Source: Parvularcula dongshanensis
GTDB lineage: Bacteria > Pseudomonadota > Alphaproteobacteria > Caulobacterales > Parvularculaceae
DNA: 64,000 bases
Assembly: GCF_014199615.1 (NCBI RefSeq)
Contig: NZ_JACHOB010000001.1
Location: forward strand, 372,001 to 436,000
Reading direction: 5' to 3'
Of this stretch, positions 1 through 64,000 are shown piece by piece; the stretch's first letter is position 1, and every line of letters begins with the position of its first letter. The notes under the pieces are model-generated. The model ran no database searches and was not told where the DNA came from. It saw only the letters and a list, made by a program, of their open reading frames with translations. The translations under genes and the position numbers were made by a program.

Positions 1-324
1 ATCGCGAGCGCCGGCGACAACACGGTGCACGAGGTCGCCCGGGTCGGACGCCCGTTCCTGTGCGTGCCCGAGTGGCGCTACTTCGGCGAGCAGGTGCGCA
101 AGGCAGAGGCGCTGCACCGGGCGGGGGCGGCTCACACCCTTACCGTATGGCCAGGAGGGGACGAGGGCTGGCGTGCGGCGATCCAGGCGGCGAGGGCGCT
201 GGACCTGGACGCTCAGCGCGCCCTCTTCGCCGAGGACGCCGGCGCGAAGATCGCAGGCTACCTCGACGAGACCGCGGACAGGCTTTGGGCCGGCGAAGCG
301 CAGGCCGCTTTGGCCGCAGAGTAG
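1..324 (+). CDS. Glycosyltransferase, GT28/MurG-like C-terminal part (5' end outside window)
   Basis: The reading frame is open from the first base and ends at a TAG, so only the last 107 residues are present. They contain an AGDNTVHEVARVGRPFLCVP stretch followed by EQ, then a small-residue Gly-Ala step. This matches the nucleotide-sugar binding end of GT-B glycosyltransferases of the GT28 type (conserved Ala-Gly, Glu, Pro and EQ residues). Acceptor and donor cannot be told from this fragment. It faces the convergent metallopeptidase gene with one base between stops, so no terminator fits between them. Family assignment is moderately secure; specificity is unknown. Confidence 0.6.
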   Translation: MASAGDNTVHEVARVGRPFLCVPEWRYFGEQVRKAEALHRAGAAHTLTVWPGGDEGWRAAIQAARALDLDAQRALFAEDAGAKIAGYLDETADRLWAGEAQAALAAE

Positions 325-325
325 T

Positions 326-1219
326 TCAGAGGTCCTGCGCGCTCAGCGTGTCGCAGGCGCGCATGTCGCCGGACCTGTAGCCGACCGAAAGCCAACGCTG
401 GCGCTGCTCCGAGGTGCCGTGGGTGAAGCTGTCCGGCACAACCCGGCCTTGGGACTTCCGCTGCAGGGCGTCGTCGCCGATGGCCTGCGCCGCGCGCAGA
501 CCTTCCTGGATGTCGCCTTCTTCGAGCGTGAAGCCGTCGAGGCGCTGCGCGTTGTTGGCCCAGACCCCGGCGAAGCAGTCCGCCATCAGCTCCATGCGGA
601 CCTGCGCCGAGTCCGCCCCCGAACGCTCGCCCGTGCGGGCCTGCATCTGCGAGACCTGTTGGGAGATGCCGGTCACGGTCTGCACGTGGTGGCCGACCTC
701 GTGCGCGATGACGTAGGCCCGGGCGAAGTCGCCGGGGGCGCCAAGTTGGCGGTCGAGCTGCTCGAAGAAGGAGGTGTCGAGGTACACCTGCTGGCCGCCC
801 GGGCAGTAGAAAGGCCCGACGGCGGCATTCGCGAAACCGCAGCCCTGGGTCTGCACGCCCCCCGCGAAGAGGTTCAGCGTCGGTTCGGGATAGTCGCCGA
901 GGCCGTTGGCCTGAAACTGCTCGGTCCAAACGTCCTCCGTCGTCGCCAGGATCGCGTCGATCTCGGCGTCATAGGGACTGGTGCCGCCCTCGCCGCCGCG
1001 CACGCTCTGGCCACCCGACGAACCCAGCGGGTTCACGCCCATCTGCGAGAGCAGGAAGAAGGCACCGACGGCGACAACCACGCCGACGATGCCGAAGCGG
1101 CTGAAAATCGCACGGAGCAGCATGAGGCCGACCATGCCCCCGCCCCCGCCGAAAGATCGGCCGCCCTCGCCTCGGCGGTTCACGACGTTGCTGCTGCGGC
1201 GATAGTCTTCCCAACGCAT
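326..1219 (-). CDS. ypfJ: YpfJ-family neutral zinc metallopeptidase
   Basis: The 297-residue protein starts with the family's typical MRWEDYRRSSNVVNRRG segment, followed by a glycine-rich linker and one transmembrane helix at about residues 42-60. The catalytic domain should therefore lie outside the cytoplasmic membrane. The zinc site HEVGHH is at 173-178 (HExxH), and a downstream ELMADCFAG supplies the probable third ligand Glu. Cysteines around 127 and 139 may form a disulfide. Length agrees with the KPN_02809/YpfJ family (Pfam Zn_peptidase). The physiological substrate of this family is not established. It is a stand-alone gene convergent with the preceding glycosyltransferase. Confidence 0.92.
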   Translation of the reverse strand: MRWEDYRRSSNVVNRRGEGGRSFGGGGGMVGLMLLRAIFSRFGIVGVVVAVGAFFLLSQMGVNPLGSSGGQSVRGGEGGTSPYDAEIDAILATTEDVWTEQFQANGLGDYPEPTLNLFAGGVQTQGCGFANAAVGPFYCPGGQQVYLDTSFFEQLDRQLGAPGDFARAYVIAHEVGHHVQTVTGISQQVSQMQARTGERSGADSAQVRMELMADCFAGVWANNAQRLDGFTLEEGDIQEGLRAAQAIGDDALQRKSQGRVVPDSFTHGTSEQRQRWLSVGYRSGDMRACDTLSAQDL

Positions 1220-1228
1220 GGACGGCTC

Positions 1229-1249
1229 CGGTTCGTCAAAGGCGAACCG
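1229..1249. terminator. Small hairpin downstream of the XRE gene
   Basis: CGGTTCG and CGAACCG form a perfect 7-bp stem around a TCAAAGG loop, in the gap between the XRE gene stop and the start of the metallopeptidase gene. There is no T-run on either side, so it is only a possible transcript-end or stabilising hairpin. Confidence 0.3.
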
Positions 1250-1296
1250 CTAACACGCGCGGAGGCGTCGCGTCGCCGACAGGCGCTGCGAAGAGT

Positions 1297-1512
1297 TCAC
1301 TCGGCTGCCGGCGTCGACGCCTCCTCGTCGTGGAAGATGCCCTCGATCGGCCGATCGAACAGGCGCGCGATGCGGAAGGCGAGCGGCAAGGAGGGGTCGT
1401 ATCGCCCGGTCTCGAGCGCGTTCACCGTCTGCCGCGAGACGCCGAGCGCCTGGGCGAGGCGGGCCTGCGACCAACCCCGCTCGGCGCGCAGCTCGGGAAG
1501 CGCGTTCTTCAC
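1297..1512 (-). CDS. Small XRE-family (YozG-like) transcriptional regulator
   Basis: This 71-residue protein is almost entirely a helix-turn-helix domain: LRAERGWSQARLAQALGVS, then SRQTVNALETGRYDPSLPLA and FRIARLFDRPIEGIF. That pattern is the single-domain XRE type usually encoded beside a small membrane protein. I chose the GTG at 1512 because it overlaps the stop of the upstream membrane-protein gene (GTGA) and removes an unrelated N-terminal extension. It is likely translationally coupled to, and autoregulated with, that gene. Its recognition helix is very similar to that of the regulator at 52728-52958 (TRQTVAAIEKGRYAPSLEVA), and both loci carry the same kind of inverted repeat upstream. 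Confidence 0.88.
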   Translation of the reverse strand: MKNALPELRAERGWSQARLAQALGVSRQTVNALETGRYDPSLPLAFRIARLFDRPIEGIFHDEEASTPAAE

Positions 1513-1961
1513 GACGCCGCACCTGCCGGCCGGGGCCGCCGGCGTGGCAGGCATACGAGGTAGCAGCTCGCGTAGATCATGGTGGCAAAGCCGACATGGT
1601 CGACGAGGAAGCCGGGCTTCGGCAGCCCGAGCGCCGCGACGTAGGTCGCGCACGCCGCGATCAGGACCTCTTCGCCGGCTTCGCCCTTGCTCAGAAGGAT
1701 CAGAGCGAAGACGTGCGGCACCGCATAGATCATGGTGCGCCGCCCTGGGTCCGACATGTCGCCGAAGACGAGGTCGAGGCTGCCTCGCTTCGCCTCCTCC
1801 GTCGGTCGAGCGACGATGGCGTAAGAGAGGCTACCGGCAAGGACGAAGTCGGCCGAGACCATCAGGACCGCCGAGCCGCCGTTCTGCCACGGCGCGATCA
1901 CCAGACCCGCGCTCGCCGAAGCGAGGGGGATCGAAGCGGTACGCCACGCGCCAGCACCCAC
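1509..1961 (-). CDS. Multi-pass membrane protein paired with XRE regulator
   Basis: The 150-residue protein has about four hydrophobic segments (roughly residues 13-30, 33-50, 79-92 and 98-140), with an acidic/basic loop between the second and third. I do not recognise a named family; small membrane proteins of this layout are commonly co-transcribed with YozG-like XRE regulators. The GTG start at 1961 is preceded by AAGGAG at a good distance, and that Shine-Dalgarno directly abuts the inverted repeat at 1974-1993. The gene overlaps the XRE gene by four bases. Function is unknown; possibly an envelope sensor or transporter-like protein under control of its partner. Confidence 0.7.
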   Translation of the reverse strand: MGAGAWRTASIPLASASAGLVIAPWQNGGSAVLMVSADFVLAGSLSYAIVARPTEEAKRGSLDLVFGDMSDPGRRTMIYAVPHVFALILLSKGEAGEEVLIAACATYVAALGLPKPGFLVDHVGFATMIYASCYLVCLPRRRPRPAGAAS

Positions 1962-1973
1962 GCCCCCTTCTCC

Positions 1974-1993
1974 TTGTCAACGTCCCTTGACAA
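1974..1993 (-). promoter_or_regulatory. Inverted-repeat operator of the membrane-protein/XRE operon
   Basis: TTGTCAA-N6-TTGACAA is a perfect 7-bp-arm inverted repeat ending right at the AAGGAG of the downstream GTG start. A further TTGACA on the same strand (2018-2013) is 17 nt upstream of CATTGT and could be the -35 box, so the repeat would overlap the -10 and the start of the leader. It is probably the binding site of the XRE protein encoded by the operon (inference). A related TGTTAA-N6-TTGACA sits before the second XRE module at 53421-53438. Confidence 0.6.
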
Positions 1994-2014
1994 TGGATCG
2001 GCGCCGTCCAGCTG

Positions 2015-2524
2015 TCAAGCTTCCTTTCCTTGCCGACGGTCTTGGCGGTCCTGACGGTCCATCAAGAGCTCCGTTCGGACCCGGACAGACCCCATCGCCA
2101 CCGAGATCTCGAGGAGGAGGAGCGTCAGCCCCGTCATCAGCAGGCCCATGGTGGCAACGAACAGGATCGCGATCAGGACGTTGAGGTCGAGCCCGAGAAG
2201 GTCCCCGACGAAGAGGAGCGCGACCACCGAGCAGACGGCGAGCGCGGCGGCTGCGCTCGAACCGATCGCGCCGTTGATCAACGTCATCCGCCGGGACAGC
2301 GCCGCCAATTCGCGCCGGTGACGCCGCGTCTCCTCGGGGCCTTCGCCCTCCTCGAGCAGAGTCTCGATCTTGCGCGCCCGGTCGATGACCCGCGCGAGGC
2401 GTTGGGTCATGACGTTCAGGATCGCCCCGACCCCGGCCAGCAGGAAGACCGGCGCGACCGAGAGCTGGATCACGGCCGCCACCGTCAGGGCGTCGGTGGC
2501 AAGGGGAAGAGTGTCGGCGTCCAT
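2015..2524 (-). CDS. DUF2721 family membrane protein
   Basis: The 169-residue protein begins MDADTLPL. It has one hydrophobic segment at about 13-38 (IQLSVAPVFLLAGVGAILNV), a charged amphipathic region rich in Arg and Glu (RLARVIDRARKIETLLEEGE), and a second hydrophobic pair near 85-145. That order, including the NVMTQRLARVIDRAR motif, is characteristic of DUF2721. The function of the family is not known. The start at 2524 gives the usual family length; it is divergent from secB with a 94-bp gap holding both promoters. Confidence 0.8.
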   Translation of the reverse strand: MDADTLPLATDALTVAAVIQLSVAPVFLLAGVGAILNVMTQRLARVIDRARKIETLLEEGEGPEETRRHRRELAALSRRMTLINGAIGSSAAAALAVCSVVALLFVGDLLGLDLNVLIAILFVATMGLLMTGLTLLLLEISVAMGSVRVRTELLMDRQDRQDRRQGKEA

Positions 2525-2618
2525 GCGGCGCGGGGTGGCGGCGCCGCCCGGTCCGGTCAAGCCTTGCCGGTCTCGCGTCGTGCCGTTACCCCGCCGCGAC
2601 GCAAACCGAAGGCTGCCG

Positions 2619-3128
2619 ATGTCTGAGACTCCGCCCGAACCCCAAACGCCGCAAGGTCCCGAAGGCGCGCCCGGCGACGCGCCGGCGATGCGCGTCCTCA
2701 ACCAGTACGTGAAGGATCTGTCCTTCGAGAGCCCGAACGCCCCCGAAATGGTGCGGCCCGACCTGCCGCCGCCCGCCGTCGAAGTCGCGGTCGACGTCAA
2801 CGCGCGGGGCCTCGGCTCCGACCAGTACGAGGTCGAACTGAGCTGCTCGGCGACGGCGACCCGCGACGGCAAGACCGTCTTCGTCGTCGAGACGAACTAT
2901 GCCGGGCTCTTCCTGATCCAGAACGTGCCGCAAGAGCAGATCGAAGGCGTGCTGCTCGTCACCGCGCCGCAGCTTCTGTTTCCCTTCGCACGTCAGGTGA
3001 TCGCCTCGGCGACGGCGGATGGCGGCTTCAACCCGCTCCGGCTTGAGCCACTCGACTTCGCCGGCATGTACACGATGCAGAAGGCGCGCGCGGCGCAGGG
3101 CGGCGAGCCGCCGGTCGGGCACGCGTAA
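2619..3128 (+). CDS. secB: Protein-export chaperone SecB
   Basis: This 169-residue acidic protein matches SecB. A Pro-rich N-terminal tail is followed by MRVLNQYVKDLSFESPNAPE, beta strands ending in VETNYAGLF, then the LLVTAPQLLFPFARQVI segment and a GGFNPLRLEPLDFAGMY ending. SecB is a cytoplasmic tetramer that holds preproteins unfolded and passes them to SecA. The ATG at 2619 is chosen because homology begins shortly after it. A strong hairpin follows the stop. Confidence 0.96.
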   Translation: MSETPPEPQTPQGPEGAPGDAPAMRVLNQYVKDLSFESPNAPEMVRPDLPPPAVEVAVDVNARGLGSDQYEVELSCSATATRDGKTVFVVETNYAGLFLIQNVPQEQIEGVLLVTAPQLLFPFARQVIASATADGGFNPLRLEPLDFAGMYTMQKARAAQGGEPPVGHA

Positions 3129-3134
3129 GGGGCT

Positions 3135-3158
3135 CGGGGGCGGCCTGCGCCGCCCCCG
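3135..3158. terminator. GC-rich hairpin between convergent secB and BY-kinase genes
   Basis: CGGGGGCGGC and GCCGCCCCCG form a 10-bp perfect stem with a CTGC loop, 6 bases after the secB stop and 6 bases before the opposing gene's stop. It is suited to act as a bidirectional terminator, although no T-tract follows on either strand. Confidence 0.6.
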
Positions 3159-3163
3159 GCCGA

Positions 3164-4045
3164 TCAGTAGTAGTCGTAGGCGGCGCCGGCGCCTTCCGCC
3201 TTGTTGAGGACGGTCCCGATCAGCTTGTCCTTAGGGATCTGAGCGACCGTCTCTTCGAGGTGGCTGAAACGGCTCTCGCCGGCCGCGACCACGAGCAAGA
3301 CGCCGTCGAGGCGGGGCATGACCGCCAGCGTGTCGTCGCATCCCGTCATGGGCGGCAGGTCGAGGATGACGAGGGCGTCCTCCGCGACGCCGCGAAGGGA
3401 ATCGAGCGCGGCGGCGAACCGGGAACTCGCGAGGTGCTCTGCGCTCATCTCCGTCGAGCGGTCGGTCAGCATGAAGAGCAGGTTGCCCGCTTCGTTCCGG
3501 TAGAGATAGTCGAGCGCCTGCCCCTCTCCGCGGAAGTAGTCGATCGAGGGCTTGAAGCCGGTCGCGTCGAGGTACTGAGCGACGGCCGGCCGACGATAGT
3601 CGAAGTCGGCAAGGATGACGGTCTGCTCGGGACGGCGCGCACAGGCGAGGGCGAGGTGGATCGCCGTCACGGTCTTCCCCGCGCCGGGCGCGGGAGAGGT
3701 GATACCGAGGACTTGGCCGCCCTTCACCTTCATCGCCTCGAGCACGCGGGTCCGCAGGATGCGGAAGGCACCGTCCACGACCGCGCTGTCTCCGCCTTGA
3801 CTACCGAAGCTCTCGCGGAAGAAGGCGATGTCGGCCGTCAGCGGCGGGAAGACGTGCGTGTTCGACGGCGCGGACGGCGCGTGCAGCGGCTGCAGCGCTT
3901 GGACCTGCGGGCGCGAGGGTTGCGGCTCCGCGCGACGCGCATACTCCTGGCGCACCGGCGGCTCGACGGCGGGGCCGTCTTTGGTCGGCAGGGGATCGCT
4001 CACGCCTGCGCGGGCGCGGCGAAGGGCCTCTTCGAACTCTCTCAT
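3164..4045 (-). CDS. Exopolysaccharide BY-kinase (CpsD/CapB type)
   Basis: The 293-residue soluble P-loop protein has Walker A SPAPGAGKT near residue 118, Walker A' VILADFD near 143 and Walker B ALVILDLPP near 225, the order seen in bacterial tyrosine kinases that control polysaccharide export. The first ~65 residues are a Pro/Arg-rich linker. The C-terminus ends in AAYDYY, a very short tyrosine cluster that could be the autophosphorylation site. It follows the Wzz-like gene on the same strand with a 16-bp gap, so the two likely form the split membrane-activator/kinase pair. Whether the short Tyr tail is functional cannot be read from sequence. Confidence 0.85.
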   Translation of the reverse strand: MREFEEALRRARAGVSDPLPTKDGPAVEPPVRQEYARRAEPQPSRPQVQALQPLHAPSAPSNTHVFPPLTADIAFFRESFGSQGGDSAVVDGAFRILRTRVLEAMKVKGGQVLGITSPAPGAGKTVTAIHLALACARRPEQTVILADFDYRRPAVAQYLDATGFKPSIDYFRGEGQALDYLYRNEAGNLLFMLTDRSTEMSAEHLASSRFAAALDSLRGVAEDALVILDLPPMTGCDDTLAVMPRLDGVLLVVAAGESRFSHLEETVAQIPKDKLIGTVLNKAEGAGAAYDYY

Positions 4046-4061
4046 AAGGTCCTCCTCGCGC

Positions 4062-5678
4062 TCAGGTGAGCGTTTGATATGCGGTCCAGGACAGGGCGAC
4101 GCCGAGGACGACGGTCGCTGCGGTCAGGGACGCCATGGCGATCCGCTTCGGCGTCCGCTCGTCTGCGGTCTGGAAGCGGGGAACTTCGATGACCGGCGTG
4201 CCGGGCATCATGTCCTCGAGATGAGACTTCGACTGCACCTTCGCGAACAGGACCTCCGGTATGAGCACCAGCGCACCGGCCAGGGCGCCCGCGAAGGCGA
4301 AGACGGCGAGGGCGAGCTTCGGCTTGTCCGGGCTCGACGGCTCGTCGGGCAGGATGGGCTGCTCGAGCACGAGCACCCGCTCGCCCTTTTGCTGCTGCTC
4401 GATGCTCTCGGAGCGCATGGCTTCCTGCCGTTTGGCTTGGATGCCGGCCAAGTCGCGGCTCAGCCGCTCTCGTTCCTGCTCGAGCGTGAACAGCCTTGTT
4501 TCGACTTCGGGAAGCTTTCCAATGCGGCTCTCGAGGTCCTCGACCTGGCGATCGATGTCCGCCCGCGCCTGCGTGAGCCCTTCGATGCGGCTGGTCAGGG
4601 TCATCATCTGGCCCTGATAGCTCGCCTCGGAGGCGGTCACCGGCCCATTGGTCGCCGAAAGCGTCCGAACCTGCTCCTGAAGCTCCGAACGCCTGGCCGC
4701 GATGCGATCGTAATCGGCGCTTCCTTCGTCCTCATCCTCGAGCTGGCGCCCGAGCAGCGCGATCTCCTCGCGCGCATCCTCGCGGAAAGCGCTCGGATCG
4801 AGGTCGCGCTCGAGGTCGAGGACCTCCTCCTTGAGGGCGATGACGTCGGGATAGGTCTCCTGATACTGGCGGCGCAGCTGCGCCAAGAGGCGCTTCTTCG
4901 CGCGCAGATCCTGCTCCTCGGGCGAGCCGGCGCTCTCGAAGACCGGCTTTTGCAACTGGAGCACGCCGATCTGGGTTTGCGTGTCGGAGATTTGCGACTC
5001 GATCCGGTCCCGCTCGATCAGAAGGCGCTGATAGGTCGACTGATACAGGCCGCGGTTGTCGGGCAGCGCGTTCGGGTTCTGTGCCTTGATCTGCGCGATG
5101 TCGTCGGTGATCTGAGCGAGGTTGCGGCGAACCTTCTGCTCTTCCTCGCGAAGGAAGTCGGTCGTCCCGCTCGCCTGCTCGGTCCGGATCTCGACGATTG
5201 TGGCCTGAAACTGGGTCATCAGCTCGTTCGCCACGCGTTGGGCCAGGGCGGGGTTGGCGTCCATGAAGCTGATCTCCGCCATCACGGAAGCGTTCTGTCC
5301 GCGCCGACCGGTCTGCCGGCGATCGATCTCGATCCTGGCCTGATCCTGCATGATCCGGTTCTTCTCGGTCCGGGTCATTCGCTCGTTCCCGAAGACGCCG
5401 TAGCGCTCGCCGACGCGGATGATGTTGTCACGCGCCATGACCTGGGCGCGAACGCGCAACATGCGCTCCTCCGCCTCGGCCTGCACGGTGGACCGGATGA
5501 TGTCGTCGGGAATTTGCTGCCCCTCGACCAGCAGGAGTGCCCGGCTCTTGTAGAGAGCGGGCATCTGAGAGATCGCGAACAGGCCGAGCATGGCGAGGAT
5601 CGCGAAGGGGATCGCGAACCAGTACCAGCGTTGCCTCACCATCCGTAGGATGTCCTGAGGTGCGAAGTTGAAGCGCAT
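4062..5678 (-). CDS. Wzz/GNVR-type polysaccharide chain-length determinant
   Basis: The 538-residue inner-membrane protein has an N-terminal helix at about 18-37 (YWFAIPFAILAMLGLF), a long periplasmic region with extensive coiled coil (about 160-430), a second helix near 455-478 (LALAVFAFAGALAGALVLIP) and a third hydrophobic segment at the C-terminus. This is the polysaccharide co-polymerase layout. The cytoplasmic kinase domain is absent and is encoded by the next gene. The 203 bp upstream, shared with divergent rfbC, must hold both promoters, but I see no clear -35/-10 pair there. Confidence 0.85.
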   Translation of the reverse strand: MRFNFAPQDILRMVRQRWYWFAIPFAILAMLGLFAISQMPALYKSRALLLVEGQQIPDDIIRSTVQAEAEERMLRVRAQVMARDNIIRVGERYGVFGNERMTRTEKNRIMQDQARIEIDRRQTGRRGQNASVMAEISFMDANPALAQRVANELMTQFQATIVEIRTEQASGTTDFLREEEQKVRRNLAQITDDIAQIKAQNPNALPDNRGLYQSTYQRLLIERDRIESQISDTQTQIGVLQLQKPVFESAGSPEEQDLRAKKRLLAQLRRQYQETYPDVIALKEEVLDLERDLDPSAFREDAREEIALLGRQLEDEDEGSADYDRIAARRSELQEQVRTLSATNGPVTASEASYQGQMMTLTSRIEGLTQARADIDRQVEDLESRIGKLPEVETRLFTLEQERERLSRDLAGIQAKRQEAMRSESIEQQQKGERVLVLEQPILPDEPSSPDKPKLALAVFAFAGALAGALVLIPEVLFAKVQSKSHLEDMMPGTPVIEVPRFQTADERTPKRIAMASLTAATVVLGVALSWTAYQTLT

Positions 5679-5881
5679 CGTTGCGACCCTGCGTGACGTA
5701 TCGCCGGTGCCCTCGACCAGCAGACAAAGGGTCTACCGCAGGCCCGGCGATGGGACAATCAAAGGCTGTCCGCAAGCTTCGTGCCTCGCCAAGCATTGAT
5801 CGCTGCGGCGCGGGCCGAGCCGGCACGGTTGCAGGGCTAGACGCTTCTGGCTAACCGAACCCGCTACTCGAGGAAGGCAGC

Positions 5882-6478
5882 ATGGCCGAGATCGCGCAGA
5901 CAGCGGTACCCCCCGTCAGGCGCGTCGTTCCGCGGCGCTTCGGGGACGAACGCGGCTTCTTCTCGGAGACGTGGCGTGCCGATTGGGGACTGCTCGAAGC
6001 GGGCGCCTTCGTTCAGGACAACCACGCCTGGTCCGCCGAGGCCGGAACGATCCGCGGCCTTCACTTCCAGTTCGGACCATCCGCGCAGGCGAAGCTTCTG
6101 CGCGTCGTCACCGGCGCCATCCTCGACGTCGCCGTCGACATCCGGCGCGGCTCGCCGACCTTCGGCCGCCACGTCGCCGCCAAGCTGACGGCCGAGGGCG
6201 GCGAGCAACTCTTCGTGCCGCACGGCTTCGCGCATGGTTATGCGACGCTCACGCCGGACGCCCACGTCCTCTACAAGGTCGATGCGCCTTACGACCCGAA
6301 GCGCGAGGGCGCGGTCCGGTGGGACGATCCCGCGATCGGCATCGATTGGGGCGTTACAGACCCGGTTTTGTCCGACAAGGATCGCGCGGCGCCTCTCTTG
6401 CAGGACATCGACACGCCCTTCGTCTTCGACGAGGGGGCCCCTTATTCTTGCCGCAGCCTCGACCGGCCTGCGGCCTGA
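5882..6478 (+). CDS. rfbC: dTDP-4-dehydrorhamnose 3,5-epimerase
   Basis: The 198-residue RmlC-type cupin catalyses the double epimerisation in dTDP-L-rhamnose synthesis. Visible signatures are RGFFSETW, the TIRGLHFQ motif with the catalytic His, [14 protein letters not shown], and [12 protein letters not shown]. An AAGGCAGC lies just upstream of the ATG. It is the first gene of the rfbCBDA operon; the next gene starts 13 bp after its stop. Confidence 0.96.
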
Positions 6479-6491
6479 CGGAAGCGAACTC

Positions 6492-7543
<1,052 letters not shown>

Positions 7544-7544
<1 letters not shown>

Positions 7545-8422
7545 TGGACCGCCTGCTGATCACGGGCGCCCACGGCCAGGTCGGGACCTACCTGACCAGG
7601 CTCGCCGACGCGCACGGCTTCGTGGCGATCCCGCTCGGCTCGAAGGATCTCGACATCTCCGACCGCGAGGCGGTCGCGCGCGTGATCGGCGCCGAGAAGC
7701 CCGACGCGGTCGTCAACGCCGCCGCCTACACGGCCGTCGACAAGGCCGAGGGGGACGAAGCACGCACCCATGCCGTCAACGCGGATGGCCCGGCGAACCT
7801 CGCCGCTGCCTGCGCCGGCGTCCCGCTCTTGCACTTTTCGACCGACTACGTCTTCGACGGGACGGGCGAGCGCCCCTATCGCGAAGGCGATCCGACGCGG
7901 CCCCTGGGCGCCTACGGCCGGACCAAGCTAGCGGGCGAGGCGGCGGTCAGGTCCGCGCCCCTCGGCACGGTGATGCGCACGGCCTGGGTCTATTCAGACG
8001 TCGGATCGAACTTCCTCAAGACGATGATCCGCGTCGGCCGGCAGCGTGGGGCCTTGAGCGTGGTCAGTGACCAGCACGGCACGCCGACCCATGCGGGGGA
8101 CATCGCCGAAGCGGCGCTCCGCATCGTGCGCCAACAACTCGAAGGGCGCGAGGCAACCGCGGGTCTCTACCATTACACCGCCAGCGGACAGACGTCCTGG
8201 CACGGCTTCGCCGCCGCCATCTTCGAAGCCCTTGCGGCGCAGACCGGCGAGCGCGTCGCGCTGACCGCCATCCCCTCTTCCGACTACCCCACCCCGGCAG
8301 CGCGGCCCGCCTACTCCGTCTTGGACTGCGCGCTGATCGAAGAGACCTTCGGCGTGACGCGCCCCGACTGGCACGTGCCCGTCGCAGGCACCGTCGAAGC
8401 GGTTTTGAAGGACGACCAATGA
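7544..8422 (+). CDS. rfbD: dTDP-4-dehydrorhamnose reductase
   Basis: The 292-residue NAD(P)H-dependent reductase makes dTDP-L-rhamnose in the last step of the pathway. It opens [14 protein letters not shown] and carries [21 protein letters not shown] and YGRTKLAGE with the catalytic Tyr and Lys. Start and stop overlap both neighbours (TGATG with rfbB, ATGA with rfbA), indicating translational coupling through the operon. Confidence 0.96.
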
Positions 8423-9333
8423 CCAAACCCATGAAGGGCATCATCCTCGCGGGCGGCTCCGGCACGCGGCTTCATCCGCTCACCATGGTGATGTCGAAGC
8501 AGCTGCTACCGATCTACGACAAGCCGATGATCTACTACCCGCTGACGACGCTGATGCTGGCGGGCATCCGCGAGATCCTGATCATCACCGCGCCGCACGA
8601 GGAGGACCGCTTCAAGCAGCTCCTCGGCGACGGCAGCCAGTTCGGCATCGAGCTGACCTACGTCGTCCAGCCCTCGCCCGACGGCCTCGCGCAGGCGTTC
8701 CTGCTCGGCGAGGAGTTCTTGGACGGCGCCCCCGCCTGCCTCGTCCTCGGCGACAACATCTTCTACGGCTCGGGCCTCCAGGAGAAGCTGATGCGTTCGG
8801 CCGGCCTCGACGCCGGCGCCCGGGTCTTCGGCTACTACGTGCACGACCCCGAACGGTACGGCGTCGTCGAGTTCGACGAGGACTTCCGCGCGCTGTCGAT
8901 CGAGGAGAAGCCCGCCAGCCCCAAGTCGCACTGGGCGGTCACGGGGCTTTACTTCTACGACGCCACCGTCTGCGAGCGGGCCAGGGGCCTCAAGCCCTCG
9001 CCGCGCGGCGAACTCGAGATCACCGACCTCAACCTCACCTACCTGCGCGACGGCACGCTCGACGTGGAACGGCTCGGGCGCGGCTACGCCTGGCTCGACA
9101 CAGGCACGCACGAATCCATGCTGCAGGCGTCGAACTACATCCAGACCGTGCAAGAGCGCCAAGGCCTCCTCGTCGCCTCGCCCGAGGAGATCGCCTACGC
9201 GAAGGGCTTCATCACCCGCGACCAGCTTCGCGAGCACGGGGAGAAGCTCAAGAAGACCGTCTACGGCCAAAGCCTCATCGAGATCGCCGAGGCGGGCCGC
9301 TCAGCGGTATCCCCAGAGAGCCTCGCGCTCTAG
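8419..9333 (+). CDS. rfbA: Glucose-1-phosphate thymidylyltransferase
   Basis: The 304-residue nucleotidyltransferase catalyses the first committed step, dTTP plus glucose-1-phosphate to dTDP-glucose. Its signature is [17 protein letters not shown], with [27 protein letters not shown] and [12 protein letters not shown] further on. The C-terminal ~11 codons overlap in antisense with the end of the sulfotransferase-like gene by 33 bp, leaving no room for a terminator between the two convergent operons. Confidence 0.97.
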
Positions 9334-10017
9334 GTCGAGCCTTTCGTCGACATAGGCCTTGTCCTGATCGGAGAGCGGGGCGCGGGCCTTGGGGGCGAAG
9401 ATCTTGTTGCCTTCGCCCTTGTAGCTGCCGACCGGCCGGTACTCGTCGTAGAACATGCCCCATCGCCCAAGGGCGTCGAGGAACCCCTGCGGGTCCGCCC
9501 GAAGGTCCTCGTACCGTAGGAAGGCGAAGGCGGGCGACCGCTGCGCGAGGCGTTCCCAGTTCTCTGCCTTGAGGCGGCGCAGCGTCACCGCGTCCGCGAT
9601 CGGCGCAGCTGCGAAGGCCTGCCGCTCATGCACCATCTCCGAGCCCCATTGGGGGTGACCGTCCGGCACGCCGAGGAAGTGGTCGTCCCAGACGCATCGC
9701 CATTCGGTCCGGATGAAGTCCGCGAACGGCAGGGCCGCGACCTCTTCTGGCATGTGCCAAGCCTTCTCGTGCAGGCTCTGGAGCCAGTCCTCGGGGTTGC
9801 GCACGATGACGAGGCCGAGCGTGTCGGCAGGCAGGCAGAGCGCCTCGGGCACGAACCAATGCTTGAACCCGAAGACCTCCGTGAAGATCGCCGAGGTCAC
9901 GTTCGTCTCGAGGAGGCGGATCAGGAAGTTCGTGCCCGAACAGCGCTCGCCGAAGACCTGATAGCGGCTGACCCGGGGGCTGTCCGGCACGTGCGCCGAG
10001 AGGAAGGGGAAGCTCAC
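9301..10017 (-). CDS. Sulfotransferase-like P-loop protein
   Basis: The 238-residue protein has [16 protein letters not shown] near residue 22, which resembles the PAPS 5'-phosphosulfate loop, and [17 protein letters not shown] near 88, which resembles the 3'-phosphate site with its Arg. [13 protein letters not shown] is the usual late sulfotransferase motif. It probably transfers sulfate (or is a nucleotide-binding relative) to a carbohydrate. The GTG start overlaps the stop of the upstream GT4 gene (GTGA), so the two form one operon. Acceptor is unknown. Confidence 0.65.
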
Positions 10018-11036
10018 GACAAGAGGCCTTCGTAGATCGAGGCGTAGCCAGCCGCCATGTGGTCCGCGGTGAAGCGCGCTTCGAACCGCGCCCGGACCTG
10101 GGCACGGTCCAGCGTCCTTGCGCGGATCAAGGCTGCTGCCGCCTCGTCCTCCGTTTCGACGATGAAGCCCGTCACCCCCTCCTCGATCACCTCCGGCACG
10201 CTGCCGCGGCGGTACGCGATGACCGGCGTGCCGCAGGCCATCGCCTCGATCATGACGAGGCCGAAGGGCTCGGGCCAGTCGATCGGGAACAAAAGCGCCT
10301 CCGCGCCGCCGAGAAAGTCCTGCTTCGCGGCGTCGCCTACCGGCCCCACGAAGACCGCGTCCGTACCCAGGAGGGGCTCGACCCGCTCGCGGAAGTATCG
10401 CGGGTTGCCGAGGTCGACGCCGCCCGCGAGGCGGCAGGAGAGCCCCGCCCCCCGCGCGATGCGGATCGCGGCGTCAGGCCGCTTCTGGTCCGTCATCCGC
10501 CCGATGAAGGCGGCGTAGCCGCCCCCGCCAGGCCCCGCCTCGTACCTGTCCGCGTCGAGTCCGTGATGGACGACGCCGCGCAGGTTCGCGCCGACATAGG
10601 CGCTGCCCTGATCCTTACTGATCGCCGCGATGGGCAGGTCCGGGAAACCCTCGAAGAAGGCGTTCCGGTCGGCCTGGTCCAGGCGCCAATGGACCGTGGT
10701 CAGCGTCCGCTCCCGGACGTCGCGGAGGACCGCGGCGTGCGCGAACTCGGTGTGGCAGTGGATGACGTCGAACGCCCCCGCCCGCGCCGCCACCGCATCC
10801 AGCATCACCGCCTCCCGGGCACCGGGCAGGCCGGGGGGCGCATCTTCGATTGCGGAGATGGCCGGTCCTTGGCCGATGAGCCGGGCACTCGTCAGCGAGC
10901 CGTCTGCCGCGAACAGCGTCACGTCGTGACCCGCCCGGACGAGCGCCTCGGTCAGGTCGAAGACGACCCTTTCCGTGCCGCCCCGGTCGGCGGGCGGGAC
11001 GGTCAGGAAGAGGGGGCAGACCTGGGCGATACGCAA
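10014..11036 (-). CDS. GT4 family glycosyltransferase
   Basis: The 340-residue GT-B enzyme begins MRIAQVCPLFLTVPPADRGG with the GGTERVVFDLTEALV acceptor-side helix. It ends with EPFGLVMIEAMACGTPVIA (the E-x7-E donor site) and GSVPEVIEEGVTGF. This architecture matches GT4 enzymes acting in surface glycan or glycolipid synthesis; donor and acceptor are not predictable. It is divergent from the sucrose-phosphate synthase gene with a 93-bp gap and coupled to the downstream sulfotransferase-like gene. Confidence 0.88.
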   Translation of the reverse strand: MRIAQVCPLFLTVPPADRGGTERVVFDLTEALVRAGHDVTLFAADGSLTSARLIGQGPAISAIEDAPPGLPGAREAVMLDAVAARAGAFDVIHCHTEFAHAAVLRDVRERTLTTVHWRLDQADRNAFFEGFPDLPIAAISKDQGSAYVGANLRGVVHHGLDADRYEAGPGGGGYAAFIGRMTDQKRPDAAIRIARGAGLSCRLAGGVDLGNPRYFRERVEPLLGTDAVFVGPVGDAAKQDFLGGAEALLFPIDWPEPFGLVMIEAMACGTPVIAYRRGSVPEVIEEGVTGFIVETEDEAAAALIRARTLDRAQVRARFEARFTADHMAAGYASIYEGLLS

Positions 11037-11129
11037 CGGAAGGGACTCCGATTTCTTGATTCAAAGCAAGAGGCTGTAAGATTCACGGCGGGGTGAGGAA
11101 CCCTACCGGCGGACTCCTGTTGTGGCTTC

Positions 11130-13385
11130 ATGTTCATTCTTCACGTCGCGCTGCAAGGGTGCCTTCGGGCCGGTCCGATCGATTACGGCGTGACGGCCGA
11201 TACGGGCGGTCACATCCGTTACGTCCTGGACCTCGTTCGGCACGCGGGCGCAAGGCCCGAGGTGATGCGGCAGGAGATCGTTACGCGCGCGTTCCGCGAC
11301 GGTGCGCTCGGCCCCGACTACGCCCGTCCCCGGGAGCGCTACGACGCGAAGACCGAGATCGTGCGTCTGCGCGGCAGCACGGACGACTACCTGGAGAAGG
11401 AGGCGCTCTGGAAGGATCACGATGCGCTGACCGCCGCCTTCCTGACCTACCTTCAAACGCTGCCGCGCCTGCCGGACCTGTTGCATGCCCACTACGCCGA
11501 CGGCGGCGTGATCGCGATGAGGGCCGCGCGCGAGCTTGGTCTCCCCTTCGTCTTCACCGCTCACAGTCTTGGGCGCGTGAAGGCCGAGGCCTGCGGCGAG
11601 CCGCGGGCGCCGCGCCGCGTGCCGACCGGCAGCAGCGTGCTCGACCGTCGCATCAGGGACGAAGAGGCCGTCATCGGGGCGGCGGACGCGATCATCGCTT
11701 CGAGCCGCGACGAGGCGGAGCTGCAGTACGGCCTCTACCGCGCGGCAGACCCCGCGCGCATCACGGTCAACCCGCCGGGCTGCTACCTCGACCCCGCCCA
11801 AATCGAGGCGGCGCCGCGAACGGCGTGGGAAGAAAGCGTCGCCCGGTTCCTGACGGATCCGAGCAAGCCGCCTCTCCTCGCCCTCGCCCGGCCGGTCCGG
11901 AAGAAGAACCTGACTGGTCTCGTGAAGGCGTTCGGCGAGAGCCCGGCGCTGCGCGAGCGCGCGAACCTCGTCGTCTTCGCAGGCACGCGCGGCGACCTGA
12001 AGCATCAGGTGCCTGAGAACCGCGCGGTCCTCGAGGAACTCCTCTACCTCGTCGACCGCTACGACCTCTACGGCCAAGTCGCGTTGCCGAAGGCACACGA
12101 TCCTGCCGACGTTCCGGGCATCTACGCCGCCGCCGCCTCGCTCGGCGGCGTGTTCGTCAACCCGGCACTCAACGAGCCCTTCGGCCTGACCCTTCTCGAG
12201 GCGGCTGCAGCCGGCCTTCCCGTCGTCGCGACCCGTTCGGGCGGGCCGAGCGACATCGTCGGTCGCTGTCGCAACGGCGTCCTCGTCGACCCGCTCGACA
12301 GTGCGGACATAGCCGCCGGCGCGCTCTCGCTGCTGACGAACGAGGCGCGTTGGGCCGAGTGCGTGCGGAACGGCCTTGCGAGCTGTAGCTACTACGACTG
12401 GCCACGCCACTCGGCCGACTACGTTCGCCTCGCGCGTCGCCTGACCCGCCCCCGCCCCGCGCCGGTCGTGCTGTCGAGGCAGCGCCGGTTCCTCCTTTCC
12501 TGCGACATCGACGACACGCTGACCGGCGACAAAGAGGCGCTCGCCGCTTTCGGCCGCTGGCGGGCGAGCGACCGGGAGCACCACTTCGTCGTCAACACGG
12601 GGCGCAGCCTTCACGGCGCGATCGACGTGTTGCGCCGCTGGGGCGCACCGGTCCCGGACGCGATGATCACCTCGGTCGGCTCGGAGATCTACCATCTGCA
12701 TGACGGCGACTGGACGCTCAGCGCCGACGACGACTGGGCGCGTCACATCGGACAGGACTGGGACGCCGAGGCGGTTCACGAAGCGGTCCTGCGTTTCGCC
12801 CGCGAAGCCGAACCGAACCTCGTGCCGCAACCCGCTCGGGACCAGCGGCGGTTCAAGCTCGGCTATTTGTGTCCTGACGACCCCGGCATCGCGGCGCGTC
12901 TGCGCGACTGGCTGAGAGGGCTGGGACATCAAGTCATCGTGATCTTCAGCCATGGGCGCTTCCTCGACGTGCTGCCGCACCGGGCTTCGAAAGGTCACGC
13001 GCTCGACTACCTCAGGGCCAAGCTGGACGTGGCTCCCGGGCACGTTCTCGCGGCCGGGGACAGCGGCAACGACACCGAGATGCTAACCATGGCGGGACAT
13101 CCCATCCTCGTGTCCAACTACACACGGGAGCTTGACGCCCTTGCACGGGTAGGGAGAGCATACGTTTCAAGCTACCCCCACGCCGCCGGCGTCCTAGACG
13201 GGGTGACCGCCTTCCACGGGCGGCGCCTGTCAGGCGAAGGCGGCCTGCTGACGAACAGAACGCGGGCCGCGCAAGGCCTGGTGACCAAGAGAAGGGTTGT
13301 GCATGGGACAAGCCGCGGACACCTTTCCGGTAGTACCACGGATCAGTGTGCTGACGATCGTGCGGGGGCGAGAACGCCATCTTGA
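11130..13385 (+). CDS. Bifunctional sucrose-phosphate synthase/phosphatase
   Basis: The 751-residue two-domain protein makes sucrose from UDP/ADP-glucose and fructose-6-phosphate. Residues 1-445 are a GT-B synthase domain: FILHVALQG, ADTGGHIRYVLDL, HAHYADGG, TAHSLGRVK, ARPVRKKNL and NEPFGLTLLEAAAAGLPVVA. From about 450 a HAD-type sucrose phosphatase follows, with LLSCDIDDTLTGD and AAGDSGNDTEML. Such fusions are known in halotolerant bacteria that use sucrose as compatible solute. The recognisable phosphatase ends near residue 700; the remaining ~45 residues look unlike protein and run 83 bp into the next gene. Confidence 0.9.
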   Translation: MFILHVALQGCLRAGPIDYGVTADTGGHIRYVLDLVRHAGARPEVMRQEIVTRAFRDGALGPDYARPRERYDAKTEIVRLRGSTDDYLEKEALWKDHDALTAAFLTYLQTLPRLPDLLHAHYADGGVIAMRAARELGLPFVFTAHSLGRVKAEACGEPRAPRRVPTGSSVLDRRIRDEEAVIGAADAIIASSRDEAELQYGLYRAADPARITVNPPGCYLDPAQIEAAPRTAWEESVARFLTDPSKPPLLALARPVRKKNLTGLVKAFGESPALRERANLVVFAGTRGDLKHQVPENRAVLEELLYLVDRYDLYGQVALPKAHDPADVPGIYAAAASLGGVFVNPALNEPFGLTLLEAAAAGLPVVATRSGGPSDIVGRCRNGVLVDPLDSADIAAGALSLLTNEARWAECVRNGLASCSYYDWPRHSADYVRLARRLTRPRPAPVVLSRQRRFLLSCDIDDTLTGDKEALAAFGRWRASDREHHFVVNTGRSLHGAIDVLRRWGAPVPDAMITSVGSEIYHLHDGDWTLSADDDWARHIGQDWDAEAVHEAVLRFAREAEPNLVPQPARDQRRFKLGYLCPDDPGIAARLRDWLRGLGHQVIVIFSHGRFLDVLPHRASKGHALDYLRAKLDVAPGHVLAAGDSGNDTEMLTMAGHPILVSNYTRELDALARVGRAYVSSYPHAAGVLDGVTAFHGRRLSGEGGLLTNRTRAAQGLVTKRRVVHGTSRGHLSGSTTDQCADDRAGARTPS

Positions 13386-14190
13386 GAACCTGGTCCAGGC
13401 GCTCAGAGGCCAGCTCATGCCGCCGGACGAACTGGTCATAACTTACATGCAAAACGATCCTCACCCCCTGCCCGAGGATCTGCCCTTCGAGGTTCGGGTC
13501 TGCTTCGCCGAGGACAACCCCCTACCCCTCGCCGCGGCCCGCAATTGTGCGGCCAAGGCGGCGACCGGGGACATCTTGATCTTCCTCGACGTCGACTGCG
13601 TCCCCTCGCCTTCACTGGTCATGGCCTACGCCATGGAGCTGTCGGAGACCGATGGCTGCTTGATGGGCGAGGTTCTCTACCTACCCGAGGGCGGCACCCG
13701 CGAGGCCGATGTCTTCCGTCTCGACGAGATCGGCTCGCGTCATCCCAGCAAGCCGAAGGCGCCTACGACCGGCCTGGTTCCCGAACCCGATTACGGCGAG
13801 CTCTGGGGCCTGTCCTTCGCACTGCGGCGTTCTACCTTCGAGCGGTGCGGCGGGCTCGACGAGCGCTTCACCGGCTATGGCGGCGAGGAGACCGACTTCG
13901 CCCGGACGCTCGAGGCGTGCGGCGTGCCGCTCTACCGCTGCGGAGGGGCGCGGGCCTATCATCAGTACCACGCGGTCTATCAGCCGCCGCTGCACCACTT
14001 CGACGACATCGTCCGCAACGCGGAGCTGTTCCAGAAGAAGTGGGGCGACTGGCCGATGGACTACTGGCTCGGCCAGTTCGAGAGCCAGGGCCTCATCGCT
14101 CGGGGTGAAGCCGGCATCGACGTCCTGCGCCGCCCCGAAGCCGCCGAGGTCGACGCCGCCAAGGCGCCGCCGGGCACGCTCTTCTCTTGA
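13303..14190 (+). CDS. GT2 (GT-A fold) glycosyltransferase
   Basis: The 295-residue protein has RISVLTIVRGRERHLENLVQ at its start, AARNCAAKAATGDILIFLDV with the DVD metal motif around residue 90, and GYGGEETDFARTLEACG typical of the galactosyltransferase-like C-terminal domain. I take the ATG at 13303, preceded by AAGGG six bases upstream, which overlaps the SPS-SPP gene by 83 bp. Sitting directly after the sucrose enzyme, it may use sucrose or a phosphosugar as acceptor, or belong to glycan synthesis; this is inference. Its stop overlaps the next start (TTGA). Confidence 0.8.
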   Translation: MGQAADTFPVVPRISVLTIVRGRERHLENLVQALRGQLMPPDELVITYMQNDPHPLPEDLPFEVRVCFAEDNPLPLAAARNCAAKAATGDILIFLDVDCVPSPSLVMAYAMELSETDGCLMGEVLYLPEGGTREADVFRLDEIGSRHPSKPKAPTTGLVPEPDYGELWGLSFALRRSTFERCGGLDERFTGYGGEETDFARTLEACGVPLYRCGGARAYHQYHAVYQPPLHHFDDIVRNAELFQKKWGDWPMDYWLGQFESQGLIARGEAGIDVLRRPEAAEVDAAKAPPGTLFS

Positions 14191-15740
14191 GCGCCCGCCT
14201 TCTGCTCCGCCCGCTTCTCGTCGCCGGCGCTCTTCTCGCGGCGGTCGCCGTCCTTCCTGCTGAGGCGCAGGAGAAGGGCGCCGACGAGGCCCCCGGGAAG
14301 GCCGCGCCCGCCGCCGAGACGCCGCCCCAGCGCTTCGAGAGCGAGGGCGAGGTCTCGCTGGGCGGCCGGACGGTGGCCTATCGGGCGGTCGCCGGGGAGA
14401 CCTACCTTCGCGCCGAGGACGGAACGCCCCGCGCCGCGATCTTCTCCGTGACCTATACCCAGACCGAAGACACCGATCCGGCCGAACGCCCGGTCATCTT
14501 CGTCTTCAACGGAGGGCCAGGCTCGGCGTCCTTGTGGCTTCACCTGGGCGCCTTCGGACCCAAGAGGATCGACTGGCCCTATGGGATCGGGGACGATGGT
14601 AGCCCGCCCTATCCGCTGGTGGACAATGAGGGGTGCCTTCTGGACGTCGCGGACCTCGTCTTCATCGATCCCGTCGGCACCGGCTACTCGCGGGCCCTCG
14701 GCGAGACGAAGCCCGAGGCGTTCTGGGGCGTGAAGAACGACGCCGCCTCCATCGGGGAGTTCATCCGCCGGTGGCTGACCGAGCATCACCGCTGGGCGAG
14801 CCCGCGCTACCTCGCCGGGGAGAGCTATGGCACGACGAGGGCCGCCGCGGTGGCGGAAGAGCTGACGGCCGGTTACGACGACGTGACGCTGAACGGGATC
14901 GTTCTGATCTCGTCCATCCTCGACTTCGAGCTTGCCGACGGGAAGCTGTCGGGCGTGGGGCTCCTGCCGACCGAAGCGGCCATCGCCTGGTATCACGGCA
15001 AGGTCGACAAGGACGCCTGGGGGGGCGACTTCGAGCGCTTCATGAGCGAGGCGCGCAGCTTCGCGGCGAACGACCTCGCGCCGGTGCTGCTCTTGGGCCA
15101 GGGCGCGCCCGAAGAGGCGGTGAGCGAGGTGACCGCGCGGATGGCGGCTTTCACGGGGCTGTCCGAGGACTATCTGCGCCGCGCCGACCTCGAGGTCGGG
15201 GTGTTCCGCTTCATGAAGGAGCTTCGCCGTGACGACGGCCTCGTCGTGGGGCGGCTCGACGGGCGGTTCACGGGCGAGGATTCGGACCGCGTCGGCGAGA
15301 CCGCGGAGGCCGACCCCTCCTTCTACGCGATCGACGGGGCGTACAGCTCGGCCGTCAACGACTACCTGACGCGGACATTAGGCGTGACGATCGACCGTCA
15401 GTACCAGGTGCTGTCGGGCGCGGTCGGCCAGGGATGGAAGGCGCAAGAGCCGCAGAACGAGCTTTGGTCCGGCTATGTCGATGTCGGCCCCGGCCTCGCC
15501 CGCGCCATGCGCGAGAACGACGAGATGCGCGTGCTGCTGGCGGCGGGCTATTACGACCTCGCGACGCCCATGTTCGCCGCCGAGATGTCGATGAGCGCCT
15601 ACGGGATGCCGCAGGATCGGATCGTCACGCGGTACTTCGAAGGCGGACACATGATGTACCTGGAGGACGAGCCGCACCGTCAGCTGTCGGACGACGTACG
15701 GGCCTTCGTCGAGGGCGAGGCGGAAGACGCGCAGCGGTGA
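14187..15740 (+). CDS. Secreted S10 family serine carboxypeptidase
   Basis: The 517-residue protein has a signal peptide (RLLLRPLLVAGALLAAVAVL, cleavage near AEA-QE) and so acts in the periplasm or outside. The alpha/beta-hydrolase core shows FVFNGGPGSASLWLHLGAFG (oxyanion region), the nucleophile GESYG with Ser213, an Asp in YYDLATP and the His in FEGGHMMYLE. Bacterial S10 members remove C-terminal residues from peptides. The TTG start overlaps the GT2 stop, so it is the third gene of the SPS-GT2-peptidase operon. A structured repeat follows its stop by 18 bp. Confidence 0.93.
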   Translation: MSARLLLRPLLVAGALLAAVAVLPAEAQEKGADEAPGKAAPAAETPPQRFESEGEVSLGGRTVAYRAVAGETYLRAEDGTPRAAIFSVTYTQTEDTDPAERPVIFVFNGGPGSASLWLHLGAFGPKRIDWPYGIGDDGSPPYPLVDNEGCLLDVADLVFIDPVGTGYSRALGETKPEAFWGVKNDAASIGEFIRRWLTEHHRWASPRYLAGESYGTTRAAAVAEELTAGYDDVTLNGIVLISSILDFELADGKLSGVGLLPTEAAIAWYHGKVDKDAWGGDFERFMSEARSFAANDLAPVLLLGQGAPEEAVSEVTARMAAFTGLSEDYLRRADLEVGVFRFMKELRRDDGLVVGRLDGRFTGEDSDRVGETAEADPSFYAIDGAYSSAVNDYLTRTLGVTIDRQYQVLSGAVGQGWKAQEPQNELWSGYVDVGPGLARAMRENDEMRVLLAAGYYDLATPMFAAEMSMSAYGMPQDRIVTRYFEGGHMMYLEDEPHRQLSDDVRAFVEGEAEDAQR

Positions 15741-15758
15741 TCGTATGAGTTTCTTCGT

Positions 15759-15876
15759 GGCGCTACCGGCGGGCTGACCGCCCACCTGCTTGAGCGCTGG
15801 GCTGGCGCACGGGCCTTTGGCCTGTGCGCCAGCGGGCGCGGGGCCAGCGAGACCGGAAGCGAGGCAGCGCTCATCG
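15759..15876 (+). repeat. Structured repeat, copy A (three-stem element)
   Basis: Order: GGCGCT (15759-15764), ACC, hairpin P2 with arms GGCGGGC/GCCCACC around loop TGACC (15768-15786), TGCTTGAGCGCTGG, then hairpin P3 (15801-15833) with a 15-bp stem and TTT loop, a 33-nt spacer, and GCGCTCATCG (15867-15876). GGCGCT can pair with AGCGCT (15793-15798), or TGAGCGC (15791-15797) with GCGCTCA (15867-15873), but not both. Copy B at 26636-26741 has the same loops and linkers with different, compensated stems. Confidence 0.75.
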
Positions 15877-16443
15877 TCCGTCCGAGCCGGGTTTGAAGAA
15901 GTCCGGGGTGTCCCGCGCGCGGCTCGCCGCAGTTCGGGGAGAGTTGAGGTTGTCTGCGGCGCAAGGGGTCCCACACCCTCGCCGCGCGCGGCACGAAGTC
16001 CTCCACGCTCCTCAGCGCGATCCGCCGGGGCCGTTCTTCAGCTCGCCCGGCGCGTGTCTGGCCTGGCCAAGTGGGATGCATTCCATCATCCAGACTTCGC
16101 CAGCACGTGACCTCGTGGCGGCAGGCAGGGGAGACGTCAGCTGTCCGCCCCGCCCCGGCCCTGCCGCGACCAGGAGAGAATGGCACGGGCCCAAGGGGGC
16201 GGGGATAAGTCGTAGGGCGGCTGCGCGGGCACGAACGCCGAGGCGGCGCGCGGGGAATGCCCGCAGCCGCGGGGCCGGACGATGGGACATCGCGGGCGGC
16301 AAGGTCGGTGCGCGGCTGCCGGAGAGGCCGGAAGCCGTCGGTGGCAGCGTGACCGGGCAGCCGCCCTACGGGAGAGGGGGCGCCAGCGGTTTTCCGTGCG
16401 CGAAGAACGGCTTGTGCGGCGCCGCCAAACGCTTCACGATAGC
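15877..16443. other. Long GC-rich intergenic stretch without recognisable gene
   Basis: About 570 bp between structured repeat A and luxR. Open frames exist on both strands, but their translations are Arg/Pro/Gly-rich and lack any domain, so I read them as high-GC artefacts. Near the end, ACGCT-N7-AGCGT (16430-16446) is a small inverted repeat overlapping the possible GTG start of luxR. The stretch could hold an unrecognised RNA or a decayed gene. Confidence 0.4.
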
Positions 16444-16473
16444 GTGACCGATGCCGCGAGGCTCCCGCCGCTC

Positions 16474-17208
16474 ATGACGCCAGCGCAGATCGAACACTTC
16501 GTCGCCATGACGAACAAGGTCGCCGACGCGGCGGACCTTTCGCGGCTTTGCGAGGCGGCGACACGGGAGTGCGGGCTCGACCACTTCGCGCTTCTGGACG
16601 ACGTGCCCTACGCCGCGCCGCCGCCGGACGCGGTCCTCTACACCAACTACCCCACGGGCTGGCAGGAGGTGTTCTTCGAGCGGCGCTACGACCGCCACGA
16701 CCCGGTCATGGCGACCTGCCGCCGCTCGTTCTCGCCCTTCACCTGGTCGCAGCTGCCGGACCTCATTTCGCTGAGCGGCGTGCAGAAGGAGATCCTGCAC
16801 CAGTCCCAGCGCGAGGGCCTGGGCGACGGCTTCACCGTGCCGCTGCCGGGGACCAAGAGCCTTCGCGCCGTCGCCTGCTTCGCGTCGCGGACCGGCAAGC
16901 CGGTGCCGGAGCGTCCCCGTTGGGCGCTTCTGGCCATGGCGCTCTCGGCCTACGCCGCCGCGGACCGCCTGCGCCAGGCGGCGGGGGCGGGGGCGGCGGG
17001 CCTGACCCCGCGCCAGGCCGACGTCGTCGCGCTGATCGCGCGCGGCAAGACCGATTGGGAGTGCGCCCGCATCCTTGGCCTGTCTGAGCACACCGTGCAT
17101 CGCCACGTCGAGAACGCGAAGGCCCGCCTCGACGTGCAGACCCGCCCGCACCTGGTCGCCAAGGCCCTGATCCACGGCCACATCGCGCCGAGCGACGTCA
17201 TCGGCTGA
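16474..17208 (+). CDS. Orphan LuxR-family regulator with autoinducer-binding domain
   Basis: The 244-residue protein has an N-terminal autoinducer-binding domain with NYPTGW, RRYDRHDPV and the FTWSQL segment, and a C-terminal LuxR helix-turn-helix LTPRQADVVALIARGKTDWE followed by ILGLSEHTVHRHVENAKARL. In acyl-homoserine-lactone receptors a Trp-x3-Tyr pair is usual; here the Tyr is Phe (GWQEVF). No luxI is in the window, so it is a solo. The ATG at 16474 is preferred; an in-frame GTG at 16444 is possible, and neither has a strong Shine-Dalgarno. Confidence 0.88.
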   Translation: MTPAQIEHFVAMTNKVADAADLSRLCEAATRECGLDHFALLDDVPYAAPPPDAVLYTNYPTGWQEVFFERRYDRHDPVMATCRRSFSPFTWSQLPDLISLSGVQKEILHQSQREGLGDGFTVPLPGTKSLRAVACFASRTGKPVPERPRWALLAMALSAYAAADRLRQAAGAGAAGLTPRQADVVALIARGKTDWECARILGLSEHTVHRHVENAKARLDVQTRPHLVAKALIHGHIAPSDVIG

Positions 17209-17315
17209 ACCCGCGTCCATGGCAGGAACGGGCCATGTCGTCAGTGCCGCCTCTCGTGCTTTCGTCACCGAAGGCGCCCGGGGTCGCCCCCGGGCGGGGC
17301 GGAGAGACGAGTTGC

Positions 17316-17391
17316 GGTCGCGTTCTTCGTCTTGCTGGTACGGCCCTTGGGGGAGTCGGACCGTCGTAAGAAGCAAGAGGAGGACGCGACC
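17316..17391 (+). promoter_or_regulatory. Leader hairpin sequestering a ribosome binding site
   Basis: GGTCGCGT (17316-17323) pairs with ACGCGACC (17384-17391). The helix continues with TCTTC against GGAGG (17379-17383) and CTTGCT (17331-17336) against AGCAAG (17372-17377). The AGGAGG at 17378-17383, eight bases before the GTG at 17392, is thus buried inside a nearly continuous ~19-bp stem. This is the geometry of a translational switch (thermometer, riboswitch expression platform or attenuator); the trigger is unknown. Confidence 0.5.
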
Positions 17392-17748
17392 GTGGCATCC
17401 AGCCGCCCGCAAGGGGCGACTTCAAAACTGATCGACCCCCCATTCCCGGACAGCCGCCTGTACCGGCTCAAGACCGAGCCGACGACCGCGTGGGACGCGC
17501 TCTCGGCGCTGTCGCACCTGCCCCCGCGAGCGGTCACGCCCGAGACGGACGCCCGCGAAGGGTTTCCGATGAACGAGATCGACCGGGCCGTGGCCGAGGT
17601 GACGACGGCCGAGGCCCGCACGGTCGACGGCGCCCGGTTCAAGCTCGACACGTGGTCGCTGCAGGCGTCGAGCGAGGAGGTGGCCTCGCCGGAAGGCCAG
17701 CTCGTCGTCTCGGCCCGCCGCGACCTCGACCGCCTGACGCGGCCTTGA
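17392..17748 (+). CDS. Hypothetical protein downstream of luxR
   Basis: This 118-residue frame has no domain I recognise. It has a Pro-rich first half and a second half beginning MNEIDRAVAEVTTAEARTVD, with alternating charged and small residues. The GTG at 17392 has a near-ideal AGGAGG, itself buried in the leader hairpin. A second start, the ATG at 17569 with AAGGG six bases upstream, would give a 59-residue protein. No signal peptide or membrane segment. Its place 183 bp behind luxR suggests possible regulation by it, but this is only position. Confidence 0.45.
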   Translation: MASSRPQGATSKLIDPPFPDSRLYRLKTEPTTAWDALSALSHLPPRAVTPETDAREGFPMNEIDRAVAEVTTAEARTVDGARFKLDTWSLQASSEEVASPEGQLVVSARRDLDRLTRP

Positions 17749-17771
17749 GGCGAGGCCGCCGCCGGGCGGCG

Positions 17772-17879
17772 TCAGCCGAGGCGGTGCCCGACCCAGAGGA
17801 GGACGGCGCCCAGAAGGAGGAGCGCCAGCGCGCGACCGATCAGCTCGCCCGTCCGCTCGCGCCGAATGCGCCGTTCCAT
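17772..17879 (-). CDS. Possible 35-residue single-span membrane protein
   Basis: The short frame starts MERRIRRERTGELIGR, then has a hydrophobic run ALALLLLGAVLLWVG and ends HRLG: a positively charged N-terminus, one transmembrane helix and a short tail. It is convergent with the hypothetical gene at 17392-17748. The only Shine-Dalgarno-like sequence (CGGGAG) touches the ATG, which weakens the case. The hydrophobic pattern in an otherwise Arg/Pro-rich neighbourhood is the main support. Confidence 0.35.
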   Translation of the reverse strand: MERRIRRERTGELIGRALALLLLGAVLLWVGHRLG

Positions 17880-17933
17880 CTCCCGCACCGGCAAGACGCC
17901 CTCCCCCGCGCCCCGCGCGGTCTGCTGACCCCG

Positions 17934-17962
17934 CGCGCTGCAAGGCTCGGGCCTTCAGCGCG
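17934..17962. repeat. Imperfect hairpin
   Basis: CGCGCTG-c-AAGGC pairs with GCCTT-CAGCGCG around a TCGG loop: 12 bp with one bulged C. It lies in the non-coding stretch between the small membrane ORF and the AT-rich islet. It could be a transcript end for either side, but no T-run follows. Confidence 0.35.
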
Positions 17963-18119
17963 GGACGGCGAGGCCGGGCAGCGTAGGGCGGCTCGCGAAG
18001 CGTGCCGCCGAAGGCCCTCGGCCAAGGGGGCCTGTCGTGGGTGGGGTGGGAGGGGGATCACTCCGCGATCATCGGCGGATGGCAGCGCAATCCTCCGTGC
18101 GACGCTTGCTACTACTGCC

Positions 18120-18308
18120 CTAATCAGCTTTGCTAGACGCCTTCTCTTCAGCAATTAGCTCATGATATCGGCGACGAAATCCCCGGACAGCAGCGTCTGC
18201 CGCCCTCGCGACATGGTCGTCTTCAGACTCCGAAACGTCGAAATCTGCGAGAAGCCGGGCGAGTTCTTCAGCCACATCTTTCTCGATCGGCTTCAGAAAA
18301 GTGGGCAT
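18120..18308 (-). CDS. Small acidic protein, second gene of the Ntn-hydrolase islet
   Basis: This 62-residue protein begins MPTFLKPIEKDVAEELARLL and is predicted mostly helical, with an acidic middle (DVSESEDD) and a charged tail. No family recognised. The ATG at 18308 has GGAGG five bases upstream. A longer version starting at 18368 would overlap the preceding stop (ATGA) but lacks a Shine-Dalgarno. It follows the proteasome-like gene on the same strand and shares its AT-richer composition, so the two probably moved and act together, for example as an accessory, substrate or inhibitor (inference). Confidence 0.6.
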   Translation of the reverse strand: MPTFLKPIEKDVAEELARLLADFDVSESEDDHVARAADAAVRGFRRRYHELIAEEKASSKAD

Positions 18309-18364
18309 CGCTTCCTCCATATCGAGGCCGAGATAGGCTGGATCCTGATTCTGGCATCTTTTTC

Positions 18365-19618
18365 TCATTTTAGATACCGTGAATTGAAGGAGGGATTAAT
18401 GCCAGATTCAAAGTAGTGTTTTCGCTTTATCCAGACGAACCCATCGCCCTTCGAAATTGTGGCAACATCTATCGGACCGCCAACAGTTTCTATGTCTGGA
18501 TTCACCCGCTTGCTAATCTGACTGCTATTAAGTAGAGACTCTGCCACCCCACCAAGATCACTGATTGGAAGGCTTGCGATCGACTTAGTCATCGGCTCCG
18601 TATAGTTCTCGTATCGAAAAATACTGATATCTTTCATGTATTGTTCAAATTGCGACGGAAGAGCTTCCCTGACTTTTTGAAGATAGCCTTCTCTTTGCTC
18701 ATCGTTCAATTCGGTGATTTCAGCGAGTACCTCTGCAGGTATCTGAAGTAATAAGTCGAGTGCGCCTCTAGCCATTTGACTATGGAACTGTGGCGATATT
18801 CCCTCGGTAAGGGTCCTGATCGCGTCCGCATCAGCGAACGGAATAACGTAGCTTTGCTCATCGTGAGAAACACAATGACTTTCACGCAACCACAGGCGAG
18901 CTCGGCCACCTAAATGGCAGTCAACTATATAGTGCCGCAGCGCAGGTAAATACTCGCGCTCTCCAAATCCTGTAAATACAAGGCCGGACTGCTCGGCAAG
19001 CGGTGTCTGTTTCCGGATCAGCAAGCGCACAAGTTCAGCAATTCGGCGCACACGACCAATAGCAAGGTTCTTTGGGATAATTTTTCTTGCCGATTGTAGG
19101 ACCAGATTTTTTCGATCGTCGTAAACACGGCCTACAAAGGCATCATCGAAACCTTCGATATCGTCGAGCTTACGAAGACGTTCGCACTCACCCCCCAGAC
19201 GTCGATCAAATTCCTCTTTGCTTATAACTTCATATTCAGAATTCGTACTCAGTCGAAGAAAATATCGTACAAATATTGAATCGAGGGTAGCTTCAATTGC
19301 TGAGTCTTGAAATATATCATTCTGGGCATTCAGGAAGCGTATAAAATCATTACAATAATCTATCAGATGATCGAATTTCTTCTCACCAAGTTCTCTTCTG
19401 TAAGATTTTACGATTGTTTCCCATGGTATACCAGCTAAAGATACAGCATTATAGAACATAACACCGATTGGCGCATGCTTCGACAATGTGAATATTTTGT
19501 TTGCCGTATTGTAGACTTTTCGCCGAATCTCCCGGTTATGGTATGCCTGTACAGTAACAGCACTATCGGCGGCGATAGACACTCCGAACTTGTTCATAAC
19601 TGCAATTTCGGCTGTCAT
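18365..19618 (-). CDS. Proteasome/HslV-like Ntn-hydrolase with long novel C-terminal region
   Basis: Start chosen at the ATG 19618, with AAAGG eight bases upstream. Removal of Met exposes Thr1 of TAEIAVMNKFGVSIAADSAV. Counting from it, Asp is at 17, Thr at 21 and Lys at 33 (NREIRRK), the same spacing as the catalytic Thr1/Asp17/Lys33 of 20S beta subunits and HslV. KIFTLSKHAPIGVMF continues like the next beta strands. The protein has 417 residues, about twice HslV (~175) or beta subunits (~200); the rest (from about residue 90) is helical and unfamiliar. Codon use and base composition are clearly AT-richer than the neighbours, indicating transfer. An upstream ATG at 19654 is possible but lacks a Shine-Dalgarno and would hide Thr1. 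Confidence 0.75.
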   Translation of the reverse strand: MTAEIAVMNKFGVSIAADSAVTVQAYHNREIRRKVYNTANKIFTLSKHAPIGVMFYNAVSLAGIPWETIVKSYRRELGEKKFDHLIDYCNDFIRFLNAQNDIFQDSAIEATLDSIFVRYFLRLSTNSEYEVISKEEFDRRLGGECERLRKLDDIEGFDDAFVGRVYDDRKNLVLQSARKIIPKNLAIGRVRRIAELVRLLIRKQTPLAEQSGLVFTGFGEREYLPALRHYIVDCHLGGRARLWLRESHCVSHDEQSYVIPFADADAIRTLTEGISPQFHSQMARGALDLLLQIPAEVLAEITELNDEQREGYLQKVREALPSQFEQYMKDISIFRYENYTEPMTKSIASLPISDLGGVAESLLNSSQISKRVNPDIETVGGPIDVATISKGDGFVWIKRKHYFESGINPSFNSRYLK

Positions 19619-19667
19619 CAGTAATACCTTTGCGGAGCATAACTCCATCGCCAAAGCTCATTTCTGA

Positions 19668-19759
19668 GCCTACTTCTCCGCTCGCGCGCCCATCAATGTT
19701 CCTATTCCCTGGATTCGGGCCGGTTTGGCCAGAGTTCGTAGGCACGCGCGTTGTTAGGC
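19668..19759 (-). repeat. Imperfect inverted repeat at the islet border, attC-like in layout
   Basis: Read on the minus strand, the 92-nt segment begins GCCTAACAACGCGCG and ends CGCGCG...AGTAGGC, so GCCTA pairs with TAGGC and CGCGCG with CGCGCG around an unequal centre. An integron attC begins RYYYAAC and ends GTTRRRY; the first matches (GCCTAAC), the last does not (AGTAGGC). It lies between speE and the islet, where an insertion boundary would be expected. Confidence 0.3.
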
Positions 19760-19799
19760 ATGCTCAGAGCCGAACAACGTTCTTAAGCTCGAAAAAGCC

Positions 19800-20684
19800 T
19801 CACCCAAACGCCCCCGTCTCAACCACCCGCCTCACATACGCCGGCAGCGCGAACGCCGCCCTGTGCCCTTCCGGCGTGTAGTACCGGAACTCGAGCCCCG
19901 AGCGCGCGACGCGTTGCGCGATCTCGCCCTCGGCCGGGATGACGCCGCCTGCTCGCGCGAAGCCGAGCGCCATGAGGCCGCCGGAATAGGCGGGGACGGC
20001 GATGGTGTAGAAGGTGACGCTGCCAAAGCTTTGGGCCTGGTTGTCGTGCGCCTTCTTGAGCTCCACGGGCTGCAGGAAAGGGAGCCCGCACTGGCTGACC
20101 ATGATGCCGCCGTCGGTGAGCCGCGCGCGGCAGTCGGCGTAGAACTCCTCCGTGAACAGAACCTCGCCGGGGCCGACGGGGTCGGTCGAGTCGACGATGA
20201 TGACGTCGTACTGCCGCGAGGGGTCCTTCACGAACTGCGCGCCGTCGGCGATCTCGAGCTTGAGCTTCGGATGCTCGAACGCGCCCGCGGAGACGCCCGG
20301 GAACCACTTCTTTGAGAACTCGATCACGTCGGCTTCGATCTCGACGAGGGTGACTTCTTCCACCTCCTCGTGGCGCAGGACCTCGCGGATGACGCCGCCG
20401 TCGCCGCCGCCGATGACGAGGACGCGCTTCGCCGCGCCGTGCTCGAACAGGGGCACGTGGGTGACCATCTCGTGGTAGATGAACTCGTCCGCCGTCGACA
20501 GCTGGATGAAGCCGTTGAGCGCGAAGAGGCGGCCGAAGCGCTCGTTCTCGAAGACGGCGATGTGCTGGTGGTCGATCTCGCCCTCGAAGAGGAGTTCGTC
20601 CACGCGAAGGGCGTGGCCGATCTCGCCCGTGACCTGCTCCTTGAACCAGGTCTCGCCGTCGAGCTTGTAGAGGAAGTTGGTCAT
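19800..20684 (-). CDS. speE: Spermidine synthase (polyamine aminopropyltransferase)
   Basis: The 294-residue cytoplasmic enzyme transfers the aminopropyl group of decarboxylated SAM to putrescine. Motifs: FGRLFALNGFIQLSTADEFI, YHEMVTHVPLF, VLVIGGGDGGVIREVLRH (cofactor site), VDSTDPVGPGEVLFTEEFY with the catalytic Asp. Last gene of the operon ODC-speD-unknown-speE; its ATG overlaps the stop of the small preceding gene (ATGA). Confidence 0.96.
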   Translation of the reverse strand: MTNFLYKLDGETWFKEQVTGEIGHALRVDELLFEGEIDHQHIAVFENERFGRLFALNGFIQLSTADEFIYHEMVTHVPLFEHGAAKRVLVIGGGDGGVIREVLRHEEVEEVTLVEIEADVIEFSKKWFPGVSAGAFEHPKLKLEIADGAQFVKDPSRQYDVIIVDSTDPVGPGEVLFTEEFYADCRARLTDGGIMVSQCGLPFLQPVELKKAHDNQAQSFGSVTFYTIAVPAYSGGLMALGFARAGGVIPAEGEIAQRVARSGLEFRYYTPEGHRAAFALPAYVRRVVETGAFG

Positions 20685-21046
20685 GGGGCGCGTCCTTGTC
20701 TTAAGAGGTCTTCGGCCGTCCGTTCGAGGTCCGGCGGGGGGCAGCCGCGCTCCTCGGCCAGGGGACGCAGCGCGTCGAGCCTGTCCTGCAGCGCGGTCAT
20801 GCGGGGGTCGCCGTAGCGACCCTTGAGCTCCTCCGCGCCGAGGCCCTCCAGACGGGCGAAGTCGGCGGCGGAGGGAGGCGCCTCGGCGCCGGGGGGCGCG
20901 GGGGCATCGAGGCGCGCCGCGAGGCGGGCGCGCTCGAGGAGGAGGGCGTCACGGGCCTGGCAGACGGTGACGACGCCGCCCCCTGCCGAGGCGAGGGACG
21001 GCTCGGCCGCGCCCAGAAGGGCGAGGCCGAGCCGCCCCGGCCGCAT
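20681..21046 (-). CDS. Hypothetical 121-residue protein inside the polyamine operon
   Basis: The ATG at 21046 overlaps the speD stop (TAATG) and the stop overlaps the speE start (ATGA), so it is translated as part of the operon. The N-terminus MRPGRLGLALLGAAEPSLAS looks like a weak signal sequence, followed by VTVCQARDALLLERARLAAR and an Arg/Glu-rich helical region with one Cys and one late CPPP. I do not recognise the family. If exported it cannot act directly with the cytosolic synthases. Confidence 0.6.
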   Translation of the reverse strand: MRPGRLGLALLGAAEPSLASAGGGVVTVCQARDALLLERARLAARLDAPAPPGAEAPPSAADFARLEGLGAEELKGRYGDPRMTALQDRLDALRPLAEERGCPPPDLERTAEDLLRQGRAP

Positions 21047-21486
21047 TACTCGACGCCTTCGCCGCGGAGGTGCGTGCCGACGCGGCTGGAGCCCGCGTTG
21101 AAGGCGGCCTCGAGGATCGCGACGGCCTTTTGCGGCTCGCTGTCGCCGCACATGAAGACGTCGAAAGCGGCGTAGCCGCGCTCGGGCCAGGTGTGCACGG
21201 AGATGTGGCTCTCGGCGAGGACCGCCACGCCCGACAGGCCGCCCGAAGGCAGGAAGGTGTGGATGTGGATGTGCAGGAGCGTCGCGCCGCACGCTTCCAC
21301 GCAGGCGCGGAAGACCGCGTCCATGTGGTCCTTATCGGTCAGCCGCTCGGCATCGTAGAGGTCGATGATGAGGTGGGTGCCCGCATAGGTCTTGCCGTCG
21401 CGCACGATGAAGTGGTCGAGCTCGTCGCCCGTCTGGTGCGCGGCGACGTCTTCGATCTCGCGCTTCTTGAACTCGATGACGCTCAT
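21046..21486 (-). CDS. speD: S-adenosylmethionine decarboxylase proenzyme
   Basis: The 146-residue class 1B AdoMetDC is pyruvoyl-dependent: the Ser of the LAESHISVHTWPERGYAAFD segment is where self-cleavage should occur, and HIHIHTFLP and DVFMCG follow the usual order. It provides decarboxylated SAM for SpeE. The ATG at 21486 overlaps the ODC stop (ATGA). Confidence 0.95.
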   Translation of the reverse strand: MSVIEFKKREIEDVAAHQTGDELDHFIVRDGKTYAGTHLIIDLYDAERLTDKDHMDAVFRACVEACGATLLHIHIHTFLPSGGLSGVAVLAESHISVHTWPERGYAAFDVFMCGDSEPQKAVAILEAAFNAGSSRVGTHLRGEGVE

Positions 21487-22646
21487 TGAACTGCCCTTCG
21501 AACTTTGGTGTCTTCTTGATAGATCGTGCCGAACGGATCGTCCGTGCACACTGCTTCCATGTAGTCTCCGTACCCGTTGAAACGGGTGGCCATACATCGG
21601 CCGTAGGCGCCCAACTGCCCGATCTCGACGTAGTCGCCGGGGGCGGTGTCCGCCGGCAGGACGAAGGGGCCCTCCATCCGGTCGGCGTCGTCGCAGGTGG
21701 GGCCGTAGAAGGTGAACTCCGCCGAGTCCCCCGCGCGGGAGAGGCTGCGCACGGGGTAGCGCCAGCCGAGCGCGCCCGCGTCGTAGAGCGCGCCATAGGT
21801 GCCGTCGTTGAGGTAGAGGGCGTTCCCGCGCCGGGCCTCCACCTTCAGGACCAGGCTCGCGCCCTCCGCGACGAGCGCGCGGCCGGGCTCGCACCAGAGC
21901 TCGGAGTTCACCGCCGACAAGAAGGGCTCGAAGCGCTCGGCCGCCTCCTCGACATAGGCGCGCAGCGGCGGGGGCGTCATGCCCGGATAGGCCGCGGGGA
22001 AGCCGCCGCCGACGTCGACGACGTCGAGGATGACGCCAGCGCGGACGACCGCGTCCTGCGCCAGCTCCATCGCCCGCGCGGTGGCCGCGGGGCTCATCGA
22101 CTGGCTGCCGACGTGGAAGGCGAGGCCGGTGCGCTGCGCGACCTGGCGCGTCGCCTGAAGGAGGCTCGGCGCGTCCAGCACGTGGGCGCCGAACTTGGCG
22201 TTGAGCGGGATGTGCGCGCCGTCGGACGGCACGGCGAGGCGGACGCAGAGCGTCAGGTCCTTCGCCCCGCCCGTGGCACGGACGATCTTCTGAAGCTCCG
22301 CCTCGCTGTCGAGCGAGAAGATGCGCACGCCGTGATCGGCGTAGGCCTCCGCGATCGCGGCTTCGGCCTTGATCGGGTGCATGAAGGCGAGCTCGGCACC
22401 TTCGAAGCGGGCTGCCACGTCGCGGATCTCGACGATCGAGGCGACGTCGAAGCGGCTGACGCCGCCCGCGCGCACCGCGTCGAGCGCCCACCCTTCGGGG
22501 TTGGCCTTGACCGCGTAGTAAGTCTTGCCCGGGAAGCCGTCCGCGAACCAACGCGCCGCGCGCGTCACCGCGTGCGGGCGGATGCAGAAGACCGGCGTGT
22601 CCGGCTTATGTGCGGCTAGCTGCCGCGCGCTATCGTACCTTGCCAC
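21483..22646 (-). CDS. Ornithine/lysine decarboxylase, PLP fold III
   Basis: The 387-residue protein has the PLP-Lys motif TYYAVKANPEGWAL near residue 47, the GSQS phosphate/substrate region (FHVGSQSM), the GGGFP glycine motif, the WCEPGRALV segment and the C-terminal YGPTCDDADRM with the catalytic Cys. These mark the eukaryotic-type ornithine decarboxylase family, which makes putrescine. Some members accept lysine or act on carboxynorspermidine, but the operon with speD and speE favours ornithine. The 249 bp to divergent phoD contain its promoter. Confidence 0.92.
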   Translation of the reverse strand: MARYDSARQLAAHKPDTPVFCIRPHAVTRAARWFADGFPGKTYYAVKANPEGWALDAVRAGGVSRFDVASIVEIRDVAARFEGAELAFMHPIKAEAAIAEAYADHGVRIFSLDSEAELQKIVRATGGAKDLTLCVRLAVPSDGAHIPLNAKFGAHVLDAPSLLQATRQVAQRTGLAFHVGSQSMSPAATARAMELAQDAVVRAGVILDVVDVGGGFPAAYPGMTPPPLRAYVEEAAERFEPFLSAVNSELWCEPGRALVAEGASLVLKVEARRGNALYLNDGTYGALYDAGALGWRYPVRSLSRAGDSAEFTFYGPTCDDADRMEGPFVLPADTAPGDYVEIGQLGAYGRCMATRFNGYGDYMEAVCTDDPFGTIYQEDTKVRRAVQ

Positions 22647-22895
22647 CGCATGGGGTCCCCTTTCGGATGACGACTACGGCGCCCGCAGGCACCCTGACCG
22701 TCACGACAAAAAGTCGCCGTCCCCCAGGGTGGTGCCTATCGGCAGTTACGGGTCGCGGCGGAGCGGGCAGATAGAAGCGCTCGGAGCGCAATGCAACCCC
22801 GTATGCTGTTACCGAAGCGACGCAAAACTCAGGCAGAGGTGGCGGGGCGATCACACCGTCCAAAAGGCGGACATTCAGACGAGGAAAGAGCGGGC

Positions 22896-24581
22896 ATGGA
22901 CATCACGAGGCGCATGGCGCTGACAGGCGGGCTGATCGGGCTCGCCGCCTGCGAGACGACCGGCAGGGGACGGGCGCGCGAGGAGAGCCCTGCGCGCTTC
23001 GCCTGGGGCGTGGCGAGCGGCGATCCTGCGCCCGACAGCGTGGTCCTCTGGACCCGGGCGGAGCCGCTTGCAGGGGACGCGGCGCGCGGCGTGGTCGAAG
23101 TCGCGGAGGACGAAGGCTTCGAGGCCGTCGTCTGGTCCGCCCCCTTCGAGGCGACGCCGGCGACGGACTATACGGTGAAGGTCGTGCCGACGGGGCTGAA
23201 GCCCGGGGGGCGCTACCACTATCGCTTCCGCGCGGGCGGCACGCAGATCGCCGGGCGGACCCGCACCCTGCCCGCGCGCGCCGACCGGGCGCGCTTCGCG
23301 GTCGTGTCGTGCTCGAACTATCCCTTCGGGCACTTCAACGCCTACGCCGCCATCGCGCGCGAAGAGATCGACGCCGTCATCCACCTCGGCGACTACATCT
23401 ACGAGTACGGCGCGGACGGCTATGGCGGCAAGGTGGGCGAGCGCCTGGGCCGCACGCACGCGCCCGCGAAGGAGTGCGTGACGCTGGACGAGTACCGTGT
23501 CCGCCATCGTCAGTACAAGACGGATGCGGGTAGCTGGGCGATGCACGCGGCCATGCCCCTGATCGCGGTCTGGGACGACCACGAGACGGCGAACAACTCT
23601 TGGGAGGGGGGCGCGCAGAACCATCAGCCGGACGAAGGCGATTGGGGCGCGCGCGAGCGCGCTGCGCTTCAGGCCTATTACGAGTACATGCCGGTGCGCG
23701 AGCCGGACGCCGACCCCGAGGCCCTCTTCCGGTCCTATGAGTGGGGCGGGCTCGTCACCCTGGCGGCGATCGAGACCCGTCTGACCGCGCGCTCGAAGCA
23801 GTTCGAGTACGACGAGGTGCTGCCGGAGCTGACGTCTCCGCGGGCGATCGCGGCGTGGCGGGAAGAGACCTTGGGCGCCGAGGACCGGCGAATGATGGGG
23901 ACGGCGCAGGAGGACTTCCTGGCGCGCACCTTCTCGCGGTCGAAAGAGCGCGGCGTGCCTTGGCGCCTGGTCGCCAACCAGGTGATCATGGCGCGGGTCA
24001 CCGCGCCCGACCTCGCGCCGCACCTGACCGATGCCGACATCACCGCGATCGAGACCGAGTGGGACCAGATCCGCGCCTTCGTCCGCTTCACCTCGCTCGG
24101 CCTGCCGCTCAACCTCGACGCCTGGGACGGCTACCCCGCGGCGCGGGCACGGCTCTTCGAACGGGCGCGAGAAGCGGGGGCGGCGGACCTTCTCGTCCTC
24201 ACCGGAGACACCCATGAGAGCTGGGCGAACAGCCTGCACGACGAGGACGGAACGCCGATGGGCACGGAGCTCGGGGTGACGGGTGTCAGCTCGCCCGGGC
24301 CGACGGGATATTTGAAGGGCCGCGCGCGGGACTACTCCTTGCTCCTGCGGCAGCAGAACCCCGAGGTCCGCTGGCACGCGACGGACGGGAACGGCTACAT
24401 CGACCTGATCCTGACGCCCGAGGGCGGGGAAGCCGCCTACGTCATGGTGGACACGCTGGAGCGGGAAGATCCGGGCACGACGGTGCGTGCCCGCTTCGCG
24501 CTGCGCCGGGAGGGCGGGACGGTCGCCCTGGCCGAGCCCGAAGGCCTGGCCGAGGACGAGTTAGCCCTGTTCCAGGCGTAG
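22896..24581 (+). CDS. phoD: PhoD-type alkaline phosphatase/phosphodiesterase
   Basis: The 561-residue protein opens MDITRRMALTGGLIGLAACE, a twin-arginine-like export signal with a lipobox-like LAAC, so it is probably a surface or periplasmic lipoprotein. Downstream are the N-terminal PhoD domain (FAWGVASGDPAPDSVVLWTR) and the metal site: HLGDYIYEYG, IAVWDDHETANNSW, LTGDTHESWANS. PhoD uses Fe and Ca to release phosphate from esters. GAGGAAAGAG precedes the ATG. It converges on hisD with a 21-bp overlap. Regulation by PhoB (39.8 kb) would be expected, but I see no clear Pho box. Confidence 0.93.
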   Translation: MDITRRMALTGGLIGLAACETTGRGRAREESPARFAWGVASGDPAPDSVVLWTRAEPLAGDAARGVVEVAEDEGFEAVVWSAPFEATPATDYTVKVVPTGLKPGGRYHYRFRAGGTQIAGRTRTLPARADRARFAVVSCSNYPFGHFNAYAAIAREEIDAVIHLGDYIYEYGADGYGGKVGERLGRTHAPAKECVTLDEYRVRHRQYKTDAGSWAMHAAMPLIAVWDDHETANNSWEGGAQNHQPDEGDWGARERAALQAYYEYMPVREPDADPEALFRSYEWGGLVTLAAIETRLTARSKQFEYDEVLPELTSPRAIAAWREETLGAEDRRMMGTAQEDFLARTFSRSKERGVPWRLVANQVIMARVTAPDLAPHLTDADITAIETEWDQIRAFVRFTSLGLPLNLDAWDGYPAARARLFERAREAGAADLLVLTGDTHESWANSLHDEDGTPMGTELGVTGVSSPGPTGYLKGRARDYSLLLRQQNPEVRWHATDGNGYIDLILTPEGGEAAYVMVDTLEREDPGTTVRARFALRREGGTVALAEPEGLAEDELALFQA

Positions 24582-25856
24582 CCGCACGCTCTGCGCGTGG
24601 CTCGGCAACCCTTCGGCATCGGCGAGGGTCGCCGCCGCCGGGCCGATAGCGCGGATCGCGTCCGCCGTGAGGCCCGTCACCGTCGTCCGCTTGACGAAGT
24701 CGAGCACGGACAGTCCCGAGGCGTAGCGCGCGGCGCGCGCCGTCGGCAGGACGTGGTCCGGCCCCGCGACGTAGTCGCCGATGGCTTCGGGCGCGTGGCG
24801 ACCGAGGAAGACCGCGCCCGCATGGCGGATCTGCGCCAGCAGCGCGTCTGGGTCTTCGACGGCGAGCTCCAAGTGCTCGGGGGCGAGGCGGTTCGAGAGG
24901 GCCGCGGCCTCACCTAAGGTCCGCACCGTGACGACCGCGCCGTTCGCTTCCCAGGCGGCGCGCGCGATCCGGCCGCGCGGGCTCGCCTCGATCTGCGCCT
25001 CGGCCTCGCGCTCGACCGCATCGGCGAAGGCCGCGTCGGTCGTGAAGAGGACGCTCTGCGAGGAGGGGTCGTGCTCGGACTGGCTGAGAAGGTCGGCGGC
25101 GATCCAGGCGGGGTCGTTGCCGCCATCCGCGATCACCGCGATCTCGGAGGGCCCGGCGATCGAGTCGATGCCGACATGGCCGAAGACCTGACGCTTCGCC
25201 GCCGCCACGAAGGCGTTGCCGGGTCCGACGATCTTGTCGACCGGGGCGATCGTCTGCGTTCCGAAGGCGAGCGCCGCGATGGCCTGCGCCCCGCCCACAC
25301 GGTAGATCTCGGTCACGCCCGCGAGCTTCGCCGCGGCGAGAACCAGGGGGTTGAGCGCCCTGTCCGGGGTCGGAACGACCATGACGAGGCGTTCCACGCC
25401 CGCGACCCGCGCCGGGATCGCGTTCATCAGGACGGAGGACGGGTAGCTCGCCGTGCCGCCGGGGACGTAGAGCCCCGCGGCGTCGATGGGCGTCCAGCGC
25501 CAGCCCAGGGTGACGCCCGCCTCGTCCGTCCAGCGCGCGTCTTCGGGTAGCTGCCGGGCATGATAGGCTTCGATCCGCGAGGCCGCGAGGCGGAGCGCTT
25601 CGAGCTGATCCTCTGGGCAGTCCCTGACCGCCGCCTCGACCTCGTCCTGGCCGATGGCGAGCGCCTCCTTGGTCAACTCGAAGCGGTCGAAGCGGCTCGT
25701 GAGCGCGCAGAGCGCGTCGTCGCCGTCCGCGCGCACCTGCGCGATGATCTCGGCGACCGCATCGCCGACCTCCGCCGTGACTTCGCGCTTGGCGCCGAGG
25801 ATGCGCGCGAACGCCGCCTCGAAGCCGTCATCGCCTATGTCGAGCCGCGCCGGCAT
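24561..25856 (-). CDS. hisD: Histidinol dehydrogenase
   Basis: The 431-residue zinc enzyme oxidises L-histidinol to histidine in two NAD-dependent steps. Visible are YVPGGTASYPSSVLMNAIPA, GPGNAFVAAAKRQVFG, the SQSEHDPSSQSVL segment with metal-ligand His, and GPDHVLPT. The ATG at 25856 overlaps the stop of the DUF2948 gene (TGATG), which fixes the start and shows coupling. Confidence 0.96.
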   Translation of the reverse strand: MPARLDIGDDGFEAAFARILGAKREVTAEVGDAVAEIIAQVRADGDDALCALTSRFDRFELTKEALAIGQDEVEAAVRDCPEDQLEALRLAASRIEAYHARQLPEDARWTDEAGVTLGWRWTPIDAAGLYVPGGTASYPSSVLMNAIPARVAGVERLVMVVPTPDRALNPLVLAAAKLAGVTEIYRVGGAQAIAALAFGTQTIAPVDKIVGPGNAFVAAAKRQVFGHVGIDSIAGPSEIAVIADGGNDPAWIAADLLSQSEHDPSSQSVLFTTDAAFADAVEREAEAQIEASPRGRIARAAWEANGAVVTVRTLGEAAALSNRLAPEHLELAVEDPDALLAQIRHAGAVFLGRHAPEAIGDYVAGPDHVLPTARAARYASGLSVLDFVKRTTVTGLTADAIRAIGPAAATLADAEGLPSHAQSVRLRLEQG

Positions 25857-26317
25857 CAGGCGGTCTCGTGGTCTGGCTTGCTCTGCGTCCGCCACGGCTC
25901 GGAGATGTCCTCGGCCGTCGCGTTGATCGCCTCCACATCGAGCGCGACCGCGCCGCCGCCCGCGAGGGTGATGGTGACCGTGCCGCCGTCCTCGCCGCCC
26001 TCATAGGCGACGCAGAGCACGTCCACGACCGCGCCGGGGTCGGACGTGTCGAGGTTCAGCTTCCGCACGGCGGTCACGTCGTCGAAGTGGATTCCGGCGC
26101 GAACGCGCGTGAAGGGCCCCTTCGTCTTGGAGGCCCCCTCCTCCCACACGAAGCGGTTCGCGACGAAGGCGAAGCGGCGGCGCGCGGGCAGGTAGGCCAT
26201 GTCGCCGACCTTGGCGACGGCGTCCTGAAGCACGGCCGAGACGACCTGCAGGTCCTCGGCGTCGGCGGCGAGGAGGGCGAGCGGGGTGTATCCCTTGGGT
26301 GTCATGGGAGCGGACAT
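25856..26317 (-). CDS. DUF2948 family protein
   Basis: The 153-residue soluble protein has the DUF2948 pattern: PLALLAADAEDLQVVSAVLQ, the RRRFAFVANRFVWEE segment, GIHFDDVTAVRKLNLD, and a C-terminal VALDVEAINATAEDISEPW. The family is found in alphaproteobacteria, typically directly upstream of hisD as here; its role is unknown. An alternative start at 26305 would remove four residues. Confidence 0.85.
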   Translation of the reverse strand: MSAPMTPKGYTPLALLAADAEDLQVVSAVLQDAVAKVGDMAYLPARRRFAFVANRFVWEEGASKTKGPFTRVRAGIHFDDVTAVRKLNLDTSDPGAVVDVLCVAYEGGEDGGTVTITLAGGGAVALDVEAINATAEDISEPWRTQSKPDHETA

Positions 26318-26412
26318 AAGGCGGAAGGAAGGCGCGCGCCAGACGCGGCCTTGCCTCTCGCGGCCCCCTCCGCTACGCGCCCGCGCTCAAGTTTCTTTGC
26401 CCGAGGCGCCCC

Positions 26413-26631
26413 GTGAAGAAAGACATTCACCCCGACTACCACATGATCACCGTCACCATGACGGATGGCACGAGCTTCCAGACCCGCTCGACCTACGGGT
26501 CCGAAGGCGACACGATCAACCTCGACATCGACCCGACGAGCCACCCGGCCTGGACGGGCGGTCCGGCCAAGATCTCCGACCGCGGCCGCGTGTCGAAGTT
26601 CAAGACCAAGTTCGGCAATTTCGGGCTTTGA
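26413..26631 (+). CDS. rpmE: 50S ribosomal protein L31
   Basis: The 72-residue protein [42 protein letters not shown] and KFKTKFG is L31 without the zinc-binding Cys set (C- type). It starts at GTG 26413 with GAGG upstream. Structured repeat B begins four bases after its stop and probably forms the 3' end of its transcript. Confidence 0.95.
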
Positions 26632-26635
26632 TTCT

Positions 26636-26741
26636 GGCGCTACCGCTGGCCTGACCGGCCAGCTACTTGAGCGCTGGTGAGCCCACAGCGCGCTTTGCGC
26701 GCTGTGGGCTCACGGCTCCTAGCCAGACGTGGCGCTCATCG
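26636..26741 (+). repeat. Structured repeat, copy B (three-stem element)
   Basis: Same order as copy A: GGCGCT (26636-26641), ACC, P2 arms GCTGGCC/GGCCAGC around TGACC (26645-26663), TACTTGAGCGCTGG, P3 (26678-26712) as a perfect 16-bp stem with TTT loop, spacer, GCGCTCATCG (26732-26741). P2 and P3 arm sequences differ from copy A but stay paired. The alternative TGAGCGC (26668-26674) to GCGCTCA (26732-26738) pairing is also kept. Confidence 0.75.
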
Positions 26742-26753
26742 CGGCTTCTCGGT

Positions 26754-27977
26754 CTAGCCAAGCACTTCTTCCACGATCTCTTCGATCGTCTCTTCGTCTT
26801 CCGGACAGCCTGCGGACAGCCAGGCGGCCTCGATCGCCTTGAGCGTTCGGCCTAGGGCCAGGCCTGGCTCGAGGCCCCTCGCGATGAGGTCGCGGCCTTG
26901 GATGGGCAGGATCGGGACCGGTACGGTTGCGGCGAGGTTCGCGTGGTCGAGCCAGGCGGTCTCTCCGGTGCGGGCGGCTTCCAGGAGGCTCGCATCCGTG
27001 ACGGCCTCCGCGCCGAAGCGGTAGAGTTGACGGGCGAGGCCCGCGTTCTGGTCGAGGGTCAGGTCCGCGCCCGCCTCTCTCGCCACCTCGATCCGATCAA
27101 GGACCGCCGTCGCCGGTTTGAAGGCCCGCTGGAGCGCCTCGCGGGGGGCCGTGGGCCAGAGGGCCTCGATGCCGAGCGCCGGGGGCACGTCGGCGTGCAG
27201 GAGCCTATGGAGCGCGGCGAAGGCGTCCGTCTCGGCAGGCGCTTCGAGCACGCGGGCGAGGATGCCCGTCTTCGCCATCGCTTCGAACGCCTCGGGCGCG
27301 CGGGGGGCGGCGAAGAGCTTCGCCGTCTCCTGCCAGATGCGCTCCTTCGAGAGGCGCCGAAGGCCGTCCGCGCCGCGGGCGCAGGCGGCGAGGCCCTCCT
27401 CGTCCGGCGCCTCGGCGTAGCGGGCGGTGAAGCGGAAGAAGCGGAGGATCCTCAGATAGTCCTCGGCGATCCGCGTATCCGCGTCCCCAATGAAGCGGAC
27501 GCGCCTCGCCCGCAGGTCTTCGAGGCCGCCCGCCGGGTCGAACAGCTGCCCGTCCGCGCCGAGGTAGAGGGCGTTGAGGCGAAAGTCCCTTCGCCGCCAG
27601 TCCTGGTCCCAGTCTCGCGTGAAGGCGACCTCGGCGTGGCGGCCGTCGGTAGCGACGTCCGCGCGGAGCGTCGTCACCTCGACGGGCAGGCCGCCCGAGA
27701 CCGCCGTGACGGTGCCGTGCTCGATGCCGGTGGGGTGCGCGGCCAGGCCGGCCGACGTCAGCGCCGCCGTCGTCTCCTCCGGCGTCAGGGTCGTCGCGAC
27801 GTCGATGTCGGTCGTGCCCGCCCCGCCCATGGGCGAGGGCGGACGGCCGAGGAGGCTGTCGCGCACGCAGCCGCCGACGAAGCGGGCCTCGCCGGCCGCG
27901 CCGAGCGCGTCCATGACGGCGCGCAGGCTCGGCGCCTCCAGCCAGTCGAAGTCCGCCTCGGGAAGCGCGCCCGTCAT
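26754..27977 (-). CDS. cca: CCA-adding/poly(A) polymerase family tRNA nucleotidyltransferase
   Basis: The 407-residue protein has the class II head FVGGCVRDSLLGRP and the metal motif TTDIDVATTLTPEE, then DWDQDWRRRDFRLNALYLGA, FDPAGGLEDLRARRVRFIGD and EDYLRILRFFRFTARY. It repairs or adds the CCA end of tRNAs. Its ATG overlaps the stop of the NUDIX gene (ATGA), giving an operon DUF1285-NUDIX-cca. Confidence 0.94.
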   Translation of the reverse strand: MTGALPEADFDWLEAPSLRAVMDALGAAGEARFVGGCVRDSLLGRPPSPMGGAGTTDIDVATTLTPEETTAALTSAGLAAHPTGIEHGTVTAVSGGLPVEVTTLRADVATDGRHAEVAFTRDWDQDWRRRDFRLNALYLGADGQLFDPAGGLEDLRARRVRFIGDADTRIAEDYLRILRFFRFTARYAEAPDEEGLAACARGADGLRRLSKERIWQETAKLFAAPRAPEAFEAMAKTGILARVLEAPAETDAFAALHRLLHADVPPALGIEALWPTAPREALQRAFKPATAVLDRIEVAREAGADLTLDQNAGLARQLYRFGAEAVTDASLLEAARTGETAWLDHANLAATVPVPILPIQGRDLIARGLEPGLALGRTLKAIEAAWLSAGCPEDEETIEEIVEEVLG

Positions 27978-28624
27978 CGCGGCGGGTCGTCGTTGAAGGC
28001 GCGGCAGAAGCTCTCGAGGATGCCCGCCGTCAGGCCCCAGATGTGGCGGCGGGCGGCGTCCGGGTCGTCATAGGGCACGGCGAACATGTCGTACTCGGTC
28101 CCGTTGAAGCGCCGCCTCTCGATCAGGTGGTTCCGCCGTTCGGTCAAGTGCGCGAGGGGGACCTCGAAGACCTCCGCGACCTCGCGCGGACACAAGGTCA
28201 GCTCCGCGTCCACATGGACGAGGCCGATGACGGGCGTCACCGCGTAGCCGAGCCCACCGTGGTGAAGGCCGAGCGTTCCTAGGACCTCGACGTGACCTGG
28301 CGCGATGCCGACTTCCTCCTCCGCCTCCCTCAGCGCCGTGCCGACGGGGCCGTCGTCCTCGGGCTTCGGGCCGCCGCCGGGGAAGCTGATCTGGCCCGCA
28401 TGGCTCGGCATGCTTGGCGTGCGGACGGTGAAGAGGACGGTGGGGGCCGGCCTGTCGATGACGGGGATGAGGACGGAGGCGGGACGCGGGCGCGCGGGCT
28501 TCTTCTCCAGGATCGGGCTGAGGGGCAGGTCGGGGTTCAGCTCCGCGAAGAGGCGCCGTTCGGCCCGGCCGGCCTTCGTCCCGGATGCGGCGCGCAGCGC
28601 GGCGCGCCAGTCGGGGGCGCTCAC
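27974..28624 (-). CDS. CoA pyrophosphatase, NUDIX family (NudL/YeaB type)
   Basis: The 216-residue protein contains the CoA-specific sequence LFTVRTPSMPSHAGQISFPG followed by the Nudix box ending ALREAEEEVGI, which together identify CoA diphosphatases. They hydrolyse CoA and its derivatives to 4'-phosphopantetheine and 3',5'-ADP. I chose GTG 28624, which overlaps the DUF1285 stop (GTGA); the frame stays open further upstream but there it only shadows DUF1285. Confidence 0.92.
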   Translation of the reverse strand: MSAPDWRAALRAASGTKAGRAERRLFAELNPDLPLSPILEKKPARPRPASVLIPVIDRPAPTVLFTVRTPSMPSHAGQISFPGGGPKPEDDGPVGTALREAEEEVGIAPGHVEVLGTLGLHHGGLGYAVTPVIGLVHVDAELTLCPREVAEVFEVPLAHLTERRNHLIERRRFNGTEYDMFAVPYDDPDAARRHIWGLTAGILESFCRAFNDDPPR

Positions 28625-29160
28625 GTCGTCCTTCCCAGGACGAAGCGCGTCCCGCCGCTCTCGACGAAGACCGTGCCGTCCTCCTCCGTCTGCGCCTCTT
28701 CTTCCAGAAGACGGAACCAGACCGCGCGCGAGAGGCGCGCTTCGAGGCCGCCGCGGACGAGGACGTAAGCCACCTCCGTGCCCGCCGCTTCGCTGGGGCG
28801 GACCGTGAGCGGATGGTCCGGGCCCGCCGTGACGACGTCGCCGACATTGGTGCGGAAGGCGTAGCCCGCTTCGGTCCGGTCGACGTCGACGGCAAGGAAG
28901 GGCGCGTCCTCGACCTCGATCTCGAGCTTCTCGGCCGGCGTGACGAGGACGAAGCCGCCCTCGTCGCGGCGGAGCACGCGAGAGAAGAGCCGCACGAGGG
29001 CGGAGCGCGCGATCGGCCGCCCCTCGTGCACCCAGGTGCCGTCCGCGCGGATGACGAGGTCCATCGCGCCGCAGCGCTCGGGGTTCCACCGCTCGACCGG
29101 CAGGGGCGCGTCGTCGCGCGCCGCGCTGAGGTCTGCGGCGAGGGAGAGGAGGTCCGTCAC
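28621..29160 (-). CDS. DUF1285 family protein
   Basis: The 179-residue protein has the DUF1285 opening PERCGAMDLVIRADGTWVHE, GRPIARSALVRLFSRVLRRD and a following beta-rich domain with LVTPAEKLEIEVEDAPFLAV. The family forms small dimeric proteins of unknown function that are often encoded with NUDIX and cca genes, as here. Confidence 0.88.
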   Translation of the reverse strand: MTDLLSLAADLSAARDDAPLPVERWNPERCGAMDLVIRADGTWVHEGRPIARSALVRLFSRVLRRDEGGFVLVTPAEKLEIEVEDAPFLAVDVDRTEAGYAFRTNVGDVVTAGPDHPLTVRPSEAAGTEVAYVLVRGGLEARLSRAVWFRLLEEEAQTEEDGTVFVESGGTRFVLGRTT

Positions 29161-29211
29161 CCCCGCAAGGTGGTCCTCTCTTTGCCGCCGATCAACCGCG
29201 CGAAGCGCCGC

Positions 29212-31134
29212 TCAGCGCGCCTCGCAGACGACGCAGCGCGCGTAGATCGCGTTCGGGTCGTTGAAGCTCGCCTGGAACTCGGCCTCGGCGCGTATCGCGT
29301 CCGTGAGCTGCGCCATCGTTCCTCTGTGCGACGCGCGGCTGCCGAACAGCTCGGTCTTCGGCGCCTCGACGAGGCCGAGCTTGATGCCGACCCCCGTCAG
29401 ACCTTCGACGAAGAGCTCGAAGGCGCTCTTCTCCCGGCTCATGCCGACGACGTCCCAATCCTCGAGCTCGGCGCGTTCGGCCGCGGCCGAGATCGCGTCG
29501 TCGAGGTCGCCGAGCTTGTCGACGAGGCCGAGGCCCTCCGCCGTCTCGCCGATCCAGACCCGGCCCTGGCCGACGTCGTCCACCGCCTTCTTCGAAAGCC
29601 CGCGGCCCTCGGAGACGACGGTCAGGAAGCGGTCGTAGCCCTCTTCGATCGACATCTGCAGGATCTGCCCCGCCTGATCGGGCAAGGGGCCGAGGCCGGC
29701 CGCGGTGAAGCCCGAAAGCGGGGTCGTGCCGACGCCGTCCGTGTTCACGCCGATGTCCGCGAGCGTGTTCTCGAGCGTCGGGATGTAGCCGAAGATGCCG
29801 ATCGAGCCGGTGATCGTGGTCGGCGACGCCCAGATCTCGTCGGCAGCGGCGCTGATCCAGTAGCCGCCCGACGCCGCGAGCGACCCCATGGAGACCACGA
29901 CGGGCTTTCCGGCCTCCTTGAGCGCGATCACTTCGTCGCGCATCACCTCGGAGGCGAAGGCGGAGCCGCCGGGACTGTCGACGCGCAGGACCACGGCCTT
30001 CACGTTCTCGTCCTCGCGCGCCTCGCGCAGCTGCTGCGCGATGGCGTCGCCGGCCGCGACGCCCGGACGCTCGTCGCCGTCGACGATGGCGCCCGACGCG
30101 GTGACCACCGCCACGTTGCCGACGCGCGGCCGGTCGGCCGGGTCGCTCATCGCGGCGCGGTACTTCTGGAAGTCCACTTGCCGGAAGCCGAGCTCTTCGT
30201 CCTCGCCGACGATGTTCGCGAGGTAGGCGACCTGATCGGCGCGGCCCATGACCTCGTCGACGAGGCCCACATCCTTGGCCATCTGCGCCATGTCGCCGTT
30301 CGCGGCCTCGAGGTAGCGCGGCATGTCCTGACCGAAGGCGTTCACCGTGCCCGAGGAGAGCCCGCGGTTCGCCTCGACCGTGCTCGTGTAGCGTTGCCAG
30401 AGGACGTCGAGGAACGCCTGGTTCGCGAGCTTGGCGGGCTCGGACATGTCGTCGCGCAGATAGGGTTCGAGCGCGGACTTGAAGGTCCCGACGCGGAAGA
30501 CGTGGCTGTTCACCTTCAGCTTGTCGAGCGCGCTCTTGTAGTAGGTCCGGTACGAGCCGTAGCCGAGCACGAAGACCTGTCCGTAGTCGTGCATCAGCAC
30601 GGTGTCGGCCTCGGAGGCGAGGAGGTACTGCTCCTGCGTGTAGTTGTCGGCGACCGCGATCACGCGCTTGCCCGAGTCGCGGAACTCCGCGATCGCGTCC
30701 GCAAGATCATAGGCCTTGGAGGCGTAGATCGTCGGCACGTAGAGCTTGCCGAGGTCGAGGACGAGCGCGTCGATCCGGCTGTCCTCCTTCGCCGCGCGGA
30801 CGACGCGGATGAGGTCGTGGACGGAGACTTCGCCCGGCCCGCCCCCGCCGAAGGCTTGCGACAGGGCGTCCTGGAAGGGGTCGGACGGCGGCGCCTGTTC
30901 GGAGAGGACGCCGTCGGGATTGAGCACCAGCGCGACGCCGTCCTCGATGCGCATGGCCGCCTGCTTCTCGCCCGACATCTGTTGAGAGACGCCGCCGATC
31001 AGGCCGAAGACGACCACGAGGAGGAGGATGAAGAGGAGGGACTGGACCAGGAGGGAGAGGCCGATCACCACCTTCGCGGCGTTCTTGAGGAACGACCATA
31101 CGGTCATGCGTTCGCGTTCTGCCACTTGTGTCAC
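29212..31134 (-). CDS. sppA: Signal peptide peptidase SppA, 67K type
   Basis: About 640 residues, anchored by one N-terminal helix (VVIGLSLLVQSLLFILLLVV). Two tandem peptidase S49 domains are seen. The catalytic Lys lies in GTFKSALEPYLRDDMSEP of the first half, and the Ser nucleophile in MGSLAASGGYWIS of the second, preceded by LRVDSPGGSAFASE. It degrades leftover signal peptides in the membrane. GTG 31134 is preferred for its GAGAAGG; ATG 31107 is the alternative. The C-terminal tail ends CVVCEAR. Confidence 0.94.
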   Translation of the reverse strand: MTQVAERERMTVWSFLKNAAKVVIGLSLLVQSLLFILLLVVVFGLIGGVSQQMSGEKQAAMRIEDGVALVLNPDGVLSEQAPPSDPFQDALSQAFGGGGPGEVSVHDLIRVVRAAKEDSRIDALVLDLGKLYVPTIYASKAYDLADAIAEFRDSGKRVIAVADNYTQEQYLLASEADTVLMHDYGQVFVLGYGSYRTYYKSALDKLKVNSHVFRVGTFKSALEPYLRDDMSEPAKLANQAFLDVLWQRYTSTVEANRGLSSGTVNAFGQDMPRYLEAANGDMAQMAKDVGLVDEVMGRADQVAYLANIVGEDEELGFRQVDFQKYRAAMSDPADRPRVGNVAVVTASGAIVDGDERPGVAAGDAIAQQLREAREDENVKAVVLRVDSPGGSAFASEVMRDEVIALKEAGKPVVVSMGSLAASGGYWISAAADEIWASPTTITGSIGIFGYIPTLENTLADIGVNTDGVGTTPLSGFTAAGLGPLPDQAGQILQMSIEEGYDRFLTVVSEGRGLSKKAVDDVGQGRVWIGETAEGLGLVDKLGDLDDAISAAAERAELEDWDVVGMSREKSAFELFVEGLTGVGIKLGLVEAPKTELFGSRASHRGTMAQLTDAIRAEAEFQASFNDPNAIYARCVVCEAR

Positions 31135-31308
31135 CCAACCCTTCTCGCCGTGCCCGTGCCGTAGCACGTTCTTCACTTATGAGCGGCCTTATCGGGAAAC
31201 AATCAAGCGGAAGTAAGCGCGACGCCCGCAACTTCGTTGCCCGATGGCAACTTGCCGCGCCCCGCCCGGGGCCATAGCGAGAAGAGCGGGCAGACAGGGA
31301 AGGGTAGC

Positions 31309-32283
31309 ATGGCGACGGTGCGCGAAGACCCCATGGACAGGTTCGACCGGCTCGCGGCCTTGACGACGCGCGCGCGCGAGGCGTTGGAGACTTACGTCTT
31401 CGGCCAGGAGCGGGTGATCGAGGAGGTGCTGATCTCGCTGCTCGCGGGCGGGCACGGCCTCCTCGTCGGCACGCCGGGCCTCGCCAAGACGCGGCTCGTC
31501 GCCGGCACCGCGACCGTGCTCGGCCTGTCCGAGCGGCGCGTGCAGTTCACGCCCGACCTCATGCCCTCCGACATCCTCGGCACCGAGATCCTGGAGGAGA
31601 CGGAGGGCGGCCACAGGGCCTTCCGCTTCGTCGAGGGGCCGGTCTTCTGCCAGCTCCTGATGGCGGACGAGATCAACCGCGCGAGCCCGCGAACCCAGTC
31701 GGCCCTGCTCGAAGCGATGCAGGAGCGGCAGGTCACGGTCGCGGGCGAGCGGCGCGTGCTGCCCCAACCCTTCCACGTCCTCGCGACGCAGAACCCGATC
31801 GAGCAGGAGGGAACCTACCCCCTGCCCGAGGCGCAGCTCGACCGGTTCCTGCTTCAGATCGACGTCGACTATCCGAGCCTCGAGGCCGAGCGCCGCATGC
31901 TGGCCGCCACCACGGGCGGGGCGGAGACGCCGCTCTCCGCCGTCATGGGGGCCAAGGACCTCGAGGACGCGCAAGCCCTCGTCCGCGACCTGCCGATCGG
32001 GGAGCGGGTGGTCGACGCCATCCTCGGCCTCGTCCGCGACGCGCGGCCCGGCGGCGCGTCCGCCGAGGGCCTGTCCTGGGGTCCGGGCCCGAGGGCCAGC
32101 CAGGCGCTCAGCCTCGCCGTGCGCGCCCGCGCCCTGTTGCAGGGCCGGACCGCGCCCGAGGTCTCGGATGTGATCGCGCTCGCAGGACCCGCCCTTCGCC
32201 ACCGCATCGCCCTGACCTTCGCGGCCCGCGCGGAGGGGCGCACCGTCTCCGGCGTCATCGGCGAGATGACGGCGCGGCTCTGA
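31309..32283 (+). CDS. MoxR-family AAA+ ATPase
   Basis: The 324-residue chaperone-like ATPase shows FGQERVIEEVLISLLAGGHG, Walker A VGTPGLAKTR, Walker B LLMADEINRASPRTQSALLE, sensor I VLATQNPIEQEGTYPLPEAQ and the late RASQALSLAVRARALLQGR. MoxR proteins help mature cofactor-dependent or envelope complexes together with VWA/DUF58 partners, which follow immediately. GGGAAGGG precedes the ATG. Confidence 0.95.
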   Translation: MATVREDPMDRFDRLAALTTRAREALETYVFGQERVIEEVLISLLAGGHGLLVGTPGLAKTRLVAGTATVLGLSERRVQFTPDLMPSDILGTEILEETEGGHRAFRFVEGPVFCQLLMADEINRASPRTQSALLEAMQERQVTVAGERRVLPQPFHVLATQNPIEQEGTYPLPEAQLDRFLLQIDVDYPSLEAERRMLAATTGGAETPLSAVMGAKDLEDAQALVRDLPIGERVVDAILGLVRDARPGGASAEGLSWGPGPRASQALSLAVRARALLQGRTAPEVSDVIALAGPALRHRIALTFAARAEGRTVSGVIGEMTARL

Positions 32284-32294
32284 CGGAGGCGGGC

Positions 32295-33167
32295 TTGGCA
32301 ACGCCTGTGCGGACGCCCGCGACCCTCGAACGCAGCGCCGGGAGCGCCGCGTCGAGCCTGCCCGCCCTCCTGACCGAGGCCGAACGGGTCGCAGGCACGC
32401 TGGCCGCCGGTCTGCACGGCCGCAGGCGCCCGGGCACGGGCGAGACCTTCTGGCAGTACCGCGACTACGCCCAAGGGGACGCCGCCAGCGCCGTCGACTG
32501 GCGTCAGTCCGCGCGCTCGCCGGGCCGCCTCTTCGTGCGGCAGACCGAGTGGGAGACGGCGGCAACGGTCCGCCTGTGGGTGCCGGGCACGGAGAGCCTC
32601 GACTATGCGAGCGGCGAGGTGACCAAGGGCTGGCGCGCGGCGGTGATCGCGGTCGGCCTCGCCGTCCTCCTCGGGCGCGGCGGCGAGCGGACAGGTTCGA
32701 TGGACGGGCCCGCGCGGTCCGGCCGGATCGCGGCGGCGGCGCTGGCCGAACGCCTCCTCGCCGCAGATACCGATCCCCTGCCCCCGCTGCCGCCCGAGGG
32801 CGCGACGCGGCTCGTCTACGTCTCCGACTTCCATGCGGACACGGACCAGCTTCTGGCGCGCCTGGCCGCGATCCGCGCGGCAGGGCGGCCCTGCCACCTC
32901 GTTCAGGTCTCGGACCCCGCCGAGGTGACCTTCCCCTTCGAGGGACGGACCGTGTTCCGCTCGCCCTCGGGGCGCGAGCGGATGATCTTCGGCGATGCCG
33001 GCGCGGTGCGGACCGGCTACGCCGCCGCGCGCGAAGCGCATCTCGGCGCGCTCAAGGACGCCTGCGCCCGCTACGGCTGGACCTACACCGCCCATGCGAC
33101 GGACAAGCCCGCGACGCCCGTGCTCGCGGCTCTCCACGCGGCCATGTCCCAGGACCGCGCGCGGTGA
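32295..33167 (+). CDS. DUF58 domain protein (MoxR partner)
   Basis: The 290-residue protein contains the DUF58 core GETFWQYRDYAQGDAASAVD, then WRQSARSPGRLFVRQ, and further on the VWA-like LVYVSDFHADTDQLLARLAA. It starts at TTG 32295 with GGAGGC upstream. The position between MoxR and the BatA/DUF4159 protein is the standard arrangement. Its stop overlaps the next start (GTGA). Confidence 0.92.
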   Translation: MATPVRTPATLERSAGSAASSLPALLTEAERVAGTLAAGLHGRRRPGTGETFWQYRDYAQGDAASAVDWRQSARSPGRLFVRQTEWETAATVRLWVPGTESLDYASGEVTKGWRAAVIAVGLAVLLGRGGERTGSMDGPARSGRIAAAALAERLLAADTDPLPPLPPEGATRLVYVSDFHADTDQLLARLAAIRAAGRPCHLVQVSDPAEVTFPFEGRTVFRSPSGRERMIFGDAGAVRTGYAAAREAHLGALKDACARYGWTYTAHATDKPATPVLAALHAAMSQDRAR

Positions 33168-35872
33168 GCGGCCTCAGCTTCACGGCGCCCTGGCTGCTCC
33201 TGGCGCTCTGCGCGTTGCCGGCGCTCTACTGGCTCCTGCGCGCCGTACCACCCGCCCCGGCCGAGCGGCGCTTCGGCGGGCTCTTCTTCCTGCGCGGCCT
33301 CAAGGACGAGCGGCAGACCCCCGCACGGACGCCCTGGTGGCTGCTCGCCTTGCGCCTCCTCGCGGCGGCGGCGGTGATCGTGGCGCTGGCGGGGCCGATG
33401 CTGAACGCGCCGAGGCCCGCCGAGGGGACGGGGCCGGTCCTCTACCTGATCGATGACGGCTGGACCGCGGCGCCCGGTTGGCGCGCGCGGCAGGAAGAGG
33501 TGGCGCGCGAGGCCGAGCGGCCGGGAGCGGAGGGGCGAGAGGCCTACCTCCTCTTCGCCGCCGCGCAGGCGCCGTCGGTCGAAGGTCCGATGACGCCCAG
33601 CGACGCGGCCCGTGCCGTTCGCGCCCACGAGCCGAGCGCGCGCCTGCCCGACTGGGACGCGGCCGCCGATGCGCTACGCAGAACGGGCCTGACAGGCCTG
33701 ACCGTCCGCTGGCTCTCGGGAAGCGCGATGGAGGACGGGCCGGGCCGCCAGCGCCTGCTCGGCGCGCTGTCCCGCGCGGGCGACGCCGTCATGGTGCGCG
33801 TGCCGCAGGAAGAGGCGCTGGCCGTGACGGGGCTCGAGACGCAGGTCGGCGCGCTCGAAGCGCGGCTGACCCGCGTCGCGGGCACGCTGCCCCCGCGCGA
33901 GGCCGCGCTTCGCGTCACGGCGCGGGACGGCCGGACGCTCGCGGTCCTGCCTTTCGCCTGGGGGGAGGGCGAGGCGGAGGCGCGGGTGCCGATCGAACTG
34001 CCCCTGACCCTGCGCAACCAGGCGGGCATTCTCAGCATCGAAGGCGTTCGAAGCGCCGGGGCGACCTGGCTCGTCGACGCCTCGGCCAGACGGTCGCGGG
34101 CCGGCCTCGTGACGGACGGGACGACCGACAGCCTGCTGACGAGCGGCACCTACCTCGCCCAGGCGCTCGAACCGCTCGCCGTCCTGTCGCGCGGCACGCC
34201 CGAAGAGCTGACCCAGAGCGGGGCGGACCTCATCGTGCTCGACGACGTCGGCACGCTTCGCCCCGAGGCGGAACGGGCCCTGACCGCGTGGCTGCGCGAG
34301 GGCGGGCTCCTCCTGCGCTTCGCGGGCCCCGACACCGCGAACGCCGAGCGGACGGACGGCGACACCTTTCCCGCCCCCCTGCGCGCGGGCGGGCGCAGCT
34401 TCGGCGGCGCCCTCACCTGGGAGACGCCGCAGCCCTTGGCCGGGTTCGAGCGGGAGAGCCCGCTCGGGGGCCTCGCGGTGCCCGACGACGTGATCGTCCG
34501 GCGGCAGGTCCTGACGCGGACCACCCCGGGCCAGGAGGTCGAGGTCTGGGCGAGCCTCGCGGACGGCACGCCGCTCGTCTCGGCGCGAAGGGTCGGTGAC
34601 GGCCTCACCGTCCTCTTCCACGTGACCGCGAGCCCAACCTGGTCGGACCTGCCCCTGTCGGGCGTCTTCCCGGCCATGATCCGCCGCATCGTGAGCCTGG
34701 CGGGCCAGGGCGCGCAGGAGGCGCTGCCGAACACGCCGGTGCCGGCGCTGCGGCTTCTGAGCGGCTTTGGCGACCTCGAGGAGCCCGCGGGCCCCACCCC
34801 GCCGGCGACGCCCGCCCGGATCGCGCGGCGCGAAGCGGCGCCGGGGCTCTACGGTGCGGCCGCGGCGCCCCTGGCCGTCAACGCCTGGGAAGGCGAGCCG
34901 GCGCTTCTTCCCGCAGGCCGCGGCCTGCCCGCCGGGCTCAGGATCACCAGTATCGAAGGCGAGGCGGCCCGGAGGCTCGGCGCGCCGCTGCTCGCCGGCG
35001 CGGTCGCGCTGCTGCTCGTCGACGCGCTCCTCCTCGCCGGGCTGTCGCTCGGCGCGCGGCGGGGCGCGGTCGCGGCGCTCGCCGGCCTCGTCCTCCTGCC
35101 CCTCGGCGCCGACCCCGCCGCCGCGCAGCCGCGTCCGCCTCTCTCCGAAAAGTCGAAGGAGGCGGCCGATCAGGTCCGCTTCGCCTTCGTCGAGACCGGC
35201 GACGCCTCGCTCGACCGGATCTCGCGGGCGGGCCTCTTCGGCCTGACGCGCGAGGCGATCAGGCGCTCGGCGCTCGAGCCAGGCCAGCCGATCGGCGTCG
35301 ACATCGAGCGGGACGACCTGTCCGTCTACCCGCTCCTCTACTGGATGCTGACGAGCGCGCAGGCGCCCCCCTCGGACGCGGCGCTCTCGAAGCTCGAAGC
35401 CTTCATGGCGGGGGGCGGCCTCCTGATCATCGACACAGCCGACGGCGAGCGGGCGCAGGCCGGAGCGGCCTCGCCTGAGGCAGGCGCGCTGCGCGAGGTC
35501 CTGCGCCGGATGGACACGCCACCGCTCGAGCCGCTGCCGCCGGGGCACATCCTGACCGTCAGCTTCTACAGGCTCGACGACCTGCCGGGGCGCAACTCGG
35601 GCGGGCCCGTCTGGGTCGAGGCGGAGGGCGCGCTGCGCGAGACGACGGACAGCGTACCGAGCCTCGTCATCGGGGGGCGCGACTGGGCCAGCGCCTGGGC
35701 CGTCGACGAGGGCGGCGTGCCGCTGCGCCCCGCAGGCGCGGGCGGCGAGCGGCGGCGCGAGGCGGCCTACAGGGCGGGCATCAACATGGCGATGGTCGCG
35801 CTGACCGGAAACTACAAGGGCGACCAGATCCACGTGCAGGAGCTTCTCGACCGCATCGAGGAGACGCCGTGA
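33164..35872 (+). CDS. BatA/DUF4159 membrane protein
   Basis: The 902-residue protein has a BatA-type N-terminus with two membrane helices (FTAPWLLLALCALPALYWLL near residue 5 and WWLLALRLLAAAAVIVALAG near 60). A large extracytoplasmic or cytoplasmic region follows, with ISYSILRVL-like glutamine-amidotransferase fold segments, a helix pair at about 605-650, and a DUF4159 domain from ~665 (RFAFVETGDASLDRISRAGL; LLIIDTADG; HILTVSFYRLDDLPG). GTG start overlaps the DUF58 stop. It belongs to the MoxR system; biochemical role not established. Confidence 0.85.
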   Translation: MSGLSFTAPWLLLALCALPALYWLLRAVPPAPAERRFGGLFFLRGLKDERQTPARTPWWLLALRLLAAAAVIVALAGPMLNAPRPAEGTGPVLYLIDDGWTAAPGWRARQEEVAREAERPGAEGREAYLLFAAAQAPSVEGPMTPSDAARAVRAHEPSARLPDWDAAADALRRTGLTGLTVRWLSGSAMEDGPGRQRLLGALSRAGDAVMVRVPQEEALAVTGLETQVGALEARLTRVAGTLPPREAALRVTARDGRTLAVLPFAWGEGEAEARVPIELPLTLRNQAGILSIEGVRSAGATWLVDASARRSRAGLVTDGTTDSLLTSGTYLAQALEPLAVLSRGTPEELTQSGADLIVLDDVGTLRPEAERALTAWLREGGLLLRFAGPDTANAERTDGDTFPAPLRAGGRSFGGALTWETPQPLAGFERESPLGGLAVPDDVIVRRQVLTRTTPGQEVEVWASLADGTPLVSARRVGDGLTVLFHVTASPTWSDLPLSGVFPAMIRRIVSLAGQGAQEALPNTPVPALRLLSGFGDLEEPAGPTPPATPARIARREAAPGLYGAAAAPLAVNAWEGEPALLPAGRGLPAGLRITSIEGEAARRLGAPLLAGAVALLLVDALLLAGLSLGARRGAVAALAGLVLLPLGADPAAAQPRPPLSEKSKEAADQVRFAFVETGDASLDRISRAGLFGLTREAIRRSALEPGQPIGVDIERDDLSVYPLLYWMLTSAQAPPSDAALSKLEAFMAGGGLLIIDTADGERAQAGAASPEAGALREVLRRMDTPPLEPLPPGHILTVSFYRLDDLPGRNSGGPVWVEAEGALRETTDSVPSLVIGGRDWASAWAVDEGGVPLRPAGAGGERRREAAYRAGINMAMVALTGNYKGDQIHVQELLDRIEETP

Positions 35873-37923
35873 GCCTCGCCTTCTCGCCCCTCCTGCCGCT
35901 GTGGATGCTGGCGGTCCTCGCAGGCCTCGTGGCCGCCGGCGCGGCGCTGCGGGTCCGGGCGAGCCTGCCCGGCGCGGCGCTGCGCCTCCTCGCAGGGCTC
36001 CTCGCCGTCGCCTTCCTGGCGGGGCCCGAGCGGCGGGACGAGGAGACGCAAGGGCTGGCCGACATCGCCGTGCTGCTGGTCGACGAGAGCGACAGCATGG
36101 GCTTGGGGGGGCGGGACCGGATCGCCGAGGCGGCAGCGGGGAGGCTCGAGGCGGACCTCGCGGCGCGGGGCGTCGAGCTTCGCAGGGGGACGATTCCCGG
36201 CCGCGCCGAGACGGCGCTCGGCCCCGCCCTCTCCGCAGCGCTCGCCGGCGTGCCGAGGGCGCGGCTTTCGGCCGTCTTCCTCCTGACCGACGGGCAGCTG
36301 ACGGAGGTGCCAGACGCCGCGAGCCTGGGCCTCGGCGTCCCCGTCCACGCGCTCCTTACCGGCGACCCCGCGGCCCAGCGCGACCGGCGCGTGCGGATCG
36401 TCTCCGCCCCCCGCTACGGCGTCGTCGGCGAGAGCGTGCCCCTCACCTTCCGCGTCGAGGACGAGGGGCGGACGGGCAGCGTGCCGGTGACCCTGTCGGT
36501 CGGCGGCGTCGTCCAGGCCGAAAGCCCCGTCGAGATCGGCCGCGACGTGACCTTGTCGGTCGCGCTCGACGCCCCCGGCGAGACCGTGGTGGAGATCGCC
36601 GTGCCGGAGGCGCGGGGCGAGCTGACGACCGCCAACAACCGCGCGGGCGCGCCGCTGACCGCGATCCGCGATCGTTTGCGGGTGCTCCTGGTCTCAGGCG
36701 AGCCGCACGCAGGGGAGCGGGTCTGGCGCAACACGCTGAAGTCGGACCCGGCGGTGGACCTCGTCCACTTCACCATCCTCAAGCCGATGGACAAGGACGC
36801 CCGCGCCTTTCCCGGCGACCTCAACCTCATTCCCTTCCCGCACGAAGAGCTGTTCCTCGACAAGCTCGACGGCTTCGACATGGTCATCTTCGACCGGTAC
36901 TCCTACCGCGCGGTGCTGAGGGCCTACGAGTTCGAGCGCATCGCCCAGTACGCGCGCGAGGGCGGCGCGATCCTGATCGCCTCGGGCCCCGAGTTCGCGG
37001 GTGCGGGCAGCATCGCCGAGCAGAGAAGCCTCGCCTACGTCCTGCCGGCGCGCCCTGCGGGCCGCGCCGTCGAACGCGCCTTCGTTCCCGCCTTGAGCGA
37101 CATCGGGCGCCGCCACCCCGTCACTGCCGGGCTCGGCGAGGCGGGGGAGTGGGGCCGCTGGCTCCGCGTCATGCCCGCGACGGTCAGCGAGGGCGAGACG
37201 CTGATGGAGGGGCCGAACGGCGAGCCGCTTCTCGTGCTCTCGCGCGTCGGCGAGGGGCGCATCGCCATGCTGATGTCCGACCACGTCTGGCTGTGGGCCC
37301 GCGGCTTCGACGGCGGCGGGCCCTATGGCGAGCTCCTGCGCCGCCTCGCGCACTGGCTGATGAAGGAGCCCTCGCTCGACGAGGAGGCGCTTCGCGCGAG
37401 CCTCGGCCGCGACGGCCGCCTGTCGGTCGAGCGGCGCACGCTCGGCGACGAGCCCGCCCCGGTCGAGGTCGAGGCGCCGGACGGCGGGCGGACGACGCTC
37501 GAGCTGCGCCGGACCGCGCCGGGGCTTTTCGGCGGCGGCATGACCGCCGACGCCTCCGGCCTCTACCGCGTGACGACCACGGCCCCGGACGGCAGCCCGC
37601 TCTTCGCCGTCGCGGCGCTAGGCGAGTCCGCCCCGCCGGAGACCGACGCCGTGCGGACCACGGACGCCGCGGTCCGGCCGCTCGTCGAGGCGAGTTCGGG
37701 CCATGTCGGGGTCCTGGCGGCGGCCGACGCCCGGCTGCCCTCCTTGAGGACCGTCCGGGAGGGCCGGATCGCCGGGGGCCGGGACTGGGCGGGCCTCGTC
37801 GCGCGAAACGCCGAGACCGTCTTGTCGGTATCGGCAGCCCCCCTCCTGCCGCTCTGGGCCTGGCTCGTTGCTATCCTCGCCGCGCTCGTCGGCGCCTGGG
37901 CGGTCGAGGGCCGACGTCGTTAA
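35869..37923 (+). CDS. Membrane protein of the MoxR/DUF58 operon with GATase-like domain
   Basis: The 684-residue protein has two N-terminal helices (about 4-24 and 33-49), a VWA-like segment (IAVLLVDESDSMGLGGRDRI, a MIDAS-like DxSxS variant), a CARDB/Ig-like beta region (~180-260) and a class I glutamine-amidotransferase-like fold (LDGFDMVIFDRYSYRAVLRA; REGGAILIASGPEFAG). It ends with a C-terminal helix. GTG 35869 overlaps the preceding stop. Fourth and last gene of the operon; likely a membrane scaffold. Confidence 0.82.
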   Translation: MSLAFSPLLPLWMLAVLAGLVAAGAALRVRASLPGAALRLLAGLLAVAFLAGPERRDEETQGLADIAVLLVDESDSMGLGGRDRIAEAAAGRLEADLAARGVELRRGTIPGRAETALGPALSAALAGVPRARLSAVFLLTDGQLTEVPDAASLGLGVPVHALLTGDPAAQRDRRVRIVSAPRYGVVGESVPLTFRVEDEGRTGSVPVTLSVGGVVQAESPVEIGRDVTLSVALDAPGETVVEIAVPEARGELTTANNRAGAPLTAIRDRLRVLLVSGEPHAGERVWRNTLKSDPAVDLVHFTILKPMDKDARAFPGDLNLIPFPHEELFLDKLDGFDMVIFDRYSYRAVLRAYEFERIAQYAREGGAILIASGPEFAGAGSIAEQRSLAYVLPARPAGRAVERAFVPALSDIGRRHPVTAGLGEAGEWGRWLRVMPATVSEGETLMEGPNGEPLLVLSRVGEGRIAMLMSDHVWLWARGFDGGGPYGELLRRLAHWLMKEPSLDEEALRASLGRDGRLSVERRTLGDEPAPVEVEAPDGGRTTLELRRTAPGLFGGGMTADASGLYRVTTTAPDGSPLFAVAALGESAPPETDAVRTTDAAVRPLVEASSGHVGVLAAADARLPSLRTVREGRIAGGRDWAGLVARNAETVLSVSAAPLLPLWAWLVAILAALVGAWAVEGRRR

Positions 37924-37980
37924 GCGGACGTTCAACGCGCCGCGCTAGGACGTCGCGAAACGTTCACCGCCGAGTTTCGA

Positions 37981-38556
37981 ATGATGCTGTCCCGCAGGAA
38001 GTCCGCCGCCCCCGAGACCGCCGTCGACTTCAGCGCCTCGCTGTCACGGGCGCTGCGCAAGCCCACCATCCACCGAGAGGACGGCGAGACCGGCCGCGCG
38101 GCGGGCCCCGCCATACAGGCCATTGAGGCCCTCGAAGCGACGCTCGACGTCCTCAACCAAGCCGGCGGCGCCGTGCGGGACGCGGCGCGCCACGTCATCG
38201 CCGCGGCGAGCCAGCCGGACGTGGCGGCCCGCGCTCTCCTCGCCGAGCGCTACGACGACGCCCGCGCGCAGGTCGAGCGCCTGGCCCAGGCCGCCCCCGA
38301 GGCCGCGCATATCCTGGTCGCCCCGATGGCCGAGCGGCTCTCCGTGCCGCTGCAGGGCGCGACCTACGCGATCTCGCCCTTCCCCCTCACCCTGGAAGAG
38401 CAAGGGCTCGACCTGCCGCCGCCGAACGACGGCTTCGAGACGCATGCCGAGATCGCCGAGACGCTGCGGCGCGTAGAGACGGCCATCGAGCGGATCGGTC
38501 GCGCCTCGGTCGTCTACGCCAAGGACCGCGCCTTCCTTCAGCGCCAGGCGCGCTGA
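37981..38556 (+). CDS. Hypothetical helical protein
   Basis: The 191-residue protein is rich in Ala, Glu and Arg and predicted almost wholly helical: IQAIEALEATLDVLNQAGGA, DVAARALLAERYDDARAQVE, and a C-terminal AETLRRVETAIERIGRASVV. No signal or membrane segment. The ends resemble the coiled-coil ends of flagellin-like proteins only superficially and I would not name it. It stands alone after the MoxR operon. Confidence 0.65.
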   Translation: MMLSRRKSAAPETAVDFSASLSRALRKPTIHREDGETGRAAGPAIQAIEALEATLDVLNQAGGAVRDAARHVIAAASQPDVAARALLAERYDDARAQVERLAQAAPEAAHILVAPMAERLSVPLQGATYAISPFPLTLEEQGLDLPPPNDGFETHAEIAETLRRVETAIERIGRASVVYAKDRAFLQRQAR

Positions 38557-38562
38557 CGCCTT

Positions 38563-38574
38563 CGTCACGTGACG
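38563..38574. repeat. Perfect 12-bp palindrome
   Basis: CGTCACGTGACG directly follows the helical-protein stop and precedes the lipoprotein gene by 48 bp. It could be a regulator site (ACGT-core palindrome) for the lipoprotein gene; no independent support. Confidence 0.3.
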
Positions 38575-38622
38575 ATCGGCCCCGGAGGGGCGCAGGATCG
38601 TACGGGGCGCAAAGGACTTAAC

Positions 38623-38832
38623 GTGAAGAGAGCCGTTTCGGGACTCGCCTGTCTCGCCATCCTTCTGAGCATGCAGGCCTGCGTCGTCGGCACGGCCGCG
38701 CGCGCCACCGGCACCGTCGCGGGCGCGGCGGTCAAGACGACGGTCTTCACCGCGAAGACCACCGGCAAGGCCGTGGGCGCCGTGGTTCCGGGCGGCGGGA
38801 AAGACGAAGAGGAGAAGCGGGATCGCCGTTAA
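38623..38832 (+). CDS. Small lipoprotein
   Basis: The 69-residue protein has an n-region KR, hydrophobic VSGLACLAILL and a lipobox LSMQAC, so the mature protein starts at the Cys and is lipid-anchored. The mature part has Ala/Thr/Val/Gly-rich pseudo-repeats (RATGTVAGAAVKTTVFTAKT) and a charged tail ending EEEKRDRR. GTG 38623 is chosen for AAAGGA six bases upstream. Resembles small envelope lipoproteins of NF012211-like tandem type seen in alphaproteobacteria; function unknown. Confidence 0.75.
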   Translation: MKRAVSGLACLAILLSMQACVVGTAARATGTVAGAAVKTTVFTAKTTGKAVGAVVPGGGKDEEEKRDRR

Positions 38833-38837
38833 CGGCG
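38824..38837. repeat. Perfect 14-bp palindrome at lipoprotein stop
   Basis: CGCCGTTAACGGCG spans the TAA stop of the lipoprotein gene and lies 30 bp before the xerC ATG. It may act as an operator for xerC or simply as a hairpin; there is no loop, so stable RNA folding would need to open its centre. Confidence 0.3.
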
Positions 38838-38866
38838 CGTTCACCGTGCCCGCCCAGCCTGCTGCC

Positions 38867-39808
38867 ATGCCGTCCTACGCCGCGCTTCGTTCGGGCTTTC
38901 TGCGCAGCCTCGCCGCGGAGCGCCGAGCGAGCGCCTATACGGTTCGCAACTACGAAGGCGCGATCGAGCGCTTCGAGGCCTTCCTTCAGGACCATCTCGG
39001 CGAGCCCGCATCGCTTCGCGTCCTGCGCACACTCGAGACGCGCGACTACCGCGCTTTCCTGGCGGCGCGCAGGCGGGAGGGCGCGGCGGTCCCGACGGTC
39101 AGGCTGGACCTCTCCGCCCTCAAGACCTTCCACCGCTACCTGCATCGGCACGCCGGCCTGCCGCTGGAGCCGCTGGCGGCGTTGCGCTCGCCCAAGGCAC
39201 CGAAGCGCCTGCCCCGGCCCGTCGGCGCGGAGGACGCCCTCAGCCTGACGAGGATCGAGACCGTCGCCCGCCAGGGCGCCGCCCTTTGGATCGGCGCGCG
39301 GGACGCGGCGCTCTTCACCCTCCTCTACGGGGCGGGCCTTCGCATCTCGGAGGCGCTGGACCTGAACGCGGGGGCCGCGGACGGCCCGACGCTCCGCGTG
39401 CTCGGCAAGGGAGCCAAGCATCGCGACGTGCCGCTGCTCGAGCCCGTCCGGGAGGCGCTTCGGTCCTATGAGCGGGCGCTCCGGGACGACGAGACCGCCC
39501 GGCACTTCCGCGCCCGGCTCTCGCCCGCGCCCCTCTTCCTCGGCGCGCGGGGCGGGAGGCTCTCGCCCGCCATCGCCCAGCGCCGCCTGCGCGAGCTTCG
39601 CCCCAAGCTCGGCCTGCCCGAGAGCGCGACCCCGCACGCCCTGCGCCACGCCTTCGCGACGCACCTCCTGGCGCGCGGCGCGGACCTGCGCGTGATCCAG
39701 GACCTCCTCGGTCACGCGAGCCTGTCGAGCACGCAGCGCTACACGGAGGTCGATGCGGGACGGCTCCTGTCCGTACACGGCGCCGCGCACCCGCGAGCGA
39801 GAGCCTGA
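38867..39808 (+). CDS. xerC: Tyrosine recombinase XerC
   Basis: The 313-residue protein has the SAM-like core-binding N-terminus (ASAYTVRNYEGAIERFEAFL) and the catalytic domain with Arg in LLYGAGLRISEAL, Lys in VLGKGAKHRDVPL, His-x2-Arg in HALRHAFATHLLARG, His in LLGHASLSSTQRY and the nucleophile Tyr in RYTEV. It resolves chromosome dimers at dif with XerD. A GTG at 38846 is an alternative start. Adjacent genes are not those of a phage or integron, supporting a housekeeping XerC. Confidence 0.93.
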   Translation: MPSYAALRSGFLRSLAAERRASAYTVRNYEGAIERFEAFLQDHLGEPASLRVLRTLETRDYRAFLAARRREGAAVPTVRLDLSALKTFHRYLHRHAGLPLEPLAALRSPKAPKRLPRPVGAEDALSLTRIETVARQGAALWIGARDAALFTLLYGAGLRISEALDLNAGAADGPTLRVLGKGAKHRDVPLLEPVREALRSYERALRDDETARHFRARLSPAPLFLGARGGRLSPAIAQRRLRELRPKLGLPESATPHALRHAFATHLLARGADLRVIQDLLGHASLSSTQRYTEVDAGRLLSVHGAAHPRARA

Positions 39809-39812
39809 GGCC

Positions 39813-40502
39813 TCAGCTCGTCTCGAGCGCGTAGCCCGCCGAGCGAACCGTCCTGATCGGATCGTCGTGCCCGTGCTTGCCGAGCGCCTTCCTGAGGCGG
39901 CCGATATGCACGTCCACGGTGCGCGCCTCGACGAAGACGTCCGATCCCCAGACCGCGTTCAGCAGCTGTTCGCGGCTGAAGACGCGGCCGGGGTTCTGAA
40001 CGAAGTGGTCCAGGAGGCGGAACTCCGTGGGGCCGAGGTGGATCTCCTCGCCGCCGCGCCGAACCCTGTGGGCGGCCCGGTCCATCTCGATGTCGCCGAC
40101 CGTGACGGTCTCCGCGACCAGGGCGGGCCGGATGCGACGCAGGACGGCCCGGATGCGGGCGGCGAGCTCGGCCATGGAGACCGGCTTCACCATGTAGTCG
40201 TCGGCGCCCATGTCGAGGCCGCGGATGCGGTCCGTCTCGTCGCCGCGAGCCGTCAGCATGATGACGGGGATGTTCTGCGTCTCGACGTTCTGCCGGACCC
40301 GGCGACAGACCTCGACGCCCGAAACCTTCGGCAGCATCCAGTCGAGGACGACGACGTCGGGCCGCTCTTCCTCGATCTTGAGAAGGCCCTCTTCGCCGTC
40401 CGAGGCGAGGACGGTGAGGAAGCCTTCCTTGGTCAGATTGTAGTCGAGAAGGGTCGACAGCGACTCCTCGTCCTCGACGATCAGCACGCGCGTTTCCGCC
40501 AT
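39813..40502 (-). CDS. phoB: Phosphate regulon response regulator PhoB
   Basis: The 229-residue OmpR-type regulator has a receiver domain with acidic pair VEDEE, phospho-acceptor Asp in VVVLDWMLPKVSG and Lys in YMVKPVS. The winged-helix domain holds LGPTEFRLLDHFVQNPGRVF and VDVHIGRLRKAL. These match PhoB, which activates Pst, PhoD and other phosphate-starvation genes. It lies 11 bp behind phoU; phoR and pst genes are not in the window. Confidence 0.93.
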   Translation of the reverse strand: MAETRVLIVEDEESLSTLLDYNLTKEGFLTVLASDGEEGLLKIEEERPDVVVLDWMLPKVSGVEVCRRVRQNVETQNIPVIMLTARGDETDRIRGLDMGADDYMVKPVSMAELAARIRAVLRRIRPALVAETVTVGDIEMDRAAHRVRRGGEEIHLGPTEFRLLDHFVQNPGRVFSREQLLNAVWGSDVFVEARTVDVHIGRLRKALGKHGHDDPIRTVRSAGYALETS

Positions 40503-40513
40503 CCCCCCTCCTC

Positions 40514-41233
40514 CTAGCCGGCGCCGAGCGGCGCCAGGCTGGTGACGTCCGCCTTGGGCCGCTCCTCGCGGATCTCCTGCCCCGTGACCGCGAAGTGCAC
40601 GCGCTCGGCGATGTTGGTCGCGTGGTCCCCGATCCGCTCGAAGTTCTTCGCGACGAAGACGAGCTGGGTGAAGGAGGAGACGAGCGCCGGCTCCTTCGCC
40701 ATGACCTCGAGGATCTCCGAGAAGACGGAGTTGTAGAGGTCGTCGATGCGGTCGTCCCCGTCGCGCACCGCCCGCGCCGAGGCCGCGTCGCCGCGGAACA
40801 GCGCGTCGAGCGCACCGGAGAACTGGCGCAGGGCGATCTCTCCCATCCGGACGACGGGCATGGAGGCCTCGCGTCCGAGCGCGTGGGGGTCGTGCCGCAC
40901 GATCAGGCCGACCCGCTTGCCGATGTTCTTGGAGAGGTCGCCGATGCGTTCCATCTCGGCGGCGATCTTGACCGCGACCATGGCGCGGCGAAGGTCCGCC
41001 GAGGGAAGGCGCCGCGCCTCGAGGAGGTCGACCACCGCGCCCTCGACCCGGCGTTCGCGCGCATCGGTCTCCGCGTCGCGCGCCGCCACGCTGCGCGCCA
41101 GGGCGACGTCGCGGCGCGAGAAGGCGGACGTCGCGTCCGAAAGCTGCTGCTCGACGAAGCCGCCCATCGTCGCGAGGGCGACGTCGATGCGCTCGAACTG
41201 CGCTATGGGTGACCGTAACCTTGGGAAGGCCAT
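40514..41233 (-). CDS. phoU: Phosphate signalling protein PhoU
   Basis: The 239-residue all-helical protein has two PhoU domains with ARSVAARDAETDARERRVEG, KIAAEMERIGDLSKNIGKRV and the second E-x3-D-x3-N motif FVAKNFERIGDHATNIAERV, which bind metal clusters. It represses the Pho response through PhoR and Pst. ATG 41233 has AGGAGAG upstream; a longer frame lacks support. Confidence 0.94.
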   Translation of the reverse strand: MAFPRLRSPIAQFERIDVALATMGGFVEQQLSDATSAFSRRDVALARSVAARDAETDARERRVEGAVVDLLEARRLPSADLRRAMVAVKIAAEMERIGDLSKNIGKRVGLIVRHDPHALGREASMPVVRMGEIALRQFSGALDALFRGDAASARAVRDGDDRIDDLYNSVFSEILEVMAKEPALVSSFTQLVFVAKNFERIGDHATNIAERVHFAVTGQEIREERPKADVTSLAPLGAG

Positions 41234-41371
41234 CTCGCTCTCCTGCCGAGGCTGGGGAGTGCCTGATTTGTGTGACGGTTTCTTGTCTCCGGCGTCCCCT
41301 GCGCGGCCAGACAACCTAGGCGCGCTGGGTGCGCATGTAAAGCGTGTCGAGGCCGCCTCGGGACGAGGGCA

Positions 41372-41391
41372 TATAAACGCCCCTTTATATC
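41372..41391. promoter_or_regulatory. Inverted repeat upstream of ahcY
   Basis: ATATAAA-N6-TTTATAT is a perfect 7-bp-arm inverted repeat in an otherwise GC-rich leader, 46 bp before the ahcY ATG. The AT-rich arms could double as promoter elements. Size and symmetry suit a dimeric winged-helix repressor; ArsR-type SahR regulators of the methyl cycle bind AT-rich inverted repeats before such genes, but no such regulator is visible here. Confidence 0.5.
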
Positions 41392-41437
41392 GCCGGGCCC
41401 CTTCGCTAAGCGCGCGGCAACCTCAAGGAGCCCCCCA

Positions 41438-42829
41438 ATGGCCGACTACATCGTCAAGGACATCGCACTCGCCGAGTACGGCGAGAAGGAGATCGAGATC
41501 GCCGAGCACGAGATGCCCGGCCTGATGGCGACGCGCGAGGAGTACGGCGCGAGCCAACCCCTGAAGGGCGCCCGGATCGCGGGCTCGCTGCACATGACGA
41601 TCCAGACGGCGGTCCTGATCCGTACGCTCGAAGCGCTGGGCGCGGAGGTTCGCTGGGCCTCGTGCAACATCTTCTCGACCCAGGACCACGCCGCCGCCGC
41701 GATCGCGGCGAACGGCACGCCGGTCTTCGCGACCAAGGGCGAGACGCTGGAGGAGTACTGGGCCTACGCCGACCGCCTGTGGGAGTGGCCCGATGGCAAG
41801 GTCGCGAACATGATCCTCGACGACGGCGGCGACGCGACGCTCCTGATCCTGCTCGGCAGCCAGGCCGAGAAGGACGAGAGCGTCATCGCGAACCCGTCGA
41901 ACGAGGAAGAGGCGGCGCTGTTCTCGACCATCCGCAAGCGTCTCGAGCGCGACCCGGGCTTCTACACCAAGGTCAAGAACTCGATCAAAGGCGTCACGGA
42001 AGAGACGACGACCGGCGTCCTCAGGCTCTATCAGCGCGAGAAGGAAGGCACGCTGCCCTTCCCCGCGATCAACGTGAACGACAGCGTCACCAAGTCGAAG
42101 TTCGACAACAAGTATGGCTGCAAGGAGTCGCTCGTCGACGCGATCCGGCGCGGCACGGACACGATGATGGCCGGCAAGGTCGCGCTGGTCGCAGGCTATG
42201 GCGACGTCGGCAAGGGCTCGGCGGCGAGCCTGCGCGGCTCGGGCGCGCGGGTGATCGTGACCGAGGTCGACCCCATCTGCGCGCTGCAGGCGGCGATGGA
42301 CGGCTACGAGGTCGTCACCATGGAAAGCGGTGCGCCGCGCGCCGACATCGTCGTCACCGCGACCGGCAACAAGGACGTCCTGACGGCGGACCACTTCCGC
42401 CTCCTCAAGGACATGGCGATCGTCTGCAACATCGGCCACTTCGACAACGAGATTCAGGTCGAGGCGCTGAAGAACTACAAGTGGACGAACATCAAGGACC
42501 AGGTCGACATGATCGAGCTGCCCTCCGGCCGCCGCATGATCCTCCTGTCCCAAGGGCGCCTCGTGAACCTCGGCAACGCGACCGGGCACCCGAGCTTCGT
42601 GATGTCGGCGAGCTTCACCAACCAGACGCTGGCCCAGATCGAGCTCTTCACCAAGGGCGACGAGTACGACAACAAGGTCTACGTCCTGCCCAAGCACTTG
42701 GACGAGAAGGTCGCCGCGCTGCACCTCGAAAAGGTCGGGGCGCAGCTCTCCAAGCTGACGGACGCGCAGGCCAAGTACATCGGCGTCGACGTGAACGGCC
42801 CGTTCAAAGGCGAAGCGTACCGGTACTGA
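41438..42829 (+). CDS. ahcY: Adenosylhomocysteinase
   Basis: The 463-residue NAD-dependent enzyme hydrolyses S-adenosylhomocysteine to adenosine and homocysteine, removing the inhibitor of methyltransferases. Motifs: [35 protein letters not shown], the NAD site [23 protein letters not shown], and the C-terminal [18 protein letters not shown] with Lys and Tyr that complete the neighbouring subunit's NAD site. AAGGAG precedes the ATG. Confidence 0.98.
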
Positions 42830-42896
42830 GGCTTGGGCCGCTACTGAGAATCAGGCGACAAGGCGGCGTTGGCGCCGAGGTTGCAGGAAGGCTTTC

Positions 42897-43601
42897 ATGA
42901 TGAGACGCCTCCTCCCCCTCGGACTCCTCGCCGCCTGCGCCTCGCAGAGCTTGCCGCTCGCCCCGGGCGATGACGGCGGCTCGCGCGGCGGGTTCGGCTT
43001 CGGCCTTCCCGCCTTCGGAAGCGGGACCGCCGCTAGGCCGGTCGCCGCGACGCAGGCGCCCGAGCTGCCCCTCGAACCTGCCGACGAGGTGCGCCTGGCG
43101 CGGCTCAAGGAGACGGTGGCCGCCGCGCTCTTCGACGCCTTCGCAGCGGGCGGCGCCGACCGGACCATGATCGCGTCGTCCGCCTCGGTGCTGACGGCGG
43201 CGCCGCTGCCGCTGACGGACGGACCGATCGCCGGGCGATACCGCTGCCGCACGCTGAAGCATGGCGGCCCCGTCCCCTTCATCACCTATGGCTGGTTCGA
43301 CTGCGCCGTGAAGGAGGGCAAGGACGGCCTCACGCTGTCGAAGCCCGACGGCAGCCAGCGCATGGCCGGACGGCTGTTCCGGGCGCCGGGCCTCGGCGCG
43401 GACGGTCTCTCCGCCCTCGCCTATGCGGGCACGGAGTACCATCAGGGCGAGAAGCCCGTGCCCTACCCCGAAGGGCGCAACGAGGTCGGCCTCTTCGAGC
43501 GGATCGGCGAGAACCGCTTCCGCCTCCTCCTCCCGGAGCCCGGCGTCGAGGGGCGGCTCGACGTGATCGAGCTCGAACGGATCGGCGAGCGGGGAGCCTA
43601 G
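42897..43601 (+). CDS. DUF4893-type lipoprotein
   Basis: The 234-residue protein begins [17 protein letters not shown], a lipoprotein signal with Cys at about 15. A Gly-rich linker precedes a DUF4893-like domain: [57 protein letters not shown]. It should be anchored in the periplasm. Function of the family unknown. Its TAG overlaps the recR stop by four bases in convergent orientation. Confidence 0.8.
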
Positions 43602-44203
43602 AAGGGCCGCCGCGCCTTCAGCGCCGCGGCGAGGGTGCCTTCGTCGAGGTAGTCGAGCTCGCCGCCCACGGGCACGCCGTGGGAAAGACGCGTGACCTCG
43701 ACGCCCGTGCCGTCCAGCCGGTCGGTGACGTAGTGGGCCGTGGTCTGACCGTCGACCGTGGCGGCGGTGGCGAGGATGATCTCCTTGATGCCCGCCGCGC
43801 TCGCCCGTTGTGCCAGGGAGGCGATGTTGAGGTCGTCAGGGCCGATCCCGTCGAGGGGCGAGATGACGCCGCCGAGGACGTGGTACTTGCCCCTGTGCGC
43901 ACCTGCGCGCTCCAACGCCCAAAGGTCGGCGACGTCCTGCACGACGCAGATCGTGCCGTCGTCGCGCTCTGGGTCCGAACAGATGGCGCAGGGGTTGCGG
44001 CTGTCCCAGTTCCCGCAGACGTCGCACGGGACGACCTTCTCGGCCGCGTCGTGAAGGGCGGCGGCGAGCGGCTCCATCATCTGCTCGCGGCGCTTGAGGA
44101 GGTAGAGCGCCGCCCGCTTGGCCGAGCGCGGCCCGAGGCCGGGAAGCCCCGAGAGCAGCTTGATGAGGTGGTCGAGCTCGGGGCCGGCGGGCGTCTTCTG
44201 CAT
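43598..44203 (-). CDS. recR: Recombination protein RecR
   Basis: The 201-residue protein has the helix-hairpin-helix [20 protein letters not shown], the C4 zinc finger [20 protein letters not shown] and the Toprim domain with [19 protein letters not shown]. RecR works with RecF and RecO in loading RecA onto gaps. All four zinc Cys are present. It usually follows dnaX-ybaB; here it lies 6.5 kb away. Confidence 0.97.
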
Positions 44204-44241
44204 GGCCTCTAGATAGGCGCGAACGCGGTCCTTTTCGAGCC

Positions 44242-45423
44242 TCAACGCCCGGTCTCGACCCAATCCCCGGTCTCGGCTGAGCGGTAGATCGCGGTTAGAA
44301 GCTCGACGTCCCTAAGGCCCATCTCGCCGGGCGTCAGGATCTCCGTGCCTTCCTGAACGGCTTGGCACAGATGGTCGATCTCGGCGCCGAACTGGCTCTC
44401 CGAGGGCTGCTCGGGCTTCGGCGCGTCCGTGCCGTCCGCGGAGACGAGGTGGAGCGCGTTCCCCCTGTACTCGGTCGCGGGGTTCAAGGTCGCGGTGACC
44501 TTCTCGCCGACGAGGTCGATCCGTTTGACGCTGCCGGTATAGCCGGAGCTGATCACGGCGCTGCGCCCGGAGGGAAAGTCGAGCTCGACCCGGGCGAAGG
44601 CTTCGACCTCGGCGAAGCGCGGATCGCCTGGCGGGCTCGACAGCGTGCCGCGGACCCGCGAGGGCGCTTCGCCCAGGAACCAGATCAGGCCGTTGAGGCC
44701 GTATATGCCGATGTCGACGAGCGAGCCGCCGCCCGCGAGGGCCTTCTTCGCGCGCCACTGATCGCGCGCATCGCCCAAGTCCATCGGCCGGTGATGGTCG
44801 GAGGCCGCGTACCAGACCTCGCCGAGGTCGCCTGCCGCCATCCGGTCCTTGGCGAGCTGGTTGTAGGGCTCGAAGTGCGCGCGGTAGGCGACCATGAGCT
44901 TGCGCCCCGCGGCCTTTCCGGCGTCGATCATGCGCTGGCAGGCCGCAGGCGTCGGCGCCATCGGCTTCTCGCACATCACGTGCTTGCCCGCCTCGAAGGC
45001 GCGGATGACGAGGTCCTCGTGCAGCGCGTTGGGGGTGATGACGTAGACGACGTCGACGCTGTCGTCGTCCGCGAGGCGCTTCATGTCGTAGCCGTGGACG
45101 GCGTCCTCGCCGAGGCCGTAGGCCGCGCCGACCCGCGCCGCCTTGTCCGGACTGCCGGTGATCAGACCTGCCAGCTTGGCGCGGCGCGCCTTCGCGATGC
45201 CGGGGATCGCCCAGTTCTGCGCGAAGTGGCCGACGCCCGCCACGGCCCAGCCGAGCTGATCCTGGCTGGCGATCGGCAGGGGGTTGTCCTCTTCGGGTGC
45301 TGGGCGGCCGGTCAGCCGGTTCGGCGGCGCCTCCTGTCCGAGCGCCGCGCCCGCGAGGCTCGCGCCGAGGCCGAGGACGGAAGCTTGAAGGAAAGCGCGC
45401 CTTTGAAGAGGCTCGGTCTGCAT
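44242..45423 (-). CDS. Gfo/Idh/MocA family oxidoreductase, Tat-exported
   Basis: The 393-residue protein opens with a twin-arginine signal ([20 protein letters not shown], then ALGQ), as in glucose-fructose oxidoreductase, so it acts in the periplasm with a bound NADP. The nucleotide-binding start is [19 protein letters not shown] and the catalytic motif is [23 protein letters not shown] matches the conserved Asp-x3-Tyr/His region. Substrate unknown; glucose-fructose oxidoreductase activity is possible and would fit with sucrose/osmolyte metabolism, but this is inference. Confidence 0.88.
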
Positions 45424-45534
45424 GGGATCGGCTCCGGTGTCGCCTGTCCCTAACCGCCCCGCCCCGCTCAACGTTCCGCTCAACGTTCCGCGCGCAGCGA
45501 GGATAAGTCCTTGCACTCGAGCGATGGGGGGCGG

Positions 45535-46857
45535 ATGGGCGCCCGGCCGCCCCGATCGAGAGTGAACGTTTTGGCCCTCACGCCCTCCGTCCAAGTCCTA
45601 CGCCACAGGCCCTACGCGCACTTCCTCACCATGCGCGTGCTGCTGGCGGGCGCACGCCAGATGGAGGCCGTCGCGATCGGCTGGCAGGTCTACGACCTCG
45701 CGCGGCTCGACCGGACGGTCGAGGAGTCGGCGCTGCTCCTGGGTCTGATCGGCCTGACGCAGTTCGTGCCCGTCCTCCTCTTCTCGCTGATCGGCGGGCA
45801 GGTCGCCGACCGCCTGGATCCCAAGAAGATCCTGATCGCGACCAACACCGCCCGTTTCCTCGCGACCGTCATCCTGCTCGCGACCGCCTTCCTCGCGCCG
45901 CGGCACGCCCTGCCCTCGATCTTCGCCGTCGCGGTGATCCTCGGCACGGTGAACGCCTTCGTGCCGGCCGCCGCCAACACGCTCTACCCCCGCCTCGTGC
46001 CGCGGGCGGAGCTGCCCGCCGCCATCGCCTGGAACTCGCTCGGCTTTCAGTCGGCGGCGATCGCGGGGCCCGCGCTCGGCGGCGTCCTCTACATCGGCGG
46101 CCCCGAGACCGTGTACGGCGTCAGCCTCGTCCTGATCGGCCTCGCCCTCCTCGCCATCGCGACGGCGAAGACGCCGAAGCACATTCCTCCGCGACGTCAG
46201 CGCGGCCTCGCCATGATGAAGGAAGGGCTCCTTTACGTCCGGGGCAACAAGATCGTGCTCGGCGCGATCTCGCTCGACCTCGTGGTCGTCTTCTTCGCTG
46301 GCGCGACCGCGCTCCTGCCGATCTTCGCGCGCGACGTCCTGCACGTCGGCACCGAAGGCCTCGGCGCGCTGCGCGCCGCGCCCGCCTTCGGCGCCGGCCT
46401 CGTGGCGCTCGGCCTCGCCTTCGCGCCGCTCACCCAGGCGGTCGGCCGATGGATGATGGCTGCGATCTTCGTCTACGGCCTCTCCATGCTGGCCTTCGGC
46501 CTGTCGACCAGCTTCGTCCTGTCCCTCGCCGCGCTCGGCGTCTCGGGCGCCGCGGACATGGTGTCGATGTACGTCCGCCAGTCGCTGATCCAGCTCGCGA
46601 CGCCCGACGGCATGCGCGGTCGGGTCTCGTCCGTGTCGTTCATCTTCGTCTCGGCCTCGAACGAGCTCGGCGAGTTCGAGTCGGGGGTCGCCGCGCGCCT
46701 GTTGGGCCCGGTCGGCGCCGTGGTGCTGGGCGGGACGGCCGCGATCGTCACGGCGCTCGCCTGGTTCAAGCTGTTCCCGGCGCTGACCCGCGCGGACCGC
46801 TTCGACGAGCTGCCGGGCGAAGCGCCCGCACCGGCGGCGGGGGCACCCGCGAGCTAG
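45535..46857 (+). CDS. MFS transporter (EntS-like exporter family)
   Basis: The protein of about 440 residues has about 11-12 membrane helices. It carries the MFS loop motif GGQVADRLDPKKILI after helix 2 and a second-half RGRVSSVSFIFVSASNELGE typical of the enterobactin-exporter/DHA3 group. It could export a siderophore or hydrophobic compound. Alternative starts at 45511 and 45562 are in frame. The 111 bp upstream are shared with the divergent oxidoreductase gene. Confidence 0.85.
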   Translation: MGARPPRSRVNVLALTPSVQVLRHRPYAHFLTMRVLLAGARQMEAVAIGWQVYDLARLDRTVEESALLLGLIGLTQFVPVLLFSLIGGQVADRLDPKKILIATNTARFLATVILLATAFLAPRHALPSIFAVAVILGTVNAFVPAAANTLYPRLVPRAELPAAIAWNSLGFQSAAIAGPALGGVLYIGGPETVYGVSLVLIGLALLAIATAKTPKHIPPRRQRGLAMMKEGLLYVRGNKIVLGAISLDLVVVFFAGATALLPIFARDVLHVGTEGLGALRAAPAFGAGLVALGLAFAPLTQAVGRWMMAAIFVYGLSMLAFGLSTSFVLSLAALGVSGAADMVSMYVRQSLIQLATPDGMRGRVSSVSFIFVSASNELGEFESGVAARLLGPVGAVVLGGTAAIVTALAWFKLFPALTRADRFDELPGEAPAPAAGAPAS

Positions 46858-46858
46858 G

Positions 46859-47332
46859 TCACCAAAGACCGGACGGACTCGCCTGCTTGGCGAGGCGGTC
46901 CAACATGCGGTTCAGGACCTCGCGCTCCTTGCCGGACAGCACCGAGAGGAGTTCCGCCTCGTAAGACCGGGCGATGACGGCGACCTCGTCGTAGATCGCC
47001 CTGCCCGCCTCGGTCAGGGACAGGCGCGAGGAGCGGCCGTCCGCCGGCGATACGCGCCGCTCGATGCGCCCGGCCTCGAGGAGGCCCGCGACCGCACGGC
47101 TGACCGCGACCTTGTCCATCGCGGTCCGCGCGGCGATCGCCTTCGCGGCGAGGTCCGGCGACTGTCCGAGGACCGCGATCACCCGCCATTGCGGGATCGT
47201 GAGGCCGAAGCGCTCGCGGTATTGCGCCGCGATCCCCTCGGAGACGGTGTTCGACAGGACGGACAGGCGGAAGGGCACGAACTCGGAGAGGACGAGTTCA
47301 CTCTCCCGCGCGCGCTGCACCGTCTCCGTCAT
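46859..47332 (-). CDS. MarR-family repressor of the tyrosine-degradation cluster
   Basis: The 157-residue winged-helix protein contains FGLTIPQWRVIAVLGQSPDL, ARTAMDKVAVSRAVAGLLEA (recognition helix) and RRVSPADGRSSRLSLTEAG (wing). It is divergent from hppD with 88 bp in between, holding inverted repeats likely to be its operator. Such regulators respond to homogentisate or related aromatics. Confidence 0.9.
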   Translation of the reverse strand: MTETVQRARESELVLSEFVPFRLSVLSNTVSEGIAAQYRERFGLTIPQWRVIAVLGQSPDLAAKAIAARTAMDKVAVSRAVAGLLEAGRIERRVSPADGRSSRLSLTEAGRAIYDEVAVIARSYEAELLSVLSGKEREVLNRMLDRLAKQASPSGLW

Positions 47333-47361
47333 CCGATCTTGCCTTTCCGCCGCGATTGTCG

Positions 47362-47393
47362 TTTCTAATGAAACTAGTTTCCGATGTAACTAA
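47362..47393. promoter_or_regulatory. Overlapping inverted repeats in the marR-hppD intergenic region
   Basis: GTTTC-TAAT-GAAAC (47362-47375), the palindrome GAAACTAGTTTC (47371-47382) and TAGTT-N8-AACTA (47376-47393) overlap in an AT-rich patch between the divergent genes. Half-sites repeat the GTTTC/AGTT theme. This is where a MarR dimer would control both promoters. Confidence 0.6.
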
Positions 47394-47420
47394 TCATACC
47401 AATCAGTCGGGAGGAACACC

Positions 47421-48506
47421 ATGGCGGATCTCTTCGCAAACCCCGCAGGGCTCGACGGCTTCGAGTTCATCGAGTTCTCGGCGCCGCAGAAGGGCGTGCT
47501 GGAACCCGTGTTCGAGGCCATCGGCTTCACCAAGGTCGCGAACCACCGCTCCAAGGACGTGCAGCTCTGGCGGCAGGGCGACATCAACCTGATCACCAAC
47601 TACGAGCCGCGCTCGGCGGCCTGGTTCTTCGCGCGCGAGCACGGACCGTCCGCCTGCGGCATGGCGTTCCGCGTGAAGGACGCGCGCAAGGCCTACGATC
47701 ACCTCATCGAGCAGGGCGCCGAGCCCGTGGAGGTGAAGACCGGGCCGATGGAGCTGCGCATTCCCGCGATCCGCGGCATCGGCGGGGCGATCTTGTACCT
47801 CGTCGACCGCTACGGCGATCAGCTGTCGATCTACGACATCGACTTCGAGTACGTCGAAGGGGCCGAGCGCTTCCCCGAAGGGGCGGGCCTCGAGGTGATC
47901 GATCACCTCACCCACAACGTCTACACGGGCCGCATGGCCTACTGGGCGGACTACTACGAGACGCTCTTCAACTTCCGTGAGATCCGCTACTTCGACATCA
48001 AGGGCGAGTATACGGGCCTCACCTCCAAGGCGCTGACGGCGCCGGACGGAAAGATCCGCATCCCCCTCAACGAGGAGGGCGAGGGCGGCAAGGGCCAGAT
48101 CGAGGAGTTCCTGCGCGCCTTCAACGGCGAGGGCATCCAGCACATCGCCTTCGCCTGCGACGACCTCCTCGGCGCCTGGGACAAGCTGAAGGCCCGCGGC
48201 ATGCCCTTCATGACCGCGCCGCCCGAGACCTATTACGAGATGCTCGAAGAGCGCCTGCCGGGCCACGGCGAGCCCGTGGACGAGCTGAAAGCCCGCGGCA
48301 TCCTCCTCGACGGGACGAGCGAGGACGGCAGCGCCCGCCTCCTCCTCCAGATCTTCTCCGAGACCCAAGTCGGGCCCGTCTTCTTCGAGTTCATCCAGCG
48401 CAAGGGCGATGACGGCTTCGGCGAAGGCAACTTCAAGGCGCTCTTCGAATCGATGGAGCGCGACCAGGTCCGCCGGGGCGTCCTGAAGACGAAGGAGCCT
48501 GCGTGA
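47421..48506 (+). CDS. hppD: 4-Hydroxyphenylpyruvate dioxygenase
   Basis: The 361-residue enzyme converts 4-hydroxyphenylpyruvate to homogentisate. The Fe(II) ligands are visible: His in [14 protein letters not shown], His in [11 protein letters not shown] and Glu in [20 protein letters not shown], followed by the C-terminal [16 protein letters not shown] helix. A GGGAGG site precedes the ATG. It starts the catabolic operon under the MarR operator; its stop overlaps the VOC gene (TGATG). Confidence 0.97.
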
Positions 48507-49063
48507 TGGCCGAAGAGTTCACTCTGAGCGGCGTGCACCACGTCGCCTATCGCTGCCGCGACGCGAAGGAGACGGTGGAGTTCTACCGCGACGTCATGGG
48601 CATGCCCTTCGACGTCGCCTTCGCCGAGGACCACGTGCCGTCCACGGGCGAGTACGACCCCTACATGCACGTCTTCCTCGACGCGGGGAACGGCAACATC
48701 CTCGCCTTCTTCGAGCTGCCGAACCAGCCCGAGATGGGCCGGGACGAGAAGACGCCGAAATGGGTCCAGCACCTCGCCTTCCGCGTGCCGACGATGGACG
48801 ACCTCCTGAAGGCGAAGGCCCGCGCCGAGGCGCATGGGGTCGAGGTCCTGGGGCCTACGGATCACGGCATCTTCAAGTCGATCTACTTCTTCGATCCCAA
48901 CGGTCATAGGGTCGAGCTGGCCTGCGACTGCGGCACGAAGGAGCAGATGGACGAGCTTCGCCGCGTCGCGCCCGACATGCTCGAAGAGTGGTCGCGGACC
49001 AAGCGCGCGCCGAAGCACGCCGCCTGGCTTCACGCCGGGGACCCGCCGCCGAAGCGCTCGTGA
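48506..49063 (+). CDS. VOC-superfamily metalloprotein (possible extradiol-type dioxygenase)
   Basis: The 185-residue protein has two beta-alpha-beta modules. Likely metal ligands are His in GVHHVAYRCRD, His in WVQHLAFRV and Glu in NGHRVELACDCG, a 2-His-1-Glu arrangement as in extradiol dioxygenases and glyoxalases. It sits between hppD and maiA, where homogentisate 1,2-dioxygenase is expected and missing. It may fill a step in aromatic catabolism, but VOC proteins have very varied activities. Start and stop overlap both neighbours. Confidence 0.75.
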   Translation: MAEEFTLSGVHHVAYRCRDAKETVEFYRDVMGMPFDVAFAEDHVPSTGEYDPYMHVFLDAGNGNILAFFELPNQPEMGRDEKTPKWVQHLAFRVPTMDDLLKAKARAEAHGVEVLGPTDHGIFKSIYFFDPNGHRVELACDCGTKEQMDELRRVAPDMLEEWSRTKRAPKHAAWLHAGDPPPKRS

Positions 49064-49704
49064 TGCGCCTTTACGGCTACGACCGGTCCTCGACCTCCTA
49101 CCGGGTGCGGATCGCCCTGAACCTCAAGGGCGTTCCGTATGAGGGCGTCGAGGTGGACCTGCGCGAGGGCGCGCAGCGCTCGGACGAGTTCCGCAAGGTG
49201 AACCCGTTCGGAAGCGTGCCCGCGCTCGTGACGGACGGGGGCGAGACGGTCGTCCAGTCGCTCGCCATCTTCACCTGGCTCGATCGGCATCATCCCGAGC
49301 CGCCCCTGTGGCCGAGCGACCCGGACGCACTCGTGCGCGCGCAGGAGCTGACCTACGCGATCGCCTGCGACGTTCACGCCGTGAACAACCTCCGGGTGCT
49401 GAAGCGCCTGCGTTCGGCGTTCGGTGCGGACGAGGCGGCGATCGAGGACTGGTACCGGCACTTCATCGAGGAGAGCTTCGCGCCGATCGAGGCCCGGCTT
49501 CGAGCGATGACGCTCGAAGGCCGCCTGCCCTTCGGCGGCCCGGGCGCCTTCGAGGCGACGCTCGTCCCCCAGGTCTACAACGCCCGGCGCTACGCGCTGG
49601 ACCTCTCCCCCTACCCCGAGATCGTTCGGATCGACGCGGCCTGCACGGCGCTGGACGCCTTCGCGCGCGCCGCGCCCGAGGCGCAAGACGCCGCGCCTGC
49701 CTGA
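49063..49704 (+). CDS. maiA: Maleylacetoacetate isomerase / zeta-class glutathione transferase
   Basis: The 213-residue GST has the zeta-class active site YDRSSTSYRVRIALNLKG, the cis-Pro segment NPFGSVPALV and QSLAIFTWLDRHHPEPPLWP, then a helical C-terminal domain with HAVNNLRVLKRLR. It isomerises maleylacetoacetate to fumarylacetoacetate. ATG overlaps the VOC stop (TGATG). Confidence 0.92.
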   Translation: MRLYGYDRSSTSYRVRIALNLKGVPYEGVEVDLREGAQRSDEFRKVNPFGSVPALVTDGGETVVQSLAIFTWLDRHHPEPPLWPSDPDALVRAQELTYAIACDVHAVNNLRVLKRLRSAFGADEAAIEDWYRHFIEESFAPIEARLRAMTLEGRLPFGGPGAFEATLVPQVYNARRYALDLSPYPEIVRIDAACTALDAFARAAPEAQDAAPA

Positions 49705-49731
49705 CATCCTCCGCCGACGAAGGACACGCCC

Positions 49732-50745
49732 ATGAAACTCGCCACGCTCAAGAACGGCACGCGGGACGGCCGCCTGGTCGTCGTCAGCGCCGACCTGTCT
49801 CGCTGCTTGGGCGCGGGCGGCGCCGCACCGACGCTTCAGGCCGCGCTCGACGACTGGAGGGCGGTCGAGCCCGAGCTTCGGGCGCTCGCAGAGACGCTCG
49901 AACGGGACGCGAGCGCAGGAGAGCCGTTTGGCGAGACGAAGTGCGCCTCGCCCCTTCCCCGCGCCTATCAGTGGGCGGACGGCTCTGCCTACGTCAACCA
50001 CGTCGAGCTCGTCCGCCGGGCGAGGGGCGCCAAGATGCCGGAGAGCTTCTGGACCGACCCCCTGATGTATCAGGGCGGCTCGGACAGCTTCCTCGGCCCG
50101 CGCGATCCGATCGTGATGCCGACCGACGAGGGCTGGGGCATCGACATGGAAGGCGAGGTCGCCGTCGTCACCGGCGACGTGCCGATGGGCGTGACGGCAG
50201 AAGAGGCGCGCGGCCTCGTCCGCCTCGTCATGCTCTGCAACGATGTGAGCCTGCGCGGCCTCATCCCCGGCGAGCTCGCCAAGGGCTTCGGATTCTTCCA
50301 GTCGAAGCCGTCGTCGGCCTTCTCGCCCTGCGCGGTGACGCCGGACGGACTCGGCGGGGCCTGGCGCGAGGGTAAGCTGCACCTGCCGCTTCTGGTCGGG
50401 CTCAACGGCGAGCCCTTCGGCAGGGCCGATGCGGGCACCGACATGACCTTCGACTTCGGCCAGCTGATCGCGCACGCCGCGAAGAGCAGGCCTCTGGGCG
50501 CCGGGACCATCATCGGGTCGGGCACGGTGTCGAACCGCATGGAGGGTGGCCCCGGCAAGCCGATCGCCGAGGGCGGCGTCGGCTACTCCTGCCTCGCGGA
50601 GATCCGCATGATCGAGACGATCGAGGGCGGCGCGCCCAAGACGCCCTTCTTGCGCTTCGGGGACGCCGTCAGCATCGAGATGACGGACGCGGACGGCCGG
50701 TCGATCTTCGGGCGGATCGCGCAGCAGGTCCGGCGCGCGGGCTGA
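49732..50745 (+). CDS. Fumarylacetoacetate hydrolase family protein
   Basis: The 337-residue protein follows the FAH fold: an N-terminal domain, then metal-site segments DGSAYVNHVELVRRARGAKM, MYQGGSDSFLGPRDPIVMP and WGIDMEGEVAVVTGDVPMG (acidic metal ligands), and GAGTIIGSGTVSN and GVGYSCLAEIRMIETI. It should cleave fumarylacetoacetate to fumarate and acetoacetate, ending the operon. It belongs to the shorter bacterial FAH-like group, so a related substrate is possible. Confidence 0.88.
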   Translation: MKLATLKNGTRDGRLVVVSADLSRCLGAGGAAPTLQAALDDWRAVEPELRALAETLERDASAGEPFGETKCASPLPRAYQWADGSAYVNHVELVRRARGAKMPESFWTDPLMYQGGSDSFLGPRDPIVMPTDEGWGIDMEGEVAVVTGDVPMGVTAEEARGLVRLVMLCNDVSLRGLIPGELAKGFGFFQSKPSSAFSPCAVTPDGLGGAWREGKLHLPLLVGLNGEPFGRADAGTDMTFDFGQLIAHAAKSRPLGAGTIIGSGTVSNRMEGGPGKPIAEGGVGYSCLAEIRMIETIEGGAPKTPFLRFGDAVSIEMTDADGRSIFGRIAQQVRRAG

Positions 50746-50754
50746 ACCCCTCCG

Positions 50755-51078
50755 TCAGAACGGGAACTTCATGCCGGGCGGCAGGGGAAGCCCGGCGGTC
50801 AGCTCCTTCATCGTGTCCTGGCTCTGCCGCTCGATCTTCGACTTCGCGTCGTTGATCGCGGCGGTGAGGAGGTCCTCGGTCACCTCGCGCTCCTCTTCCT
50901 TCATCAGGCTCGGATCGAGAGCGACGCGCGAAGCGTAGCCCTTGCCGTTCATCGTGACGCGGACGAGGCCGCCGCCTGCCGTGCCCTCGACCTCCATGCC
51001 GGCGATCTTCTCCTGAAGCTCCTCCATCTTCGCCTGCATGGCGCCGGCCTGCTTCATCATGTCCTGGAAGTTCTTCAT
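50755..51078 (-). CDS. YbaB/EbfC nucleoid-associated protein
   Basis: The 107-residue protein has the family pattern: N-terminal helix (MMKQAGAMQAKMEELQEKIA), VTMNGKGYASRVALDP strands, and a C-terminal helix ending GLPLPPGMKFPF. It binds DNA as a dimer and is nearly always encoded with dnaX; its start overlaps the dnaX stop (ATGA). Confidence 0.96.
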   Translation of the reverse strand: MKNFQDMMKQAGAMQAKMEELQEKIAGMEVEGTAGGGLVRVTMNGKGYASRVALDPSLMKEEEREVTEDLLTAAINDAKSKIERQSQDTMKELTAGLPLPPGMKFPF

Positions 51079-52679
51079 TCGGACTCTCCGGGGTTCAGGG
51101 GACGAATGTCTGTGAGGGTGGCGCCGGGGAAGGTCGCCATCGCCTCTTGGTAGAAGGGGTGCGCTTCGACCGCCGCGCGGCGCGCTTCCTTCAGCGTGGG
51201 GACGAGGACGTCGGCCCCTTTGGTGACGTGCACCTGCCAGGGCGTGCCCGTCCAGGCCAGGAGACCACGCGAAAGCTCGCCTTGGAAGCCGGGCGGCACG
51301 GGGCCGGACAGCGCCATCTCGAGCCGGCCCGGCGCGATCGAAACCGGCCGGACGTGCTCTTGAATCTGGGTCGCGAGCTTCACCTCGCGGTGCTCTCGCG
51401 CGAGGGCGACGATGTCCTCGAGGCTCTGCGGCCCCGAGGGCTCCGGCTCGGCTTGAGGGGCTGGCGCCGGGGCGGGAACCGCCGGCGCCTCCTTAGGGCG
51501 GGCGGTGGCCGTGCCGCCCCCGCTCATCTGGCGAAGCGCTTCTTCCGGCGTCGGCAGCTGCGCCGCGTAGGCGAGCCGGACGAGGCCGATCTCGGCCGCC
51601 GCCGCCGGGTCCGGCGCGGCGTGGGTCTCGTCGAGCGCCTTCATCAGCAGCGTCCAGGCACGGGTGAGCGCGGGTAGGGAGAGGCCCTTTGCGACCTCGC
51701 GCGCCTGGTCCGCATCCGCGCTGCCCGCCCGGCCGTGCGCGGCCGCTTCCGGCCCCGCCGCCTTCACGCGGGTGAGGAGGTGGGTGACCTCGAGGAGGTC
51801 GCGCACGGTCGCGGCGGGGTCTGCGCCCGAATCGTACTGGTCGCGGAAGAGCCGAAGCGCCTCCGCGCCGTCGCCGCGCAGGGCGGCCTCGAGCAGCGAC
51901 CAGCTCTGCGTCCGGTCGGCGAGGCCGAGCATGTCGCGGATCTGTTCGGGCGTGATCTCGCCTTCGCCCCGGTGCTGGATCAGGGCCTGGTCGAGGAGGG
52001 AGAGCGCGTCGCGGACCGAGCCCTCGGCCGCGCGGGCGAGCATGAGCAGGCCTTCGCGCGCGACGCTCGCGCTTTCCTTCGCCGCGATGCCCGCGAGGTG
52101 ATCGGCCAGCGTCTCGGCGTCGAAGCGCCGAAGGTCGAAGCGCTGGCAACGCGAGAGCACCGTCACCGGGACCTTCCGGATCTCGGTCGTCGCGAAGATG
52201 AACTTCACGTGCGGCGGGGGCTCTTCGAGCGTCTTGAGGAGCGCGTTGAACGCGTTCTTCGAGAGCATGTGCACTTCGTCGATGATGTAGACCTTGGTCC
52301 GCGCCTGGACGGGGGCGTAGCGCACCCCCTCGATCAGCTCGCGGATGTCGTCGACGCCCGTGCGCGAGGCGGCGTCCATCTCGAGGACGTCCGGGTGCCG
52401 GCTCTCCGCGATGGCGCGGCAGTGCCGGCCCTCTGCCGGCATGTCGACGGTCGGGCGATCGGTCTCGTCCGTCTCGTAGTTGAGCGCCCGGGCCATGATG
52501 CGCGCCGTCGTCGTCTTCCCGACACCGCGCACGCCGGTCAGGATGAAGGCGTGGGCGATCCTGTCCGCCTGGAACGCGTTCCTGAGCGTGCGCACCATGG
52601 CGTCGTGCCCGAGCAAGTCGTCGAAGCTCTGCGGCCGGTACTTGCGCGCGAGGACCTGGTAGGCGGGGGCGTCGGACAT
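51075..52679 (-). CDS. dnaX: DNA polymerase III subunits gamma/tau
   Basis: The 534-residue clamp-loader ATPase has RKYRPQSFDDLLGH, Walker A GVRGVGKTTTAR, YIIDEVHMLSKNAFNALLK and the arginine finger in VTVLSRCQRFDLRR. A Pro/Ala-rich linker near 380-410 leads to the tau-specific C-terminus. The zinc module between ARALNYETDETD and HCRAIAESRHPDVL keeps only one of the four Cys found in many bacterial homologues. Zinc binding there is therefore unlikely. Confidence 0.96.
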   Translation of the reverse strand: MSDAPAYQVLARKYRPQSFDDLLGHDAMVRTLRNAFQADRIAHAFILTGVRGVGKTTTARIMARALNYETDETDRPTVDMPAEGRHCRAIAESRHPDVLEMDAASRTGVDDIRELIEGVRYAPVQARTKVYIIDEVHMLSKNAFNALLKTLEEPPPHVKFIFATTEIRKVPVTVLSRCQRFDLRRFDAETLADHLAGIAAKESASVAREGLLMLARAAEGSVRDALSLLDQALIQHRGEGEITPEQIRDMLGLADRTQSWSLLEAALRGDGAEALRLFRDQYDSGADPAATVRDLLEVTHLLTRVKAAGPEAAAHGRAGSADADQAREVAKGLSLPALTRAWTLLMKALDETHAAPDPAAAAEIGLVRLAYAAQLPTPEEALRQMSGGGTATARPKEAPAVPAPAPAPQAEPEPSGPQSLEDIVALAREHREVKLATQIQEHVRPVSIAPGRLEMALSGPVPPGFQGELSRGLLAWTGTPWQVHVTKGADVLVPTLKEARRAAVEAHPFYQEAMATFPGATLTDIRPLNPGESE

Positions 52680-52727
52680 CGGCTCTCCTGAGGGCAGCCT
52701 CCGATATGCGCCCTCCCCCGCTCCGCC

Positions 52728-52958
52728 TCAACCTTCGGGCGGGCCATCGGGGTGGAAGGTGAAGACCTCCTCGAGGGGCCGCCCGAAGGCGTGCGCGATG
52801 CGGAAGGCGACCTCGAGCGAGGGGGCGTAGCGGCCCTTCTCGATCGCGGCGACCGTCTGGCGGGTGACGCCCGCCCGCTCGCCGAGCTCGCCTTGCGTCA
52901 TCTCGTCCGCCTCGAAGCGCAGGCGCCGGACCTGGTTGGTGATCGGCGGCCGGCTCAC
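52728..52958 (-). CDS. Small XRE-family regulator, second module
   Basis: The 76-residue single-domain HTH protein: NQVRRLRFEADEMTQGELGE, then VTRQTVAAIEKGRYAPSLEV and AFRIAHAFGRPLEEVFTF. It is the same subtype as the regulator at 1297-1512 with a near-identical recognition helix. Its ATG overlaps the stop of the membrane-protein gene upstream (ATGA). Probably a repressor of its own operon. Confidence 0.9.
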   Translation of the reverse strand: MSRPPITNQVRRLRFEADEMTQGELGERAGVTRQTVAAIEKGRYAPSLEVAFRIAHAFGRPLEEVFTFHPDGPPEG

Positions 52959-53365
52959 GCGGTGCGCCGGTAGTGCAGGATCTGCATCAGGGCGCCCGCC
53001 GCCTGGGCGAGAAGCAGCGACAAGAAGAGCGCGTTGGCGATCAGGCCCTCCCCATGGGTGGCTGCGTATAGAAGCGTCGCGAGGACGCAGAGGACGAGGA
53101 TGTTGGCCCGCCCCGCCTCGCCCCGGCGCTCCGCCTCCCGATCGCGCTCGTCCTTGGCCGCTTCTCTGTCGGATGGGCCCGTCAGCGCCGCGACGGGGAT
53201 CATCAGGACGACCATCAGGACGACGAAGGCGATCACCGCGCCGATCATCCCGGCAGGCGGCGAGCCGTTCACCCCGCCCCCGACATGCATGTCGTAGGCG
53301 AAGTAGGCGGCGACCGCCGCGAGGGCGATCAGCTGAACCCAGAGTGTCTTCTCACGAAACGGCAT
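52955..53365 (-). CDS. Membrane protein paired with XRE regulator, second module
   Basis: The 136-residue protein has four hydrophobic helices (about 9-24, 38-60, 93-108, 112-128) with a strongly charged loop DREAAKDERDREAERRGEAG between the second and third. This is the same overall plan as the protein at 1509-1961, though sequence identity is low by eye. ATG 53365 has GGGGAGAG upstream. It resembles DUF2178-type or YozF-like partners of XRE regulators only in layout; function unknown. Confidence 0.75.
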   Translation of the reverse strand: MPFREKTLWVQLIALAAVAAYFAYDMHVGGGVNGSPPAGMIGAVIAFVVLMVVLMIPVAALTGPSDREAAKDERDREAERRGEAGRANILVLCVLATLLYAATHGEGLIANALFLSLLLAQAAGALMQILHYRRTA

Positions 53366-53420
53366 CGTTCTCTCCCCATGTCGAATGACTACGACACGAA
53401 GGTAATCACTCTGCACGCAA

Positions 53421-53438
53421 TGTCAACTCAGTTTAACA
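53421..53438 (-). promoter_or_regulatory. Inverted-repeat operator of the second XRE module
   Basis: On the minus strand TGTTAA-N6-TTGACA, an inverted repeat with one mismatch and a 6-nt spacer, 55 bp before the membrane-protein ATG. It overlaps the stop codon of the SemiSWEET gene. The TTGACA could also be the -35 box. Same half-site and spacing as at 1974-1993. Confidence 0.5.
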
Positions 53439-53751
53439 TCGTGTCCGACGCTCTTTCCTTCCGTACCGCCGCATGGGTCCGCCAAACGGCCTGCGCCTTG
53501 AGAACGAGGACCACCGAGGCGAGCGCCAGGGTCGCCGCGTTCGCGATCACCACGGGCCACGATCCGATGAGCCAGCCATAGATGAGCCAGAACGCGACCC
53601 CGCTCGTGAACATGGCGTACATGGTCAGGGAGATGCCGGCCGTGTTCCGGGTCCGAAGGACGAGCAACGCCTGCGGCAGGAAGGACGACGTCGTGAGGAA
53701 GGCCGCCAGGAGGCCGAGTACCGAAGCGATGCCCACCGAACCGCCCTTCAC
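53428..53751 (-). CDS. SemiSWEET sugar transporter (MtN3/PQ-loop family)
   Basis: The 107-residue three-helix protein has the PQ-loop LLAAFLTTSSFLPQALLVLR, TRNTAGISLTMYAMFTSGVA and FWLIYGWLIGSWPVVIANAA. SemiSWEETs work as dimers moving sucrose or glucose down gradient across the inner membrane. GTG 53751 is the start. With sucrose synthesis genes in the same window, sucrose transport is an interesting but unproven option. Confidence 0.88.
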   Translation of the reverse strand: MKGGSVGIASVLGLLAAFLTTSSFLPQALLVLRTRNTAGISLTMYAMFTSGVAFWLIYGWLIGSWPVVIANAATLALASVVLVLKAQAVWRTHAAVRKERASDTMLN

Positions 53752-53830
53752 AGCTGCGACCGCGCCATCGGCGCGCGCCCCTCAAGTAGCGAGCGATCGC
53801 GAGCGGTAGGGGCAGGAAAAAGAGAGAGGT

Positions 53831-53922
53831 GGAAGGCCGACACGACCCGAACGAGAACTCGTTGCGGCTGCTTCCTTCCGGACCTGACCGGGTTGGCGAG
53901 GCGTCCGTCCGCGCGACCTTCC
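53831..53922 (-). ncRNA. ffs: Signal recognition particle 4.5S RNA
   Basis: The minus strand carries the SRP domain IV core GGTCAGGTCCGGAAGGAAGC followed by AGCC, flanked by complementary arms (CCTCGCCAACCC upstream; CGGGTCGTG downstream) and closed by GGAAGG...CCTTCC. The ~92-nt length is normal for bacterial 4.5S RNA. It pairs with Ffh in co-translational targeting. The location just upstream of dnaX-ybaB recurs in alphaproteobacteria. Exact ends are inferred from the closing stem. Confidence 0.93.
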
Positions 53923-54064
53923 GAGGAGCATGTCGCAAGCCTACTCTCCCGATGCAAGGCCGCAGCGCGCCAACGCTAATCACGCGTTTGTGATCTCGGC
54001 GGTCAGACCTTTCTAAGCCTTCGATCCGATGCTCCCGAGAAGCTGGGGGACAGGTCATCCTGAT

Positions 54065-56479
54065 ATGAATGCACTTCTGACGTGCCTGACGCAGGAGCAC
54101 GAGTGGCAGCTGGTGCTGATCGCCGCGGCGGTCTGCGTGCTTTGCAGCTTCACGGTCGTCAGCCTTTGGGATCGCGCCGCCCGCGCGCAGGTGCGAAGCC
54201 ATAAGGTCCGCTGGATCCTGATCGGCGGCCTCGCGGCGGGATGCGGGGTCTGGGCGACCCACTTCATCGCCATGCTAGGCTACGTCTACGAGATCGAGCG
54301 CGGCATCTCCTTGCCGCGAACGCTGGGTTCGCTCGGGATCGCCTGCGTCCTCTTCGCGTTCAGCATCGTGCCCGTCATGCGCGGCTATGGCTGCCAGCGC
54401 TGCCGCTTGGTCGCGGCCGCCGCGCTCACGATCGCGATCGGCGCCATGCACTACTTCGGTATGTCGGCCTACAATGCGAGCGCCCTCCTGGTCTGGGACC
54501 GGGGGATGATCGTCGTCTCCTTCGTTCTCGGCTTCGTCTTCAACCTCGCCAGCGTGCAGCTCTTCACGACGCAGCGCACCTCGGCCCGGCTCGTGATCAG
54601 CCCGCTCCTCTTCACCCTGGCGATCTGTGCCATCCACTTCATCGGCATGGCCGCATTGACGGTGGTGCCGCTCGACACGAGCGCGCAGGCCTGGACCGGG
54701 GACAGCAACATCCTCGCGGCCAGCACCGCCGTCGCCGTCCTCCTCGTCCTCGGCGTGAGCCTCGGCGCGTCCGTCGTCGACCAGACCTCGACCCGCCTCA
54801 AGGCGGCCGAGGCCGACCGGCTCCGCGCCCTGGCGGACGAGCTCGCGGCCCGCAACGTCGAGCTCGAAGAAGCCAAGGGGCGTGCAGAGGCGGCGAGCCA
54901 AGCCAAGTCCGCCTTCCTCGCCAACATGTCCCACGAGATCCGGACCCCGATGAACGGCGTCCTCGGCATGTCCGAGCTTCTGCTCGAGAGCGACCTCACC
55001 GACCGTCAGCGCAACTACGCGGACACCATCTTCCGGTCGGGAAACGCGCTGCTCACGGTCATCAACGACGTCCTCGACTTCTCGAAGATCGAGGCGGGCA
55101 AGCTCGAGCTCGCGCCCGCCCCCTTCGACCTTCGGGCGGCCGTCGAGGACGTTGCCGCCCTCCTCGCGCCGGTCGCGCAGGACAAGGGCATCGAGATCAT
55201 GGTCCGCTGCGATCCCGACCTGCCCGAAGCGCTGGTCGGCGATGCGGGCCGCATTCGCCAGGTCGTCACGAACCTCGCGGGCAACGCCGTCAAGTTCACC
55301 TCCGAAGGCTACGTCCTGGTCGACGTCGGCGCGGCACAGGGGCCGGACGGGCCCCTTTGGCGCATCGCGGTGCGGGACACGGGCATCGGCATCCCCGAAG
55401 ACAAGCTCGAAAGCATCTTCGAGGAGTTCGCGCAGGCCGAGAACTCGACCACCCGCCTCTATGGCGGCACGGGCCTCGGCCTTTCCATCTCGCTTCGCCT
55501 CGCCCGGATGATGGGCGGCGGGATCGACGTGCGTTCCGAGGTCGGCAAGGGCTCGACCTTCGTCGTCGAGATCCCGCTGCCGGTCTCGACGGAACCGGGC
55601 CAACCCCGCTACCCGGCGGCGCCGCTTCCCGCCGTCCGCGTGCTTCTCGTCGACGACGTCGCGGTGAACCTCGACATCCTCGAGGAGCAGTGCCGCGCCT
55701 GGGGCCTGAGCCCGACCCGTGCGGGCGGCGGGCGTCAGGCGGTCGACCTCTTGGAGCGGGCCGCCCAGGACGGCGTGCCCTACGACGCGGTCCTCCTCGA
55801 CTACCACATGCCCGAGATGGACGGCCTCGCCGTCGCTCAGCACATCAGCGACAGCACCGTTTTGAACCCGGTCCGGGTCGTGGTCCTGTCCTCTTCGGAC
55901 GACGATGCGGTCGTCTCCGCCTTCCGCGCGCTCGGGACCGAAGGCTACCTCGTCAAGCCGGTGCGCGCCGCGGCGCTCTACCGGACCCTGTCCGAGACGC
56001 TGATCAAGGACGACGCGCCCGACCTCGCGGCACCCGCCCCGGCGTCGCCTCGAACGTCGGCGGCGCTCGGCGCGCTGCGGGTGCTCGCGGCGGACGACAA
56101 CCAGGTCAACCGCATGGTGCTCGGCAGCCTGATCGACGCCGAACGCTACGCCGTCACCTTCGCGGAGGACGGAGAGGCCGCCTTCGAGGCGTGCAAGGCG
56201 AGCTGCTTCGACGTCATCCTGATGGACCTCTCCATGCCGAAGATGGACGGCTACCAGGCGACCGCGGCGATTCGCGCCCTGGAGAGGCGAGAGGCGCGCC
56301 GACGTACGCCGATCGTCTGCCTCACCGCCCATGCGCTCGAAGGGCAACGCGAGACCTGCCTTCGTCACGACATGGACGACTACCTGACCAAGCCGATCAA
56401 GAAGGACGCGCTGACCGCCACGCTCGAACGGTGGACGGCCGAGACCGAGGACGAAATCACGGTTCGCGCGGCGAGCTGA
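54065..56479 (+). CDS. MHYT-domain hybrid sensor histidine kinase
   Basis: The 804-residue protein has seven membrane helices carrying the MHYT sensor repeats (THFIAM near 70, MHYFGM near 137, IHFIGM near 200), proposed to bind a metal and sense a diatomic gas. There follows a coiled coil, HisKA with phospho-His in [15 protein letters not shown] (about 289), the HATPase domain ([31 protein letters not shown]) and two receiver domains with Asp in [11 protein letters not shown] (~577) and [11 protein letters not shown] (~718). No Hpt or output regulator is adjacent. ATG 54065 chosen for the membrane start. Confidence 0.93.
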
Positions 56480-56535
56480 CGGTGCCCGCGATGCGGCCGC
56501 TTGCCAAAGCGCCCCTCGCGCGCCATCCCGGCGTC

Positions 56536-57366
56536 ATGTCCCGCATCGCCCGACGCTTCGACCGTTTGCGCGCCGAGAACCGCGCCGCCTTCATTCCCTT
56601 CGTCATGGCGGGCGATCCGTCCTACGAGGCGAGCCTCGAGATCGTGCGGGCCCTGCCCGGGGCGGGGGCCGATCTGATCGAGCTCGGCGTCTGCTTCACG
56701 GATCCCATGGCGGACGGCCCGGCGATCCAACTCGCAGGGCAGCGGGCGCTCGCGGCGGGGCAGACCCTGCGGCGCACCCTGGACCTCGTCTCGGCCTTCC
56801 GGGAGGAGGACCAGGAGACCCCCATCGTCCTCATGGGCTACTACAACCCGATCTACGCCTACGGGGTCGAGCGCTTCCTCAAGGACGCGAAGGCCGCCGG
56901 CGTCGACGGCCTGATCGTCGTCGACCTGCCCCCGGAGGAAGACGAGGAGCTCTGCCTGCCAGCGCGGAAGGCGGAGCTCGACTTCGTCCGGCTCGCCACG
57001 CCGACGACGGACGAGGCGCGCCTGCCGAGCGTGGTCAGGAACAGCTCCGGCTTCGTCTACTACGTCTCGGTCGCGGGCATTACCGGCGGCGCGACGGGAG
57101 AGGCGGGCGCGGTCGCGACCGCCGTCTCGCGCCTGAGAAGCGCCTCCGGGCTGCCCGTCGCGGTGGGCTTCGGCGTCAAGACCGAGGCGCGCGCGGCGGA
57201 GGTCGCGCGCGACGCGGACGCGGTCGTCGTGGGGTCCGCCCTGATCGAGGCGCTGGCCGCAGGACTGCCCGATGGCGAAGCCGCCGCGCGCGATGCGGTC
57301 CTCGATTTGGCGTCGCGGCTGTCGCGCGCTATCAGGGCGGCTCGCCAACCTTCCGAGGCTTTGTGA
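56536..57366 (+). CDS. trpA: Tryptophan synthase alpha subunit
   Basis: The 276-residue TIM barrel cleaves indole-3-glycerol phosphate to indole. [20 protein letters not shown], the catalytic Glu in [19 protein letters not shown], the Asp of the same motif, [11 protein letters not shown] and [12 protein letters not shown] are present. The usual Pro before Phe-Ser-Asp is Cys-Phe-Thr-Asp here. trpB is not next to it; its stop overlaps accD (GTGA), an association common in alphaproteobacteria. Confidence 0.96.
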
Positions 57367-58307
57367 ACTGGTTCGCTGACATCACGCCGCCGGGCATCAA
57401 GAAGATGTTCCGGCACCGGGACGACGATACGTCCGGCCTGTGGACGAAGTGCCCGTCCTGCGAGGAGATGGTCTTCTCGAAGGACCTGGAGGCGAACGCG
57501 CATGTCTGCCCGTCCTGCTCCCACCACCTGCCGCTGGGCGCCGAGGAACGGCTACACAGCCTCTTCGGTCACGGTGCGTGGTCCAAGGTCGCCCTGCCCG
57601 AAGTGCCGGACGATCCGCTGAAGTTCAGGGACACCAAGAAGTACGCCGACCGCCTGCGCGACTATCGCAAGAAGACCGGCGAGAAGGACGCCCTCATCAT
57701 CGCCAAGGGCGCGCTGTCGCACCAGGCGGGGAGCCTGCCCGTCGTCGCCGTGGTCCAGAACTTCGCCTTCATGGGCGGCTCGATGGGCATGGGCCTCGGC
57801 GAGGGCCTGATCCGCGCGGCGGAGACGGCGGTCGCCGAGCGGCGTCCCCTCATCGTCTTCACCGCGTCGGGCGGCGCGCGCATGCAGGAAGGCATCCTGT
57901 CCTTGATGCAGATGCCGCGCACCACCATCGCCGTGCAGATGATGCGCGAGGCAGGGCTTCCCTACATCGTCGTCCTGACCCACCCGACGACGGGCGGCGT
58001 CACCGCCTCCTACGCCATGCTGGGCGACGTCCAGCTCGCCGAGCCCGGCGCCCTGATCGGCTTCGCGGGCCCCCGCGTGATCGAGCAGACGATCCGCGAG
58101 CAGCTGCCGGAAGGCTTCCAGCGCTCGGAATATCTGCGCGACCACGGCATGGTCGACCTCGTCGTCGACCGCCGCGAGCTGGGAGAGACGCTGGCGCGCC
58201 TCGTCTCCGTCCTGACCAAGACGCAGCACGTCGCCGCGGGCGCCGCCTCCGCGCCCGCCAATGACGACGCCCTCGCCGCCGACGAGATGCCGAGGGCGGC
58301 CGAGTAG
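57363..58307 (+). CDS. accD: Acetyl-CoA carboxylase carboxyltransferase subunit beta
   Basis: The 314-residue protein starts at GTG and has the N-terminal zinc ribbon [20 protein letters not shown] with a second CPSC, then the crotonase-like carboxyltransferase core: [59 protein letters not shown]. With AccA it transfers CO2 from biotin to acetyl-CoA. The stop overlaps the folC GTG. Confidence 0.97.
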
Positions 58308-59653
58308 TGACCCGAACGCCCGCCACAGCGGCGGCTGCGGAGGTTCAGCGGCGGCTCGCCCGGCTCTCGGCTCAGGCCCCCGCGGAGATGGAGCTGGGCC
58401 TCGGCCGCATCCGCAAGGCGCTGTCCCGCCTCGGCGACCCGCAGGACCGCCTGCCGCCCGTGATCCACGTCGCCGGGACCAACGGCAAGGGATCGGTGAT
58501 CGCCTACATGCGCGCGATCCTCGCGGCCGGGGGCCTGCGCTGCCACGTCTACACCTCGCCCCACCTCGTGCGTTTCAACGAGCGGATCGTCGTCGCGGGC
58601 CAGGAGGTCAGCGACGAGGCGTTCGCAGAGACGCTCGGCGCCTGCGAGGCGGCGGCGGGCGACCTGCCGCTGACCTACTTCGAGGCGGTGACGGCCGCCG
58701 CCTTCTTGCTGTTCGAACGGGAGCCCGCCGACGTCGTCCTTCTCGAGACGGGTCTCGGCGGCAGGCTCGACGCGACCAACGTGGTGAGCGCGCCCCGGGC
58801 CTGCGTCGTGACGCCGGTGGCGTTCGACCACCAGGACTGGCTCGGCGAGACGCTGGAGGAGATCGCCTACGAGAAGGCCGGCATCCTGAAGGCGGGCGCC
58901 CGCTTCGTGACGGGGCCGCAGCGGCCCGAAGTGCTCGCCGTGCTGGAGAGCCGCGCGCTCGCGGTCGGCGCGAACCCGCACGTCTTCGGCCAGGACTGGA
59001 CGGCGGTGTCCGAGGGCGGACGCCTCGTCTATCAGGACGAGGAAGGCCTCTCCGACCTCTCTTTGCCCCGCCTGCCGGGCGCGCATCAGGTCGACAACGC
59101 GGCGCTCGCCGTCGCGGCGGTCAAGGCGGCCGGGCTCGCGCCGCCCGACGACCTCCTGTCGCTCGGCCTCGAAGCGGCGGAGTGGCCCGCCCGCCTTCAA
59201 CGCCTGCGCCGCGGTCCGCTGGTGCGCCTCGCCGAGCGGCACGTGTCGGGCGGCGGCGAGGCGGCGGAGTTGTGGCTCGACGGCGGCCACAACCCCCATG
59301 CGGGCCGGGCCGTCGCGCGCGCCATGGCCGACCTCGAGGAACGGAGCCCGCGGCCCCTGATCCTCGTCGCCGGCATGCAGGCGAACAAGGACGCGCGCGG
59401 CTACTTCGAGCCCTTCGCCGACCTCGCCTCGCTCGTCCTGACCGTGGCGGCGGACAAGGACTCGGCGGCCAAGCCCGACGCGCTGGCGGCGACCGCGCGG
59501 AGCGCGGGGCTGCCGGCGGAGGCGGGCGGCAGCGTCGCAGAGGCGCTCGTGCGCGCCATGGACCAGGCGGCGCTGTCCGGCGAGGGCATGCCCCGGATCC
59601 TGATCTGCGGCTCGCTCTACCTCGCCGGCGAGGTTCTGGAGGAGAACGGATGA
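58307..59653 (+). CDS. folC: Folylpolyglutamate synthase/dihydrofolate synthase
   Basis: The 448-residue Mur-ligase-like enzyme has P-loop [48 protein letters not shown] and the C-terminal domain with [18 protein letters not shown]. It adds glutamate to dihydropteroate or folates. accD-folC pairing is widespread. Start (GTG) and stop (ATGA) overlap the neighbours. Confidence 0.95.
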
Positions 59654-60111
59654 CGACCGACCGTCCCGAAGTGCTGATCCGCGTCCTGCCCTCGGCCGAA
59701 GGCCTGCCGCTGCCGGCCTACGAGACCGAAGGGGCCGCCGGGGCCGACCTGCGCGCCGCGGTGCCGGAGGACGCGCCTCTGACGATCCCCCCTGGCGGGA
59801 CGGCCATGGTCCCGACCGGCCTGTGCGTCGCCCTGCCCCAAGGCTACGAGATGCAGGTGCGTCCGCGCTCCGGCCTCGCGGCGAAGCACGCGGTGACGGT
59901 GCTGAACAGCCCGGGGACGGTCGATGCGGACTATCGCGGAGAGGTGCGTGTGATCCTGATCAATCACGGGTCGGCGGACTTCCTGGTCCAGCGGGGCGAA
60001 CGCATCGCGCAGGCGGTCGTCGCCCCCGTCAGCCTCGCCCGCTTCGAGACCGCCGAGGCGCTGCCGGAGACCCTTCGCGGAACGGGCGGCTTCGGGTCGA
60101 CCGGCCGATGA
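59650..60111 (+). CDS. dut: dUTP diphosphatase
   Basis: The 153-residue trimeric dUTPase shows all five motifs: [47 protein letters not shown] and the flexible [10 protein letters not shown] tail. It removes dUTP and supplies dUMP for thymidylate. ATG overlaps the folC stop. Confidence 0.97.
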
Positions 60112-60857
60112 CGCCGCAGCAGACCGAACGCTACAAGCGTCACATCCTGCTGCCGGAGATCGGCGGCCAGGGCCAGCAGGCGCTCCTCTCCGCCTCCGTC
60201 CTCGTCGTCGGCGCGGGCGCGATCGGCTGCCCGGCGCTGGGTTACCTCGCCGCGGCCGGGATCGGGCGGATCGGCGTCTGCGACGGCGACGTGATCGAGC
60301 TGTCGAACCTGCAGCGGCAGGTCATCTTCCGGACCGAGGACATCGGACGGCGCAAGGCGGGGACGGCGGCCTCGCGCCTGTCGGGCCTCAACCCGGACGT
60401 GAACTGGTCCGTGCATGACGGCTACCTGACTGAGGCGAACGCGACCGCGCTCGTCAGGCGCTACGACCTCGTCATCGAAGGGCTCGACCGCTACGCGCCG
60501 CGCTACGTCGTCAACAAGGCCTGCCTCGAGGCAGGCAAGCCCCTGCTGTCGGCGGCGGTCGGACGCTTCACCGGCCAGGTCGCCCTCTTCCGCCCCGGCA
60601 TGGGCGATCATCCCTGCTACGCCTGCCTGGTGCCGAGCGCGCCTGACGACGAGGCCGCTTGCGAACGCGAGGGCGTCCTCGGCGCGATCACGGGCGTCGT
60701 CGGCACGGTCGCGGCCGCCGAGGCGGTCAAGCACCTTTGCGGCATGTCCGGCGCGCTCGACCGGCAGCTGCGCCTCTATGACGGCCTGATGGGCAGCATG
60801 CGGACCGTAATCCTGCGCCGGGACCCCGCCTGCCCCGTCTGCGGCCCGAAGCGGTGA
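60108..60857 (+). CDS. moeB: MoeB/ThiF-type adenylyltransferase
   Basis: The 249-residue E1-like enzyme has [20 protein letters not shown], the ATP site [32 protein letters not shown], the zinc pair CYAC and CPVC, and the loop Cys in [18 protein letters not shown]. It adenylates the C-terminal Gly of MoaD or ThiS; which one cannot be settled without the partners, which are not in the window. Overlaps dut and the thioesterase gene. Confidence 0.92.
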
Positions 60858-61288
60858 CGGGCCCCGTCAGCTTCGAGACCGCCCGCCTGACCCGCAGGGT
60901 CGCGCAGCCGGGCGACATCGACGCCCTCGGCCACGTCAACAACGCCGTCTACGTGACCTGGGTCCAGGACGCGGGCGTCGAGCACTGGTTCGCCGTCGCG
61001 CCCGACGCGGTGAAGGCGCGCGTCCACTGGGTCTGCCTGCGGCACGAGGTCGACTATCGCGAGCCCGTGCTCGAGGGCGAAGAGGTCGAGGTGCGCACGT
61101 GGCTCGGCCGCGTCTCGGGTCCGCGCTTCGACCGGCACGTCGACGTCCGGAAGCCCGGCGCCAAGCGCTTCTCCTGCCGAGCCGTGACGACGTGGCTCAT
61201 GCTCGAGAGCGCGACGGGCCGGCCCTTGCGCGTCGGCGACGACGTTCTCGAAGCCTTCGGCCTCGTGCCATCGGGGCACCGCGTTTGA
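60854..61288 (+). CDS. Acyl-CoA thioesterase, hot-dog (4HBT) family
   Basis: The 144-residue protein has the 4HBT catalytic segment DIDALGHVNNAVYVTWVQDA with conserved Asp, followed by HEVDYREPVLEGEEVEVRTW and a C-terminal strand with RAVTTWLMLESATGRP. YbgC/FadM-like thioesterases hydrolyse short or medium acyl-CoA. GTG start overlaps moeB (GTGA); last gene of the trpA operon. Confidence 0.9.
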   Translation: MTGPVSFETARLTRRVAQPGDIDALGHVNNAVYVTWVQDAGVEHWFAVAPDAVKARVHWVCLRHEVDYREPVLEGEEVEVRTWLGRVSGPRFDRHVDVRKPGAKRFSCRAVTTWLMLESATGRPLRVGDDVLEAFGLVPSGHRV

Positions 61289-61333
61289 AGCGGGCCCATC
61301 GCTTCTTACATTCCCGCCGAAAGGAGACTTCCT

Positions 61334-61864
61334 ATGACCGATGCCGCACGACGCACCGAGCGCGCCCTCCTCGCGGGAGGCTGCTTCTGGGGAATGGAGG
61401 ATCTGATCCGCAAGCAGCCCGGCGTGCTGCGCACCCGGGTCGGCTACACGGGCGGGGCCTACGAGAACCCGACCTACAACGACGTCCGCACAGGGACGAC
61501 CGGGCACGCCGAGGCGGTCGAGATCGTCTACGACCCGGACGTCGTCTCCTATGAGAAGCTGCTCCGCTGGTTCTTCCAGATCCACGACCCGTCGACCAAG
61601 GACCGCCAGGGCAACGACCGGGGCAGCCAGTACCGAAGCGCGATCTGGTACACGACCGACGAGCAGCGCGAGACGGCCGAGACCGTCATGCGCCAGGTCG
61701 AGGAGAGCGGCCGCTGGCCGGGCCCGGTCGTGACGGAGCTCTCGCCGGCCGGGGTCTTCACCGAGGCCGAGGACTACCATCAGGACTACCTGCAGAAGCA
61801 CCCCAACGGCTACACCTGCCACTATGTCAGGCCGGATTGGGTGATCGGCAGCGAAGCGGCTTGA
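61334..61864 (+). CDS. msrA: Peptide methionine sulfoxide reductase MsrA
   Basis: The 176-residue protein has the catalytic [13 protein letters not shown] with Cys near 18, [29 protein letters not shown] and [18 protein letters not shown]. It reduces methionine-S-sulfoxide. AAGGAG precedes the ATG. A palindromic non-coding element begins three bases after the stop. Confidence 0.97.
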
Positions 61865-61866
61865 TT

Positions 61867-62077
61867 TGAACTGACGCGCTGCGCGCGACGAGGCGTACGG
61901 GCCTTCGGCCTGTGGTCTCGGCTCGCGCCTGACCGTCGCTCGCGATGGAGCCTCCGCACCTACCGGCTTGCGTACCACGAAGAGAGGCGCGCCGCATCGC
62001 GAGCGGCGGCCAGCCGCGAGCCGGGCTCACAGCCGCGAAGCGGTCGTGCAGCCCGTCATGCGAAGCATGTCAGTTCA
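61867..62077. repeat. 211-nt nested imperfect palindrome downstream of msrA
   Basis: Outer arms TGAACTGAC (61867-61875) and GTCAGTTCA (62069-62077). Inside, GGCcTGTG...GGCTCGCG (around 61906-61927) is matched by CGCGAGCC...CACAGCC (62015-62034), and GCTCGCGAT (61938-61946) by ATCGCGAGC (61996-62004). The whole segment therefore folds back on itself. A small inner hairpin GGGCC-TTC-GGCC lies in the left arm. No coding frame of quality; looks like a non-autonomous repeat or a processed RNA. Confidence 0.55.
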
Positions 62078-62087
62078 GAAAACAAGA

Positions 62088-62121
62088 ACCCCGGGGCCGC
62101 TGTTGCGGACGACCCCGGGGT
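62088..62121 (-). terminator. Intrinsic terminator, minus strand
   Basis: ACCCCGGGG and CCCCGGGGT frame an inner CCGC/GCGG stem with a 4-nt loop. On the minus strand the stem is followed by TTCTTGTTTTC, a U-rich tail typical of Rho-independent termination; the plus-strand side lacks it. It would end a transcript coming from the OmpA-like side or from the candidate small RNA. Confidence 0.65.
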
Positions 62122-62290
62122 CTCTTCGTCGCGACGCGCTGGCCAGGAGGGGGAAGACCGCCGCGCCGCGCCTGCCCGTAAGAGCGACACGCGGCGCTGA
62201 GGGAGCAAGCGCCAGGTCGAGCCCTTCGGGTTCGGAACCGATATGATCTCAGATTGAGACGGAATGAAGAGCCAAGGTGTCGCAATAACG
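62122..62290 (-). ncRNA. Candidate small RNA upstream of the terminator
   Basis: A possible promoter on the minus strand, TTGAAA (62322-62317) and ATACTT (62299-62294) with 17-nt spacing, precedes ~170 nt without a credible gene and a strong terminator. The segment can pair internally: GCGACAC with GTGTCGC, GGCGCT with AGCGCC, CTCTTC with GAAGAG at the ends. I compared it mentally with 6S RNA, tmRNA parts and RNase P RNA and cannot match any. Confidence 0.3.
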
Positions 62291-62358
62291 TTAAAGTATC
62301 GAAGGGTGTCGAAATGTTTCAACCCGCAACCTATTGATTCTGTTGTCCGTACAGGCGC

Positions 62359-63369
62359 CTAGCGCTCGGTGAGCTTGAACTCGATGCGCCTGTTGCGGGC
62401 GAGGCTTTCCGGGTCCCGCCCGTCGACCAGCGGCTGGTACTCGCCGAAACCGGCCGCCACGAGGCGCCGCCGCGCGACGCCTCTCGCGCCCAGATACTGC
62501 ACGACGGAGATCGCCCTGGCCGAAGAGAGGTGCCAATTGCTCTCGAAACGGGCGCGGCAGGCCGGGCCGAGCGCCTCCTGATCGGCGTGGCCGTCGACGC
62601 GCAGCACCCAGGCGATGTCGTCCGGGATCTGGTCCTGGATTTCGAGAAGGGTGTCGGCGAGCTTGGCGAGTTCCGTCTGTCCCGCCTGGCTGAGCGTGGC
62701 GGAGCACGAGCCGAAGAGGACGTCGCTCTCGAAGACGAAGCGGTCGCCGACGACGCGGATGTCCTGCCGGTCGCCGAGCGCTTCGCGAAGCCCTTCGAAG
62801 AAGCGCGAGCGGACGGCGGCGAGCTCCTCGATCTTGCGCGTGAGGGCGGAGTTGACGCGGGCCGAGAGGTTCTCGATCTGCGCCTGCTGCTCGGCGTCCT
62901 TGGCCTCGGCGGCCTCGAGCGCCTCCTGAAGGCTCGCGAGCTGTTGGCGCAGCGCGGAGAGCTGGGCGTTGAGGGTCGCGATCTCCGAGCGCTGCTCCTC
63001 GGTCAGGGCGCGCTCGGCCTCGAGGTCCTCCGTTCCGGCGGCGATCGCGTCGCCCGCCGCCTGGAGCTCGGTCGTCAGCGCGGCGAGCTGTTCGTCCTTG
63101 GCCGAGATCGTGTTCTGCAGGTTCAGGACCCGGGCCTGGAGCCGGTCGCGCTCGGCCTGCGCCAGCCCGAGCTGCTCTGCGAGGTTGTCGAGGCGCGCGG
63201 TCAGCGCGGCGAGCTGGCTGTCCTTCTGCGTGATCTGCTCGCCCAAGTAGAACTGCGCGACGACGAAGATCGACAGGACGAACATGACGACGAGCAGGAG
63301 CGTCGACAGGCCGTCGACGAAGCCCGGCCAGATGTTCGCTTCCTGCGAGGAGGAGCGGCGGCGCGCCAC
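62359..63369 (-). CDS. OmpA/MotB-like peptidoglycan-binding membrane protein
   Basis: The 336-residue protein begins with a cytoplasmic basic patch ARRRSSSQEANIWPGFVDGL, one helix (LSTLLLVVMFVLSIFVVAQF), a long coiled coil (about 45-185) and a C-terminal OmpA domain with RVDGHADQEALG, NWHLSSARAISVVQYLGARG and RNRRIEFKLTER. It resembles the peptidoglycan-anchored partner in MotAB/ExbBD-like motor complexes. The upstream MotA/ExbB-like gene is six bases away. Confidence 0.88.
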   Translation of the reverse strand: MARRRSSSQEANIWPGFVDGLSTLLLVVMFVLSIFVVAQFYLGEQITQKDSQLAALTARLDNLAEQLGLAQAERDRLQARVLNLQNTISAKDEQLAALTTELQAAGDAIAAGTEDLEAERALTEEQRSEIATLNAQLSALRQQLASLQEALEAAEAKDAEQQAQIENLSARVNSALTRKIEELAAVRSRFFEGLREALGDRQDIRVVGDRFVFESDVLFGSCSATLSQAGQTELAKLADTLLEIQDQIPDDIAWVLRVDGHADQEALGPACRARFESNWHLSSARAISVVQYLGARGVARRRLVAAGFGEYQPLVDGRDPESLARNRRIEFKLTER

Positions 63370-63375
63370 GGGCCG

Positions 63376-64000
63376 CTAGCTCCGCGGCTCGCGGGTGAGG
63401 AGGACGCCGAGCTGCCGGATCTCCTGGCGCACGGCGGCGGCGCCCCTGTCCTGCGACGCCTCGAGCTTGGCGAGCGCGGCTTCCAGACGGTCGGCAGTGT
63501 CCCCGGCGTAGCGGGGACCGGAACGCGCCGCGGTCGCGGTCGTCACGTCGGTGATGCCCGAGAGCCAGTCCTCGAGGTCCGAGTAGAAACGGTTCTGCGC
63601 ACGGCCCGCCTGGATGTCGAGGAAGCCGACGACGAGGCTCCCCCCGAGGCCGAAGAGCGACGAGCTGAACGCCGTACCCATGCCCGACAGCGGCGCGTTG
63701 AGGTTGGCGATCAGCTGGCTGACGGCGTCCGTACCCGTGCCCGACTGCGAGGAGAGGCTGCCGATCACCTCGGCGACGGCGTTCACGGTCTGAAGGAGGC
63801 CCCAGAACGTGCCGAGGAGGCCTAGGAAGACGAGGAGGTTCGCGGCGTAGCGGCCGAACTCGCGCCCCTCGTCGATCCGCACGCCGATCGAGTCGAGGAT
63901 CGCCCGGGTCGAGGCCTGGGAGAGGCGCCCCCCCCGCTCGTCCGCGTCGAGCAGCATGCGCGACATGGCGCCGATCAGCGGCGGGGGCTTGGGCAGGGCG
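63376..64000 (-). CDS. MotA/TolQ/ExbB-like membrane protein (5' end outside window)
   Basis: The frame is open to the window edge, where LPKPPPLIGAMSRM precedes the visible core; 207 residues are seen. It has two membrane helices (AANLLVFLGLLGTFWGLLQT and SSSLFGLGGSLVVGFLDIQA) as in the proton-channel subunit of MotA/TolQ/ExbB. A C-terminal cytoplasmic region AALAKLEASQDRGAAAVRQE follows. With the next gene it likely forms an ion-driven complex coupled to the cell wall; role unspecified. Confidence 0.82.
   Translation of the reverse strand, partial: ALPKPPPLIGAMSRMLLDADERGGRLSQASTRAILDSIGVRIDEGREFGRYAANLLVFLGLLGTFWGLLQTVNAVAEVIGSLSSQSGTGTDAVSQLIANLNAPLSGMGTAFSSSLFGLGGSLVVGFLDIQAGRAQNRFYSDLEDWLSGITDVTTATAARSGPRYAGDTADRLEAALAKLEASQDRGAAAVRQEIRQLGVLLTREPRS

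Follow-up and report, generated by a model that had tools for sequence, protein, structure and literature searches.

Which kind of enzyme is encoded by a 417-residue reading frame in which a threonine directly follows the initiator methionine, and what might it do in a patch of DNA whose composition differs from that of its surroundings? A locus of Parvularcula dongshanensis raises this question, and we analysed it within a window of 64,000 nucleotides (NCBI RefSeq assembly GCF_014199615.1, contig NZ_JACHOB010000001.1, positions 372,001 to 436,000 of the forward strand), whose own numbering is used below. A preliminary description of this DNA had proposed a proteasome-like hydrolase.

A gene pair in an AT-richer islet

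The reading frame of the homologue, hereafter P0001, runs without a break, and a second ORF (P0002) overlaps it by 4 bp, the start of P0002 lying inside the stop of P0001. Judged from the sequence, translational coupling of the two genes through this ATGA overlap is expected. The features of the locus are the following:

18365..19618, minus strand: proteasome homologue P0001, most likely of PMI-4 type (see below), 417 aa, Thr right after the initiator Met
18120..18368, minus strand: small partner ORF P0002, 82 aa, second cistron, position conserved in relatives, sequence very divergent
18365..18368, minus strand: ATGA overlap of the partner's start and the homologue's stop
19613..19615, minus strand: Thr1 codon (numbering of the mature protein; Thr1 is the putative nucleophile), with T in 175 of 176 sequences
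19565..19567, minus strand: codon of Asp17, D in 175 of 176
19496..19498, minus strand: codon of Lys40, which aligns with proteasome Lys33, K in 175 of 176
19517..19519, minus strand: codon for the mature Lys33, whose column has 160 K and 10 R among 176
19627..19631, minus strand: AAAGG, ribosome-binding-like site, 8 nt 5' of the P0001 ATG
18040..19810, no strand: AT-richer islet, edges approximate, drop in GC

The reading frame itself, the choice of the ATG that would expose Thr1, the small partner gene and the AT-richer islet had all been noted in the preliminary description, and each of them stands. The GC content is 0.513 and 0.503 in the kilobases between 18 and 20 kb, against 0.645-0.771 in the window's other kilobases. 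P0001 and P0002 form the only gene pair recognised within the islet, whose right edge is near a spermidine synthase gene. On the side of the spermidine synthase gene, relatives match as far as about 19833; the left flank is not shared with them. Comparison with the genomes of relatives yielded no clean empty site, and a recent insertion in the window is therefore not proven; no convincing flanking repeats were found around the islet.

Just left of the islet, at 17982-18010, there is a 28-base near-palindromic element, which matches, with full identity, two oppositely directed places next to the spermidine synthase gene of genome G003 (L183); the window has a single copy of the element's 23-base core. 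No tRNA gene was detected by ARAGORN in the whole window, and the one Rfam match at gathering score, the bacterial small SRP RNA (RF00169, 59.1 bits, 53825-53925, minus strand), is far from the gene pair. A search of the whole genome with the Pfam model PF00227 gave a single match, the sequence of which reads as HslV; it lies some 423 kb beyond the right end of the window.

The predicted fold is that of a proteasome subunit with two insertions

Sequence look-ups of P0001 in Pfam, NCBIfam, PADLOC and the PDB gave no usable match, and PF00227 itself does not match the protein. An AlphaFold model, for which the input was P0001 and 65 of 80 genome loci (15 being omitted as partial or similar), reached a pLDDT of 90.2 and a pTM of 0.87. 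Foldseek comparison of this model with the PDB listed proteasome subunits in 50 cases out of 50 (the best 50 of 250 at E<=10), three matches falling at E<=0.001. The best one, 1ryp_K, was obtained with an E of 4.7e-4, a probability of 1.00, a target TM of 0.52 and a query TM of 0.27, and its alignment has an rmsd of 17.6 over 400 columns. Among the matches listed, the rmsd is 16-23, the identity 7-13% and the query TM at most 0.27; we read the large rmsd and low query TM as accompanying the insertions of P0001.

In a profile search against the PDB, the Thermoplasma proteasome beta subunit came first, weakly (E 0.012), with cullins close behind (E from 0.017); the latter match a helical insertion and are read as chance, and the N-terminal stretch with the lysine scores just 3.6 bits. 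With hhalign, the family core aligned to archaeal 20S beta with a score of 30.9, the best of 20 column-shuffled controls reaching 19.6, so that this sequence likeness appears to exceed chance. The corresponding probability is just 25.6 (21.5 with the full alignment), and it is 2.3 for the core against 20S alpha, 2.4 against HslV and 0.7 for the full alignment against HslV, the HslV set being shallow. Profile comparison with Ntn-hydrolases, which had been suggested as a check, thus speaks for the 20S beta likeness by its score and not by its probability. Since the profile scores are weak, the fold claim rests mainly on the AlphaFold model and on Foldseek; on this modelled structure, a proteasome-subunit-type fold is supported for P0001, as had been anticipated.

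In the model, helices 105-202 stand between helix 85-98 and strand 211-217 and form a long insertion after H1/H2. A second insertion, helix 306-348, lies between helices 276-300 and 352-372, which would place it between H3 and H4 according to our reading of H3. H1/H2 are present, helices between the early strands are absent, and a short helix (409-415) ends the chain. The size of P0001, described beforehand as about double that of the known subunits, is indeed 417 aa, but most of the residues then called unfamiliar belong to the two helical insertions, and the family with these insertions had been described in silico as early as 2021.

In that study, Fuchs, Alva and Lupas described 22 new proteasome homologues, and many such homologues had previously escaped detection through low similarity (PMC8665760). 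One of their larger groups, PMI-4 ("proteasome homolog with multiple insertions"), has two insertions, a long one following H1/H2 and a second one between H3 and H4. With 501 sequences at 90% identity, it is recorded in Table 1 for seven bacterial columns, for Euryarchaeota and for phages, the bacteria named being Proteobacteria, Firmicutes, Actinobacteria, Bacteroidetes, PVC and Cyanobacteria. PMI-3 also has both insertions, with a narrower distribution in the same table (PMC8665760). P0001 is most likely PMI-4, an assignment made by description: the relatives of P0001 show the broad distribution, phages included, and PMI-4 is the likely name because that of PMI-3 is narrower.

Conserved residues point to a proteasome-like catalytic apparatus

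To describe conservation we used 213 full-length ORFs, of which 176 are distinct, one being the window's own copy (L081). Thr1, Asp17 and the lysine of the Lys40 column are each kept in 175 of the 176, the sole exception being an incomplete row. The residue before Thr1 is M in 148 sequences, V in 14, L in 12 and I in 1 (one row incomplete), which means that a start residue encoded by ATG, GTG or TTG directly precedes Thr1 in 174 of them. Such an arrangement suggests that removal of the methionine would expose Thr1.

Counted from the residue after Met, P0001 does have Thr1, Asp17, Thr21 and a lysine at 33, as reported in the preliminary description, where this spacing was taken to mark Lys33 as catalytic by analogy with HslV and 20S beta subunits. 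That last step did not hold. In 177 rows (P0001 added), the invariant lysine is found at position 36 in 116, at 33 in 23 and at 40 in 10, the window protein accounting for 2 of these 10 rows. The Lys40 column aligns with Lys33 of 20S beta in both HMMER and hhalign, and in hhalign it also meets the matching lysine of 20S alpha and HslV, both matches being very weak. Lys40 can thus be regarded, by alignment and not by measured distance, as the putative equivalent of proteasome Lys33. The lysine found at position 33 in P0001 belongs to a separate column, located at position 29 in 110 rows. Relatives differ in the length of the loop that precedes the lysine; exact Thr1/Asp17/Lys33 spacing is therefore a coincidence and was rejected as evidence. 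The prediction that homologues conserve the three residues is borne out for Thr1 and Asp17, and for the catalytic lysine in the Lys40 column instead of at Lys33.

Another column deserves attention, in which G is found in 114 and N in 51 of the 176 sequences and whose consensus Gly may correspond to the oxyanion Gly47. P0001 has Asn there, which would suit a catalytically dead scaffold using the Ntn fold for binding. Such a scaffold is hard to reconcile with the near-invariance of Thr1, Asp17 and Lys40 and with a start residue abutting Thr1, and we consider it highly improbable. A proteasome-like catalytic apparatus is, in our opinion, almost certain, and we infer that the P0001 family is an active and specific threonine protease.

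Relatives occur on mobile elements and as an apparently retained copy in Parvularculaceae

Among candidate stretches from one representative genome per species, 222 out of 249 encode a relative, and the best 80, which were kept, come from many bacterial phyla and from archaea. IMG/VR gave 140 relatives out of 257 candidates (80 kept), and relatives were found in 13 phage and 10 plasmid records. The feature is labelled "hypothetical protein" throughout, save in one plasmid record that has no annotation there. A DNA search of 5426 E. coli genomes gave 22 with a match to one prophage version; the match covers at least 80% of the query in 9 of them and 12% in the other 13.

Within the window's class, 16 of 289 genomes match, the own genome included and one match being marginal. 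In the window's family (Parvularculaceae), 56 of the 59 other sampled genomes match, via a divergent copy. The own genome has P0001 only and G003 has both types; the divergent copy is absent from the own genome and from G002, G024 and G032. This family-type copy looks like a retained gene, and nothing speaks more strongly against a purely mobile role in conflict than its near-universality, since such retention fits housekeeping at least as well. The mobile accessory function proposed earlier therefore finds support in the phages, streptococcal satellites and plasmids that carry the gene and in its patchiness in the class, but not in the family genomes or in the search for an empty site.

Retention in the family is also what would be expected of a general quality-control protease acting on unfolded proteins like uncapped 20S, the small gene encoding an assembly factor that replaces the propeptide. 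The published analysis is compatible with such a role, for in the parts available to us no co-occurring AAA+ partner is found, ATP-independent roles are discussed, and propeptides are confined to the proteasome beta and HslV subunits (PMC8665760). On the other hand, the gene is patchy in the class and carried by phages and satellites, and HslV is also encoded in the own genome; we consider a general quality-control protease unlikely.

Phage-type settings are cargo-like and no neighbour family is constant

We looked at the position of the homologue in several phage-type records. It stands between antiterminator Q and the lysis genes in a Providencia phage, beside Q and in opposite direction to its neighbours in a prophage of E. 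coli H3, and in another E. coli prophage its neighbours are a repressor-type HTH gene and genes for recombination. In a Stenotrophomonas phage it runs against the lysis genes, in the streptococcal satellite Javan103 it is at the far end, and in Javan85 it is at the end, after the lysis genes. The positions in these opened records are cargo-like.

The neighbour set comprised 277 proteins of 80-1200 aa from 80 genome loci, the nearest two per side as delimited by a simple ORF caller. Some of these proteins match models for R-M, DISARM, Hma, Fic and the like, and others belong to housekeeping families; these are counts without a background comparison, and no enrichment is claimed. Among the top 25 Pfam or PADLOC families of each list, out of 106-174, membership never exceeded 4, and besides the partner no constant neighbour family was found among the families listed for the 277 neighbours. 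P0001 had no match to a known anti-phage system in PADLOC at E<=1. A defence role, which had been put forward, is thus neither shown nor excluded.

On some plasmids, genes for multiubiquitin and ThiF are found no more than about 4 kb from the homologue. We examined nine of the ten plasmid matches, eight of them with gene tables, and both genes were seen in four (L200, L203, L204 and L205); L203, L204 and L205 represent one rhizobial locus type, the homologue match being in two pieces in L205. One further locus (L063) has a ThiF match about 4 kb from the homologue. Multi_ubiq was found in 7 of the 289 class genomes, 6 above the cut-off, and it occurs together with the homologue in one genome only (G118, 1 of 16), on different contigs; queries with ThiF and multiubiquitin gave no match in 11 class loci. 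A ubiquitin-like link as a general rule was therefore rejected, with Multi_ubiq co-occurring in 1 of 16 genomes and ThiF in none of the 11 class loci; the link stands for the four rhizobial plasmid loci and the single ThiF match in L063.

The plasmid loci with both genes extend over 4733-9437 in L200, 8001-14210 in L203, 5274-11751 in L204 and 8001-14203 in L205. The Rhizobium loci continue with a DUF6527-type gene, so named in two of the three, and a ClpP-like gene. They also have an HTH gene, for which tblastn showed relatives directly before the homologue in an Acidobacteriota contig (L017, 9642-9983, E 5e-20) and about 2.4 kb after it in an Actinobacteria contig (L063, 4476-4802, E 2e-35).

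A more far-reaching proposal, which we judge quite improbable, is that the pair forms a self-contained, mobile and ring-free "mini-proteasome" or protein ligase, whose small co-translated partner docks by short motifs and picks what is to be cut or ligated. As a ThiF/multiubiquitin conjugation operon adjoins the pair on some rhizobial plasmids, the pair could, in this proposal, carry out the last step, processing or degradation, of a bacterial ubiquitin-like pathway directed against mobile elements.

A small ORF follows the homologue in nearly all relatives examined

A small ORF lies right after the homologue's stop in nearly all relatives examined. A strict rule (40-170 aa, start between -40 and +60 nt relative to the stop, 200 nt or more of remaining sequence) was passed by 145 of 157 loci (L001-L161), with partners of 41-78 aa in every case; in the same loci, 377 of 851 (44%) other ORFs of at least 250 aa, real or spurious, pass as well. 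Many viral loci are near copies, and the 145 partners correspond to 120 distinct ones. When the large protein was clustered at 70% identity, 94 of 104 clusters passed, and inspection showed that 8 of the 10 failing clusters have an ORF missed by the rule. One is the window itself (L081), whose partner is on the strand outside the scan; in L087 and L137 a small ORF is present and the sequence ends too soon; the partner starts at -58 in L013; and the ORFs of L100, L156, L158 and L160 have 34-37 aa, below the rule. L134/L136 and L055 showed no convincing small ORF.

The dN/dS of the partners has a median of 0.23 and a largest value of 0.5 (23 pairs with dS of 0.1-1.5, the pairs not being independent), indicating that the compared small ORFs are coding genes under constraint. 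A profile built from 43 partners matched 60 of the 145 at E<1e-3 and P0002 at E 4.5, which is not significant; since just 60 match one profile, the partners may not all be homologous. The best conserved kind (k-y-S-m-e-E-f-e-k-y-F-P-k ... l-G-x-x-l-A-x-e-s-L-x-k-i) occurs in archaea, planctomycetes, a clostridium and others. Its Pro is invariant in 35 of 35 aligned partners, a set chosen largely for the FP motif, and this motif is absent from many partners. The model of one partner of this kind (L061) consists of three helices without a compact fold (pLDDT 78.8, pTM 0.34). In PADLOC, P0002 matched just JetC (E 0.0099, 13.2 bits).

The small gene is annotated as hypothetical in the Providencia phage, a streptococcal satellite and an Enterococcus plasmid, and is present and unannotated in E. 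coli strain H3. The family-type copies also have a second gene, of 141-150 aa, in all six cases read and in at least four different settings, as seen from the gene surroundings of L186, L188/L190, L191 and L192. The products of these second genes have a basic, aromatic tail, which ends in FLGIF in five cases and in RFGLF in the sixth. A QxxSxxDFF-like motif is common to the partners in one group of prophages (L089, L099, L107-L111, L113-L118, L120, L126, L132 and L146), and it presumably resembles clamp-binding (PIP-like) motifs.

The large and small ORFs are very probably a functional gene pair. That the partner is a regulator or an adaptor is about evenly balanced in our view; it would then bind the enzyme and regulate it. 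Two other relationships can be considered. In a toxin-antitoxin-like addiction pair, a toxic protease would be restrained by its small neighbour; the adjacent or overlapping two-gene unit, kept together in different settings, is consistent with this, as is the presence of part of the family on mobile elements. However, the larger gene comes first, and no DNA-binding family was recognised in P0002, the only partner scanned, making an addiction pair rather improbable. Alternatively, P0001 could be a connectase-like ligase or transpeptidase with the small partner as cognate tag or substrate. Connectase, a proteasome homologue, does ligate proteins (PMC8665760), and the Pro found throughout the FP-selected partners, together with the low pTM of the modelled one, would suit a tag. 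The model of P0001, with H1/H2 and without helices between the early strands, is unlike connectase, and many partners do not have the motif; a ligase is slightly less probable still than an addiction pair.

A two-gene module as proposed explanation

The reading that we favour, with about even confidence, is a two-gene module consisting of a specific threonine protease and a small regulator or adaptor, carried as mobile conflict cargo. The first gene would encode a proteasome-like hydrolase of PMI-4 type with an N-terminal threonine, from which methionine aminopeptidase would remove Met to expose Thr1, and Thr1, Asp17 and Lys40 would form the proteasome-type catalytic apparatus. The two helical insertions may hinder stacked rings, which would favour specificity in place of bulk degradation. 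The second gene would be read from the same message at the overlapping start, and its small, weakly folded product could bind the enzyme as a dedicated inhibitor, activator or substrate presenter. The pair would travel as cargo, and the most likely targets would be proteins of competing phages or elements, or host proteins during infection. The role in mobile-element conflict is the more tentative part of this module, possible and somewhat doubtful.

What is already known is the enzyme family, in print since 2021 (PMC8665760, as far as available to us); what is new is the small downstream gene as its context. Pairs of this kind are found repeatedly in bacteria, archaea, phages and phage satellites; in phages and satellites, too, the proteasome fold comes with a companion. 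Were the second gene a dedicated one, an orphan enzyme would become a testable two-component system, and a fold that bears a companion has implications for the evolution of unfoldase-free regulated proteolysis (or protein ligation).

Comparison with known systems

P0001 shares with 20S beta subunits the core fold, Thr1, Asp17 (Glu in Thermoplasma), an equivalent of Lys33 and a C-terminal GGxIDVAVI strand, but it is about twice as long, has no propeptide and has its lysine seven residues later. Like HslV, it has Thr1, Asp17 and the lysine column. HslV is compact, 17 extracted sequences having 170-187 aa from Thr1, whereas P0001 has 417 aa and two helical insertions. A separate hslV is present in the own genome, where PF00227 matches HslV and nothing further, and the profile match between the P0001 family and HslV is very weak.

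Connectase and Anbu are both proteasome-like proteins, as P0001 is, and no unfoldase is known for connectase or known to interact with Anbu (PMC8665760, in the parts available). Connectase is characterised by the absence of H1/H2 and by a two-helix insertion between S3 and S4; the model of P0001, in contrast, has H1/H2 and no S3-S4 helices, and thus differs from connectase in both. Anbu has a long C-terminal helix H5, whereas P0001 ends in its short helix 409-415 and carries its helical mass in the internal insertions.

The closest likeness is to PMI-4, with which P0001 shares both insertions, the Thr/Asp/Lys apparatus, the lack of a propeptide and an occurrence in broad taxa and phages. In the available parts of PMC8665760, PMI-4 is presented without a function, a genomic context or a co-occurring gene suggestive of function. 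Among the later literature matches listed, which are mostly open-access and include PMC13022661 (available in part), none concerned the P0001 family or such a pair. Unlike PMI-4 as published there, the P0001 family has a small second gene in nearly all clusters examined.
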